Below, piece after piece: positions 1 to 46,503 of a DNA stretch of 46,503 nucleotides. Below the pieces are notes generated by a model, which had not been told where the DNA came from, made no database searches, and worked only from the letters and a program-made list of their open reading frames with translations. The stretch is from a virus: IMG/VR virus record IMGVR_UViG_3300037316_000092, positions 1 through 46,503 of that record; one strand, given 5' to 3'. Position 1 is the stretch's first letter. Each line of letters starts with the position of its first letter. The position numbers and the translations under genes were made by a program.

Positions 1-112
1 GCGCACCCGTGACTCCAGGAGAACCTTGTGGCCCCTGTGGTCCTGCTCCGGATCCGCCAGCACCACCGGTTAATCCCTTTATTTGTACTGTGTTTATCTC
101 AGAGATGGTAAT
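1..112 (-). CDS. Collagen-like (Gly-X-Y) fibre protein, 5' end only
   Basis: The minus-strand frame entering the left edge encodes ISEINTVQIKGLTGGAG followed by collagen-like triplets (GPQGPQGSPGVTGA), so it looks like the start of a trimeric fibre protein running off the window. It lies directly downstream of the polyglycine fibre gene, and its in-frame upstream stop (TAA) is only a few codons before the repeat-rich part. No ATG, GTG or TTG exists between that stop and the repeats. The best initiation candidates behind the AAAGGA site are ATT (112-110) or ATC (106-104), both rare. The role in host attachment is inferred from composition and neighbours. Confidence 0.55.
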   Translation of the reverse strand, partial: MTISEINTVQIKGLTGGAGGSGAGPQGPQGSPGVTGA

Positions 113-124
113 TGTCCTTTCTTA

Positions 125-1060
125 CTACACTAACCAAAAATCGGCAGTGATAATATCTGGTGGTGTTGGTACTGCCGATGGTGCAACATTCATATTAATG
201 GTATCAAATGTAGTTATTCCATCTCCATGCGTTGTAACTGATAGCGTGTAGTCACCATTTATAGTTTCTGCGCTACCAATTACTTGTTTTACACCATTCT
301 TATAAACTATAATTGGTTGCGTTGGTGGATTATAAATAAATGCACCCCCTGATGGTATAGTAAACACTGTATTTGTTCCATTGATCGCACCGACTAATTG
401 CACATCTAATTCTTGCGTTCCACTTCCGCCACCACTTGACCCAAAGAATATCTCTAAGTACCCGGAACCTCCAGATCCGCCAGCCCCACCAATGCCTTGC
501 AATACCACATTGTACGCGCCGGCTCCTCCCCCTCCTCCACCTGCGCCGCTATTAGGTGCAGCATCGGATCCTACAACACCGTTTACACCTGTTGCTCTTC
601 CTGAGTTGCCACCGGCGCCACCAGCCCCTAAACCACCAGACCCTCCTCCTCCGCCCCCTCCTGCACCAAATCCAAATAATCCATTTCCTCTTCCACCTGT
701 TCCTCCTGCAAAATATCCATTTGTGCCTCGATAGCCATCAGTGCCTCCATTTTTTATTCCACCAATTCCGCCAGCAATCCCGCCTCCTGCCGCTTCAATA
801 ATATTAATTAGACTATCTCCTGAAAATATTGTGCTTTGTCCTGGTCCGCCAATAATAATAGTATATACATCACCAGAAACAACTGGAACATTGGTTACGC
901 TAATTACTTGTCCAGCAGCACCACCATTGCCGCCATTACCCCCATTGTTTACACCAGGATAACCATTAGCTCCCCCACCAGAAGCATTGAGGCCAATTAA
1001 ATTAACGCCAGCAGGACAAGTCCAAGTTCCATTAGATGTGAATAATATTGCTGATGACAT
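125..1060 (-). CDS. Polyglycine-rich tail fibre / adhesin
   Basis: This 311-residue protein opens with FTSNGTWTCPAGV, the entry typical of glycine-rich phage fibre domains. Residues 25-205 then carry many GGxGG and poly-Gly runs. Known adhesins of this composition (for example S16-type gp38) fold as packed polyglycine-II helices whose loops bind the host receptor. Residues 215-311 are a non-glycine beta-rich domain containing the stretch IVYKNGVKQVIGS, typical of fibre tips. The gene sits among LamG, collagen-like and sugar-modifying genes, fitting a host-recognition cluster. The fold is inferred from composition; the exact receptor cannot be told. Confidence 0.75.
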   Translation of the reverse strand: MSSAILFTSNGTWTCPAGVNLIGLNASGGGANGYPGVNNGGNGGNGGAAGQVISVTNVPVVSGDVYTIIIGGPGQSTIFSGDSLINIIEAAGGGIAGGIGGIKNGGTDGYRGTNGYFAGGTGGRGNGLFGFGAGGGGGGGSGGLGAGGAGGNSGRATGVNGVVGSDAAPNSGAGGGGGGAGAYNVVLQGIGGAGGSGGSGYLEIFFGSSGGGSGTQELDVQLVGAINGTNTVFTIPSGGAFIYNPPTQPIIVYKNGVKQVIGSAETINGDYTLSVTTHGDGITTFDTINMNVAPSAVPTPPDIITADFWLV

Positions 1061-1077
1061 TGAGTTTTATTCCCATT

Positions 1078-1209
1078 TTATGTATTATCTATTTTACTAT
1101 TTAGTTTTTGTAATGCATATACACGAAGCTCTCTAGCATCAACTCTTTCTTCGATTGATGCGTGGATTTTCTTTGTTTCTTCAAGTGTAGTAGCAAAAAT
1201 TTGTCTCAT
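1078..1209 (-). CDS. Possible small helical protein (43 aa)
   Basis: An ATG at 1209 opens a 43-codon frame ending TAA at 1078. It encodes a charged, helical peptide (MRQIFATTLEETKK... ending KLNSKIDNT). It fills the gap between the glycosyltransferase and the polyglycine fibre. No good Shine-Dalgarno sequence precedes it, so it is weaker than its neighbours. It could be a small coiled-coil virion or chaperone peptide, or just intergenic sequence. Confidence 0.35.
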   Translation of the reverse strand: MRQIFATTLEETKKIHASIEERVDARELRVYALQKLNSKIDNT

Positions 1210-1239
1210 TACACAATATGCAAAAATATTGGCCGGCGC

Positions 1240-2517
1240 TTAAAATGAACTCTCAAACACATTAATGTATCTTTGAGCTGATGTTTCCCAACTATTTTCT
1301 TTAATATATGTGTTTTGTAGTTCAATTTGCTTTTTTGCTAACGATGGATTAGAAAACAATAAATCTAATTCTTTTGCTATTTGCTCTGCTGTATCTGCCT
1401 TTATAGTCGGCATATCACTAAAATGTGGTATACTAGTACTAATTATTGGAATACCTGATGCCATTGCCAATCGTGCTGCCCCAGATGCTCCAAAAACTTC
1501 GTGCCCTGGAATTGATATATAAGGGAATACACCCACATTATTGCTACGTAAATAAGTATTCATAACGCTATCTGATTGAAACCCTCTAATTATAGCTACA
1601 TTATCGTGTATATTTAGGTCATCTATTAGCTTAATTAATTCATTATAATATGCTTGATGCCCCATTGTATTGTGTGGGCTTTCTGAAAACAATCCGGTAA
1701 AAAATACATCTGGATATTTTGACTTTAATATCGCAGCAGCTTTTATAGATTCTGCAAAATTCTTATACTGAAAACCGAAACCACTTGTAATAAATGTATG
1801 TTGTGATCTATAATTATTCCATAGTTTAGTTTGATCTTTTATTGGATAGCAGCCGTGTGGTATTACATAAATTTTAGCATTAACTTTCTTTTCATTTTTT
1901 AAACAATCTTTCGCCCCTTGTAAATGCACTATAATTTCTGGCATTGCCGCTTCATAAATAGTCTTATCTGCATGCATAGGAAAAACAGAATGCATAGTTA
2001 TAATCACGCGATAGTCTGACAACTGGGTCATTAGTGATAACCAGTGTCGTGCATTTGGCCATATTCCAAATTCGTGTTGAATATTAATTATATCTGGATC
2101 ATATTGTTTTATTGCCGCAACCAATTCAGATATTTCCCCACCACGTTTCCAGCATTGTACAACATGATCATTATTTATATTTGGCGCTCCTGATTCTGGT
2201 AGATCTATTTTCTCGGCAAATATTTTATAATCTGCAACTTTACCAACTAACTCATTAAATAGAAATTTGCTATATGTCGCAATACCACATTTCCCGCCGT
2301 AGTTAGATACCAATGCAACTTTCAAGTCAGATGCTAATTTTACTATATTTTTAGATTTAAATTCGCAACCTTTGAATTTAAACTCCGACATTAGTTTTGC
2401 TGATGAAATATTATCTAAACTTTTTGGCACTTCTACAACTCTTAAATTACTATTATTAAATATACTATCTGAAATAATACATATATTATTATCTCTTATT
2501 CCAGCGTATCTTGTCAT
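1240..2517 (-). CDS. GT4-type glycosyltransferase
   Basis: A 425-residue GT-B-fold glycosyltransferase of the group 1/GT4 type. The N-terminal Rossmann half begins near residue 64 with VALVSNYGGKCGIATYS, a nucleotide-sugar transferase glycine loop. The C-terminal donor domain shows TSGFGFQYKNF and the family signature around HEVFGASGAARLAMASG, with the EVFG acid in the expected donor-binding place. The enzyme should move a sugar from an activated nucleotide onto a glycan or protein. It starts two bases after the pyruvyltransferase stop codon, so the two are probably co-translated. Being next to fibre genes, it may decorate virion fibres or alter host surface sugars; that target is inference. 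Confidence 0.8.
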   Translation of the reverse strand: MTRYAGIRDNNICIISDSIFNNSNLRVVEVPKSLDNISSAKLMSEFKFKGCEFKSKNIVKLASDLKVALVSNYGGKCGIATYSKFLFNELVGKVADYKIFAEKIDLPESGAPNINNDHVVQCWKRGGEISELVAAIKQYDPDIINIQHEFGIWPNARHWLSLMTQLSDYRVIITMHSVFPMHADKTIYEAAMPEIIVHLQGAKDCLKNEKKVNAKIYVIPHGCYPIKDQTKLWNNYRSQHTFITSGFGFQYKNFAESIKAAAILKSKYPDVFFTGLFSESPHNTMGHQAYYNELIKLIDDLNIHDNVAIIRGFQSDSVMNTYLRSNNVGVFPYISIPGHEVFGASGAARLAMASGIPIISTSIPHFSDMPTIKADTAEQIAKELDLLFSNPSLAKKQIELQNTYIKENSWETSAQRYINVFESSF

Positions 2518-2518
2518 T

Positions 2519-3481
2519 TTAGTCCTCGGACAGTATTTTGTTAATATGATCTTTTAAGTTATCATATAAATCCGATTTTAGTGGCAGGTGATTTATTTTT
2601 TTTATACTATAATTAAATTGATCAATAAATGTTTGTTTAGATGAAGCATAATATGATATAAATGCCCCATCATTTAGGTATGAACTATTCAGCTTATCGT
2701 GATGAAATAGCGAAATGTAAGGTATTTTTAACATCTCTGCCAATACAATACCATGAAATCTTTGTGTTATTATAATATCATATTTAGAAAACATCTTAAA
2801 TATTTCTTGGCTCTTTCTTGGCACATCAACCAAATAATCATAACTTCTATTTGTCATACTATTTATTATCTCTATTGCTGCATTTTCATCATTTTCCTCT
2901 TTATTATTACACATTGCTGCAAAATTAATATTATAATTGTGGGCTATTAAATGATCTACAAATTGCGAAAACTCAAACTTAAAATGATCCCATGAATTAT
3001 ATTTCCAATGCTCATCCGTATTTTTAGGAACAACATAAATATTTGGAAGTATAAGAACCGATTTTGATTGTGTTTTTATTTTATATTCTGGCGTTAATGC
3101 ATAAACCAAGTCAGGTATAACCATTACATTATTGTTTAGATTTTTAACTTTCTCTAAACCGACCGGAGAACGTATCGCAATTAGCCTAGCAGTACTCATT
3201 AAATCTTTGTGAGAAGCGCTTATAGCTGTCTCTGCACCTACACCAACATAAAATATCTTCTTCGTTTTAATAAGATTTAAACACTCTTCGCTAATGTTTA
3301 GATCCGAATTCAAAAAAGAACCCCCGCCAAAAAAAACGGCAGAGGTATCTTTTATATTATTAACTGTTATGCTGTCAGAAAAAGAAAAGTTTATATTTGG
3401 AAACAATAGTCTAAATGCTTCACAAAATAAATTATCTCCCGTATTTCTTTTTTTGTAGAAGCCAAAAACTAAAACTTTCAT
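2519..3481 (-). CDS. Polysaccharide pyruvyl transferase family protein
   Basis: The 320-residue protein matches the polysaccharide pyruvyl transferase (CsaB-like) family by eye. It has an N-terminal GFYKKRNTGDNLFCEAF motif (the NxGDe loop), FFGGGSFLN near residue 50, and the C-terminal ITQRFHGIVLAEMLKIPYIS segment (RxH and following) characteristic of these GT-B-like enzymes. Family members transfer a pyruvyl group from phosphoenolpyruvate to a sugar, giving an acidic ketal. It precedes the GT4 gene by one base. A phage could use the pair to modify its own glycosylated fibres or the host envelope; the sequence does not decide which. Confidence 0.78.
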   Translation of the reverse strand: MKVLVFGFYKKRNTGDNLFCEAFRLLFPNINFSFSDSITVNNIKDTSAVFFGGGSFLNSDLNISEECLNLIKTKKIFYVGVGAETAISASHKDLMSTARLIAIRSPVGLEKVKNLNNNVMVIPDLVYALTPEYKIKTQSKSVLILPNIYVVPKNTDEHWKYNSWDHFKFEFSQFVDHLIAHNYNINFAAMCNNKEENDENAAIEIINSMTNRSYDYLVDVPRKSQEIFKMFSKYDIIITQRFHGIVLAEMLKIPYISLFHHDKLNSSYLNDGAFISYYASSKQTFIDQFNYSIKKINHLPLKSDLYDNLKDHINKILSED

Positions 3482-3514
3482 ATTTGCTTCTTACCCATAT
3501 TACCGCCTTACACA

Positions 3515-3763
3515 TTAAACGAAACTAACTGCCCAAACTATTTCTGTTGGTGCCGATACATGATATTTGATTACAAGCACAAACCCATGATGACGTTGAA
3601 CTAAATCCCATGTAAGATGATTGTGATGAGGATTACATGGTACTTGTACTGGTGAGTTTTTAAATTCAACAAGAACTGTATCCGGTCTACCGTATTTCAT
3701 CTCTACTTCAAATGTATCTTTACCAACTACTAGAAGCTGTCCATTCATTATTTTTTCGCTCAT
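3515..3763 (-). CDS. Small beta-rich protein of unknown function
   Basis: This 82-residue protein starts at an ATG with a strong AGGAG site five bases upstream. Its sequence alternates hydrophobic and polar residues (GQLLVVGKDTFEVEMKYG, VLVIKYHVSAPTEIVW), as in a small beta sandwich, and contains a His-rich loop (NPHHNH and QRHHGF). I do not recognise a family. Lying between LamG and sugar-modifying genes, it may be a small virion surface or carbohydrate-binding component, which is only a guess from position. Confidence 0.7.
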   Translation of the reverse strand: MSEKIMNGQLLVVGKDTFEVEMKYGRPDTVLVEFKNSPVQVPCNPHHNHLTWDLVQRHHGFVLVIKYHVSAPTEIVWAVSFV

Positions 3764-3858
3764 TTATTCTCCTATTATCTGCTTAATTTTTTATTACACT
3801 TCCATCTTGTCCGCTGTGTCTAACATAGCAGAAACTAGAAAGCTTTATGTTACTGCTA

Positions 3859-4632
3859 TTAAAAGCCAGTATTTATACCTGACGATGGGCCTCTTATAAC
3901 CCCAACCGCCTGCAATAGAAATGTTTCTATTTGATATACGTCTGCATTACCGCCATATACTGCGAGATCTCCTATTGATCCGTTGAATTGTAGCGATACA
4001 CTTCCACCAAAATTCAATGCGCCAACACAAAATGTAGTAGGCACAACAGTTCCAGCAGTAACCGTTACAGGACTGCCGGCAACTTGATCTACTCGTAATG
4101 TCAAAGTTGCGTTTGATCTGATGCAAGTAACTACGTGAGTTGTTGCAGCGGCCACGGTAGCAGAAGCAGTAAAAACTCCATGCGAATTTTCTTCCACAAA
4201 CGAAAATACTCCGCTGCCATAAGATAGATAAATATAACCGTCGCTACCTGCATCTGCGAAACTCCATACCATACCGCCAGATGATGCAGGATTAACAACA
4301 CAAACTACCGTCATAGCAGATTCCGGAGTTGCAAATACGGTTGCTATGCTGTCTTGCTCTAAATATTGGCCGCCAGCGAAAGTAAGTCCGGCAGAACCAG
4401 CAGTTGTTAATAGAGCGCCAGGATTATTGCGAGCACTGTAGGTTCCTGCAATGGCGTTATTGCTCCAGGTTGGCCTTGCATCTGCTGTATTTTGTATAAA
4501 AGCATTTCCTGTCGCTCTATTAAGGACAGAGCGAACTTTTAGAGAAGGATATGCTGCCTGATCAAACTGAACAAACCGTCTGCCAGGGCTTAAAAGACAA
4601 TATTGGGGGGCGCTAGTTGCAGGGAATTTCAT
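3859..4632 (-). CDS. LamG / concanavalin-like jelly-roll virion protein
   Basis: The 257-residue product looks like a laminin-G/concanavalin-like lectin domain. It has LTFAGGQYLEQDS near residue 103, hydrophobic strands such as MTVVCVVNP, a central YIYLSYGSG strand, and the closing LQFNGSIGDLAVYGG strand typical of LamG_3 domains. These domains bind sugars in phage fibres and appendages. The start is the ATG at 4632, with AGGAG in the leader. It heads the adhesion cluster at the left of the window. Its leader carries an inverted repeat around the ribosome site, annotated separately. Confidence 0.7.
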   Translation of the reverse strand: MKFPATSAPQYCLLSPGRRFVQFDQAAYPSLKVRSVLNRATGNAFIQNTADARPTWSNNAIAGTYSARNNPGALLTTAGSAGLTFAGGQYLEQDSIATVFATPESAMTVVCVVNPASSGGMVWSFADAGSDGYIYLSYGSGVFSFVEENSHGVFTASATVAAATTHVVTCIRSNATLTLRVDQVAGSPVTVTAGTVVPTTFCVGALNFGGSVSLQFNGSIGDLAVYGGNADVYQIETFLLQAVGVIRGPSSGINTGF

Positions 4633-4664
4633 TAGATAATCTCCTATGTATTAACTTATCTAAT
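4630..4664 (-). promoter_or_regulatory. Inverted repeat enclosing the LamG gene ribosome site
   Basis: On the minus strand, ATTAGATAA (4664-4656) is repeated inverted as TTATCTAAT (4639-4631), a perfect nine-base stem. The 16-base loop holds the AGGAG ribosome site, and the stem runs into the ATG at 4632. Such a hairpin could tune initiation of the LamG protein. Function is inferred; AT-rich stems arise by chance in this genome. Confidence 0.4.
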
Positions 4665-4697
4665 GATATGGGAGATTATTACTATGTTGTACCAATT

Positions 4698-5078
4698 TTA
4701 TATTAGCAGTAGCAACTTTTCGAACCTTTTTTGATTAATATTAAATGGCAAGCAAGAGTAAAAATTATATATTTCATCATCTCCCTCTATTGCCATTACA
4801 AAATCATCAAAACTTATTGAACGCCCATCATCGTTTGGATCAGCAAAATCCCAACACAAACTATACTCAATGCCATTTACAATAAACTTTTTTATTATAC
4901 TTTTAATTCCGTTGCTTAAATAAAATCCACATTTGCACTTATACTCAAATGTATCCCAATTAGGATGTTCTACATCAAATGAGCAATTTATATTTTCTCC
5001 ACAACTAAAACATTTAATTACATCTGGGTGATTTTTAAATATGTTGCGTATTATTTTTCTATATCCTCTTAATATCAT
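4698..5078 (-). CDS. Putative zinc-ribbon protein, unknown
   Basis: This 126-residue protein has a strong AAGGAG site nine bases before its ATG. Residues near 23-52 contain IKCFSCGEN and YKCKCGFYL, two cysteine pairs spaced like a zinc ribbon. The rest is mixed alpha/beta without a motif I recognise. It starts 11 bases after the LAGLIDADG-methyltransferase gene ends and may share that gene's transcript. It could therefore be cargo of that selfish insertion rather than a virion protein, since neither neighbour suggests a structural role. Confidence 0.65.
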   Translation of the reverse strand: MILRGYRKIIRNIFKNHPDVIKCFSCGENINCSFDVEHPNWDTFEYKCKCGFYLSNGIKSIIKKFIVNGIEYSLCWDFADPNDDGRSISFDDFVMAIEGDDEIYNFYSCLPFNINQKRFEKLLLLI

Positions 5079-5089
5079 TTTCTTTCTCC

Positions 5090-7078
5090 TTATTTATTAT
5101 TCTTGAACATATAAATATATTCTTGTTTATCTGATTTTAACATATGATCTCTTTTTGACTTCAATGTAATTTTCTCCTGCACATCTCCAAAATACTCTTC
5201 GGATATTGTTATTATTTTGCCATATTTCTCTGATATATTTACTCCAAACCACTTGTCTTTTTTCAACATATATTTAACATTTTCCAGTGTTTTTCGCCAA
5301 TAGACATTATAAAAATAATCTTCGCCCTTTGAATATGCTTGTGAAAGCGCATTTGAATACACTTCCTGATCAAAATATGGCGGGCTTGACCAATATAAAT
5401 CAATAGAGTTTTCTTCACCTTTATAATACTCGGAACCCGTTTGTATTACTTTGCAGTCATTGAAATCAAAAAAACTAATCATTTCATTTAACTCATCCGC
5501 TGTTAATGGATCGGTTCCAATATATTTTCTTCCACAACTCATAGCACCAAGCAGTCTTCCACCAAATCCGGCAGAATAGTCACCAACAACATCATTAGGC
5601 TCCGAATACCGTAAGCATATATATTTTGCTATAACAGGCTTAAATATACTTATCTGTGAGGAAATCCAACCTTTTTTCATACCACTGATTATTGATTTAC
5701 AGCTAAAATTTAATTCTTCTGCTTTTGAACCGTGTAGTCCAAGCTTATTTTCTACCAACTTTGTTAATAATTGTTTATCCGAAAAAACCTCTACTATACT
5801 TGGCTTGTCCCTTGTCTTTGATTTGAAGTATGATCCGCAGAAATATTTACATATATAGTTGCCAATTCTTGAATGATTATCTAATATTGTATTTGTTATA
5901 TCTATATTTGTGTTTTTTATACTATCTAGTTCGTTATTTAGATTTTCAATATTATCTGGGTAAATAAATCCAATTTCCATAATTCTATTGACTATTGGCT
6001 CGATTATTTTCTTTCTGTCTTCAATAGAAAGTTTTGATAGATATTCTTTATCCATAGTCAAGTCGGGGCCGCAGTTATTTATTATAATTGGATTATCATA
6101 TTTTTGATTACTAAAAAGTTTTGGATGTCTTTTCATGTTTAATTCTTTAAGAAATTCAAATCTTTCAAATTTCCTATCCAAATAAATTGTAGCATTGTTA
6201 TATAGCAGCTCACAAACTTTATGAACCTTTAAATTGCCGCTGACAATAACCTCATATGTATTATTACCAGTTTCACTTATATAGTTTATTGTTAATGGCA
6301 AGTTGTATAAACGAAATTTTTTATTTATAATTGCGCATAATTCTATTGTTCCAACTATATTCCATCGATGTTCCAAAGATTTTTCATTCTTCTTAATACA
6401 GCCATCTCCGTCAAAAACTCCGCGAATAAAATGAAAATCTAATTTTTTGTCAAGCCAGTCGGGATATTGTATTTTGAAACTTTTTGCCTGCATACACCCC
6501 AGATTTGTAAGTTTTTCACAAAAATATACGCTATTTATACATACACCAGAGTTGTTATGTTCTGTTTTGCGTTCTTCATCATGAGTCGTTCTTGTTGTAA
6601 TTAATTTAGGATCATAAGAAAGAAACTTACAAAACTTTTTAATGTGGTCAATATCGTTTGATTTTAATCTCAAACTAAAAGATCCGTATTCTTCGCAATT
6701 ATAAGCATCTGCATACAAAAATCCAAGCCAATAAGCCTTTTCTTCTGTATCAATTTGATCAAATATGTGTTCATCAAAAAAATGCAACCTGTGTGAAGAG
6801 TTTTTGTCTCGTAAAATCCCTTCTTTCTGTGCCCACGCCTGAACTTTCTTTTTTCCTATATTGAATTTTATTCCGAGATTTTTGGCCGAAACTCCATCCC
6901 TATAAAGATCAATTATGCCGTCTATTTTATCTTCTGAAAAATCTTCATACTTAATTGAAAAATTATTATTTTTTACAATAGTTTTAGTGTCTACATATGA
7001 TTTTCCTATTTTTATAGCAATATCTCTCGTTGCAAAACCGTTTTCGATCAATTTTTTGATTTCTTCTAACTCTGACAT
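5090..7078 (-). CDS. LAGLIDADG homing endonuclease fused to DNA methyltransferase
   Basis: A 662-residue three-part protein. Residues 1-95 hold two HTH-like repeats (NGFATRDIAIKIGKSYV and DGVSAKNLGIKFNIGKKKV). Residues 110-310 form a two-motif LAGLIDADG endonuclease: YWLGFLYADAYN (116-127) and FIRGVFDGDGCI (217-228) carry the paired catalytic acids. Residues 400-662 form an amino-methyltransferase with the SAM loop DYSAGFGGRLLGA (500-512), GTDPL (521-525) and catalytic SPPY (565-568). It should cut a specific DNA site and methylate adenine or cytosine N4. It has its own TTGACA/TATATT promoter and an AAGGAGAG site, and sits between capsid and fibre genes, as expected of a homing insertion. Whether the methylase protects the cleavage site is unknown. 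Confidence 0.88.
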   Translation of the reverse strand: MSELEEIKKLIENGFATRDIAIKIGKSYVDTKTIVKNNNFSIKYEDFSEDKIDGIIDLYRDGVSAKNLGIKFNIGKKKVQAWAQKEGILRDKNSSHRLHFFDEHIFDQIDTEEKAYWLGFLYADAYNCEEYGSFSLRLKSNDIDHIKKFCKFLSYDPKLITTRTTHDEERKTEHNNSGVCINSVYFCEKLTNLGCMQAKSFKIQYPDWLDKKLDFHFIRGVFDGDGCIKKNEKSLEHRWNIVGTIELCAIINKKFRLYNLPLTINYISETGNNTYEVIVSGNLKVHKVCELLYNNATIYLDRKFERFEFLKELNMKRHPKLFSNQKYDNPIIINNCGPDLTMDKEYLSKLSIEDRKKIIEPIVNRIMEIGFIYPDNIENLNNELDSIKNTNIDITNTILDNHSRIGNYICKYFCGSYFKSKTRDKPSIVEVFSDKQLLTKLVENKLGLHGSKAEELNFSCKSIISGMKKGWISSQISIFKPVIAKYICLRYSEPNDVVGDYSAGFGGRLLGAMSCGRKYIGTDPLTADELNEMISFFDFNDCKVIQTGSEYYKGEENSIDLYWSSPPYFDQEVYSNALSQAYSKGEDYFYNVYWRKTLENVKYMLKKDKWFGVNISEKYGKIITISEEYFGDVQEKITLKSKRDHMLKSDKQEYIYMFKNNK

Positions 7079-7098
7079 ATGAACTCTCCTTGTCTCTA

Positions 7099-7127
7099 AA
7101 TATATATCGAGTTATGCCTATTGTCAA
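7099..7127 (-). promoter_or_regulatory. Sigma-70-type promoter of the LAGLIDADG-methyltransferase gene
   Basis: On the minus strand a perfect -35 box TTGACA (7127-7122) is followed after 17 bases by TATATT (7104-7099). The start codon is at 7078 behind AAGGAGAG. It lies just downstream of the capsid gene terminator, so this gene is probably transcribed independently. Confidence 0.75.
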
Positions 7128-7192
7128 TGGCTTGGGGCTACTTTTTTTCATTTATTTTGTTTGGGGCCAAGAAAAATCAATGTCCCAAATAC

Positions 7193-7225
7193 AAAAAGAG
7201 CGGACGATTTCTCATCCGCTCTTTT
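7193..7225 (-). terminator. Hairpin terminator after the major capsid gene
   Basis: AGAGCGGA and TCCGCTCT form a perfect stem around a 10-base loop, flanked by A and T runs on both sides, so it could act in both directions. It lies about 40 bases past the capsid protein stop codon. Confidence 0.8.
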
Positions 7226-7261
7226 AAGTTAGTTTAAGCTAACTACTTGTTTTTACTTGGA

Positions 7262-8278
7262 TTATGCGCCGATTATGACAGACTTATTGCCTTTTGCGGT
7301 GCCTCTTGGATTTACTATCCCAATTCCAATTATTTCGTTGACTACCCAACCGAGTTTCAGTTGCTTAGGTTCGTCAGCTGGCAAAACTTCAATGTCTTGT
7401 CGTATTGGCATCACTCCAACGAACTCAGGGTCGCTCGCGCCGTATACCGTCCCTGCTGGCACGATTTTCGACACTAGTATGTCTGCACCCCAAATGTGAG
7501 CATAGAGCCCTGTTTGGAGAATTTCGCGCTGTGTAACGGGGTCAACTTCTCCACCGCCAACACCTTGTCCGCCGCCCGATCCCCATTTGAGGATGTCATT
7601 GAACTCGTTTATGTTCATGAAGAACTTAGTAGTTACCAAGTCCCAACGATCAATCTGAACTTTGATTTCAGCTAGGTCGCGTTTTAGGAGACCTTGATCG
7701 GCTATGTCCATTGCGGTGTTTTCAACTGTTGAAGCATTATCAAGAGCCGCGAAAATATTTGCGTCTTCTTGTGCCATTATTTCTTGACGAGCTTTCTGCA
7801 CGGCCCTGTCAATAACGTTGAATCTGCGTCGTTTGACTTCTGCAATACGGACTGTTGGATTCGAGAACACTTCGAACTCGGGAACAACAACGCGGTCGCC
7901 GAATACACGTGATTCGGGGCCGGTTCCGTTTGAAGAAATTACAACTGCGGCAACATCGATATCGCGATCGTATGTTGGTAGTGCTCCTTGTGGAAGTGGA
8001 TCCACAACTAGAGTTCTACGTGCAATTCCATGGTAATCTAAATTTCTTCGGATTGGATTTGCCATTGCCTGTGCGAGTGCAATTTTGCCTTCTTGGGTTG
8101 AAATTGCTCGGCTGATTAGATCGTCGCGCCGGCTATCAGAAACACCTGGTGAAGTTAGACCAGCATTTGAAGGTACGTTTTCTGTATTGAGTAAACCCGC
8201 GAGTTTCACAATTGTTTGTAGAGCTTCTTGAACGCTTGATGCATTAAGTTCGCCCCTATTATCAAATAAATTAGACAT
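7262..8278 (-). CDS. Major capsid protein, HK97-fold type
   Basis: I place the start at the ATG at 8278 (MSNLFDNRGELNASS), six bases behind a strong AGGAGA site, giving 338 residues. A longer frame opens at 8356 but has no good ribosome site. Residues 75-110 (DYHGIARRTLVVDPLPQGA) and the following acidic loop resemble the N-arm and E-loop of HK97-like capsid proteins. Residues about 140-180 (EFEVFSNPTVRIAEVKRRR and the following helix) resemble the spine helix, and the C-terminal part gives the P-domain beta sheet. Isolated transcription between two strong terminators suits the most abundant virion protein. The fold is inferred by eye; position after the protease/scaffold and a decoration protein supports it. 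Confidence 0.85.
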   Translation of the reverse strand: MSNLFDNRGELNASSVQEALQTIVKLAGLLNTENVPSNAGLTSPGVSDSRRDDLISRAISTQEGKIALAQAMANPIRRNLDYHGIARRTLVVDPLPQGALPTYDRDIDVAAVVISSNGTGPESRVFGDRVVVPEFEVFSNPTVRIAEVKRRRFNVIDRAVQKARQEIMAQEDANIFAALDNASTVENTAMDIADQGLLKRDLAEIKVQIDRWDLVTTKFFMNINEFNDILKWGSGGGQGVGGGEVDPVTQREILQTGLYAHIWGADILVSKIVPAGTVYGASDPEFVGVMPIRQDIEVLPADEPKQLKLGWVVNEIIGIGIVNPRGTAKGNKSVIIGA

Positions 8279-8409
8279 TAGATATCTCCTATTGGTTGGA
8301 TTAGTTGCCAGTTTCCCAGCTCGAAGAAAACGATCTTCGTAATCTACATACATCATTATTGCTATATTTTTGTGTTTTCTTTAATTATTTGTGCATTTTA
8401 ATATTTGTA

Positions 8410-8453
8410 CAAAAAAAACAAAAGAAAACGGAGAGCCAATTACGACTCTCCGC
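8410..8453 (-). terminator. Rho-independent terminator between decoration and capsid genes
   Basis: Read on the minus strand, CGGAGAG pairs with CTCTCCG (8429-8452) around a 10-base loop and is followed by a T-rich tract (the A-run at 8411-8427). It ends the transcript of the 232-residue gene just before the capsid gene. Confidence 0.82.
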
Positions 8454-8486
8454 TATCTGTGAATATAACTAAAAACTAATTAGTTA

Positions 8487-9185
8487 TTATACGGTCGCCC
8501 CTCCGTACCAATAAACACATTGGTAGAAAGATAGTGGCTTGAGGCTGGTAACATCCCCTGAAGGACTGTTAAGAGCTGCAACCAAAGAAGCTGGTGTAGT
8601 TACCAACGAGCCGTTTGATTCGAATGAAGCAAGACGAGCAACTGTTGGAGCGCCAGCTAATGCGTTTGTTGAGGCAACTGGAGTTAATAGGCCAGCTGCT
8701 GTATAGGTTATTGCGAACCCAACATGGAGGCCGTTTAGTATTGTAGAAGTAGGAATTAGTCCGTCTGCTGCAATATCAACTGCGTCTAGTGTGGTACCGT
8801 ATAGACCTGGCTTGTCCCATAGTGTAACTTTTCCTGACCCTGTTGCTGTATGGGGGCCTAGAACAGTTCCACCAGTTACTACTGAACCAACTGATCCACC
8901 AACGACTGAACCGAAAAGAGTTCCGTAGTTAGCAATACCATCATCAGTTAGGAATAGTGGGCGGGTCGATGAAGATAGCAATATACGTGAAACACCTGGA
9001 ACTACCTTAGCTCCGGCGCCCCATTGTATATAACCATCAAGATCAACATCTTGTGCACCGGCTGCTGGGTAAAGCATTGATGCTAGTGTTGCAATTTCTC
9101 CACCCTTAAAATTAAGAGTTTCGCCTGTGTATCCGTCGAATTGACCTAGTGGATTTACACCAGGATTATGAAGTACTAAAGCCAT
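8487..9185 (-). CDS. Probable capsid decoration protein
   Basis: This 232-residue protein starts behind AAGGAA and ends just before a strong terminator, directly upstream of the capsid gene. It is rich in Gly, Ala, Val and Thr, with beta-strand patterns (SVVGGSVGSVVTGGTVLGPH) and no charged clusters, as in small head decoration or cement proteins. No family motif is recognised. The role rests on the position beside the capsid gene and on a similar composition in the 15412-16107 product. It could also be another minor virion protein. Confidence 0.6.
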   Translation of the reverse strand: MALVLHNPGVNPLGQFDGYTGETLNFKGGEIATLASMLYPAAGAQDVDLDGYIQWGAGAKVVPGVSRILLSSSTRPLFLTDDGIANYGTLFGSVVGGSVGSVVTGGTVLGPHTATGSGKVTLWDKPGLYGTTLDAVDIAADGLIPTSTILNGLHVGFAITYTAAGLLTPVASTNALAGAPTVARLASFESNGSLVTTPASLVAALNSPSGDVTSLKPLSFYQCVYWYGGATV

Positions 9186-9298
9186 TTGATTTTCCTTATA
9201 TTCTGCCCATATAGAGCGTTAACTTACATCTTGGTCTTACAAAAGTTTATATCCATATTCCTAATTATTACCATAAATCAATAAAAAATAATTTATTT

Positions 9299-10681
9299 TT
9301 ATTCACCCATTAAACTCTTAAACCACTCTTCTTCTCTCTTATTTGGTTTAATTCCTAATCCTTTTGTGAAATTGTTAAAAAATCCACCGTTATCTTGTTT
9401 TTTGTTTGTATTGCTATCATCCTCTCCATCTTCACCAACAAACTCTTCGTCTTCATCATTTTTGTTGTTAGTTGTAATTTCTTTGTTTGATTTCTGTGTA
9501 GATGTTGTGGATTCAGTTTTTGCTTGTTCAACACTTGTTTTTGCCTCTTGACCAATAGATTTCATGCCGGCCTTTAGATTATTGATTGCAAGCGATAGTG
9601 ATTTTATACTATCAACTACATCCTCAACATCATCACTAATAAATCTATATATTGGTGTTAGTAATTTGCTGTGGCCAGTATACTCTTCATATACCTTGTT
9701 TTTTGCGTTGGAATTGAATTGATTACAGTATTGTATCACCTTATCCATTGAGCCAATAAGTAAATTTGTTATTGAGTGCGCATCTTGAACCATACTATCG
9801 TTTGTATCTTTGTTATCTTCTTTCATTGTTGATACTATTTCGTTGTATTTTGTCGCTATATTTGCAAGAGTAGTGAGCTCTTTTGTAAAATCATCCAAAA
9901 ACTTGTGCTGTGGGCCTTCTGGTATTTTAGTCTTTATGTCGTCAATTTGTGATTTTGTGTCATTAGCGTTATATGCAATTCCTCTGACTTGTGGTGTGGT
10001 TCTTGCAATTGCTGCTATCAACCCACCAGCAGCGGATCCAAGTTCTATGCCTATGATTGGCTGTCCAAGAAATGCTCCAACAATAGCTCCAACAAGTGCA
10101 CCAGTAGATGCTCCTCTAGCTGTCTCCCAGATGTCGCCACCCTGTTCTTTTAGCCAGTCTAGAACACCGGCCTCTACATTAAACTTTTTTTTTTCGTTAT
10201 TTAATCCATCAATACAAACATCTGCAAGTTTTCTTATCTCTTCATTGTTAGTATTATCCATATCATTTGCAAGCCTAATGAGTTCCATAAGCAATTCTTT
10301 ATGAGCATATCTTGTTTGATTGGAAATACTATCGCTTGGTTTCCTTGCGATATTACACATAATGTTATTTCGCTCAATATTATTCTCAACTAATGCATTT
10401 ATTCTATCGTATGCTGGCCCAATAACAACTGGCTTGGGATGAGCAGCTTCCATAATATTAAACTCGTATTTTGGAATTGTATCTGATTTAATGCCGTAGA
10501 GGGCCTCAATTGTTGAAATATCATCGCTTCCCATTCTTGGATGCGGGGATTTCTTATATTTTTTGAGCTTTGAACTTTCTTTTGGCGAATCGTATTGAGA
10601 TTCTGTATCTTCCTCTGCCGAAGATACTAATCCAATTTCCTCTGCAATTTTAGCATACTCATCAAATATATCACTTCGCAT
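9299..10681 (-). CDS. Putative internal virion protein with glycine-zipper segment
   Basis: A 460-residue, mostly helical, highly charged protein with an unusual hydrophobic stretch near residues 185-235 (GASTGALVGAIVGAFLG and GSAAGGLIAAIA). Such small-residue-rich segments insert into membranes as glycine zippers. The C-terminal hundred residues are Asn/Asp/Glu/Lys-rich and probably disordered. It is the last of five consecutive large genes (15318-9299) with gaps of at most four bases. Together with its membrane-like segment this suggests an ejected internal protein that helps DNA cross the cell envelope. The function is inference; I recognise no family. Confidence 0.65.
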   Translation of the reverse strand: MRSDIFDEYAKIAEEIGLVSSAEEDTESQYDSPKESSKLKKYKKSPHPRMGSDDISTIEALYGIKSDTIPKYEFNIMEAAHPKPVVIGPAYDRINALVENNIERNNIMCNIARKPSDSISNQTRYAHKELLMELIRLANDMDNTNNEEIRKLADVCIDGLNNEKKKFNVEAGVLDWLKEQGGDIWETARGASTGALVGAIVGAFLGQPIIGIELGSAAGGLIAAIARTTPQVRGIAYNANDTKSQIDDIKTKIPEGPQHKFLDDFTKELTTLANIATKYNEIVSTMKEDNKDTNDSMVQDAHSITNLLIGSMDKVIQYCNQFNSNAKNKVYEEYTGHSKLLTPIYRFISDDVEDVVDSIKSLSLAINNLKAGMKSIGQEAKTSVEQAKTESTTSTQKSNKEITTNNKNDEDEEFVGEDGEDDSNTNKKQDNGGFFNNFTKGLGIKPNKREEEWFKSLMGE

Positions 10682-10685
10682 AATG

Positions 10686-11801
10686 TTATTCCTTGTTATT
10701 GATATAGTAATCTTGGCCTTGTTGTGATTGTTGATTTTGTTGTTGGCTATTTTCCTTTTCCCATGGACTGCTCTCTAAATACCCATTAACAATTGCCGAA
10801 ACCACATCTGCTTTTCTTTGATATGGGCGCGGGATTGAAAACATACCAAGTCCTGCCGCAAGCCTGTTCCTCTTGTTGAATTCTGCCAACATATTTTGAT
10901 ATGCTGATGAAGAAACAATATCACTGTATCTGCTTTGTAATTGTGGATATATGTTTAGTATCCATGATTTTAATATTGGTTCTATATTTGCTCCCTCTCC
11001 ATCTTCAATCCAGACGCCTGATAAATTATTTTGATGCACTGCAAACATATCCGGTGAAGCATTTGGGGAAACTATAAGCTTAAATATCTTGGCGTTAGCA
11101 TTTGGATCAGCATCTGGTGTTGTAGATTTGTCTTTCATATATCCAACAAGACCTGTGATGGCGCCGGCTACTGCAACAAAGCCACAAGACACTAATGCCA
11201 ACTTTACTGCAAACGATATAGTTCTAACGAAAAACATTATGAGTTTTCGAATAAGACCCTGTTTTCCTGCAAGCTTTGTAATATTTGGATCTGATTGTAA
11301 TTTGATTGCTAATGCTTTTAATTCGTGAGCATTTTGCATATTGAAAGAAAACTTTTTTGATAGGTTATTTAACTTCGATGTATCCATTTCTCCGGTAAAA
11401 CTATCCTGAAATGATTGATTAACAACATCATTTACTTTTTGTGATATATCTTGTTGTGTTAATTTTTTTCCTGAATTTATAATACTGGTTGCGAATGTTG
11501 AAGCCCAATTCCCTATCTTACTCCAAACTGATACCCAATTAACACCGAGGGCTTCTGCTACCGTATATAGAATTGACATCCATTTAAAACCCATACTCCA
11601 CAATAATCCCCTGCCGAATAATGATGCAAGAGACGCAACTGGTTTGTTCTTATCAAAATGTTCTGCTATATATGATTTAATGCCTGACTCAACACTTCCC
11701 ATAATAGAATTTTCTTGTGCAAATGAAAGCAATGAGCTATCTTTTTCTATTAGGCTCTCTAAAATAATTGTGTCTGCGAGGTATTCAAGATTTGCATTCA
11801 T
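10686..11801 (-). CDS. Putative internal virion protein with membrane segments
   Basis: The 371-residue protein has a hydrophobic patch around residues 65-95 (LLWSMGFKWMSILYTVAEAL) and a stronger predicted membrane segment around residues 190-225 (LIMFFVRTISFAVKLALVS then GFVAVAGAITGLVGYM). The rest is helical and polar, with a Gln-rich C-terminus. Its stop lies four bases before the next gene. Two adjacent proteins with membrane-active regions argue for a shared role in envelope penetration. This is inferred from composition, with no recognised family. Confidence 0.65.
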   Translation of the reverse strand: MNANLEYLADTIILESLIEKDSSLLSFAQENSIMGSVESGIKSYIAEHFDKNKPVASLASLFGRGLLWSMGFKWMSILYTVAEALGVNWVSVWSKIGNWASTFATSIINSGKKLTQQDISQKVNDVVNQSFQDSFTGEMDTSKLNNLSKKFSFNMQNAHELKALAIKLQSDPNITKLAGKQGLIRKLIMFFVRTISFAVKLALVSCGFVAVAGAITGLVGYMKDKSTTPDADPNANAKIFKLIVSPNASPDMFAVHQNNLSGVWIEDGEGANIEPILKSWILNIYPQLQSRYSDIVSSSAYQNMLAEFNKRNRLAAGLGMFSIPRPYQRKADVVSAIVNGYLESSPWEKENSQQQNQQSQQGQDYYINNKE

Positions 11802-13055
11802 TTACCGCCGCCCAGCAATATTGTTAATTTGCGTAACGAAAGAGTGAATTCTGTTTACATAGTCTTGGCCACGTTGTATTTGCTCTCTAAATAATTCAGG
11901 ATCATCAATTAACTTAACTGGACTTCTACTAAGTACCATTAGTATATAAGATAGCTTTGTACAAATTGGTGCTAATGATAAAAGAAGATTTCTTGCTTTT
12001 CCAAAATCACCATCGGCAAAACTATCTACAAATTGAGAAACACTTGTATTAACCGAGAGAGAAAAACCACCTTCTGCTGCTGTTGTGTTAGCCGCGGCTT
12101 GTTGGTAGTTTCTTAATAGCGTATCTGCCGCATAAACATTAGCAGATATAACATTAATGAAATTTTGATTTGCGGCATTAAATGTTGGATTTTCGATAAG
12201 AGCCGATGCCTGCATAAGAAATCGTCTAAATGATGCTATTGATATAAGATCATTATCCAACTCAAATGGCATAATAAGTTCTGGCTGGCCACCTGATTGC
12301 TGTAATGATTTCTGTATATTTGGATCAACTTCCTTATTAGAAACCATTTGAATATTTTTATTTTCCGGTTGTGTTTGCTGATTTTGTTGTTCTTTTTCTT
12401 TATTAGGATCTACTGGCAATGGCTTTAATTCTTGCTTTTGCTCTGCCGGCTTTTCTTCCTTTTTTTCTTCCGACTCTAAACCTGTATCAAATGCTGGATT
12501 TGTATTGGCATCTTCAATTAATTTTCCAACAAGTTCTTGAAAATATAAATTACCACTAGCATAAGCATTCTTTCTTAATGTCTTTAAGAATTCAATAAGC
12601 CCCTCTCTCCAAACTTGTGGCCTGCCTATTTCACCAACATAATTAACCTTCTCATCATTTGGATCTTTTTTTGTTGTCGTACCTACTGGAGTGCCCCTCT
12701 GTTCTGCTGGACTCCCTGGCTGGACTGGTGGCGGATTTAAATAAGCAACCCTATGTCCATTTACTCTTGTTTGACTTTCTGCCAACCATAGTAAAAGAGA
12801 ATTAAGGCTAAATAAATTCTTTTGAAATATTTTACCTTTTTCCCCAACATCATCCATAGAAACATTAACTGATGAATATGATTGACGAAGATTTTGTACA
12901 AGTTTTAATGCGACCGATTGTAATTGATTTGCTGGAACATTAGCTTCTTTTGCTGGCGGTTGAGCAAAATGATTTACCTGCTGCTCATTTTGTTGCGCAA
13001 GTTTATTCGAGGCTTCTCTCAAAAAATTGTCTATGAAATTTTCGTTGTATGGCAT
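11802..13055 (-). CDS. Putative internal virion protein, Gln/Pro-rich linker
   Basis: The 417-residue product begins at the ATG abutting the previous gene's stop and ends abutting the next gene's start. Residues 1-90 and 240-417 are predicted helical. A low-complexity linker rich in Glu, Lys, Pro and Gln (EEKKEEKPAEQKQELKPLP and beyond, about residues 195-245) separates them. No enzymatic motif is seen. It belongs to the five-gene internal-protein block and shares the linker-plus-helix style of the portal-adjacent proteins. Confidence 0.65.
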   Translation of the reverse strand: MPYNENFIDNFLREASNKLAQQNEQQVNHFAQPPAKEANVPANQLQSVALKLVQNLRQSYSSVNVSMDDVGEKGKIFQKNLFSLNSLLLWLAESQTRVNGHRVAYLNPPPVQPGSPAEQRGTPVGTTTKKDPNDEKVNYVGEIGRPQVWREGLIEFLKTLRKNAYASGNLYFQELVGKLIEDANTNPAFDTGLESEEKKEEKPAEQKQELKPLPVDPNKEKEQQNQQTQPENKNIQMVSNKEVDPNIQKSLQQSGGQPELIMPFELDNDLISIASFRRFLMQASALIENPTFNAANQNFINVISANVYAADTLLRNYQQAAANTTAAEGGFSLSVNTSVSQFVDSFADGDFGKARNLLLSLAPICTKLSYILMVLSRSPVKLIDDPELFREQIQRGQDYVNRIHSFVTQINNIAGRR

Positions 13056-14093
13056 TTAATAACCCTTTGGTGGTTCTTGCATTTGATTTTTATTGTCGCC
13101 CATAGTTTTAATTTTTTGCTCAACATAATTTAATAACTCATCCCTTGCGGCCGGATCTTGAACTGGGTCTTTTCCATTTACCGTTATTCTATTGTTCATA
13201 ATAAACTTATTAAAACCTTCTTTTGATGCTAATGCCAGAACATCTAATGGTATTGTACCGGCACCACCAACAATATCCTGTGGCATAAAAAATAATGTTT
13301 TTGATGCAGACGTCCTTAATGCTTCAAATATTTGTTTATCTTGTGCATTATATTCTGCTTTATTACCGAAACCAGCATCAAACGGCTTCTCTTGTCTAAC
13401 ATAAGCGCTATACTTTCCTTGCTCCACTGTCATCGCATGCATAAAATCTCCGACAAGTTTCTTAATCTTTGCTATATTTTTAGTTATTGCGGCAGCGGCT
13501 TTGGGGCTATTAGTCTGTGTCATATCAGATTTAAATTCATTTAGGTCTGCTTGTGTATAGTTTTGTGAATTAATTTGTAATTTTGTCATAAGATTAAACA
13601 TTGCGGATGTTATTGAATATAGGCCATTTAATGCTGTTGTTGTCATCGACCCCCAAATACCATCAGGCTTACTAACTCCCTGTGTATTTTTTACTTTGCT
13701 TAGTGTTTTTAGCGATTCTATAAGCTGTATAAAATTTGTTGGAGTTTCCTTTTTAGTTTGTTTATTTGCTGTTTCTGGTACTTGTTTTTTATTTACATAC
13801 CTGTTCATCATAAATGACATAAATGAATCAGCACCATGCTCATAACTTTCACCGTATTGTTGCGGATTATTCTCTCTGTAATTTGGATCTTTATTAAACA
13901 TTGGGTAATATTTAAATGAGTTATACAGATCTATTATTGCTGATTGCATTTGTTTTGTTGCAATATTAGCAGACACGACATGATTTACATTTGGTTTTCC
14001 AACTGGTGAAATTGGAGCTTTGGTTGCTTTGCCTGGTGCCCAAGAAATAAAATTGTCTGGAGGTGGTGGAGGTGGTGCAGCAAATTTTTTCAT
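13056..14093 (-). CDS. Virion protein with peptidoglycan-binding-like motif
   Basis: The N-terminus has a proline run (AAPPPPPPDNF). The middle of this 345-residue protein, about residues 135-165, reads GVSKPDGIWGSMTTTALNGL, closely resembling the core of the PG_binding_1 fold (xPDGxxGxxTxxAL), which binds peptidoglycan. This fits a protein that contacts the cell wall during DNA delivery. The remaining sequence is helical and unrecognised. It abuts the gene before and after it. The domain call is by eye from a short motif and no catalytic residues are seen. Confidence 0.65.
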   Translation of the reverse strand: MKKFAAPPPPPPDNFISWAPGKATKAPISPVGKPNVNHVVSANIATKQMQSAIIDLYNSFKYYPMFNKDPNYRENNPQQYGESYEHGADSFMSFMMNRYVNKKQVPETANKQTKKETPTNFIQLIESLKTLSKVKNTQGVSKPDGIWGSMTTTALNGLYSITSAMFNLMTKLQINSQNYTQADLNEFKSDMTQTNSPKAAAAITKNIAKIKKLVGDFMHAMTVEQGKYSAYVRQEKPFDAGFGNKAEYNAQDKQIFEALRTSASKTLFFMPQDIVGGAGTIPLDVLALASKEGFNKFIMNNRITVNGKDPVQDPAARDELLNYVEQKIKTMGDNKNQMQEPPKGY

Positions 14094-14094
14094 A

Positions 14095-15318
14095 TTATAC
14101 TAGTCTCCAGGAGGTTGCGAAATCATTTATACTTTTCTCTGCTTCTGCAACTAAATTATCTACTTCTGGTGTTAAGCCTTCTTTATTTACTCTTGAAATT
14201 AAAATTTTAATTTCATTTATTTCATCATTAATATATTTTGTTCCTATTTGATTTTTAGAAACTTTAATTGAATATTCTTTTAATTGTGATATTAATGAGT
14301 TTAATTTTTCAATAACCTGAACAACATTAGTTTTCTCTGGATCAGCTTGTATCGCTTCTTCAGTATCCTGTGCAACTTGTGTTTCGTGTTCTATTGACTG
14401 TATTTGTTTAATTGCAGTACTAAATCTATCAGAATATTTTTTCAATAATGGAAAATACTTTTGTACATCTTGTGATTGCTGCTCTTGTTTCCCGGGAGAA
14501 AAAACTGCGTCAAATGAAAACATGCTTGGAGCAATAGAAGATTTTAAATTGTTCATATCGCTTGTTAGGTATGATGAAAAATCTTCGAATTTATGAACTT
14601 CTTTTTTATCTAAAATTCCTTTTAACATATTAAAATACTGATCACCTTCTCCAATATCTTCTCCGACCTTGCTTTTCACCATATCATACACATTACGATA
14701 TTTTTCTATAGCGTCTAATGCGATGCTATATGGATCGCTTTGAGCTTGCGCCTGTGCTAAAAAACTTGCACCTAGCACAATCTTGCATTGATCAACATAT
14801 GCAGCGAGCTTGCCGGTTGGTTGTTTATTTATAATATCAACTATCTTTTTATGTTTTGATATTTCAGTTTCGACATCTCCAAGTTCGCCATCAGCCACAT
14901 TATGATCTCCTTTTGGGTGGGCTTGATTAACTAAGTCTTCTCCATCTTCATCGTGAGCTCTATATAGGTGTGTATTGGCAGCCGACTTGTATGTTATAAA
15001 CTTGTTTTCAAGATCGTCTGCATGCTTAACCATTCCTTGTTCTCGAAGGTTTGAGCATAGTTTTAAGATGGATTCGTCAAGAGATAGTTCAATTGCTTTT
15101 TTTGGAGACATTTTTCCTATTATATTATATACTTCATGCCAATATTTATATTGTTCGTCATTCTCTTTATAATCCATTTTGTGAAGATGAGCCATTTCTT
15201 TTGCAATTGCTGGCGAAGAATAACGATTTAACATTCCCTTAGCTGCCTCTTCTGGAGTTGCTTTTGCCAAGGATTGCATTAGTTCAAGGTGTGGTATATC
15301 AGCAGCGGTATATGTCAT
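14095..15318 (-). CDS. Putative internal virion protein, all-helical
   Basis: This 407-residue, Lys/Glu-rich and nearly all-helical protein is first in the five-gene block. Long amphipathic stretches (residues about 290-400, KQIQSIEHETQVAQDTEEAI and later) are coiled-coil-like. I find no recognised domain. Its downstream neighbour begins one base after its stop, so expression is coupled with the wall- and membrane-related proteins that follow. Confidence 0.62.
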   Translation of the reverse strand: MTYTAADIPHLELMQSLAKATPEEAAKGMLNRYSSPAIAKEMAHLHKMDYKENDEQYKYWHEVYNIIGKMSPKKAIELSLDESILKLCSNLREQGMVKHADDLENKFITYKSAANTHLYRAHDEDGEDLVNQAHPKGDHNVADGELGDVETEISKHKKIVDIINKQPTGKLAAYVDQCKIVLGASFLAQAQAQSDPYSIALDAIEKYRNVYDMVKSKVGEDIGEGDQYFNMLKGILDKKEVHKFEDFSSYLTSDMNNLKSSIAPSMFSFDAVFSPGKQEQQSQDVQKYFPLLKKYSDRFSTAIKQIQSIEHETQVAQDTEEAIQADPEKTNVVQVIEKLNSLISQLKEYSIKVSKNQIGTKYINDEINEIKILISRVNKEGLTPEVDNLVAEAEKSINDFATSWRLV

Positions 15319-15411
15319 TGATTTGGCTCCGAAATATAATGGGAGGTTTAGTGATATGCCATAATAATAGTATTAGATTATTAAGACATTACCATAATAA
15401 TTGTATAGTTA

Positions 15412-16107
15412 TTATAACCACAAAAATTGCAAATTGGAAATAATTGGGCTAGGTGGTGCGGTAATTATAGCAATAGCCGGATAATTTGGAGCTGGTTGAC
15501 GAGTAGTTAATAGCCCTATTTCACTAACAAAAAGATTTGCATTTAATGGATATATTTGAGATGTTTCAAATTTATCCGTTTCTGCTATCATTCTTTGGAA
15601 CCATACTGTAACCCTATGTGATCCCTTTGTGCTATCATCGCCTATTATATTTGGAATTTGGTATGTATATCTTACATTGGTTTTTATTGAGTTTGGAAGA
15701 CCTGTTCCTAGAAGATCAAAATTCAATGGAGTGCCGGCAGGAAAAATTACAACTCCGTTTCTTGGTATTAACTGTACACTAACTGGTATTGAAATAAAAC
15801 TAAGTGGAAGGATATTGGGATTATTAAGCTCCATCTTAACATCATTTGGGGTTACGAGTTGATTATTTCCATTTAGAACACCGGCCATTGGTGGAGTAAT
15901 AACTGTCTCATCCCAAGAAACCGCTGTAAATGCTTTTGTTTTTATGTCATCTATTATGCCAAACGGTGCTGCGCCATTTGATACTGTTCCTACTACTTGA
16001 TTACCAATTACAGTAAGTCCCAAAATCATTCCTGGTTCAAATTCAGCTGACTCATCAACTGGGATCGACCAGGGCAACGTATTCCCAACTGCTATAAGCC
16101 GAAGCAC
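15412..16107 (-). CDS. Beta-rich structural protein, possible head decoration
   Basis: A 231-residue protein that begins with GTG behind a strong AGGAG site. It is beta-rich, with few charges and many Pro, Gly, Asn and Ile residues (LPLSFISIPVSVQLIPRNG; VRYTYQIPNIIGDD). It lies alone between a terminator upstream and the internal-protein block downstream, with two promoter-like AT motifs before it. This expression as a separate unit resembles the capsid and decoration genes. Function is inferred from composition and position only. Confidence 0.6.
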   Translation of the reverse strand: MLRLIAVGNTLPWSIPVDESAEFEPGMILGLTVIGNQVVGTVSNGAAPFGIIDDIKTKAFTAVSWDETVITPPMAGVLNGNNQLVTPNDVKMELNNPNILPLSFISIPVSVQLIPRNGVVIFPAGTPLNFDLLGTGLPNSIKTNVRYTYQIPNIIGDDSTKGSHRVTVWFQRMIAETDKFETSQIYPLNANLFVSEIGLLTTRQPAPNYPAIAIITAPPSPIISNLQFLWL

Positions 16108-16130
16108 GATATCTCCTTAATTTTATTTAA

Positions 16131-16175
16131 CATTTTATATATCTTTCTGTCAACATACTCTACTTACTATATATC
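16131..16175 (-). promoter_or_regulatory. Promoter-like AT motifs after terminator
   Basis: Two variants of the phage AT motif occur on the minus strand: GATATATAGTA (16175-16165) and GATATATAAAATG (16143-16131). A TTGACA hexamer (16153-16148) lies between them but has no well-spaced -10. Since a terminator lies just upstream at 16195-16228, transcription of the 15412-16107 gene must restart about here. Confidence 0.45.
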
Positions 16176-16194
16176 ACCATATTACATCTTTATA

Positions 16195-16228
16195 GCAAAA
16201 AGGCGAAAACCAGAAAAGATTTTCGCCC
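16195..16228 (-). terminator. Rho-independent terminator after the 231-aa Lys/Ser-rich gene
   Basis: On the minus strand GGCGAAAA and TTTTCGCC form a perfect eight-base stem around a 10-base loop, followed by a T-run (AAAAA at 16196-16200 on the plus strand). It ends about 20 bases past the stop codon at 16249. Confidence 0.85.
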
Positions 16229-16248
16229 TATATTACAATTTAATTACT

Positions 16249-16944
16249 TTACCGCCTTCTACCTGGCCTTACTGTATCTCTTCTTGTCTCTAAAATATCA
16301 TTCCAATTTTTCGTCTTTGGCTCAAAATGTCTAAAATTTGGCTCTCTCTGTTCAACTCCTCTTGGCGGTAGCATTGCGTGTCTTGGTGCCGGATCAAATT
16401 CTTCATCGTCAAAATCTTCGTCCTCATCTAACAAATCGTGAAAACGTCTTGCCAAATCTTGTTCGTGTTCGTCTTTATCGTATTCGTTTGTATAATTATC
16501 ATCTACATCATAGGCGCCCATATCGAAATGGTCATCATCGGCATCCATACACATTGAACACATACAGCTGTCATGATGGCCATCATCTGCGAAATTATCA
16601 TCAGCATTAAAAAGTGAACCATGATCTTTCATATTATCTAACATTTTTTCAGGTGTTAGATTTTTTGTTGCTGGATCGCTTTTCTTTGATTTGCGTCGTG
16701 ATTTACTTTTTGATTTTTTTGACTTTTTGGATTTTTTTTTTGCTACCACTTCAAGCAATAGCGTGGTTGCTTCCGCCTCATTACGAAGTCCAAGCTCATC
16801 AAAAATTTCGGCAACTGCATTGAGGTGATCTAATGCAGCAGCGAATTTATTTATAGCCTCAGCCTGTTTCTCAATACCATTTCCAACAAGATGGCTTTCC
16901 ATAGACTGTTCTATTTCTGCTGAAAAATCCTTATTGTTGAACAT
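16249..16944 (-). CDS. Lys/Ser-rich and acidic head-associated protein
   Basis: Residues 28-70 of this 231-residue protein hold a short helical module (LDHLNAVAEIFDELGLRNEA). It is followed by a striking basic stretch of KKSKKSK repeats, then a long acidic tail that includes a CMCSMCMD cysteine cluster and many Asp/His. The basic block may bind DNA or RNA, while the acidic part could be scaffold-like. A related module and Lys/Ser block occur in the next gene upstream (16947-17870), suggesting duplication. It ends at a terminator, closing the head operon. I recognise no enzymatic domain. Confidence 0.65.
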   Translation of the reverse strand: MFNNKDFSAEIEQSMESHLVGNGIEKQAEAINKFAAALDHLNAVAEIFDELGLRNEAEATTLLLEVVAKKKSKKSKKSKSKSRRKSKKSDPATKNLTPEKMLDNMKDHGSLFNADDNFADDGHHDSCMCSMCMDADDDHFDMGAYDVDDNYTNEYDKDEHEQDLARRFHDLLDEDEDFDDEEFDPAPRHAMLPPRGVEQREPNFRHFEPKTKNWNDILETRRDTVRPGRRR

Positions 16945-16946
16945 TA

Positions 16947-17870
16947 TTATACCTGTTTCAGATTGTATTTTTTACCTGGTAATTGATTTTGCTGAACTAA
17001 TGTATTTATTGTAGACATGACCGCATCAAATGCTTTTTCTTGTCCTGGCTTAAAACGAACGAGAACATCACGAACTCCCATTTGAGCAGAAGGCATAACC
17101 TCTAATGCTACTATGGCCGGCCTAACATTCTGATCTAGTGCTCCAAGAATAATATCAGATTCTCGTTTTGGTGCGGCCTTTGGTTCCATGTGTTGTGGGG
17201 TCGGCTGAACTTGAGCTTCTGATTTCTTTGACTTTGATTTCTTGTCGTCCTTTTTGCCTTTACCTTTTTGAGCGTCGCGCATTTTCTTCATGCGCTCTTT
17301 CATGTCCATTTTTTTGCCGCCCTTTGATTTAGACTTGTCTTCTTTTGACTTCTTGTCAGATTTTTTAGATGACTTTGCTTTTGCTTCAACAATCAGTTTA
17401 TCTGCCAATAGAATTGACATAGCGGATATTTTCTCATAACCAGCATCATCTAGAACTTCGGATATTTTTAGCAGAGAATGAAATGCATCTCGAACTGAAT
17501 TTGACGATTTCTTTGTTTCTTTGACTGGAGGTGTAGTTCCTGGTACATACGGGGCATTAATCCCTTTTCCTGATGGTGCTGGAAATGTATCTATTTTATC
17601 ATCTGGAGCATCTGCATTATTAGTATCATGACAATCGCAATTACATTTGTCATGCTTTGTGTTTTTGCATTCACAATGTTTGCAGCTGGCAGTTTTAGAA
17701 AAGCTTTTAACAAGCTCCTTCTCTACTTCCGTCTCTGCGTCTTCTTCAGAAACTTTTTTAAATGCAAGTTTCTCGAGCATTGAAGAAGTTGAAAACATTT
17801 GTTTGTTCTCTTCACTGTTTAATGCTTTGTCCATTTCTACTGCTAGTAAATTAGATAGATCTATTTTCAT
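16947..17870 (-). CDS. Lys/Ser-rich head-associated protein
   Basis: The 307-residue protein contains a cysteine-rich patch (CKHCECKNTKHDKCNCDC, around residues 63-80) that could bind metal. It also has a helical module (LLKISEVLDDAGYEKISAM), a very basic KKSDKKSKEDKSKSKGGKK block, and a C-terminal globular segment (residues 235-307) with GVRDVLVRFKPGQEKAF. The helix-plus-lysine arrangement matches the following gene. Between the protease/scaffold and the terminator, it is probably a core or DNA-associated head protein. The function is not known. Confidence 0.65.
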   Translation of the reverse strand: MKIDLSNLLAVEMDKALNSEENKQMFSTSSMLEKLAFKKVSEEDAETEVEKELVKSFSKTASCKHCECKNTKHDKCNCDCHDTNNADAPDDKIDTFPAPSGKGINAPYVPGTTPPVKETKKSSNSVRDAFHSLLKISEVLDDAGYEKISAMSILLADKLIVEAKAKSSKKSDKKSKEDKSKSKGGKKMDMKERMKKMRDAQKGKGKKDDKKSKSKKSEAQVQPTPQHMEPKAAPKRESDIILGALDQNVRPAIVALEVMPSAQMGVRDVLVRFKPGQEKAFDAVMSTINTLVQQNQLPGKKYNLKQV

Positions 17871-17892
17871 TTGTATGCCTTATTTGTTTCGT

Positions 17893-20800
17893 TTAGTATT
17901 TGCGGCCTGAAAACGCTGCATCGAGTTCTGACTGAAAATCACCTGTTGAGCCTGGTGCTGAATATGTTTCACCAGTTCCAATTAGTCCTACTTGTGGAAT
18001 AACTGATGCTTCTTTACGAAGAGAAACGGGGGCTGACTTTGCGACAACTCGTTTCATACTATCAAATGCCTCATCATTCCATTGCATTATTTCGTCAACC
18101 TGAGCGCTAACTGATGTTCTATCATCTGTTATGATCCCACGTCGTACCATATCATTTGCAAGTTCGAATGCTCTTGCAACTTTAACTTTGTAGGATTTCA
18201 TTTCTTCATCAGCTTTTGCTTTCATTGTTTCGGTTGTAAGAAGCTTCGCAAACTCAGAACCTTCTTTACCAGCTTGTCCATAATATTGTTTCCAATATTT
18301 AACAACTTCTGGATCGAGACCCTGTGATATTAGTGAGTCAAGTTCATCTTTCGAAACTTTACCCTCTGAAATTAGAGTATTGAGTCTCTCGGCTTCTTTG
18401 CGAACTTTTGGTTCTGCTCGTGCAACTTCGAGATCATGCTTGTGTTGTTCTTCAAGTGTTTCAACAAGCCCAAGACTATCAGATGGTTTTACGTCAAGTT
18501 GTGTTTGACCATCAGAAAGTTTATCAGCCTCATCTAACATGTCTGTGTATTTAATGCTCTCTGCTGTTTGCACTTCTCCATCCTCCTCTTTGCCGGTTGC
18601 ATCAGCCGCGAGTTTTGCCCGATAAGCTGAACGACCTTGTTTGGTTGTTAAATCGAATTGTGCCATTTTTTCTGGTACAGCTGTTGCGCCAGATGGAATT
18701 GAACTGCCAGGTGGAAGCTCTATCATTGTATCATTCATATCAGCGACATCTCCTTCGTCGTGAAGTGGGTGATCATGGTGATCTAGACCGTCATCTTCTC
18801 CGAAATCTAGTTCTTGTTCTGGATCTAACATATCCTCTCCACCTTCTTCATCGAAATCATCGCTAACACCGGGGCCGTCGCCATCTGCCATATGAAGGTT
18901 CTCGTCACCAAGACCATCAATTGCAAAATCATTATCTACGTCGGCAGAAAACATATCATCTGCATCATTTTCGTCTTCGTCAGCTTTTTCTTCTGATTTT
19001 TTCGATGACTTTGATTTATCTTCTTTGGAATCTTTTTCATCTTCTTTTGATTTCTTTGCCTTTTTACGAGCATCATTCTCATCTGCAAATGTGTCTTGTG
19101 CCTCTTCTGCTCTTTTAACAAGACCAGCAGTTCCGCGTGTATATTTGCCAAATGCCTTCATTAGACCTTCGCCATCTGCAACTGCCTTTTTTGCATCTTC
19201 AAATGCGTCTTCAACAATTGTATCTACATAATCTTTGTTGACTGTGTTATTAGTTTCAACAACTGATGCTATTAAATCTAGTTCTTCTGCATGTTCGCGA
19301 AGTTCTGATAGAGATTTCTTTGCACCTGATAGTAATGCAGAATTTAGCTCTTTTCTCATCTTGTATAGTGGTGCCAATGTATCACTTGCAGCTTTTGGCA
19401 TTGCCTCTAGACCCTCTTCCATATCTCCCATTTGAGACTGTTCGCCTGTTAATGAACGAACTGCCTCAAGTAGATCAGAAGAAAGATCACGAACTTTTTC
19501 TGCTAATTTATTTGCGGCTTCTTTTGGATCGCCTTTGCCACCCTCATCTTCTGGTGCTGGTTCTGACATATTATCATTGGCTGGAGGAGCGCCCATATCT
19601 GGCATTGCTGGAGCTGGACCTGCTCCACCTGCGTCTGCTGGAGCCCCTGGTGTTGCAGCTGGGCCTGCAACCGCTTGGCCTTTTTTGTATGTTAAGGCTG
19701 CCTGTGAAAGACCGTTTGTGCGTATTCTATCTAGCATTTTTGATCCGAAATCCCTTGTTGCAATTACATCAAAAAGGACTTCACTTCGTCCGCCTGAAAT
19801 CTCATCAACTGAAGCTGTGAATACAAGTTTCTCACCTGCATCGTTTTTAGCATATACCTGCCATGCACTTTCACCTAGATTATCGGTGCCATCAACATTT
19901 GCTACACGAACAAAACGTGCTTTTAGAGAAGCTCGTTGTAGAAGTTTTTTACGTGCTAATTCATCTTTTTGATCAGCCGAAAGTGGTGATGGATGTAAAC
20001 CTTCGACATCGCCAACTCCTGGAAATGGTTTTTGTCCAACCATTTGTTTGTCTTCTTTTTCGCGAAGTTCTTCATTTAGGCCGTCAACTGGATACTTTTG
20101 TTTTCCTGGCGTAGGCTCATTAACTCCACCACCACCTTGAAAATATGCCTCTTTTTGATTCATTATGGTCTCCTTGGCTTTTTGTAATGCTGCAGCTCTT
20201 CGCATAGAACGTTCCTCTTGTTCGGCACGTGCTAACATCTTTTTGCGTTCAAGTTCATCTTTTTGATCAGCTGATTCTGGGCTTGGATGCAGACCGTCGA
20301 CAGCTCCTACATCGGGGAAAGGTTTTTCACCAACCATATGCTTGTCTTTTGACCGCATATCTACATTCTTCGGGTCGACGGGATACTTTACTTGACCTGG
20401 TGTTGGTTCGTTTACGCCGCCGCCACCTTGAAAGTAAGCTTCTTTGTTCATATTATCCTTAGTCATAGTTTCCTCTTTGTTCCTGTGTAGTTTGTAAAGA
20501 CTGCTTTCCATATTACGGAGCCGCACTTCCAATGCTGCTCTCAAATTCTTCACTTCATTTATCAATGCATCATTATTACTATCTGACGCAAGTCTTTCTG
20601 GAATATTTAATCCAACTGAATTTTGATCTACTTCATCGGTTGGTGTATTATATCTACCGGATGACATACCATAGGGGGCGTCTGCATCTTGTTTGTCAGT
20701 ATTTTCTTCAACTATCTCTTTAAGCTCTGCAAGTTTTTCGTTTGCTTTTTCCAAGTCTTCTTCTAACTGTTCCAATCTCTGTATTTGGTCTGCCTCTAAA

Positions 20801-21621
20801 TTAGTAGCGTCCGCCAAAATAGTTAACTCTTGTTCCTTTGCTGCTAAATGATTATTGACAGTATTGGCTGCGGCAATAATGGTTCGTATCTTTGCTTGTG
20901 GGTCTGCCCCGTTAACAACAATAGAAAGTTCAATTGGTTGTAAGTCTACATTAATTTCACCATAGCATGATTTTGATCGCATATGGGAACAAAAGTCATT
21001 CTCTGTTTTAGCAACAGTTCCACAATCTGAGCAAATAGCTTTTCCTACTGCCGTACCCATTGATACACAAGTTGAGTATCCGAGAGAGACTTTCTTAGCA
21101 AGATCGGGATATGTTACCTTATCTAATGCACATAGTCCAATCACGCGTTTTAGAGAGCGATCATAATATGTATCTAAAATTATTCCTCTTATAGCCTCTA
21201 CTGATGATGATTTATGATCTACACATAATGGTCTTCCAACCCACTTTTTATAAGCTTTTAGCAATTCTTCTTCTGGGAATATGTCTCCATTAGAATTTTT
21301 ATATGGTCGCAAATTTACATCGCTGCATACCCATTTCCAAGACTCGCCTTTTTTCTCCCAATTAGAAACTACTGGTTCTCCACGTGATGTGAGTTTTGGA
21401 GTTCCATCAGCGTTTACTAATGCTGCTTCGGCGCTATGCATGAAGACTGCTGAAAAATATAAAAATTCATCTGCTTTTGGCGCAATCCTTTTTAATGACC
21501 CTGCAATTTTTCTAAACCGTTCCTCTATAACTGGATCGGCAAAAACTGAATCAACTGATTGAATATTATTAGATCCAATAACTTCTGTTTCTCCAATTTT
21601 TATAAATCCAGTAGTAAGCAT
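17893..21621 (-). CDS. Prohead maturation protease fused to large scaffold region
   Basis: A 1242-residue polyprotein. Residues 1-240 resemble a head maturation serine protease: VDHKS with His136, and SLGYSTCVS (179-187) supplying the likely Ser. A CxxC/CxH zinc-finger-like insert follows (C197, C200, C211, H213). Residues 255-310 are coiled coil. Residues 394-563 contain two copies of a roughly 73-residue repeat beginning EAYFQGGGG. Residues 625-690 are Ala/Pro-rich, followed by helices, a very acidic segment (about 870-1000) and a helical C-terminus. Fusion of protease and scaffold is known in herpesvirus and some phage heads, where the protein is cut during maturation. The size is far above usual proteases of about 200 residues. 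Protease assignment is by motif and by position between portal and capsid genes. Confidence 0.75.
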   Translation of the reverse strand: MLTTGFIKIGETEVIGSNNIQSVDSVFADPVIEERFRKIAGSLKRIAPKADEFLYFSAVFMHSAEAALVNADGTPKLTSRGEPVVSNWEKKGESWKWVCSDVNLRPYKNSNGDIFPEEELLKAYKKWVGRPLCVDHKSSSVEAIRGIILDTYYDRSLKRVIGLCALDKVTYPDLAKKVSLGYSTCVSMGTAVGKAICSDCGTVAKTENDFCSHMRSKSCYGEINVDLQPIELSIVVNGADPQAKIRTIIAAANTVNNHLAAKEQELTILADATNLEADQIQRLEQLEEDLEKANEKLAELKEIVEENTDKQDADAPYGMSSGRYNTPTDEVDQNSVGLNIPERLASDSNNDALINEVKNLRAALEVRLRNMESSLYKLHRNKEETMTKDNMNKEAYFQGGGGVNEPTPGQVKYPVDPKNVDMRSKDKHMVGEKPFPDVGAVDGLHPSPESADQKDELERKKMLARAEQEERSMRRAAALQKAKETIMNQKEAYFQGGGGVNEPTPGKQKYPVDGLNEELREKEDKQMVGQKPFPGVGDVEGLHPSPLSADQKDELARKKLLQRASLKARFVRVANVDGTDNLGESAWQVYAKNDAGEKLVFTASVDEISGGRSEVLFDVIATRDFGSKMLDRIRTNGLSQAALTYKKGQAVAGPAATPGAPADAGGAGPAPAMPDMGAPPANDNMSEPAPEDEGGKGDPKEAANKLAEKVRDLSSDLLEAVRSLTGEQSQMGDMEEGLEAMPKAASDTLAPLYKMRKELNSALLSGAKKSLSELREHAEELDLIASVVETNNTVNKDYVDTIVEDAFEDAKKAVADGEGLMKAFGKYTRGTAGLVKRAEEAQDTFADENDARKKAKKSKEDEKDSKEDKSKSSKKSEEKADEDENDADDMFSADVDNDFAIDGLGDENLHMADGDGPGVSDDFDEEGGEDMLDPEQELDFGEDDGLDHHDHPLHDEGDVADMNDTMIELPPGSSIPSGATAVPEKMAQFDLTTKQGRSAYRAKLAADATGKEEDGEVQTAESIKYTDMLDEADKLSDGQTQLDVKPSDSLGLVETLEEQHKHDLEVARAEPKVRKEAERLNTLISEGKVSKDELDSLISQGLDPEVVKYWKQYYGQAGKEGSEFAKLLTTETMKAKADEEMKSYKVKVARAFELANDMVRRGIITDDRTSVSAQVDEIMQWNDEAFDSMKRVVAKSAPVSLRKEASVIPQVGLIGTGETYSAPGSTGDFQSELDAAFSGRKY
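19933..20442 (-). repeat. Tandem protein repeat in the scaffold region
   Basis: Two units (20442-20224 and 20151-19933) encode closely similar segments, each starting EAYFQGGGGVNEPTPG and ending GLHPSP.SADQKDEL, 97 codons apart. They differ at many codons, so the duplication is not recent. Confidence 0.85.
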
Positions 21622-21786
21622 TTATTTTATCTCCAACTCTTTATTAACTTTTATTGTAGCTTTCTTATGCTTACTTTTTACTGATTTAATAACAGCTTTA
21701 AGTGATATGGCAGTTTCTTCATCACTTATTTCGCCAGCCACTACGATAGTCGTTATTGGATTTGGATCACCAACTTTTATGAACAT
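21622..21786 (-). CDS. Small 54-aa protein upstream of the protease/scaffold
   Basis: An ATG at 21786 with GGAG five bases upstream opens a 54-codon frame whose TAA directly abuts the ATG of the protease/scaffold gene, suggesting translational coupling. The sequence (MFIKVGDPNPITTIVVAGEI and a Lys-rich C-terminus ending NKELEIK) looks like a small mixed beta/alpha protein. I know no family. Tight spacing and a good ribosome site make it likely real. Confidence 0.68.
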   Translation of the reverse strand: MFIKVGDPNPITTIVVAGEISDEETAISLKAVIKSVKSKHKKATIKVNKELEIK

Positions 21787-21861
21787 ATTTTCTCCGAGTA
21801 TTACTTGTATGCTTAATTATTGCTAAATTAATATTATTGTGATTAACCAATATTACTTATG

Positions 21862-22092
21862 CTATGATATTGATATTAATGATGTTGGCTGTATTGTTTG
21901 GCTTATACAACTTATATTTGGATAATATATAAATGGTTGATATGGAATTATTTGAGGTATAAGTGGATTAATATATGGAGTAGGTATATATTGTGTTGAC
22001 TGTAGTTCTGTTGGTTTACAATCACAATAGTCAATATGAGGAGCGCATACTTTATTGCACCGAATACATATCCAACTTATTTTATTATTCAT
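21862..22092 (-). CDS. Small zinc-ribbon protein (76 aa)
   Basis: I place the start at 22092 (MNNKISWICIRC), eight bases behind GAGGA; a longer frame to 22107 lacks a site. CIRCNKVCAPHIDYCDC is a compact cysteine cluster of the zinc-ribbon kind. The C-terminal half is Pro/Tyr/Ile-rich (YIPTPYINPLIPQIIPYQP). It overlaps the end of the preceding gene by eight bases. The function is unknown; metal binding is inferred. Confidence 0.6.
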   Translation of the reverse strand: MNNKISWICIRCNKVCAPHIDYCDCKPTELQSTQYIPTPYINPLIPQIIPYQPFIYYPNISCISQTIQPTSLISIS

Positions 22093-22729
22093 TTTGTTTG
22101 TCCTCATTTTTTAATTTGGAATTGCGCTCTTCTACTAATTTTATAGATTGTGGAATTTGTTTTTCTACTTTTTTACCTATTTCCTCGCTTACCGAGTCTG
22201 TCCAATTTTTTGCTAGTATATTTTCTTGTACATGAGTTTGTATTCTTTCGCTAATAATTTGTTTTGTTTGTGCAACTTCTTTTTTTATTGCTTCTACACC
22301 CTTAACTACTGCCGGGGCAAACTCTTTCGATTTCAAATCAGAAAAAATATCTATGAAATTATTAACACTTTTTTCTAAATCTCCAATAGAAGAAACAAAA
22401 CTTTTCTGTAATTTAATAATTTGAGTGTCTGCACTAAATGGCTGCATAAGTAAAAAACACTTAAATGCTTGTTTCTTAAACACATTAAAATTATCAGCTA
22501 CTTTATCACGAAAACGTCTTAGGGCAGCGCGGGCCTTAAAAGTTTGCTCTGGTGAAACATTTGAGTTATCTTTAAATGGTACATATATTAGCGATATATG
22601 CTCATCACAAAAATCTAATATTTTTATTAGGTGATCAAAATACGCAATCATTTTAGTGGCTTGAATTTTTTCTTCACCAGACACCTCATATGAAAGTTGA
22701 ATTCCAAGTGATTTTTTGCGTTTATTCAC
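22085..22729 (-). CDS. Helical head-module protein, unknown
   Basis: The 214-residue, largely helical protein starts with GTG behind AAAGGA. The perfect 12-base AT motif lies twelve bases upstream of its start. Its C-terminal half (residues 120-214) is coiled-coil-like and Lys/Glu-rich. It has no motif that I can assign. Position between the phosphatase and the protease/scaffold suggests a virion assembly role. Confidence 0.6.
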   Translation of the reverse strand: MNKRKKSLGIQLSYEVSGEEKIQATKMIAYFDHLIKILDFCDEHISLIYVPFKDNSNVSPEQTFKARAALRRFRDKVADNFNVFKKQAFKCFLLMQPFSADTQIIKLQKSFVSSIGDLEKSVNNFIDIFSDLKSKEFAPAVVKGVEAIKKEVAQTKQIISERIQTHVQENILAKNWTDSVSEEIGKKVEKQIPQSIKLVEERNSKLKNEDKQNE

Positions 22730-22740
22730 ATTTCCTTTAC

Positions 22741-22752
22741 TATCTATATATC
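22741..22752 (-). promoter_or_regulatory. 12-base AT motif GATATATAGATA, candidate late promoter
   Basis: The exact 12-mer on the minus strand lies 12 bases before the GTG start at 22729. Identical copies precede the portal gene and the small lipoprotein gene. Confidence 0.5.
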
Positions 22753-22767
22753 GTTTTATTGCGATTT

Positions 22768-23538
22768 TTAAATGAACCCGCCGCCAACCATAGATGGGCC
22801 AGCACCATTTATTCCTTGTGTATTTTGATCATATTGTCCAACGCCAGGCATTTCATTATTTTCTCTATCATCATTTAACGAGCTATCATCTAGTCCATAA
22901 TCCTGTCTACTCTGATATTGTTCTGGAAACCCCTGATCGATCTTGCCATATGGATATGCTCGTGTACGGTAATCCTCAAGCGGACTCCATGATAACTGGC
23001 TTTCATAATCACTGCTTCCATAAATACCTGGTTCATCACGTTCATTAGACACAATATCATATGCATTGTTAACATCTTGTTTTACTTTTTCTTTGCATCC
23101 ACAAGCGTCTTTCATTATTTTCATATACATCCTTACAACTCCGGGGCCGACACCAATACCAAATCCAAATTTCTTTGCCTCTTTTAATGCTTTGCCACAG
23201 CTCCAACCGTCTTCTTCTATTCTATATAATGCAATTGCTAAACCAGTACGATCTTTACCAGCTCTACAATGTATAAATGTTGGGCCATCATCAAATAATT
23301 TTGGTATATCTTGGCTTAAAAACCTAACAAGAGATGCTTTTTTTCCTACTGTTATTGGAAGCATAATGTGTTTTATACCAAGCAATTTACAAGCTCTAGA
23401 TATTCTACTACCAGATATTTCATCTAGACTGATTATTTTTTTAATGCCGTATTTATGTTTTAGCATTTCTACATCTTTTATACTTGGAGCTCCACCCCTG
23501 AAAATGCCAGGTTTAACACGCGCGAAATTCTGAATCAT
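22768..23538 (-). CDS. Dual-specificity / tyrosine phosphatase-like protein
   Basis: In this 256-residue protein, residues 8-110 match the cysteine phosphatase fold. GIFRGGAPS opens the domain and FIHCRAGKDRTGLA carries the CX5R loop, with nucleophile Cys91 and Arg97, both present. Family members hydrolyse phosphotyrosine or phosphoserine/threonine, or other phosphoesters. The C-terminal half (about 160-256) is polar, Tyr/Gly/Asn-rich and disordered, ending in a Gly-rich tail. It overlaps the upstream gene by four bases, so it is co-expressed with head genes. Its substrate is unknown; it could act in the virion or on a host signalling target. Confidence 0.82.
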   Translation of the reverse strand: MIQNFARVKPGIFRGGAPSIKDVEMLKHKYGIKKIISLDEISGSRISRACKLLGIKHIMLPITVGKKASLVRFLSQDIPKLFDDGPTFIHCRAGKDRTGLAIALYRIEEDGWSCGKALKEAKKFGFGIGVGPGVVRMYMKIMKDACGCKEKVKQDVNNAYDIVSNERDEPGIYGSSDYESQLSWSPLEDYRTRAYPYGKIDQGFPEQYQSRQDYGLDDSSLNDDRENNEMPGVGQYDQNTQGINGAGPSMVGGGFI

Positions 23539-24092
23539 AAATACCTCGCAATACTATTTAAAACTGCGCGTATATATTGTGGCGAGTGTTCTAGTAGAAT
23601 TGTTTTTAATAGCCCAATAGAATGGCCTAGTGCCGCGGACGGTGGTGTTTTTTTTCCTGAGATTTCATATTCATTTAGATAGTATATTTTTTTTCTTAAA
23701 TTCTCAATTGACTTTTGCCTCCGGACAGGTGATATACGCTTAACAAGGAACCTAACCAAATCAGCTAAATATTTCCCCGCATAGTTTGCGTCTCCCAAAT
23801 CAATAGCTGCACCAATTTTTTTCATTGCCTCCTTATCGTCTTCAAATGAAATACATTTTAATGCTTCCGATAAAACGTTTTCTGGCTCTTCAGAACCTGT
23901 AAGTAGTGCAGCATCAAAAAGAGACTTAAACTCTTTCTGGAACTTTTTAACAACATCATCGTCATAATTCTTTCGTAGGTCGCGCATAGTTGATGAATAG
24001 CTATCTTCATTTGCTATTTTAACAACAGCTTTCATTCCACAAATGTTATCGAAGTCTTGTGCATATGATAATAATTTTGATACGTTAACCAT
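23535..24092 (-). CDS. Helical protein of unknown function
   Basis: A 185-residue helical protein overlapping its neighbours by four and eight bases. The N-terminal part (LRKNYDDDVVKKFQKEFKSL) is charged, and the C-terminal part is basic and hydrophobic (YLADLVRFLVKRISPVRRQK). No motif is recognised. Its place in the transglycosylase-phosphatase run implies a virion or assembly protein. Confidence 0.6.
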   Translation of the reverse strand: MVNVSKLLSYAQDFDNICGMKAVVKIANEDSYSSTMRDLRKNYDDDVVKKFQKEFKSLFDAALLTGSEEPENVLSEALKCISFEDDKEAMKKIGAAIDLGDANYAGKYLADLVRFLVKRISPVRRQKSIENLRKKIYYLNEYEISGKKTPPSAALGHSIGLLKTILLEHSPQYIRAVLNSIARYL

Positions 24093-24504
24093 CTGCTTTT
24101 CCGGCCAAAATTAGCTTTCTAACTATAATTGCATGTTTAGAATGTAAAAATATATCCGATAACGATCCTTTACCATTTACTTCTGATATTGCTCGTATTT
24201 GGAAAAAATTTATATATACACGGTTTTCTATCTTAAGTTGTTTAGATATTGAATCAAAATAGTAGCAGTCTAATATAATGAACCTATCTAATACGTCAAT
24301 TAGTTTTCCGAATATACTACAATTTACTGGGACAGAGAAATCATCGAAGTTTATTGTTTCTGACTGGTCTCCAATATAAAATTCCAAAATTTTTCCCTTG
24401 TATTTTTGTAGTAGTAAATCAGACATTTTTTCCAGATTGTCTACGTTTCCATTAGTGAATGTCTCTAATGGGTTGTCTGGTTGCGTCTTATCTGGTTTAT
24501 ACAT
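24085..24504 (-). CDS. Small beta-rich protein of unknown function
   Basis: The 139-residue product has a probable five-stranded beta core (GKILEFYIGD, GKLIDVLDRFIILDCYYF, RVYINFFQIRAISEV), which could form a small barrel. I cannot name a family. It overlaps the transglycosylase stop by eight bases and the next gene by eight bases, consistent with a tightly coupled operon. Confidence 0.6.
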   Translation of the reverse strand: MYKPDKTQPDNPLETFTNGNVDNLEKMSDLLLQKYKGKILEFYIGDQSETINFDDFSVPVNCSIFGKLIDVLDRFIILDCYYFDSISKQLKIENRVYINFFQIRAISEVNGKGSLSDIFLHSKHAIIVRKLILAGKADG

Positions 24505-25891
24505 TTGATCCTTTTATAAATTTTAGATGGAACTTTCTATAATTAATATCAGATAACCTAATGCCCAATATTTGATACGACGGATTTTCATTTGCCACCA
24601 CAAACGAATATATTTTTATACCACCAATTGATTTTGTTGCATTTTCAAACACATTAGATATAGCTAAAATAAATTCTTTAATAACTTCTAATCCTATTTT
24701 TTCTTTGGCCGCAACTACACATTTGATTTCAACATTATTTCCATCTGTATATATTTCTGAATTTGCATCAATTTCTTCTTTTGCTGCTAATGAAAATATT
24801 CTTGCAAACTCTAACTTAGAAGAAAAATCACCATCTGAATCAATAGATATTATATATGCTGTATTTGGATATTGGATTCCATATTTACTTATTGACGCTT
24901 CCGATTGTGCATTACCAATTAGTCCGTCGATCATATGTTCTATTTTCTTAAAAAACGCTGACAACATACCGCCAGCCCCCTCTTGTTCATTATCTTGTGT
25001 TGGTATTCCATTTATTGACTGATCAAATTTAGCATATACTCCATTATTATTTAATGCTTTTTTCTTGCCTCCAACTATTTTTGCAATATCACTATACGTT
25101 ATTTTGCCATCATTATCTAAATCTAATCCTTCATTATCTTTATATTCTCTTGGATATTTTGCACTATCTACAATAACTGCATTCGGATCGCCACGCATTA
25201 CTGCCGGATCTGATAATGCAACTGGCCAAAAATTACCAATATATAATTGTGTTGCCGAATTAAATTTTCCTGTATGTTTTATATTCTGAAAATATCTTTC
25301 TATATATGGTAATTGCTCTTCACCAGACAACTTACCAAATTCATTGCTAGTTCCAGTCCATCCAACATTTTTTAGACTTGATGGCAGAAGTTGTGTTAAT
25401 CCTCTTGCAGAATATTCCTTGCCATTTTTATCATGTCCTATTATACTGGGATCTAATGCCGACTCTAAATACATAACCGCAAGCATATCTTTTGGGTTTA
25501 TACCAAGTCTATCACACATTTCATTTAGTTTAATATAAAAATTTGAACTTAACTTATTACTAGTTCCTGAATTATACGATACTCGCCGTGTCTCATTTGC
25601 AACAAGTTCATATAAACCTATGCCTGGATGTTTTTTTGGATTCTGTGAGTTGGAACCGTGAATTTGATATCTTGCTATATATTTGCGTCCCTCAAAATAT
25701 AATGGTATTTCGGAAGGCATTTGCCAATTTTCATCCACCGCACGAGATAATATTTTTTGTGCAATCCTACCGAGCTGTGTAGACACCTCGTTTGCAACCT
25801 GGTATCCTGCTGGCGGCGTATACATATCATTAGACTTACGAGGACTAGTAATATGATAATTAGAAACTTTGTATGCTTTTTTGACTGGCAT
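24497..25891 (-). CDS. Virion lytic transglycosylase with calcium-binding loop
   Basis: A 464-residue protein with an SLT-type lysozyme-like core at residues 115-225. The catalytic Glu143 lies in VMYLESALDPS, GLTQLLP (164-170) is the conserved second motif, and a helix with ATQLYIGNFWP follows. Such enzymes cleave the MurNAc-GlcNAc bond so the phage can pass through peptidoglycan. Residues 257-268 form a complete EF-hand/dockerin loop (DLDNDGKITYSD), so calcium may stabilise it. The C-terminal region (315-464) looks like a beta-rich assembly domain. It lies two bases from the 593-residue protein gene and is likely virion-borne, as no holin or signal peptide is seen. Confidence 0.82.
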   Translation of the reverse strand: MPVKKAYKVSNYHITSPRKSNDMYTPPAGYQVANEVSTQLGRIAQKILSRAVDENWQMPSEIPLYFEGRKYIARYQIHGSNSQNPKKHPGIGLYELVANETRRVSYNSGTSNKLSSNFYIKLNEMCDRLGINPKDMLAVMYLESALDPSIIGHDKNGKEYSARGLTQLLPSSLKNVGWTGTSNEFGKLSGEEQLPYIERYFQNIKHTGKFNSATQLYIGNFWPVALSDPAVMRGDPNAVIVDSAKYPREYKDNEGLDLDNDGKITYSDIAKIVGGKKKALNNNGVYAKFDQSINGIPTQDNEQEGAGGMLSAFFKKIEHMIDGLIGNAQSEASISKYGIQYPNTAYIISIDSDGDFSSKLEFARIFSLAAKEEIDANSEIYTDGNNVEIKCVVAAKEKIGLEVIKEFILAISNVFENATKSIGGIKIYSFVVANENPSYQILGIRLSDINYRKFHLKFIKGSNV

Positions 25892-25893
25892 AA

Positions 25894-27675
25894 TTACTCC
25901 GCCAAAAAGTTTCTACTTATTGTTCTCAATGATAGTGTACCATTAGATAATGATAATCTACATAATACCTTAAATTTCGCTATACCATTTAGTGCTGGGT
26001 TTATGTCTTTTAAATTAAGATATGTATAAATTTCGATCTGTCTGTCTAATGGATTGTGTGTATCGTCGGATTGGTTATTATTTAGCACAACACCACGAAC
26101 TGCTGACTTTCGTATTTCATTTATGATGGCAGCCTCTAATGACATATCTAGCCCACCGACATCCATATTAAGATCATATAGTCGCTTAACAAAAATTGAA
26201 GCTATATGTCTAGCTGCTTGTGGCGTAACCCTAATTCGATCTGCACCAATAGCTGATAGAACAGGAATTGAAGTATATCTTTGATCGACGCGACCTTCTT
26301 TCATTCCCGTATCTAATGGTTTTTTTCTTTCGACAGGCAAATCTCCTAAAAGGTCTGGCTCATCTTTTTTTTTTGGTTGTTCTGGTATTTTGGTAACTGG
26401 CTTTAATGGTTTAGAGAAATCAAATATTCCGGCAATTTTATAATCCTCAATTAACCCTTCTGCAACTGCAAGCAGTTTTAAACTTAAATCCGGATCGCTA
26501 TCTTCAAGTTTTTCAGAATATGCAAGTATCTCTAATGCAATAGATTTTGGATCGTCTGCGTCTGCTAGTTTTTCAATGTTAGCTATGAATTCTGCTTTAT
26601 TTCTCTTTAATTCTAACGGTATATTGTCGCGATTTCCTGGCCTAATTTTTGTATTCTCTTCATCTTGTTCTTTACTAAGCATATCTTGTAAATTACCGGG
26701 TGCATACATGCTTTGCTCTGATCCAGGAGCAACTGGGATTGGCCGACCCATTTGAGATCGCGCTGGGGTGTTTGGCATGGCTGGTCGTTGTCGTGCAGCA
26801 TTTTCTCTTTGTTTTGCCGCATCTTGTTCCATTTTCTTTGCTTTGTTTTGCTCAACTTCTGCTAATAATTTTTCGTGTTGTTCTTTTAATGGAACTATGC
26901 TTTTTGTATAGAATGTAACGAACTGATCATGATATCCTGCAAACTTTGATATAAATGTCTTTGCCGCGATCACATACTGATCAACATTTCTTTTTGCTAA
27001 TGCTGTTGCTAATCGTTTAAATATACCAAGTAAAAATTGTAAAAATTTTACTGTTCGCACTACCATTATATGTGTGCTTACTTTTAGATCTTTTAAGAAG
27101 GCAATAGAAAATTTCTTTTCCATTTGTCTCATCGCAATTCCTCGCTGTGTAGTGAGGTTGTGTGCCATGTCATCTAGTGGCGAGCTCTCTATTTGATTAA
27201 ACCACCAATCGGAAGGGCCTGCTTGTTTTTTTAGTGCGGCGGTAATAATTTTGTCATCAACTAATGAAACATCACCAGTATCTTCGTCTTTAATTTCTAT
27301 TTCTTTATTTGGATCATAACCAAATAGTTTTTCTTTTTGTTCGTCATCAAACTGATCAAGTAGAAATTTGTAATGCTTCATGTCAACACTACCAATAAAC
27401 TTCTTTAATTCGGCAGCAATCCACCGGCAGCGCTCATGAAATACTGATATGCTTGTTGCCGATTGTAAATAATCACGCCTATTTACAAGAGATTTTGACT
27501 GATTAACAATCTTCTTTATTTGATCTGCGTGTGATCTAACTCGTTCATCTGTGGAACGTAATTTATCCATCATCTTCTGAAAATCTGGATTTATACTCTC
27601 AAGTATCCTTCCAGAAACATTAGTCTTTTCATGTAGTTTATTTAGTAGTCCACGACTTTGTGAAAATTTATCCAT
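25894..27675 (-). CDS. Portal-proximal head protein, unknown
   Basis: The 593-residue protein starts with ATG behind GGGAG. Residues 1-290 are helical, with a hydrophobic stretch (HIMVVRTVKFLQFLLGIFKRL). A Pro/Gln/Arg-rich linker (about 295-345) follows, then a helical module (AEFIANIEKLADADDPKSIA and its continuation) that recurs in other proteins here, and a beta-containing C-terminal domain (residues 465-593). Being directly downstream of the portal gene suggests a head completion or internal role. The fold is not recognised. Confidence 0.62.
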   Translation of the reverse strand: MDKFSQSRGLLNKLHEKTNVSGRILESINPDFQKMMDKLRSTDERVRSHADQIKKIVNQSKSLVNRRDYLQSATSISVFHERCRWIAAELKKFIGSVDMKHYKFLLDQFDDEQKEKLFGYDPNKEIEIKDEDTGDVSLVDDKIITAALKKQAGPSDWWFNQIESSPLDDMAHNLTTQRGIAMRQMEKKFSIAFLKDLKVSTHIMVVRTVKFLQFLLGIFKRLATALAKRNVDQYVIAAKTFISKFAGYHDQFVTFYTKSIVPLKEQHEKLLAEVEQNKAKKMEQDAAKQRENAARQRPAMPNTPARSQMGRPIPVAPGSEQSMYAPGNLQDMLSKEQDEENTKIRPGNRDNIPLELKRNKAEFIANIEKLADADDPKSIALEILAYSEKLEDSDPDLSLKLLAVAEGLIEDYKIAGIFDFSKPLKPVTKIPEQPKKKDEPDLLGDLPVERKKPLDTGMKEGRVDQRYTSIPVLSAIGADRIRVTPQAARHIASIFVKRLYDLNMDVGGLDMSLEAAIINEIRKSAVRGVVLNNNQSDDTHNPLDRQIEIYTYLNLKDINPALNGIAKFKVLCRLSLSNGTLSLRTISRNFLAE

Positions 27676-27729
27676 TATAATTCTCCCAATATAATAGAAT
27701 ATGCTAGATTATGTATAGTGAGAATATCT

Positions 27730-29601
27730 CTATTTTGCTGGTGGAGCCGGTGGTAGAGATCCCGCGGGACCTGCTGGTGGAGTCCCTAATCCTGCTCCCC
27801 CAGCTGGGCTTGGGGGCGCCCCTAATCCCATATCGCCGCCCATCCCTCCTGGGGGCGCGCCTGGTAATGGTGGTAGCCCGGCCGGCCCTCCTGGCATTTG
27901 CTGTCCTGGCTGCTGCACAATAGAGCTTGGGTCTTGTCCTGGTAAAGCGTAAATTTGTGTTTCTGGTATCTCATCCTCATCTCCTAATGCCCTTAATTCA
28001 TTCAATGGCATAATTGCAAGAGATGCTAATTCCTTCGTTCTAATGGCATCAGATATATCCTCTTTCTTTATTTTGCGGCGTTCTTCTTCATATTCTAACC
28101 CAAGAGATCTATATAATGTTTGTTGAGATACCTTTTTCTGTTCTCCTGAAAGCTGAACAAGTACGTTAACAAAGTCAGCAGTATCAAAAAGACTCATATG
28201 GTTCCAGTCTATTTCTGGTATTATAAGTTTCTTTTGTCCTTCTTCAAAATCATAGAATTCATTAAGCTTTGATATGGGGGCGAAGATCTTTTTTCGCAAC
28301 CAAACAGAAAGCATATTACGAAATTGCATATATCTCTGACGCAAAACATCAAGCGAAATACCACCATTTGCATATGTAACATCCCCAGACCCGCTCATCA
28401 AAACATCTGGTACCATCAACCCCATAAATACCTCTTTAAGTATTTGAGTAATATCACCAGAAGTATCATATATTCCTTGACTATGTCCGGGATATTCTAC
28501 GGTAACAGCTTCGTGAGTTATGATTTTAAAATCTTTGTCATATTGTGCATTTTCGAAAGTTTCTCTCCAAGCTTCAAGATCTTGTGCGGTTGGTTTATAG
28601 TCTGCAGATCCTACTTTAATTAGCGTAATTGGATTGATCATGTTGTCAGCTTGTGCAAATTTTGCCTCTCTAATTTTATCGAACAACATTAACTGACGAA
28701 AACAACATACTGGTAGCCCTGTGCCTCTAACTTCATACGGGCTAATTCTTCTCGCCAAATGAGAAATATAAAAATTATCCATTGGTATATTTTCCCCACG
28801 TCTAATATGTTCTATTATTGTAGAGTTTAATTGGCTTTTTTGTTCTAAATCTGCTGGCCTATTGCTAAATACAATCCTGCGCAAATTTTCATCTGGGCGC
28901 AGCATTATTAGTGGCTCTGATGCAATTACGGATTTTTTAACAACAACATAGTCTGGATTTTGAATTACAAGTCTTGACCACTTTGCATTTCGTTCATCTA
29001 ATTCTGCATATACAAATGCTTCTCCCAATAACCAATATTCCTGTGCTACTTGAACACAAATGTTCATTAGGTCTATTTCCTCAATCATATCATTAAAAAA
29101 CTTTTCAATTTTCTTATTTGGACATTTAATACTTAGTTTAGATATCGGATATGTTGAATGTAGATTAATTGCGTTTTGTACGAATGGTTGAAGTGCATAA
29201 AATGAACGACACCAAGCATTAATTGTAGCGCGATCACGAGGAAGGTTGAGATTAGACGATAACCATAACGGGGAATAGATTTCTGGTATTTGCCTGACGG
29301 TTCCTCCTGGGCCTCTGTATCCACCAGATCCACCAACGCCATCTGTTGATAACACTTGCGCTGTTTTTTTTCTACTACTTGTAAATGAAGTGACGGCAGA
29401 TAATGGAGTTAATCCTGAGCTATTCATTCCGCCACTACCATCTCTATATAATCCTTTTTCTACTTCTTCTTCTAATCCGGCACGCCTTTCTGCCGATACA
29501 CTTTTTACCATAGAATTCGTTATTAGAGGGGGCTGTTTTTGAGATACTTTATTTTGCATCTCAATATTACGCCTTAAAAACTGATCATTTAGCTTTCCCA
29601 T
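27730..29601 (-). CDS. Portal protein
   Basis: The 623-residue protein has the usual portal size and place, directly after the large terminase. Residues 100-260 form the stem-proximal alpha/beta region (FVQNAINLHSTYPISKLS; EYWLLGEAFVYAELD). The GTGLPVCCFRQLMLFDKIRE helix and the clip-region segment LMSGSGDVTYANGG, typical of portal families, follow. The C-terminal tail from about residue 545 is Pro/Gly-rich (GAPPGGMGGDMGLGAPP) and probably disordered. It forms the ring through which DNA enters and leaves the head. It starts behind AAGGAT with the 12-base AT motif upstream. The tail is unusual and could serve as a docking peptide. Confidence 0.85.
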   Translation of the reverse strand: MGKLNDQFLRRNIEMQNKVSQKQPPLITNSMVKSVSAERRAGLEEEVEKGLYRDGSGGMNSSGLTPLSAVTSFTSSRKKTAQVLSTDGVGGSGGYRGPGGTVRQIPEIYSPLWLSSNLNLPRDRATINAWCRSFYALQPFVQNAINLHSTYPISKLSIKCPNKKIEKFFNDMIEEIDLMNICVQVAQEYWLLGEAFVYAELDERNAKWSRLVIQNPDYVVVKKSVIASEPLIMLRPDENLRRIVFSNRPADLEQKSQLNSTIIEHIRRGENIPMDNFYISHLARRISPYEVRGTGLPVCCFRQLMLFDKIREAKFAQADNMINPITLIKVGSADYKPTAQDLEAWRETFENAQYDKDFKIITHEAVTVEYPGHSQGIYDTSGDITQILKEVFMGLMVPDVLMSGSGDVTYANGGISLDVLRQRYMQFRNMLSVWLRKKIFAPISKLNEFYDFEEGQKKLIIPEIDWNHMSLFDTADFVNVLVQLSGEQKKVSQQTLYRSLGLEYEEERRKIKKEDISDAIRTKELASLAIMPLNELRALGDEDEIPETQIYALPGQDPSSIVQQPGQQMPGGPAGLPPLPGAPPGGMGGDMGLGAPPSPAGGAGLGTPPAGPAGSLPPAPPAK

Positions 29602-29616
29602 TATAATCCTTCTAGT

Positions 29617-29628
29617 TATCTATATATC
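29617..29628 (-). promoter_or_regulatory. 12-base AT motif GATATATAGATA before the portal gene
   Basis: The exact 12-mer lies 16 bases upstream of the portal ATG and is followed by the ribosome site. It is a candidate phage late promoter, also found before the 214-residue gene and the lipoprotein gene. Confidence 0.5.
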
Positions 29629-29642
29629 ACTAATTATGCCTT

Positions 29643-31499
29643 CTAACGCATTCTTGGCAAAAATGCAGAGATAACCATTGGCCTCCCACCCTGTTTATCA
29701 CTCATAAGATTGGGATTTTTGACGCGAAACCCATTAGATACATAGAACTTATATCCAATGTATGCGTTCAATAATGCAGCAAATCCATCATTTGGCTGTG
29801 TTCCTTTGACGTAGTGAGGGGTAATATCTCCAGTTCTTGATATACTAGGTTTTATTTCCATACTAGTACAATGTTGAATTAACCACGCTATTTTCTCGTA
29901 ATCACCTAATGGAAATCTAACCGATCCTTTTTTCATCTGTTCATATAGATCGGCAATCCAGAAGTCTTTTTCGAATGCTATAATCTTTGGGAATACCTGG
30001 TCATTAAATTTTATATGGTCATTTACTCTTGGTAATGATTGAGATGATAGAAATTTATCTCCATATTCTGTTTGCAGTATTTCATTGAGATCATTAGCGT
30101 ATCCAATATCACATACGGCAAGATTACAACCGTATTGTCTCATTAGCTGATCTATAATTCCTTTTTTAGATGCAATATCGTTTCTTTTGAATTTTGTTGC
30201 AAACTCAATTGACATTCTATTTGGCCCAGTCATTGCAATAACAACGGCAGTAGAATATGATTGTCCTTGTGGCCTAACCCTTTCGGAATCAACTAGTTGC
30301 TCGAGATCATTTTTTGCACCAATATCAATACCAAGAAATACAAGGAGATCTTCAGCGGATGATATAGATGCTCTGAATTTTCTTTGTGGATCACCGCAAA
30401 CATCTCTAACTTGTTCTGGAGACATAATAGTTGCCTCACCGTGATAGAATTCTCCAAGGACTTCATTTTGATATGCTCGTTCGGTATTAATTGCTGATGT
30501 CCCAGGTTTTTCAGATAGGATTTTTTCTTTGGTAAAATCTGGCATTAGAAGCTGATTTATGTGGTAGCCTATTATACTGCACTCTGATGGATCTTTTGTT
30601 GCTATCCATTTACCTCTTTCTGCTGCCTCTCTCTTGTCTTGTTCAAATCCACAATGAGTACAACGAACAGTAAACCCATATAGCCAAATACTTTCCCATT
30701 CGTCAGAACCGGGCGTATATAGTGGGAAGTGTTTTTTACATTTTTCACATCCAAGATAATAATATTGCTGTGTAGAACGATTCCACATATCATAGAACTC
30801 CGAATTGCGAGATTTTGGGGTTCCGAAATATACCTGTATTCCTGATCCAACAGCGCCATACTGAGCCTTTGATAATATCTTTGTTGAATTACCAATAGCA
30901 GAAGCCGGCATATCCTGCACTTCATCAAAAAATAAAATATCAGCAGTTCGCCCACGTAGTCTTTGTCCATCAATTCCAACTGATTCAATCCAGATATGAT
31001 TGCCGCCTATAAATTGTTTAAACTGAAGGCTGTCATTTGTTGGTGACGTTGGATCAAGAAGAGATTGCATATGTGATTTTGGCTTTTGTCCTTTCAACAG
31101 CTGTTGATTTTCTGGCATTATTGAAGACGAAATCATACTATTAAGTTTTACTTTGGCGTAAGCATATGCAAGATCCAGTTGTGGAAATGCATGAACAATT
31201 CTTATAGGTGGATTATTGTTATTGCCAAATATACCACAACCCATAAAAAACATCTCAAGGGCAGACGCTGTTGTTGTCATTCCAATCTGACGAGCTTTAC
31301 ACATCAATACAGGAAATGCATCTTTTTCTAGCGCCTTTATTCCGATATACCTAATTACATCAGATAGTGGCTTATAACCATTGCGATTTATCCTATACGG
31401 TTTTCCATCCAATGTAAGATATTTCTCTATAAAATATATGGGATCAATCGATAGTAGGCGATTTTTAATTTTTTCTAGTACTGCATCTTGCTCTACCAT
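29643..31499 (-). CDS. Terminase large subunit
   Basis: The 618-residue packaging ATPase-nuclease has Walker A near 67-76 (CKARQIGMTT), Walker B ILFFDEVQD (188-196; Asp192, Glu193) and an RNase-H-like nuclease domain. Its acidic residues include Asp392 (FLGIDIGA), Asp464 (AVCDIGY) and a C-terminal Asp in NDGFAALLNAYIGYK. Between ATPase and nuclease is a four-Cys zinc-binding insert (C251, C254, C280, C283), as seen in lambda gpA-type terminases. It powers DNA translocation through the portal and cuts the concatemer. The portal gene follows. Confidence 0.93.
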   Translation of the reverse strand: MVEQDAVLEKIKNRLLSIDPIYFIEKYLTLDGKPYRINRNGYKPLSDVIRYIGIKALEKDAFPVLMCKARQIGMTTTASALEMFFMGCGIFGNNNNPPIRIVHAFPQLDLAYAYAKVKLNSMISSSIMPENQQLLKGQKPKSHMQSLLDPTSPTNDSLQFKQFIGGNHIWIESVGIDGQRLRGRTADILFFDEVQDMPASAIGNSTKILSKAQYGAVGSGIQVYFGTPKSRNSEFYDMWNRSTQQYYYLGCEKCKKHFPLYTPGSDEWESIWLYGFTVRCTHCGFEQDKREAAERGKWIATKDPSECSIIGYHINQLLMPDFTKEKILSEKPGTSAINTERAYQNEVLGEFYHGEATIMSPEQVRDVCGDPQRKFRASISSAEDLLVFLGIDIGAKNDLEQLVDSERVRPQGQSYSTAVVIAMTGPNRMSIEFATKFKRNDIASKKGIIDQLMRQYGCNLAVCDIGYANDLNEILQTEYGDKFLSSQSLPRVNDHIKFNDQVFPKIIAFEKDFWIADLYEQMKKGSVRFPLGDYEKIAWLIQHCTSMEIKPSISRTGDITPHYVKGTQPNDGFAALLNAYIGYKFYVSNGFRVKNPNLMSDKQGGRPMVISAFLPRMR

Positions 31500-31511
31500 A
31501 TAAACTACTTT

Positions 31512-32129
31512 CTACTTTTTAACAGGCTCACATCCTCCAAATGGGTCGTTATCTGCCGATGTATTTTCATCACTACTCGACATATCCAGCTTACCCAAAT
31601 CTAAATCTTCTTCATTGGTTTTTGGATTTAACATATTAACTTCTGTAATTTTGTCATTAATATAGTGACGCACATCATCTGGCAGATCGTCTCCATCAGG
31701 CAGTTTATCTTTTATTGACTTAACCTTTAATACATCATGCACAACACTTTCAACCGAAGCTCCTGGACGATCTTCTACATAATTGTCTATAAATGTTTTT
31801 AATTGTGGTATATCATTTAACATCTTTGATTTTTGATGTTTATTAGTTGTCTGATCTTGCGCCTGTTTTTTCTGGTTTATAAGATCTGTTAAGCCAGTTC
31901 GTTTTTGCATATCAAGAACTGCCTCCTCGACGGTTGAATATTTTGATTTATTCCCAAGTATAGAATTAATTTGATCATATATAGAATAATCATCTTTCTT
32001 TGACTTAGCAGATTCTTTTTCTAGATTGGAAACAAAATCAGAGAACCAAGATGGCTCTTTGGAATTTACCTCGGAGAAAGATGTATCACGAGAAACTACT
32101 GATTGTGAGCGTGAATAATGTTTTGTCAT
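31512..32129 (-). CDS. Protein preceding the large terminase, unknown
   Basis: This 205-residue acidic, helical protein starts behind AGGATAAAC and ends 12 bases before the terminase gene. It carries a Ser/Asp-rich C-terminus (LDLGKLDMSSSDENTSADND). Its position is that of a small terminase or packaging partner, but I see no helix-turn-helix, so I do not assign that role. The HNH homing gene is inserted directly upstream. Confidence 0.6.
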   Translation of the reverse strand: MTKHYSRSQSVVSRDTSFSEVNSKEPSWFSDFVSNLEKESAKSKKDDYSIYDQINSILGNKSKYSTVEEAVLDMQKRTGLTDLINQKKQAQDQTTNKHQKSKMLNDIPQLKTFIDNYVEDRPGASVESVVHDVLKVKSIKDKLPDGDDLPDDVRHYINDKITEVNMLNPKTNEEDLDLGKLDMSSSDENTSADNDPFGGCEPVKK

Positions 32130-32135
32130 TTGTGT

Positions 32136-32984
32136 TTATCCTGTTAATGCTACACTATTATGCTTTATTAATCCCTTATATTCTTCTATACTTATTGAAG
32201 GAACATTTAGTTTGGAGATTAGATCGTGATAGCATTGACCATATGCGCCTTTACAACAGTTACAGTTTGAACATAGTATTTGGTATTTGTCATTTTGTAA
32301 TTCGCTGTCTCTTATATATCTGTAAAATTTGTTAGCGTCATTTTTGAATTTTTTCTTATCCTCAAATCCATCATTATTTTTGTGATCTATCGTTAGAAAC
32401 ATATAATTATCTTCTCCACAACATTGACACGCGCCTCCGTATTTTTCTGTTATAGCCAATCTTAATCTTAATGTTTTTGCCTTATTCCACGATCTTCTTT
32501 GATCTAATGTTGCATATTTTTTTATTGCATCTTTGCCATTATTTCTTGTAATGCTTTTACCTAAAACACATTCTTTACATAAATCGATATTACATACTTT
32601 ATGAAAATTAAATTGATTCTCTAAATTAAGTTCTTTGCCGCATTTACATTGTTTTCCATTGCCATTTAAAAACTCGTGCTGACAAAATCCATTAAATCCT
32701 GTACAACAATTACAATTATAGCATAGCAACCTAAACTTATCTTTTGGGAATCCATTTGTTTTCAACCATTGATACACGTTTTTGCCGCCGCGACTATTTG
32801 TATTATCTTTATTTAATAACTTTCTATGCTCCCCGCCCCAATTTCCAGTATGATCTATAGTTAAAAATTGCCATGTTAATTCGCCACAACATTCGCATTT
32901 TTCGCCATATTCTTCTATTATGGTTGATTTTAGATTCAAAAGATGGGTTGCGCTATATATTGAGTATTTCGCCGGATCTTTTAT
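32136..32984 (-). pseudogene. HNH homing endonuclease, 3' part, cut by IS605 element
   Basis: The frame stays open upstream of the nominal TTG at 32939 and runs without a stop to the transposon edge at 32984. It reads IKDPAKYSIYSATHLLNLKS and on into the nuclease part. Two similar HNH/zinc units follow: CECCGELTWQFLTIDH with CYNCNCC, and CQCCGEDNYMFLTIDH with CSNCNCC. The LTIDH and CxxC patterns are those of phage HNH nucleases. Joined to the fragment at 34630-34770 it gives a continuous frame of about 329 codons. In its present state it lacks the natural start. A shortened product from the TTG is possible but unproven. Confidence 0.8.
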
Positions 32985-33002
32985 GATCTCTTGCCAAGAA
33001 AA

Positions 33003-33023
33003 CCACCGCCCTTGTGGCGGTGG
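33003..33023. repeat. Left-end subterminal hairpin of IS605 element
   Basis: CCACCGCC and GGCGGTGG form a perfect eight-base stem around CTTGT. It is the likely TnpA recognition hairpin and is paralleled by the right-end hairpin, which has the same CTTGT loop. Confidence 0.85.
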
Positions 33024-33038
33024 ATGAATTGGCGACCG

Positions 33039-33443
33039 TTATTCGTGTAATTGTTGATCTTCAATATATTTCTTAACAGTATCTTCCGAAACATGCCCAA
33101 CAGCACCATAATAAGTGCTTCTTGACCATAGACCACTACCCCAGAACTTTTTTGTCTTCAACTTAGGAAAAGTGGTGAAGAGATAGACCGCACTAATAGA
33201 CTTAAGTGTTTTGGCAATCTCCACTGGTGCAGTCATATGATCTGTTCTAATGAACAAATGGACATGATCTGGCATAGTTTCCATCGTCTCTAATTTCCAG
33301 CCATATTCTTCGCAAGTTTCTGCCAGTATTTTCTTTAATTCTATCTCTACCGCATCCACTATCACCTTGTGTCGATATTTTGTGCAGAATATGATGTGAT
33401 AGGCAATTTCGTGAGTTGCATGGTTGTCGTTATATGTTTTCAC
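33039..33443 (-). CDS. tnpA: IS200/IS605 Y1 transposase TnpA
   Basis: The 134-residue HUH-family transposase begins with GTG. It carries the HUH pair His60-Val-His62 (MPDHVHLF) and the nucleophilic Tyr126 followed by Gln130 (KKYIEDQ), both in expected places; length matches the family. It excises and inserts single-stranded element DNA by recognising end hairpins. It diverges from tnpB across a 51-base promoter region. It could also mobilise the incomplete elements in this window in trans, although their hairpins differ. Confidence 0.95.
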   Translation of the reverse strand: MKTYNDNHATHEIAYHIIFCTKYRHKVIVDAVEIELKKILAETCEEYGWKLETMETMPDHVHLFIRTDHMTAPVEIAKTLKSISAVYLFTTFPKLKTKKFWGSGLWSRSTYYGAVGHVSEDTVKKYIEDQQLHE

Positions 33444-33458
33444 AATAGTCTCACTTTC

Positions 33459-33488
33459 TTGAAAAATCTTCTACTACAGTGATATATA
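33459..33488 (+). promoter_or_regulatory. Candidate tnpB promoter
   Basis: TTGAAA (33459-33464) and TATATA (33483-33488) are 18 bases apart, seven bases before the tnpB ATG at 33495. The second tnpB copy has the equivalent TTGACA/TATATA promoter. Confidence 0.5.
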
Positions 33489-33494
33489 ACAAGT

Positions 33495-34628
33495 ATGCAA
33501 CGAACCATAAGCTTAAAAATTGATTTGCCAGCAGAGTTTGCCGATTATTTGGAAACTTGTGCGACGATTTTTAATCGTTATGTTAGTTGGTGCTTTGATA
33601 ACAAGACTTATAATAAGTCGAAGGCTCATAAAGAACTGTATCAATTATTGAGAGTTGAATATCCAGAGATACCATCTGCTATTATTCAATCTATTCGTGA
33701 TACTGCTTTGGAAAGTGTTAAAGCTTTGAAATTCAAGTTTCGACCTTTCAAGAAACCAACTTCACATGTTCGTTATGATAAGAGAACAATTTCACTCAAA
33801 GGCGATAGGTTATCTATTGGCTGGTCTGGTAATCGTATCAAGCAGATAATCAAATTACCAAAGTTCTTTACGGAACGATATGGCGCTTGGAAGTTTCAAG
33901 CAGCCACTATCGGATATGATAAGTTTCGTAAATGTTTCAAGGCTAATTTGATTTTTGATGCTCCAACGCCTTTGGCGTTGGGCGATAAATCGGTTGGTGT
34001 GGATCGTGGTCTCTACAATATTGTGTCTCTATCTGATGGTTTTAGGTATGCTTCCAATCAGATTAGAAAAGTCAAAAGAGAAGTTCTCTTCTTGAAAAAG
34101 CAGCTCCAAACAAAAGGCACTCGTTCTGCTAAACGCAAACTGAAAAGTTTGAGCGGATACGAAAAGCGGTTCAGTTTGGATACTAATCACAAGATCGCAA
34201 AGCAGTTAGTTAGTATGCCGTATGATATTTTTGTTCTTGAAGACTTAAGAGGTATTCGAAAGCAAAAGTCAAAAGGTAAAGTATTGAACAAGTGGCTATC
34301 TAATTGGTCATTTTGGCAATTGGAACAATTACTTTCGTATAAGGCAGAAGCCGTTGGCAAACAAATTATCAAGGTAGATGCTCGATATACCAGTCAGAAA
34401 TGCTCTAACTGCGGAGAGATTGAAAAGAAAAATAGAAATGGATCGCATTACGCGTGCGATCGTTGTGGATACAGAGAGCATTCCGATGTGAATGCTGCTC
34501 GCAATATTCGCAATAACCTCATCTCTGCTGCTGCGAAAACGCAGAAGGTAGAGCAGGCTATGTGTCAATTAGCCGAATGTCTCGGAGAGCCAGAGACAAG
34601 CCACCAGCCTTGTGCTGGTGGTAATTGA
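33495..34628 (+). CDS. tnpB: TnpB RNA-guided nuclease (IS605 OrfB)
   Basis: The 377-residue TnpB has an N-terminal helical part and a RuvC core with Asp170 (SVGVDRG), Glu249 (FVLEDLRG) and Asp331 (HSDVNAARN). The four-Cys zinc finger (C303, C306, C321, C324) is intact. TnpB uses an RNA from the element's right end to cut DNA next to a short motif matching the insertion site, here probably TTTAT, so that excised sites are repaired from the occupied copy. The stop codon TGA lies at the last bases of the element. About two thirds of the first 74 residues match the second tnpB at the right edge of the window. Confidence 0.93.
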   Translation: MQRTISLKIDLPAEFADYLETCATIFNRYVSWCFDNKTYNKSKAHKELYQLLRVEYPEIPSAIIQSIRDTALESVKALKFKFRPFKKPTSHVRYDKRTISLKGDRLSIGWSGNRIKQIIKLPKFFTERYGAWKFQAATIGYDKFRKCFKANLIFDAPTPLALGDKSVGVDRGLYNIVSLSDGFRYASNQIRKVKREVLFLKKQLQTKGTRSAKRKLKSLSGYEKRFSLDTNHKIAKQLVSMPYDIFVLEDLRGIRKQKSKGKVLNKWLSNWSFWQLEQLLSYKAEAVGKQIIKVDARYTSQKCSNCGEIEKKNRNGSHYACDRCGYREHSDVNAARNIRNNLISAAAKTQKVEQAMCQLAECLGEPETSHQPCAGGN

Positions 34629-34650
34629 CTTCATCATGTCTTTTTTTCCT
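34480..34650 (+). ncRNA. Probable TnpB guide RNA (omega/reRNA)
   Basis: In this family the guide RNA overlaps the tnpB 3' end and right-end hairpin, and its guide reads into the flank. Here the hairpin at 34601-34621 precedes the element end (34629). The guide would be roughly the 15-20 bases from 34630, taken from the interrupted HNH gene. Limits are approximate and inferred from known systems. Confidence 0.5.
34601..34621. repeat. Right-end subterminal hairpin of IS605 element
   Basis: CCACCAGC and GCTGGTGG form a perfect stem around a CTTGT loop, mirroring the left-end hairpin in loop and stem length. Confidence 0.85.
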
Positions 34651-34770
34651 ACAATATTTACATAGTCGTGCGCCATCTGCCCAATCGGATGGATAACAAT
34701 TTTCTACTGTTAGATCAGACGAACAATCAACACATATTTTGATTAGCTTTTCTGCTTTATTTTTTGCCAT
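34630..34770 (-). pseudogene. HNH homing endonuclease, 5' part, cut by IS605 element
   Basis: This is the N-terminal 47 codons of the interrupted gene (MAKNKAEKLIKICVDCSSD through KYCRKKRHDE). CVDC and CKYC form a zinc knuckle often found at the start of phage HNH nucleases. The frame runs on a few codons into the transposon (to 34558), which is an artefact. The fragment joins the 3' part in the same phase. The ribosome site before the ATG is poor (AAGGAT too close). Confidence 0.78.
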
Positions 34771-34820
34771 ATCCTTATACCAAATTATGCAGGATATGAC
34801 GCATTGAAATCAAAATCATT

Positions 34821-35726
34821 TTACGAACTATAGTTGGCCCCAAAATCAAAATTATCAGACGAGGTATAATCCATTTTGTGATCTCGTCCATAACCTCTGT
34901 CTCTCCTGGGCTGTGCGTACCCCATCTGATCTAGTAATTCCATTAACTCGGCTTGTTCTCTTTTTGTTAAATCCCATTCTTTTACCTGCTTGTCAAACAT
35001 CTTCTCAATATCATGACCACCACTTACCATGCCATTAATCAAAACACTTGCAATTCGTGATATTAATATTGGTACTGTAATCACTATGCCACCTATTTGA
35101 GTTTGCTTTGCCTCCTTAACAATTTCGCCAAAAGTTAGATCTCCTTTTTTCTTCTTGCTATATGTATCTGAAAGCTTATCTAATGCGTCTTGTAATCTTT
35201 CCTTGCCATTATATATTTCTCTGCGAGCCTCTTCTAATTTTCCAATATCTGCCTCGCCTTTATAATCACTTTTTATGGCACGAGATAGATCCCCATCAAA
35301 TCTGTCAAGATAGGAAATTACGCGTTCAATACCGGTTGTCTCTCTGCCAGTGTGCCGTGGTATTCTACTAAACATGTATTGTGCCCACTGAGTAAGATCT
35401 TTTGGCTGATAAGATCGATAATCTCCTGGGTCTTTAACTTCTAATTCTTCGCCGGGTTTAAGATCGTTTTTGTCTTTACCTTTGCCTTTGTTCTCAACTT
35501 CCATGTCATCATCCGTAGATACCTCAATTGGAATATCTGCATCTGAACCAGGTAGTGGTGGAAGCTTAAATGAAATCTCGAGGTTTCCTTCTTCGCTAGG
35601 GCTATGCATTTCAATAACGTCATCTTTTGAGGGCTTTTCATCATATAGAACAACCTCATCCTCATCTCCAAAAGATTCGAAATCGTCATTTACATCCATT
35701 AACTGTGCGCTTTTGTATAGTGGCAT
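34821..35726 (-). CDS. Acidic/helical head-module protein, unknown
   Basis: A 301-residue protein behind TGAGG. Residues 1-105 are acidic and probably disordered. Residues 120-240 are helical, with a hydrophobic segment (IGGIVITVPILISRIASVL) that could be buried or membrane-seeking. The tail is Arg/Tyr/Asp/Asn-rich. No family is recognised. It lies upstream of the terminase genes in the same direction. Confidence 0.6.
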   Translation of the reverse strand: MPLYKSAQLMDVNDDFESFGDEDEVVLYDEKPSKDDVIEMHSPSEEGNLEISFKLPPLPGSDADIPIEVSTDDDMEVENKGKGKDKNDLKPGEELEVKDPGDYRSYQPKDLTQWAQYMFSRIPRHTGRETTGIERVISYLDRFDGDLSRAIKSDYKGEADIGKLEEARREIYNGKERLQDALDKLSDTYSKKKKGDLTFGEIVKEAKQTQIGGIVITVPILISRIASVLINGMVSGGHDIEKMFDKQVKEWDLTKREQAELMELLDQMGYAQPRRDRGYGRDHKMDYTSSDNFDFGANYSS

Positions 35727-35774
35727 TGGTTTCCTCAGTAATATATTTGTTGCAATAAATATGCGTTATTATCC

Positions 35775-36227
35775 CTATGCTTGTTTTCTAATGTGATCTG
35801 CAAAAATCATAGCGCGAATTTTAAGTCTTACATTTCTATCTGATGCACTTTGATATGAATTTTGCCAGGGGTTTAATAATGAGTCTGGACTATCTGTAAT
35901 TGTTCCATTGTAATATTCAAGTGGTGATGTATTTAATCCAGTAAAATCACTTGGTGTTCCATAGAGGCTTTCATAAAATGGTGTTGGTTGCAATGTTGTA
36001 TTTTTGTTTTTCTTGCGAGATTTTAGCATTTTTCGTAGTTTTGATATTCTATTTTTTCTTTTGAATTGTTTAAACTCATCAAATTCTTTACCATCTCGTT
36101 GTTTATTTTCATATCGATCTAGATTTATACCATATTCTTGAACCATTCCTGTTGGTATGAATTCGTTATATGGATAATATTCTTCGCCATAATTATCGTT
36201 TCCATTGAAGTATGAATGTTTTTTCAT
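35775..36227 (-). CDS. Tyr/Asn-rich protein, unknown
   Basis: The 150-residue protein is Tyr/Asn/Phe-rich (MKKHSYFNGNDNYGEEYYPY), with a basic central helix (KQFKRKNRISKLRKMLKSRK) that could bind nucleic acid. Its start overlaps the stop of the nucleotidyltransferase by four bases (ATGA), so the two are coupled. No family is recognised. Confidence 0.6.
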   Translation of the reverse strand: MKKHSYFNGNDNYGEEYYPYNEFIPTGMVQEYGINLDRYENKQRDGKEFDEFKQFKRKNRISKLRKMLKSRKKNKNTTLQPTPFYESLYGTPSDFTGLNTSPLEYYNGTITDSPDSLLNPWQNSYQSASDRNVRLKIRAMIFADHIRKQA

Positions 36228-37135
36228 TTTGTTTTCATATTCTTTATGTTTTTTAATATTTTCATTCGTTTTTTGCGTCTCTTCTTTCTAAAATCTAAAA
36301 CACTTTTATACTTATCCATATTCGAATACAAACTTTCACCATAATCTGTATTGCGTTTTATTTGTCCCGCCTTCATAACTCGTTTTTTATTGTAGTAAGG
36401 CCTTAAACTGTCTGTTATAGGTAAAATATCCCATAAATCCATTTTATTAATTAAATATACTGCTCTTTCAGGATTTTTTTCCATTGCTTTGTTTATATTT
36501 TTTATTAAATACTTATCATTTTCCATTCTTAATATGTCTTTATGTTTAATTATCCAATCAACAATTTCTTTTGGCACATCGAAATCTAATTTGGATGAAA
36601 GATAAACGGTTCTAATTATTCTATTTGGGCTGTCATGAAGAGTTATATTTGGTTCTAGGCACGTGTTTAAAACTCTTTTCTTTATATCCTCTAACCCTTT
36701 GTATGTAGGGTCTGTAATCTTTTTTAAATCAATTGTAAGAAGTAGTGCATTACAAGTAAAATCTCGCGAAAACATTTCTCTTTGTAAATCTGTTGGATTT
36801 TTAATACCTTTTACTAATAAATGTTTATCAATATTTTTGTTGGTAAAATTAGATGAAAAATCAATCTTAAAATCATTACCTGTGAAAATAAGAGAAGAGT
36901 GCCCATCATCCAGGCTTTTACATTTTATACTATATACTTTTTTTAATTCAAGCTCTAATTCTTTTGATAAATAATGTATTTTCTTATCACCAGTTGTTAT
37001 ATCTAAATCCACAATTTCATTCTTTATTAACCCCAAAACTCTATCGCGCGGTGTCCCTCCGCAAATCCAGGTTTGTTTAATACCAGTATTGCTTGATACT
37101 TTTTGAATTAAATTTAATAAGTCCCGAAGTTTCAT
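36224..37135 (-). CDS. CCA-adding / poly(A) polymerase-type nucleotidyltransferase
   Basis: The 303-residue protein shows the class II polymerase-beta head: GGTPRDRVLG (26-35) and DLDITT (43-48), the metal-binding Asp pair. SRDFTCNALLL and the GLEDIKKRVLNTCLEPN to SPNRIIRTVYLSSKL region follow, matching the neck that reads nucleotides. The C-terminal 100 residues are Lys/Arg-rich and shorter than in cellular enzymes (often 380-450 residues), so the tRNA-binding body and tail are reduced. It could repair tRNA CCA ends during infection or add tails to RNA. The surrounding genes are structural, so its presence here is unexpected. Confidence 0.85.
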   Translation of the reverse strand: MKLRDLLNLIQKVSSNTGIKQTWICGGTPRDRVLGLIKNEIVDLDITTGDKKIHYLSKELELELKKVYSIKCKSLDDGHSSLIFTGNDFKIDFSSNFTNKNIDKHLLVKGIKNPTDLQREMFSRDFTCNALLLTIDLKKITDPTYKGLEDIKKRVLNTCLEPNITLHDSPNRIIRTVYLSSKLDFDVPKEIVDWIIKHKDILRMENDKYLIKNINKAMEKNPERAVYLINKMDLWDILPITDSLRPYYNKKRVMKAGQIKRNTDYGESLYSNMDKYKSVLDFRKKRRKKRMKILKNIKNMKTK

Positions 37136-37154
37136 TCATATTTCCTTACGGGCA

Positions 37155-38864
37155 TTAAACTACTGCTTGTCGTTTTGGTGCAGGAGATTCAACCTCAATT
37201 GGTTGATTTGCTATTTCTTGTGGCGCCCCTTCAATCCCAGCCTCTGGCTTAACTGCTTTCTCCATATCCATCTTATCTTGCATCTGTTTCTTTACGTCTT
37301 TTCTTTGTTTTTCTTTTTGTTCTTCTTGTTCAAGTCCTGATTTAATACCTTCTGCATGAGGTGATAATTTTTGATCTTCATTTTTAAGATCAATGTTTGC
37401 TGTTTCCATTGTCCCGCGCAATCTTGATAGCACATCTTCTATACGAGTTAAACAATATTGATTTGCTTCAAGCTGTTTGTTAGTAGCTTCGGCAAGTGAT
37501 GGAAAGTATGGGGCTAGCCCTAAGTGATCTAACATAACGTCAACTATTGCTAATTGTCTGCTTATCTCTCTATTTCTAAAAATCTTATTCACATCATCAA
37601 GCTTCTTAACAACATCTGCAACTGTAAGGTTTGAAAATGCACTATCTATTAATGCATCAAAATCTGTATGAACTTTTGATACTTGTGGTGGGTTTTTAGC
37701 TTCTTCTGGTGTCATTCCAGTTTCCCCAACAACTCCGGGCTTTTCTGCTGGCGACTCAACCTCAATATTATCTTCTTTTGCTGGCACTACTGCTTCTCGT
37801 TTTTTTGGTTTTGGTGTATCGTTTTGAGGAACCATTTGTGCATGAACAACTATTTCATTGTCATCTTCTATTTCTTGATCAAGTAAAACATCATTTCCAA
37901 TTTCTATTTCATCATCTTCAACAACGTTAGTGTCTTCATCTTTTTCTGTTGTTATACCGAAATCTTCTAAATTATCAAGAAACTTTCCTACCGCACTATC
38001 ATCAGTTATCTCTTTCGATCCTTCTTCTGGCATTTGTGGGCCGCCAGCAGGTTGCGCAAGATTTGGATCATTGTTTCCGAGGCTACCTTGTCCATCTGGT
38101 TTACTTCCGCCAGCAGGAGTATCTCCAAGCTGCATGCTAAAATCCCCGGGGGTTTGTTGAGCGAATTTTACAAGAAACGAACAAGCACTATTATATCCCT
38201 GCATTTTCAATATACTTGCCTGACGAATAATTAGATCAATAATTGTTTGAGAAGACAGTTGTATTTTATTAACAGTTTGTATTGTCTTTTTTAATTCATA
38301 TATGGCAGATAATAACTTCTCAAAATCTGCCCCCGCAAACTCTTGTCCTTGTTGTGATGAAAGTAATTTTTCAGCAGAATTTAATCTGCCAAGTATTTTC
38401 CTTCTATGATCCTCAATAAGTTTTCTCTTCTCTTCTTTATTTATTGCATCTTGTTTTTGTTTTTCAATTTTTGCCAACTCTGCTGTTTGTGCATTATATT
38501 CAACTTCTCGTTGTGCATCTTGTTGAACACTTGAAACTTGATCATTCATACTACGAATTGGACTTGGGATTGGGGTTTTTGGATTTGGTAAAAAATAGTT
38601 TATATCATCATTTACATAATAAGAGTGTTGAGCAACTTTATATTTCTTAAAATCCCCACTTTCATAATAACGCATCCAATCTAAAAATGCGCGCCTCTCA
38701 CTAATATCCCAACTTTGTGTTATTTGTTCTATTGCATCATTTCTGCTTGCACCGAGATGAGTTTTTATATAGATGTTTTTCATACAAGACATCCACTTGC
38801 CCAAATCATAAGTTGGCTGCATTGGCATATTCTCATCAAAATTGGGGAAAGAAAGTGTTTTCAT
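37155..38864 (-). CDS. Large coiled-coil head-module protein
   Basis: The 569-residue protein has a folded N-terminal part (GKWMSCMKNIYIKTHLG and WDISERRAFLDWMRYYESG). A long coiled coil (about 110-165), a Pro/Gly-rich and acidic middle (250-380), and a helical domain (REISRQLAIVDVMLDHLGLA, LTRIEDVLSRLRG) follow. The short phrases EVESPAEKP and EVESPAPKRQAVV are repeated near the middle and end, with KKREAVVPA between. It may be a scaffold or portal-associated protein; I cannot assign a function. Confidence 0.62.
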   Translation of the reverse strand: MKTLSFPNFDENMPMQPTYDLGKWMSCMKNIYIKTHLGASRNDAIEQITQSWDISERRAFLDWMRYYESGDFKKYKVAQHSYYVNDDINYFLPNPKTPIPSPIRSMNDQVSSVQQDAQREVEYNAQTAELAKIEKQKQDAINKEEKRKLIEDHRRKILGRLNSAEKLLSSQQGQEFAGADFEKLLSAIYELKKTIQTVNKIQLSSQTIIDLIIRQASILKMQGYNSACSFLVKFAQQTPGDFSMQLGDTPAGGSKPDGQGSLGNNDPNLAQPAGGPQMPEEGSKEITDDSAVGKFLDNLEDFGITTEKDEDTNVVEDDEIEIGNDVLLDQEIEDDNEIVVHAQMVPQNDTPKPKKREAVVPAKEDNIEVESPAEKPGVVGETGMTPEEAKNPPQVSKVHTDFDALIDSAFSNLTVADVVKKLDDVNKIFRNREISRQLAIVDVMLDHLGLAPYFPSLAEATNKQLEANQYCLTRIEDVLSRLRGTMETANIDLKNEDQKLSPHAEGIKSGLEQEEQKEKQRKDVKKQMQDKMDMEKAVKPEAGIEGAPQEIANQPIEVESPAPKRQAVV

Positions 38865-38893
38865 CTAATAACAATGCGATAATATTACGATAC

Positions 38894-39640
38894 CTATTCT
38901 GCCAATTTAGTTGTTATTGTCTCTGATAGAATTTTTGCACCCGCTACTCGCTCTTCTTGTGGAAGAATAGTTGGAACAGTATTACTTTTAAGTTTTTTCA
39001 TTTCTTCATTAAACATATCAATGAAAAGTATAGAAGTATCATAATCTAATTTTTCTAATATATTTTTTATTATTCCATATACAACATTAATATGATCATC
39101 TACTACTTGTATATTAATATTATTTTGTATATTAATTTGTTCAGGATTAATAGGATTTAGTATAGAATCATATTTTTCTAGTACGGTAATCATCAAATTT
39201 AGCCACTCTATAATAACCCTATCCATTTTTATATTTCTATTATCCTCCTGTATTAAATCATACATTTGAGATACTCTTGTTTCAACATTAATAATCATTT
39301 TTTTAAGCATAGTTTTAATATCTACTTCTATATCAACATATTTTTCTAACGCTTTGTGATATTTTGGACTATTTTGTAATTCAATGGCCAATTGCTCTTC
39401 GGGAGATGATTTTAATTTTTCTGCGTCATCTCGAATTATTGAATAAAAATCGAGATAGTCTTTTTGAAAAGTCGTTATTGACCTCGTAGAAAGGGCAAAT
39501 TTCTTTTCACTTATAGCAGAATATCGAGCACACAGACCTTCCGATATGTCTGCTGGAGAAACTCCGCTAATTAGTCGAGCCAGGATCTCATCCTTATCTG
39601 GATGATTTAATATTGTTTTTGCTATGTCTATTTTTGACAT
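38894..39640 (-). CDS. Possible small terminase / DNA-binding protein
   Basis: The 248-residue protein begins with an HTH-like region: DEILARLISGVSPADISEGL then a second helix with LSTRSITTFQKDYLDFYS. This resembles DNA-recognition modules of packaging and phage regulatory proteins. Residues 90-200 are helical. It could be the small terminase subunit, being upstream of the terminase in the same direction, but it is several genes away, so this is tentative. It lies just downstream of a homing-endonuclease remnant, whose last codons overlap its start. Confidence 0.6.
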   Translation of the reverse strand: MSKIDIAKTILNHPDKDEILARLISGVSPADISEGLCARYSAISEKKFALSTRSITTFQKDYLDFYSIIRDDAEKLKSSPEEQLAIELQNSPKYHKALEKYVDIEVDIKTMLKKMIINVETRVSQMYDLIQEDNRNIKMDRVIIEWLNLMITVLEKYDSILNPINPEQINIQNNINIQVVDDHINVVYGIIKNILEKLDYDTSILFIDMFNEEMKKLKSNTVPTILPQEERVAGAKILSETITTKLAE

Positions 39641-39839
39641 TTAGATCTTCTTTCTCCGCTACGCCTATTCCAAGCACTCTCCCATATAGACACAACATTA
39701 TACCCTATTTTTTTTAATTCTACTTCTCTTTGTATTGTTTTATTATACAATTCGCCATATGTTTTATCTCCAATTTATCACCGTGTTTTTGTCGAGCTTT
39801 AATAACATATTCTTCAAGCGTAATTCTATTTGTGCTCAT
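39628..39839 (-). pseudogene. Degraded Vsr/EDxHD-like homing endonuclease remnant
   Basis: An ATG at 39839 encodes MSTNRITLEEYVIKARQKHG, the opening typical of phage endonucleases that start with a 'kA...HGdkY' region. After about 22 codons the homology moves to another frame, from 39771 to the stop at 39628, reading GDKTYGELYNKTIQREVELK followed by KIGYNVVSIWESAWNRRSGE. This is the conserved end of the very-short-patch-repair-like (EDxHD) homing nucleases. The catalytic middle is missing, so an internal deletion with frameshift has destroyed the gene. Confidence 0.72.
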
Positions 39840-39881
39840 GCTCACTTTATATCAAACGATCAATAAATCTTTTATTAGTTT

Positions 39882-40622
39882 CTATAAATTATTGCTATTA
39901 TTTCCCTGTCCCGGTTCTCCCATTCCCAACCGTGAGCTGCGTGTATCGAATATTTGGTGCTGGTTATCAGTCTGCATTTTAGTCTGCAAACTAACATCTC
40001 CACCTGGAACCATTGATCCATCATTTAGCTTATATCCTGTTTCGTAATTATATATTTTTTTATCAAGTGTGCACTGAACTGTGTGCTCGCCAATTCTTAC
40101 AACCATTACTCCTGCACCATGCTCTGGACAATATCGGCTATTTAATGGCCCCTCTAACGGTCTAAACTTCTTATACATGGGCGCTTCTTCAATTTTCTTT
40201 ATACTATCACTTACCTTATTCATTTCGTCGTGTTTTACTTTTATGTCCTTATATTTTTTTTTTAATTCTTCAATTCTGTCGTCTTGTGTTTCACGAAATT
40301 GAATAGCAGCACCGCGTGGAGCGGCAATAGTTAGTAGCAACTCATCTAAAACACTTGCTTGTTTTTTAATCAATTCATCATCGCTATCGTCAAGCAATTC
40401 TGCAACGGCCGCCAACTTGTCTAATTTTTCTATTGTTATGCCTTCTTCTGGCTCAATTTCGCTAACAACTCCTGCCGCTACTTTTAATTCCATTGATGCT
40501 TTAACTAGCGCGCTTGCAACAACTCCTAAGCAAACAGTATCGCCATCAGCATTTACAATAAGATCGTTTTCACTATCTTCTAACCAACTAGCAACCATTA
40601 ATATTTTTTCTGATAGTTTCAT
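39882..40622 (-). CDS. Head-module protein with zinc-binding C-terminus
   Basis: The 246-residue protein has an N-terminal helical part and a module KLDKLAAVAELLDDSDDELI (about 65-84) resembling those in three other proteins here. SVLDELLLTIAAP and a coiled segment (DDRIEELKKKYKD) follow. The C-terminal CPEHGAGVMVVRIGEHTVQC looks like a zinc-binding knuckle. It starts behind AAGGAAATTA. I recall similar proteins of large phages only vaguely and cannot name a function. Confidence 0.62.
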   Translation of the reverse strand: MKLSEKILMVASWLEDSENDLIVNADGDTVCLGVVASALVKASMELKVAAGVVSEIEPEEGITIEKLDKLAAVAELLDDSDDELIKKQASVLDELLLTIAAPRGAAIQFRETQDDRIEELKKKYKDIKVKHDEMNKVSDSIKKIEEAPMYKKFRPLEGPLNSRYCPEHGAGVMVVRIGEHTVQCTLDKKIYNYETGYKLNDGSMVPGGDVSLQTKMQTDNQHQIFDTRSSRLGMGEPGQGNNSNNL

Positions 40623-40630
40623 TAATTTCC

Positions 40631-42244
40631 TTAAAAGAATATTTTGCTGTTCATAAAAGATGCGCCCTCATAACTTTCACTCATTCCTTGTCGATATGCT
40701 GGCTGACAATTATTATTTTTGTCCTGAAATACCTTGTGTAGTGGAAGTCCGGTATGACCACATAACGGGTGTTTGCTCGATGCATTTCTTACAACCATTG
40801 TGCATTTACTCTTCTCGGCTGCCTTAACTCCACTTAATCCACTTGAATATACTTCGAATGCTGTTTTATATGCTAGGCCGTCGCTTCCCTGTGATAATAT
40901 GTTTAATGCATCTTCCGCTTTGGCAAAATTTTCCTCTACCATTGCATCACGAACTGTTTGAACTAGTTCGCTTGCTTTTAATCCGTATAATGCACTTGCA
41001 ACCGCCGCAACTTTATAATCTGTGCTTTCTTTTCTAAATAAGTTCTCTAATCCTTCTTTTGAGAATTCTTCAATTGCACCATTAGATATTAGTAATTCTG
41101 GATTTAATACTTTACCGCTAACAACTTTTACTGGAACCCTAAATGCTACACGGCCGGCATTTAATGATACCGCATAAACTATTTGCTTATCATCACTGCC
41201 ATAAACGCTAATTTGATGATCTTTTAATCCAATAACATTTAATTTAGTAGAAATAACTGTTTTACCCATATTAACAAGTTCTTTACCAAAACTAAATGCC
41301 GCGACCCCAACAGAGGTGTCAAATGCTTTGGAGAATGTTTCAACTTCACTGTCTTTGTATTTTGGAGTTTTAACGACTAGATTTTTATCTTCTGCTGCTA
41401 CTTTCTGGAACAATATTGAATTTTCACCATAAAACTGAGCGGTTGTTTCTTTTTGTGCATGTAGTTTTGTTAACGCAAGATCAACAGCACTAATTTCAGA
41501 TGTGCCAGATTTTACTCCTTTAATCGCGGAAAAAACAATATCTTCTGTAATATTAAGTTTCTTACCGGCATTAGCAACAACATAGTTAACCAAATTCTTT
41601 TTCGATAAATCTTCACTACCAGAATTTCCTATAAATATACTTGGGATTAAAACTTTCCCTGCAACTAATTCTACAGGCACAAATACGCTTGTATGTCCTT
41701 TTGGGGTTTCATATGATGCTCGACATAAAATAAAATCTTCATTACCATTTACAACATCTACTTTGGAAGTCTGACATACTTTTTCTGTTATTGCTTTTGC
41801 AGCATCTGCAAATGTGTCTGCATAACCTTTTGATTTATTTCCAAACGCATTGTTTAGTGCGTCTGCAAGCATCGGGTCAACAACTTTATCATAGGCGCTC
41901 TTTAATGTATTTAATCCACTATCGTCTTTCTCTCTACTATATATTGTTGGTGTTGCAGGCTTCTCAACCTGTCCAAGTTCATCCTTAAAAATTTCCGCAA
42001 ACTTTGTATTTCTTGAATATAGTCTATTATATAAATCTTTAATTTCAGCACGAGAGATAAATAATTTCTTACCACTCATCATTCTTGCTGTAATGTCTGC
42101 CATTTGTCCTATTGTGTGATCTTCTGGATATACTTCCGATGCCTTGTTAAGTTTAGAAACGAATATAGGTAATGCAATTTTTTCACTGTCATCTATTAAT
42201 TTTGATAGAGAATTTGCTGCCTTTTTTATATGATTGAAGTCCAT
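40631..42244 (-). CDS. Large protein of unknown function with duplicated segments
   Basis: I choose the ATG at 42244 (MDFNHIKKAANSLSKLI), five bases behind AAAGGG; a longer frame upstream would overlap the previous gene and lacks a site. The 537 residues contain a repeated pattern: ILCRASYETPKGHTSVFVPVELVAGKVLIPS resembles IVYAVSLNAGRVAFRVPVKVVSGKVLNPE about 200 residues later (quoted in part), so an internal duplication is likely. The C-terminus has a Cys/His cluster (CTMVVRN, HPLCGHTG, NNNCQPAYR). Beta-rich repeats suggest a structural protein. Confidence 0.6.
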   Translation of the reverse strand: MDFNHIKKAANSLSKLIDDSEKIALPIFVSKLNKASEVYPEDHTIGQMADITARMMSGKKLFISRAEIKDLYNRLYSRNTKFAEIFKDELGQVEKPATPTIYSREKDDSGLNTLKSAYDKVVDPMLADALNNAFGNKSKGYADTFADAAKAITEKVCQTSKVDVVNGNEDFILCRASYETPKGHTSVFVPVELVAGKVLIPSIFIGNSGSEDLSKKNLVNYVVANAGKKLNITEDIVFSAIKGVKSGTSEISAVDLALTKLHAQKETTAQFYGENSILFQKVAAEDKNLVVKTPKYKDSEVETFSKAFDTSVGVAAFSFGKELVNMGKTVISTKLNVIGLKDHQISVYGSDDKQIVYAVSLNAGRVAFRVPVKVVSGKVLNPELLISNGAIEEFSKEGLENLFRKESTDYKVAAVASALYGLKASELVQTVRDAMVEENFAKAEDALNILSQGSDGLAYKTAFEVYSSGLSGVKAAEKSKCTMVVRNASSKHPLCGHTGLPLHKVFQDKNNNCQPAYRQGMSESYEGASFMNSKIFF

Positions 42245-42254
42245 GATTACCCTT

Positions 42255-42713
42255 TTACGATAGCTCCGGATATAATTTGTATATTGTTGCTTTTGATGCA
42301 TCATCCAATGTTGAAAGTAGTGCTGAAACAAAATTCTTATCAGATGCTAATTTGCTTGGTAGAAATCGTTTTACCGTATCAATATCTTCTTTGGCTGACG
42401 CTATTTTAGTAATTGGATGACCTTTATAGAATACATTAATGCTATCTGAGGCAGCTGTTGTAAGTACCTCCCAATTAGTAGATGATGTTTTAATATCAGT
42501 TGTTTCTTCTATATTGTATCTAGCAACTATATAATCACCATCATCAGAGTTTTGTATTTCCCATAGTTCATCTGGTTTTCCATCATTCATACGAAAAACA
42601 TCAAATGCCACTTTTTCAAGCTTGTGTTTTACATCGGATAGCTTAAATACAACCTTTTCAGCATATTTAATTGAGTTAGATAGTTTGTCATAATCGATAG
42701 AAAAAGATTGCAT
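42255..42713 (-). CDS. Small protein of unknown function
   Basis: The start at 42713 (MQSFSIDYDKLSNSIKYAEK) has GGAGA five bases upstream. The 152-residue protein has a helix, then a beta segment DDGDYIVARYNIEETTDIKT and a helical C-terminus (STLDDASKATIYKLYPELS). It ends 10 bases before the 537-residue protein gene, with which it is probably co-translated. The family is not recognised. Confidence 0.6.
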   Translation of the reverse strand: MQSFSIDYDKLSNSIKYAEKVVFKLSDVKHKLEKVAFDVFRMNDGKPDELWEIQNSDDGDYIVARYNIEETTDIKTSSTNWEVLTTAASDSINVFYKGHPITKIASAKEDIDTVKRFLPSKLASDKNFVSALLSTLDDASKATIYKLYPELS

Positions 42714-42765
42714 ATATGTCTCCAAAACAAATAGAATACAAACTAATATCAAAATATGCCAAGAA

Positions 42766-43428
42766 TTATGATTGCTTTATTTTGATCCATCTTTCTTTTG
42801 CAGATTGAGACTGTTTGGCTTTTGTTTCAGGAGATAGCTTCTTTCTCTTTCCTTTATTGCCTCTTTTAGTAGTATCTATATTATTTCTTTTTAATATTCT
42901 ATATATTGCTGAACGATTAAGATCAAGTTTAGTTTCCATATCTCCAATAATTATACCATCTTTATATAATTTGATTACACTTTCTTCTTTATCTTGGTTG
43001 CGCTGTAGTTTTTGAACGACTTTTGCAATTGCTTCTGGCGTTCTTTTTCTACCGGTCATTTTTTTACTCATAGCGGATTTTGCTTCTTCTGTATGGTGGT
43101 CTCCTAATCTTGGATGTTCATTATTTGAATGCCACTCTTTCATCATCTCTGAATTTTTCTGTTTCCACTCTTCGGTATGAGGCTCTCGTTCTTTACCTTC
43201 CCACCATCCAGAAATTGGCGCCGCTTTTTGATCTCGTTGTTCTTGCGTCATTGCGGCATATTTTTTAATTTGGGTTTCGGAAATTTGTTTTTTAGTTTCT
43301 TCATGATGAGATCCGTGACTTCCTCCATCTTTAATATTATAACCAACACTTGGGTCTTTACTATTATATTTCCTCATATATTCTGTTTCAAGATCGTTAG
43401 CGGCAGCCACTCCTTTTGTTTCATCATC
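42766..43428 (-). pseudogene. GIY-YIG homing endonuclease, 3' part, cut by IsrB element
   Basis: The open frame continues upstream of the nominal GTG (43410) to the element edge. It reads DDETKGVAAANDLETEYMRK and continues KYNSKDPSVGYNIKDGGS, the end of a GIY-YIG catalytic domain. TGRKRTPEAIAK is a NUMOD3-type DNA-binding motif, and an HTH (IIIGDMETKLDLNRSAIYRI) and basic tail follow. The join with 44753-44968 restores the same frame. The catalytic N-terminus is now separate, so activity is presumably lost. Confidence 0.8.
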
Positions 43429-44488
43429 TTGTCGCAGGGATACCCTTGGCTTTAGCCAAGGGATGAACTGCGCTCCGTTTGTTGTAAGTTGTTGTGTATT
43501 TTCTTACATATAGCAAAACTATATCTGTTCTTTTACCATTTTGATTTATTCGTTTTCTAGTTTCTATATCGTGAATTGCAATTTTGCCTTTGCTACTTCC
43601 ACCAATATATGCTAACCGCTTCTTGTATTTTACCGTTGAGCCTCGTTGCAGGTCTAATGACACTGTTGTTCCATATGACTTTCGTTTGCCGCCCTTTGCA
43701 AAGTTTGCAACGTGTAATTGCCTTCGATGATATTCAAGAAACTGTATCTTATACATTCCAAGAAACGGCTTTACATTTGCTTTCAATACCATTTCTGCCA
43801 ACGAATGACTATCAACATTATGCGCTTCCCATATGTATTCGAGTTTTTCTTTTGACTTCTTGAAATCACGAATATCTCTATGAGCTTTTGTGTCGTAGCC
43901 TTTTGTTTTTACCAGTTCAACATTGAGTTTTTTTACTTCTGAATAAAACCAAATTTTGCCTACTTCTAATGGTGAAAACGATTTGTTCCATTTTGTTTTA
44001 CCTTCTTTTGTAATTGCAGATATATCTTCAACATTGATTACTGTTATCGGTAATATCTTTTGCAACTGTTTAATTATACGAAGTTTTGCGTTCCATCTTG
44101 CTTTTGTTGAAGGTGGAGCCCGATTAGCAGATCGTAATGTTGATCTATTAGATCGACACATACGATATGGTGTTTTTCTGCTTCGTCTTGATCTACGAAG
44201 TATTCTTCTTGTTTCTACGTGTGCCTTGACCCAGTTAGGTGTATTCGTTGTTATGTTTAATATGACGTGTTTTTCTGTTGCTGCTGTATAGCCTTCTCGT
44301 TCGCTCCCTGGATCGATACCTAATGCAACCTTTTGATATTTTCTGTTTGAAGGCTCTTTAACTAACTTAATACAGAAAATACCAGTTTGCCAATAAGCAA
44401 CTGCTTGACCCTTCTCCATTAATTTTCTTGCCCTCTTTTCAGAACAAGGCATTAAAGTAACTTTATTTATATCTAATACTGGAACCAC
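43424..44488 (-). CDS. IsrB-like RNA-guided nickase (HNH-less IscB family)
   Basis: The 354-residue protein has a PLMP-like start (VTLMPCSEKRARKLMEKG). RuvC-I Asp59 (ALGIDPGSE), an arginine-rich bridge helix (RRILRRSRRSRKTPYR, about 94-109), RuvC-II Glu154 (INVEDIS) and RuvC-III His223/Asp226 (HNVDSHSLAE) follow. Only about 70 residues separate RuvC-II and III, so the HNH domain of IscB is missing. This and the length fit IsrB, which nicks the non-target strand. The last codons and the TGA stop extend past the element edge into host sequence. It has no transposase of its own, so movement would need TnpA in trans. Confidence 0.88.
   Translation of the reverse strand: MVPVLDINKVTLMPCSEKRARKLMEKGQAVAYWQTGIFCIKLVKEPSNRKYQKVALGIDPGSEREGYTAATEKHVILNITTNTPNWVKAHVETRRILRRSRRSRKTPYRMCRSNRSTLRSANRAPPSTKARWNAKLRIIKQLQKILPITVINVEDISAITKEGKTKWNKSFSPLEVGKIWFYSEVKKLNVELVKTKGYDTKAHRDIRDFKKSKEKLEYIWEAHNVDSHSLAEMVLKANVKPFLGMYKIQFLEYHRRQLHVANFAKGGKRKSYGTTVSLDLQRGSTVKYKKRLAYIGGSSKGKIAIHDIETRKRINQNGKRTDIVLLYVRKYTTTYNKRSAVHPLAKAKGIPATR
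43443..43462. repeat. Right-end hairpin of the IsrB element
   Basis: CCCTTGGC and GCCAAGGG are a perfect eight-base stem with a four-base loop, 14 bases inside the element edge. The last part of isrB overlaps it. Confidence 0.8.
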
Positions 44489-44752
44489 AATTTACTCCTT
44501 TTTACTGCCCGAAAAATAATGCTTACGCACCTTTGTTCAACTCGCTTCGACATAGGCAGATCATAGAGGATAAAGACTAGCGAAACATCCTTATCGTATT
44601 GCTGACCCTTACCAAAACGGATCACAATCTGCTTATTTGATACTTGAAGTATTACCTTCTTATCTCCTTGTCTAGTCAATATCTTTTAGTCTTGTTGTTC
44701 CGAAACTGGTTAGATTTCGTATTCACAAGCCTCTGCCTTTAGGCAGAGGTTA
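44489..44752 (-). ncRNA. Probable IsrB omega RNA (guide RNA)
   Basis: IscB/IsrB guide RNAs lie upstream of the nuclease gene, with the guide at the 5' end read from the flank. Here 264 bases between the element edge and isrB are non-coding apart from a chance frame. They open with the strong hairpin at 44730-44749 and carry further stems, and the length is close to known IsrB RNAs. The guide would be the GIY-YIG gene sequence upstream (from 44753). Inferred from known systems. Confidence 0.65.
44730..44749. repeat. Left-end hairpin of the IsrB element
   Basis: CCTCTGCC and GGCAGAGG form a perfect stem with a four-base loop, only three bases inside the edge. It would be the first stem of the guide RNA scaffold. 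Confidence 0.82.
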
Positions 44753-44968
44753 TTGACCCAAATACTTATATTCGAAATTTTCTATTCCAAATTCTTGTAT
44801 GGCGGCATATATTTTAGGAGAATTAGCGTAAGCCTCTCCTTTCTTACCAGCCCGTTTTTCTAATTTTTCCTGTTTTGTTTGTCCAACATAAAACATACCG
44901 TTGATTTTGTTTGTTAGTAAATAAATTATGTATGTTATATTTTTGTCATTTTCGTTTTTGTTTGGCAT
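44753..44968 (-). pseudogene. GIY-YIG homing endonuclease, 5' part, cut by IsrB element
   Basis: This encodes the first 72 residues of the nuclease: ITYIIYLLTNKINGMFYVGQ carries the GIY-YIG motifs (YxxY then YVGQT), and YAAIQEFGIENFEYKYLG is the following helix. The stop at 44750 is created by the transposon. It has its own promoter (44990-45017) and an AAAGGA site seven bases before the ATG. Joined to the 3' part it would give 292 residues, a normal size for phage GIY-YIG homing nucleases. Confidence 0.82.
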
Positions 44969-44989
44969 AACGCGATCCTTTAACCAAAT

Positions 44990-45017
44990 AATATAACCAC
45001 TATTGGGCTGGTGTCAA
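44990..45017 (-). promoter_or_regulatory. Sigma-70-type promoter of the GIY-YIG gene
   Basis: On the minus strand TTGACA (45017-45012) and TATATT (44995-44990) are 16 bases apart, upstream of the ATG at 44968. The same kind of promoter precedes the LAGLIDADG-methyltransferase gene. Confidence 0.72.
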
Positions 45018-45081
45018 TACAAAAAGTGATATAAATTACCAACATCTATTACTAAGTCTGTGCGTGACAACGAGTAGTAGG

Positions 45082-45534
45082 TTATAGCCAGTTCTCGTCC
45101 CGAAGATCGGATATTTTTCGGAGAATTTCTTTAATACGTTCATCCTCCTCTATTATCTTCTTAATTTTTTTCTTGCTACCACCATATACTCTTCCATTAT
45201 TAGCGTAGTCCACATTACCGTGTAGCGATTTTGTTATTGAGCTTTGGTTCACATTTAACATCTTGGCTATTTCCATCTGTGTATAACCGTCTGCATATAA
45301 TCTAATAACTTGTCTCTGCCTGTCTGTTAATAATGTATCCACTATCCTCCAAAATTCTTTTTTAAGTTCATCCTCCAATATTGCAATCTCTTCATTATAA
45401 GAGAATGGGTTTAATCTTTTATATACACTTTCTTCATTTGAAAACGATTCGAGCATTTCTCCTGCAACAACTACCTCACAAAATACCTGCTGGTAGCTAT
45501 CTGAGCGCGTTCTTTTTCTCTCTTTTCGTTCCAT
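45082..45534 (-). CDS. Sigma-region-4-like HTH protein
   Basis: The 150-residue protein has a clear helix-turn-helix of the sigma region 4 type at about residues 68-108: LLTDRQRQVIRLYADGYTQM and then EIAKMLNVNQSSITKSLHGN. It lacks region 2, so it is not a complete sigma factor. It may act as a transcription regulator for late genes, or as a DNA-binding packaging protein. It starts behind AAGGAA. The following KKKIKKIIEEDERIKEIL is a basic/acidic helix. Confidence 0.75.
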   Translation of the reverse strand: MERKERKRTRSDSYQQVFCEVVVAGEMLESFSNEESVYKRLNPFSYNEEIAILEDELKKEFWRIVDTLLTDRQRQVIRLYADGYTQMEIAKMLNVNQSSITKSLHGNVDYANNGRVYGGSKKKIKKIIEEDERIKEILRKISDLRDENWL

Positions 45535-45647
45535 ATTAATTCCTTATTATATGATAGTTATTATGACTTAACGATCTTATGCCTTATTAACACATCTATC
45601 TCTTACTATAATATAACAACAATTTTAATTAATTTACACTTCTTTCG

Positions 45648-45690
45648 CTAAAAAGAAAAACGCCACCATCACATTTAAGCAATAGTGGCA
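45648..45690 (-). terminator. Rho-independent terminator after the lipoprotein gene
   Basis: On the minus strand GCCACTAT pairs with ATGGTGGC (one G-T pair) around a 12-base loop, followed by GTTTTTCTTTTT. It separates the lipoprotein gene from the sigma-like gene. Confidence 0.78.
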
Positions 45691-45711
45691 TAATTTATAA
45701 CAACTAAATTG

Positions 45712-45873
45712 TTATCGACGATCTCTATGATCTTCGTGATGCTCTCCCCTATGATCATCCCAATTACCACGATGATCATAACCATGAAGCCCAACACTTC
45801 CATAACAACCTACAACGGATCCAGCACATACAACAGCTGCAATAACACCTAAAACTATCTTTGAAATATTCAT
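45712..45873 (-). CDS. Small His/Asp-rich lipoprotein (53 aa)
   Basis: An ATG at 45873 with AAAGGA seven bases upstream encodes MNISKIVLGVIAAVVCAGSV followed by VGC, a typical lipoprotein signal peptide whose lipobox Cys is residue 23. The mature part is only 31 residues, rich in His, Asp and Arg (HGYDHRGNWDDHRGEHHEDH). It carries six His residues that could bind metal. The 12-base AT motif precedes it and a strong terminator follows, making it a self-contained unit. It would sit on an envelope membrane. Possible roles include lysis or blocking superinfection; neither is proven. Confidence 0.75.
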   Translation of the reverse strand: MNISKIVLGVIAAVVCAGSVVGCYGSVGLHGYDHRGNWDDHRGEHHEDHRDRR

Positions 45874-45888
45874 AGTTATCCTTTCAAC

Positions 45889-45900
45889 TATCTATATATC
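45889..45900 (-). promoter_or_regulatory. 12-base AT motif GATATATAGATA before the lipoprotein gene
   Basis: The exact 12-mer lies 16 bases before the ATG at 45873, followed by the ribosome site. It is one of three identical copies in the window. Confidence 0.5.
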
Positions 45901-45915
45901 AAAAGTTTTGACTAT

Positions 45916-46160
45916 TTACATTAGCAGCATATATCTCAACACATCATTATAGTATTTTTCATATTCATCTTCAATAATATCTACATATGCTTCTTTGTAT
46001 GCTCCATGAAATTTAACAAATAATGCAAGATTGGACGCAACATTAAGTCCTTTTTCTTCATATAAATCAATAAAAAGATCAATAACTTTTTTATTGTATC
46101 CTCCACGTACTTCTACAAACTCAGTGTCTAGAAATGTAAAATCGTGCGGCATTCCTTTAT
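45916..46160 (-). pseudogene. Small gene truncated by second TnpB element
   Basis: The frame codes for GMPHDFTFLDTEFVEVRGG and a helical C-terminus (EKGLNVASNLALFVKFHG). Upstream of residue KG it runs directly into the transposon left end (TTTAT at 46156-46160), and the frame read beyond is transposon sequence. The Met at 46152 has its purine-rich site immediately adjacent, too close to be used. The native N-terminus presumably lies beyond the element, outside the window. The family is not recognised. Confidence 0.6.
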
Positions 46161-46177
46161 GGTTATGCGCCGTAAAA

Positions 46178-46198
46178 CTCCGAACCTTTAGGTCGGAG
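46178..46198. repeat. Left-end hairpin of the second TnpB element
   Basis: CTCCGAACC and GGTCGGAG form a stem with one bulged A around a TTTA loop. Placement relative to the TTTAT flank matches the complete element. Confidence 0.75.
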
Positions 46199-46243
46199 AT
46201 ATAAGGCGCCACAGAAAAAAATCTACATCCAATCGAAAAATAC

Positions 46244-46272
46244 TTGACAACTTCTACTACTATCGTTATATA
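46244..46272 (+). promoter_or_regulatory. Sigma-70-type promoter of second tnpB
   Basis: TTGACA (46244-46249) and TATATA (46267-46272) are 17 bases apart, nine bases before the tnpB ATG at 46282. Confidence 0.7.
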
Positions 46273-46281
46273 TAAGTTATA

Positions 46282-46503
46282 ATGCAACGAACGATATCTC
46301 TCAAAATAGATGCACCAGCCGAGTTTTTAGACTACCTAAAAACTTGCAACGAGCTATTCAATAAGTATGTTGAGTGGTGCTTCGAGACCAAGAGCTACAA
46401 TAAGAATAAGGCTCATGTCGAGCTATACGAAAAGTATCGTCAAGAATTTCCCAGTATCAATGCTGGCACTCTGCAATGCATTCGAGATGCAGCCCTGGAA
46501 AGC
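46282..46503 (+). CDS. tnpB: TnpB RNA-guided nuclease, N-terminal part
   Basis: The frame opens with MQRTISLKIDAPAEFLDYLK and stays open for 74 codons to the window end. By hand alignment about 48 of 74 residues match the complete TnpB at 33495-34628, including MQRTISLKID, WCF, YNK, KAH and IRD. The RuvC and zinc-finger parts lie beyond the window, so activity cannot be judged. It is not a recent duplicate of the other copy. Confidence 0.88.
   Translation, partial: MQRTISLKIDAPAEFLDYLKTCNELFNKYVEWCFETKSYNKNKAHVELYEKYRQEFPSINAGTLQCIRDAALES

What the first reader, a model, noticed from the sequence alone, without database searches (positions are those of the whole stretch)
42766..44968. IsrB-like RNA-guided element nested inside a GIY-YIG homing endonuclease gene
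The two flanks of the 1324 bp element encode complementary halves of one GIY-YIG nuclease: catalytic N-terminus at 44753-44968, then domain end, NUMOD3 and HTH at 42766-43428. Removing 43429-44752 rejoins them exactly in frame. The guide RNA, as known for this family, would be read from the nuclease gene itself, so an IsrB nick would be directed at intact (empty) copies of a competing selfish gene. Seen: split gene, hairpins, HNH-less IscB motifs. Inferred: guide identity and biological effect.
Basis: partly seen in the sequence, partly recalled or inferred. Interest (0 to 1): 0.9.

Follow-up and report, generated by a model that had tools for sequence, protein, structure and literature searches.

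The report
IsrB element inside phage homing gene
In a fragment of a very large phage, a small RNA-guided DNA-nicking element (IsrB) has jumped into, and broken, another selfish gene (a GIY-YIG homing endonuclease), so its guide RNA is copied from that gene and should steer it to unbroken copies of the same allele; each part is known, but the nesting is unusual.

Summary
The finding is real, with corrected ends. A 1333-bp HEARO/IsrB element (43425-44757, minus strand) interrupts a GIY-YIG homing endonuclease gene. Eight distinct uninterrupted relatives lie beside the same sigma-like gene. Sibling copies in other huge phages begin with the same GTCAAT and end before ATGA. Rfam's HEARO model (omegaRNA) starts at 44757. 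The protein is IsrB: PDB 8dmb at E 1.2e-66, RuvC D59/E154/D226 kept, no HNH, TAM-reading Arg/Gln kept. The predicted guide is 44758-44777, not 44753-44772; the TAM is ATGA. No TnpA lies inside, but a Y1 TnpA in the same contig has matching right-end signals, and among ten records checked only IsrB-bearing ones have TnpA. Interpretation: guide source and the general retention/homing logic are supported. A specific attack on a competing selfish gene is not: the known intact copies differ from the guide at 5-10 of 20 positions, only one has the TAM, and most phage IsrB elements sit beside core genes. New member of a known kind in an unusual nested setting.

The parts
43425..44757 (-). IsrB/HEARO element, 1333 bp, first base G of GTCAATAACC to last base G of ...GACAAGATG
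   Evidence: Ends shared with sibling copies; HEARO model starts at 44757; corrected join aligns without gap to 8 orthologs
43424..44488 (-). IsrB ORF, GTG start, 354 aa; RuvC D59, E154, D226; no HNH; TGA stop spans the element end, its last base being the A of the flanking ATGA
   Evidence: Pfam RRXRR 127 bits; 8dmb DtIsrB E 2e-30 single, 1.2e-66 profile; catalytic residues invariant in 24 sequences
44535..44757 (-). omegaRNA scaffold (HEARO RF02033), full model 1-211; leader runs on to 44489
   Evidence: 33.9 bits, E 1.6e-5 to 6.3e-5, below Rfam's curated cut-off of 83; 12 pairs with two-sided changes in 5 sequences
44758..44777 (-). Predicted 20-nt guide TTTCGAATATAAGTATTTGG, from the GIY-YIG coding sequence
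   Evidence: Position by family layout (PMC9581776) and the corrected 5' end; expression not tested
43421..43424 (-). ATGA flank, predicted TAM
   Evidence: ATGA follows the window and sibling elements; DtIsrB TAM is NTGA (PMC9581776)
44758..44968 (-). N-terminal part of the GIY-YIG endonuclease gene, ATG at 44968
   Evidence: TIGR01453 E 9.4e-8, GIY-YIG E 3.2e-4; 8 orthologs
42766..43424 (-). C-terminal part of the GIY-YIG gene: conserved Glu (LETEYM), NUMOD3-like and HTH-like parts
   Evidence: Orthologs; weak NUMOD3 and HTH hits
44730..44749 (.). Terminal hairpin CCTCTGCC-TAAA-GGCAGAGG (transposition right end, ACAAG-hairpin-TTATTGAC)
   Evidence: z -4.7; three compensated pairs against siblings
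43443..43462 (.). Terminal hairpin CCCTTGGC-TAAA-GCCAAGGG (transposition left end), 18 nt from the TCAT/ATGA flank
   Evidence: z -4.2; 18-19 nt spacing also in siblings
33039..33443 (-). Y1 TnpA of the resident IS605-type element, candidate to move the IsrB element in trans
   Evidence: PF01797 128.6 bits; present only in IsrB-bearing records among 10 checked
33495..34628 (+). TnpB of the resident IS605-type element; its right end ACAAG-hairpin-TAATTGAC lies at 34596-34629
   Evidence: NF040570 173.7 bits; sequence
45082..45534 (-). Sigma-like gene upstream; marks the locus in relatives
42255..42752 (-). Conserved gene of unknown function downstream of the GIY-YIG gene; marks the locus

Best explanation
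An IsrB element of the HEARO type, ordinary for its family, inserted at a TCAT/ATGA site in the middle of a free-standing GIY-YIG homing endonuclease gene in a huge phage. Insertion separates the GIY-YIG motif from the conserved Glu and the DNA-binding parts, so the endonuclease is very probably dead. Transcription through the 5' half yields an omegaRNA whose first about 20 nt are that gene's own sequence. [quoted passage not shown] Movement itself is probably done in trans by the Y1 TnpA of the IS605-type element in the same contig. Shown here: element, ends, interrupted gene, intact relatives, conserved catalytic and TAM-reading residues, omegaRNA fold, TnpA in the same contig. Inferred: transcription, guide identity, nicking, copying, trans mobilisation.
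For: Eight distinct intact orthologs beside the same sigma-like gene, gap-free at the corrected junction. Three states at one locus: no GIY-YIG (sigma-to-566-aa gene gap about 520-560 bp in several relatives), GIY-YIG (1355-1404 bp), GIY-YIG plus IsrB (about 2750 bp). IsrB identity; TAM residues R323/Q326 of DtIsrB align to R313/Q316 (PMC9581776). HEARO match from the exact 5' end and in sibling L145. Sibling copies under purifying selection, dN/dS about 0.15-0.25. TnpA present only in IsrB-bearing records among ten; matching right-end signals. A related nuclease, TnpB, drives its element by cutting element-free plasmids (PMC11870625); a phage homing endonuclease that nicks its target hampers a co-infecting phage (PMC11620839).
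Against: No RNA or activity data. HEARO score is below the curated cut-off. No near-identical empty allele is known, so homing at this locus is unseen. The resident IS605 left-end flank (apparently TTAT) differs from the IsrB flank (TCAT), so its TnpA may not act on the IsrB left end. IsrB only nicks, so a strong drive is less certain than for TnpB. Window dN/dS against most siblings is saturated.
Confidence: 0.75

Rival explanations
1. The element is a passenger that merely landed in a dispensable gene: a real IsrB insertion, but with no present homing or drive at this site.
For: No predicted target among eight known intact copies; most phage IsrB elements lie beside other genes; decayed IsrB fragments exist in two relatives.
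Against: IsrB ORF intact with all catalytic and TAM-reading residues, omegaRNA intact.
Confidence: 0.3
2. The nesting is a directed hyperparasite: IsrB elements are selected to sit in homing endonucleases and overwrite them in co-infecting phages.
For: Window, plus sibling L145, which lies directly after a GIY-YIG gene (TIGR01453 88 bits) and before an HNH-like ORF.
Against: Only 2 of about 32 phage loci; most others adjoin terminase, portal, polymerase and similar genes.
Confidence: 0.08
3. The element is spliced from RNA (IStron or intron-like), so the endonuclease is still made.
For: The flanks rejoin exactly in frame.
Against: No group I or II intron model matches 43350-44800; only HEARO and a weak chance hit. 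IS200/IS605 insertion leaves an exact join without splicing.
Confidence: 0.03
4. Chance adjacency of two unrelated ORFs, or assembly error.
For: Only one contig shows this junction.
Against: Eight uninterrupted orthologs at the same locus and family-typical ends on both sides.
Confidence: 0.01

Closest known systems
IsrB (Desulfovirgula thermocuniculi IsrB, PDB 8dmb)
   Same: About 350 aa, PLMP, RuvC triad, arginine-rich bridge, no HNH, 5' omegaRNA, NTGA-type TAM, Arg/Gln TAM readers
   Different: Low sequence identity; shorter HEARO-like omegaRNA; lies in a phage, inside a homing endonuclease gene; activity untested
HEARO RNA and ORF (Rfam RF02033)
   Same: RNA starts at the first base of the element and precedes the ORF; flank is ATGA
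   Different: Score below curated cut-off; associated protein lacks HNH
TnpB gene drive of IS200/IS605 in plasmids (PMC11870625)
   Same: Guide records the insertion site, element-free copies are the target
   Different: TnpB makes a double-strand cut with a 3' guide; IsrB nicks with a 5' guide; here it is inference only
Phage homing endonucleases and interference competition (gp210 of PhiPA3, PMC11620839)
   Same: Selfish nucleases competing in co-infected cells; gp210 nicks
   Different: Protein-guided, intron-encoded; here the homing gene is the victim and the invader is RNA-guided
IStrons (PMC4227781)
   Same: IS200/IS605-type element nested in a gene
   Different: No intron found here, so the gene is not rescued

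Membership tests
IsrB | Homology to IsrB over PLMP, RuvC and TAM-interacting parts | tested here: met
   8dmb E 1.2e-66 over profile 2-323 of 340
IsrB | RuvC catalytic D-E-D kept | tested here: met
   D59, E154, D226 invariant in 24 sequences
IsrB | No HNH domain, about 350 aa | tested here: met
   354 aa, only RRXRR in Pfam; NCBIfam IscB model covers only 4-157 and misses its cut-off
IsrB | omegaRNA directly upstream | tested here: met
   HEARO 1-211 at 44535-44757, below curated cut-off; covarying fold
IsrB | NTGA TAM at the empty site | tested here: met
   ATGA at 43421-43424 and in siblings; readout by assay not tested
IsrB | RNA-guided nicking | not testable with these tools
   Needs biochemistry
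IS200/IS605 superfamily | Subterminal hairpins, no target duplication, exact join | tested here: met
IS200/IS605 superfamily | Own Y1 TnpA inside the element | tested here: not met
   Only IsrB between the ends; a TnpA lies elsewhere in the contig, so the element is non-autonomous
GIY-YIG homing endonuclease | GIY-YIG fold motifs and Glu, NUMOD3/HTH tail | tested here: met
   TIGR01453 on both halves; conserved columns
GIY-YIG homing endonuclease | Present or absent at a fixed site in close relatives | tested here: met
   Gap sizes; orthologs
GIY-YIG homing endonuclease | Site-specific cleavage leading to homing | not testable with these tools
   Needs an assay
IStron | Group I intron within the element | tested here: not met
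   No intron model matches

The most novel reading that the evidence does not exclude
An RNA-guided nickase preys on a homing endonuclease: in mixed infection the IsrB-carrying allele converts intact GIY-YIG alleles of close relatives, killing the endonuclease and replacing one drive with another at a hotspot that already holds several kinds of homing genes.
Probability: 0.25. Interest if true: 0.75.

Novelty: new member of a known kind. Interest (0 to 1): 0.5.

Why it matters
It is a clean natural case, with exact ends and eight uninterrupted relatives, of one selfish nuclease system nested in another. The locus shows three states (no homing gene, homing gene, homing gene plus IsrB). That makes a direct test possible of whether an HNH-less nickase such as IsrB can drive its own spread or only hold its place. 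The siblings suggest where such elements can live without harm: exactly at ATGA start codons, or inside dispensable genes.

Tried and rejected
Single-protein scans of viral contigs with the IsrB or the C-terminal half found nothing; alignments were needed. An intron or IStron was rejected. A preference for homing genes was looked for and not found. A guide match to known intact alleles was looked for and not found. Pairing of left-end guide bases with TCAT, by analogy with IS608, could not be made convincing and is not claimed. Decayed fragments in G009 and G020 did not help to define the ends. The automated end finder worked on only 32 of 86 loci, so its start-codon count is a rough figure. 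Structure prediction was not run, because the sequence match to 8dmb was already strong. The original papers on HEARO, ISC elements and OMEGA (Weinberg 2009; PMC4810608; PMC8929163) are not held, so their statements could not be checked.

Full report
What the window is. The window is a virus record. Its terminase has 65-82% identical relatives in contigs of up to 428 kb, so it is probably a fragment of a huge phage.

The interrupted gene. The two flanks encode the N and C parts of a GIY-YIG endonuclease. Uninterrupted genes lie at the same place, next to the sigma-like gene matching 45082-45534, in L105, L106, L107, L257, L258, L260 (same gene as L259), L261 and L271: eight distinct genes, 38-45% identical to the joined protein. 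In other relatives the gene is absent: the distance from the sigma-like gene to the 566-aa gene is about 520-560 bp, against 1355-1404 bp with the GIY-YIG gene and about 2750 bp in the window. This presence and absence fits a free-standing homing gene. The locus is a hotspot: a LAGLIDADG gene (L128, PF14528 37.4 bits) and a DUF723-type gene (L130) adjoin the sigma-like gene in two other relatives.

The exact ends. Four sibling copies in contig 3300023213_000432 all start GTCAATAACC and all end before ATGA; L254 from a 394-kb contig, L250 and L246 agree at the ends that could be read. Applied to the window this gives 43425-44757. Rfam's HEARO model, which begins GUCAA, starts at 44757. Both cuts keep the frame because they differ by nine bases.

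The protein. The ORF 43424-44488 matches RRXRR, and DtIsrB is its best solved relative: E 2e-30 with the single sequence and 1.2e-66 with a 24-sequence profile. D59, E154 and D226 are invariant. DtIsrB reads the TAM with R323 and Q326 (PMC9581776); they align with R313 and Q316 of the window (chain numbering offset 150, which also places R100 and R104 on arginines). There is no HNH domain. Sibling copies have dN/dS of about 0.15-0.25, which is purifying selection.

The RNA. HEARO covers 44535-44757 in full, at 33.9 bits, below Rfam's cut-off of 83. The five-sequence alignment folds into a consensus with 12 pairs changed on both sides and kept, including three in the terminal hairpin. By the family layout the guide is the 20 nt before the scaffold, 44758-44777, TTTCGAATATAAGTATTTGG, and the empty site carries ATGA next to it. 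[quoted passage not shown]

Mobility. No transposase lies in the element. The contig carries an IS605-type element with Y1 TnpA (33039-33443) and TnpB (33495-34628). Its right end, ACAAG-hairpin-TAATTGAC, matches that of the IsrB element, ACAAG-hairpin-TTATTGAC; both left ends have a hairpin followed by ATGAA inside a longer stem. Among ten records checked, TnpA was found only in the window and in the two assemblies of the IsrB-rich phage. Trans mobilisation is therefore likely, though the left flank (TCAT here, apparently TTAT for the IS605 element) differs.

What it probably does. The insertion cuts the GIY-YIG motif from the conserved Glu and from the DNA-binding tail, so the endonuclease is probably inactive. 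The guide points at the uninterrupted allele. A nick there, followed by repair from the filled copy, would restore or spread the element; this is the known logic of such elements, shown for TnpB in plasmids (PMC11870625). For IsrB, which only nicks, it is inference. That a nicking homing endonuclease can harm a co-infecting phage has been shown for gp210 (PMC11620839).

The eight known intact genes differ from the guide at 5 to 10 of 20 positions, and only L106 has NTGA there: none is a predicted target. Of about 31 other phage IsrB loci, most lie beside terminase, portal, polymerase, helicase and other genes. Sibling L145 alone also touches a GIY-YIG gene. So nesting in a homing gene is not a rule.

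A side result. Many of these elements sit exactly before an ATGA or GTGA start codon. The automated count gives 17 of 32 located ends opening an ORF of at least 60 codons, against 25% of all ATGA/GTGA in the same loci. In the closest subfamily L142, L143, L145, L246, L250 and L254 do so. The IsrB stop codon then overlaps the next start codon in L142, L143, L145 and others, which would allow translational coupling. The window is an exception: mid-gene, but in a dispensable gene. That HEARO elements precede ATGA or GTGA I recall from the original description; I could not check it here.

Verdict.

Noticed in passing
L142, L143, L145, L246, L250, L254 and other IsrB loci: IsrB elements often sit exactly before an ATGA/GTGA start codon (17 of 32 located ends open an ORF of at least 60 codons, control 25%); the IsrB stop codon can overlap the downstream start.
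   Followed up: partly
L246 (from base 993): An element with both ends and a full omegaRNA but only a remnant of isrB: a possible non-autonomous derivative served by IsrB in trans.
   Followed up: partly
contig 3300023213_000432 (L142, L143, L145, L147, L250, L246): One huge-phage contig carries at least five isrB copies and one isrB-less derivative, 82-89% identical to each other, plus a TnpA/TnpB element.
   Followed up: partly
intergenic site after the sigma-like gene; L128 545-1528, L130 201-1505: Different homing-type genes (GIY-YIG, LAGLIDADG, DUF723) occupy the same neighbourhood in different relatives: a homing-gene hotspot.
   Followed up: partly
window 33003-34629: IS605-type element with divergent tnpA and tnpB among structural genes, next to a Cys/His-rich HNH-like ORF (32136-32939) without a Pfam hit.
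   Followed up: partly
window 43424-43426: The isrB stop codon TGA is completed by the A of the target-site ATGA, outside the element.
   Followed up: yes
L136 1501-1728; L137 and L138 (G020): Decayed isrB fragments in two relatives, one 82% identical over 76 residues: past invasions and loss.
   Followed up: partly
window 5090-7078: 662-aa ORF with a homing-type N-terminal part by eye and a weak N6_N4 methylase match at its end; perhaps a fusion or an interrupted methylase.
   Followed up: no
L254, element end before a start codon: In a 394-kb phage the element sits at the start codon of a long gene that resembles rIIA by eye.
   Followed up: no
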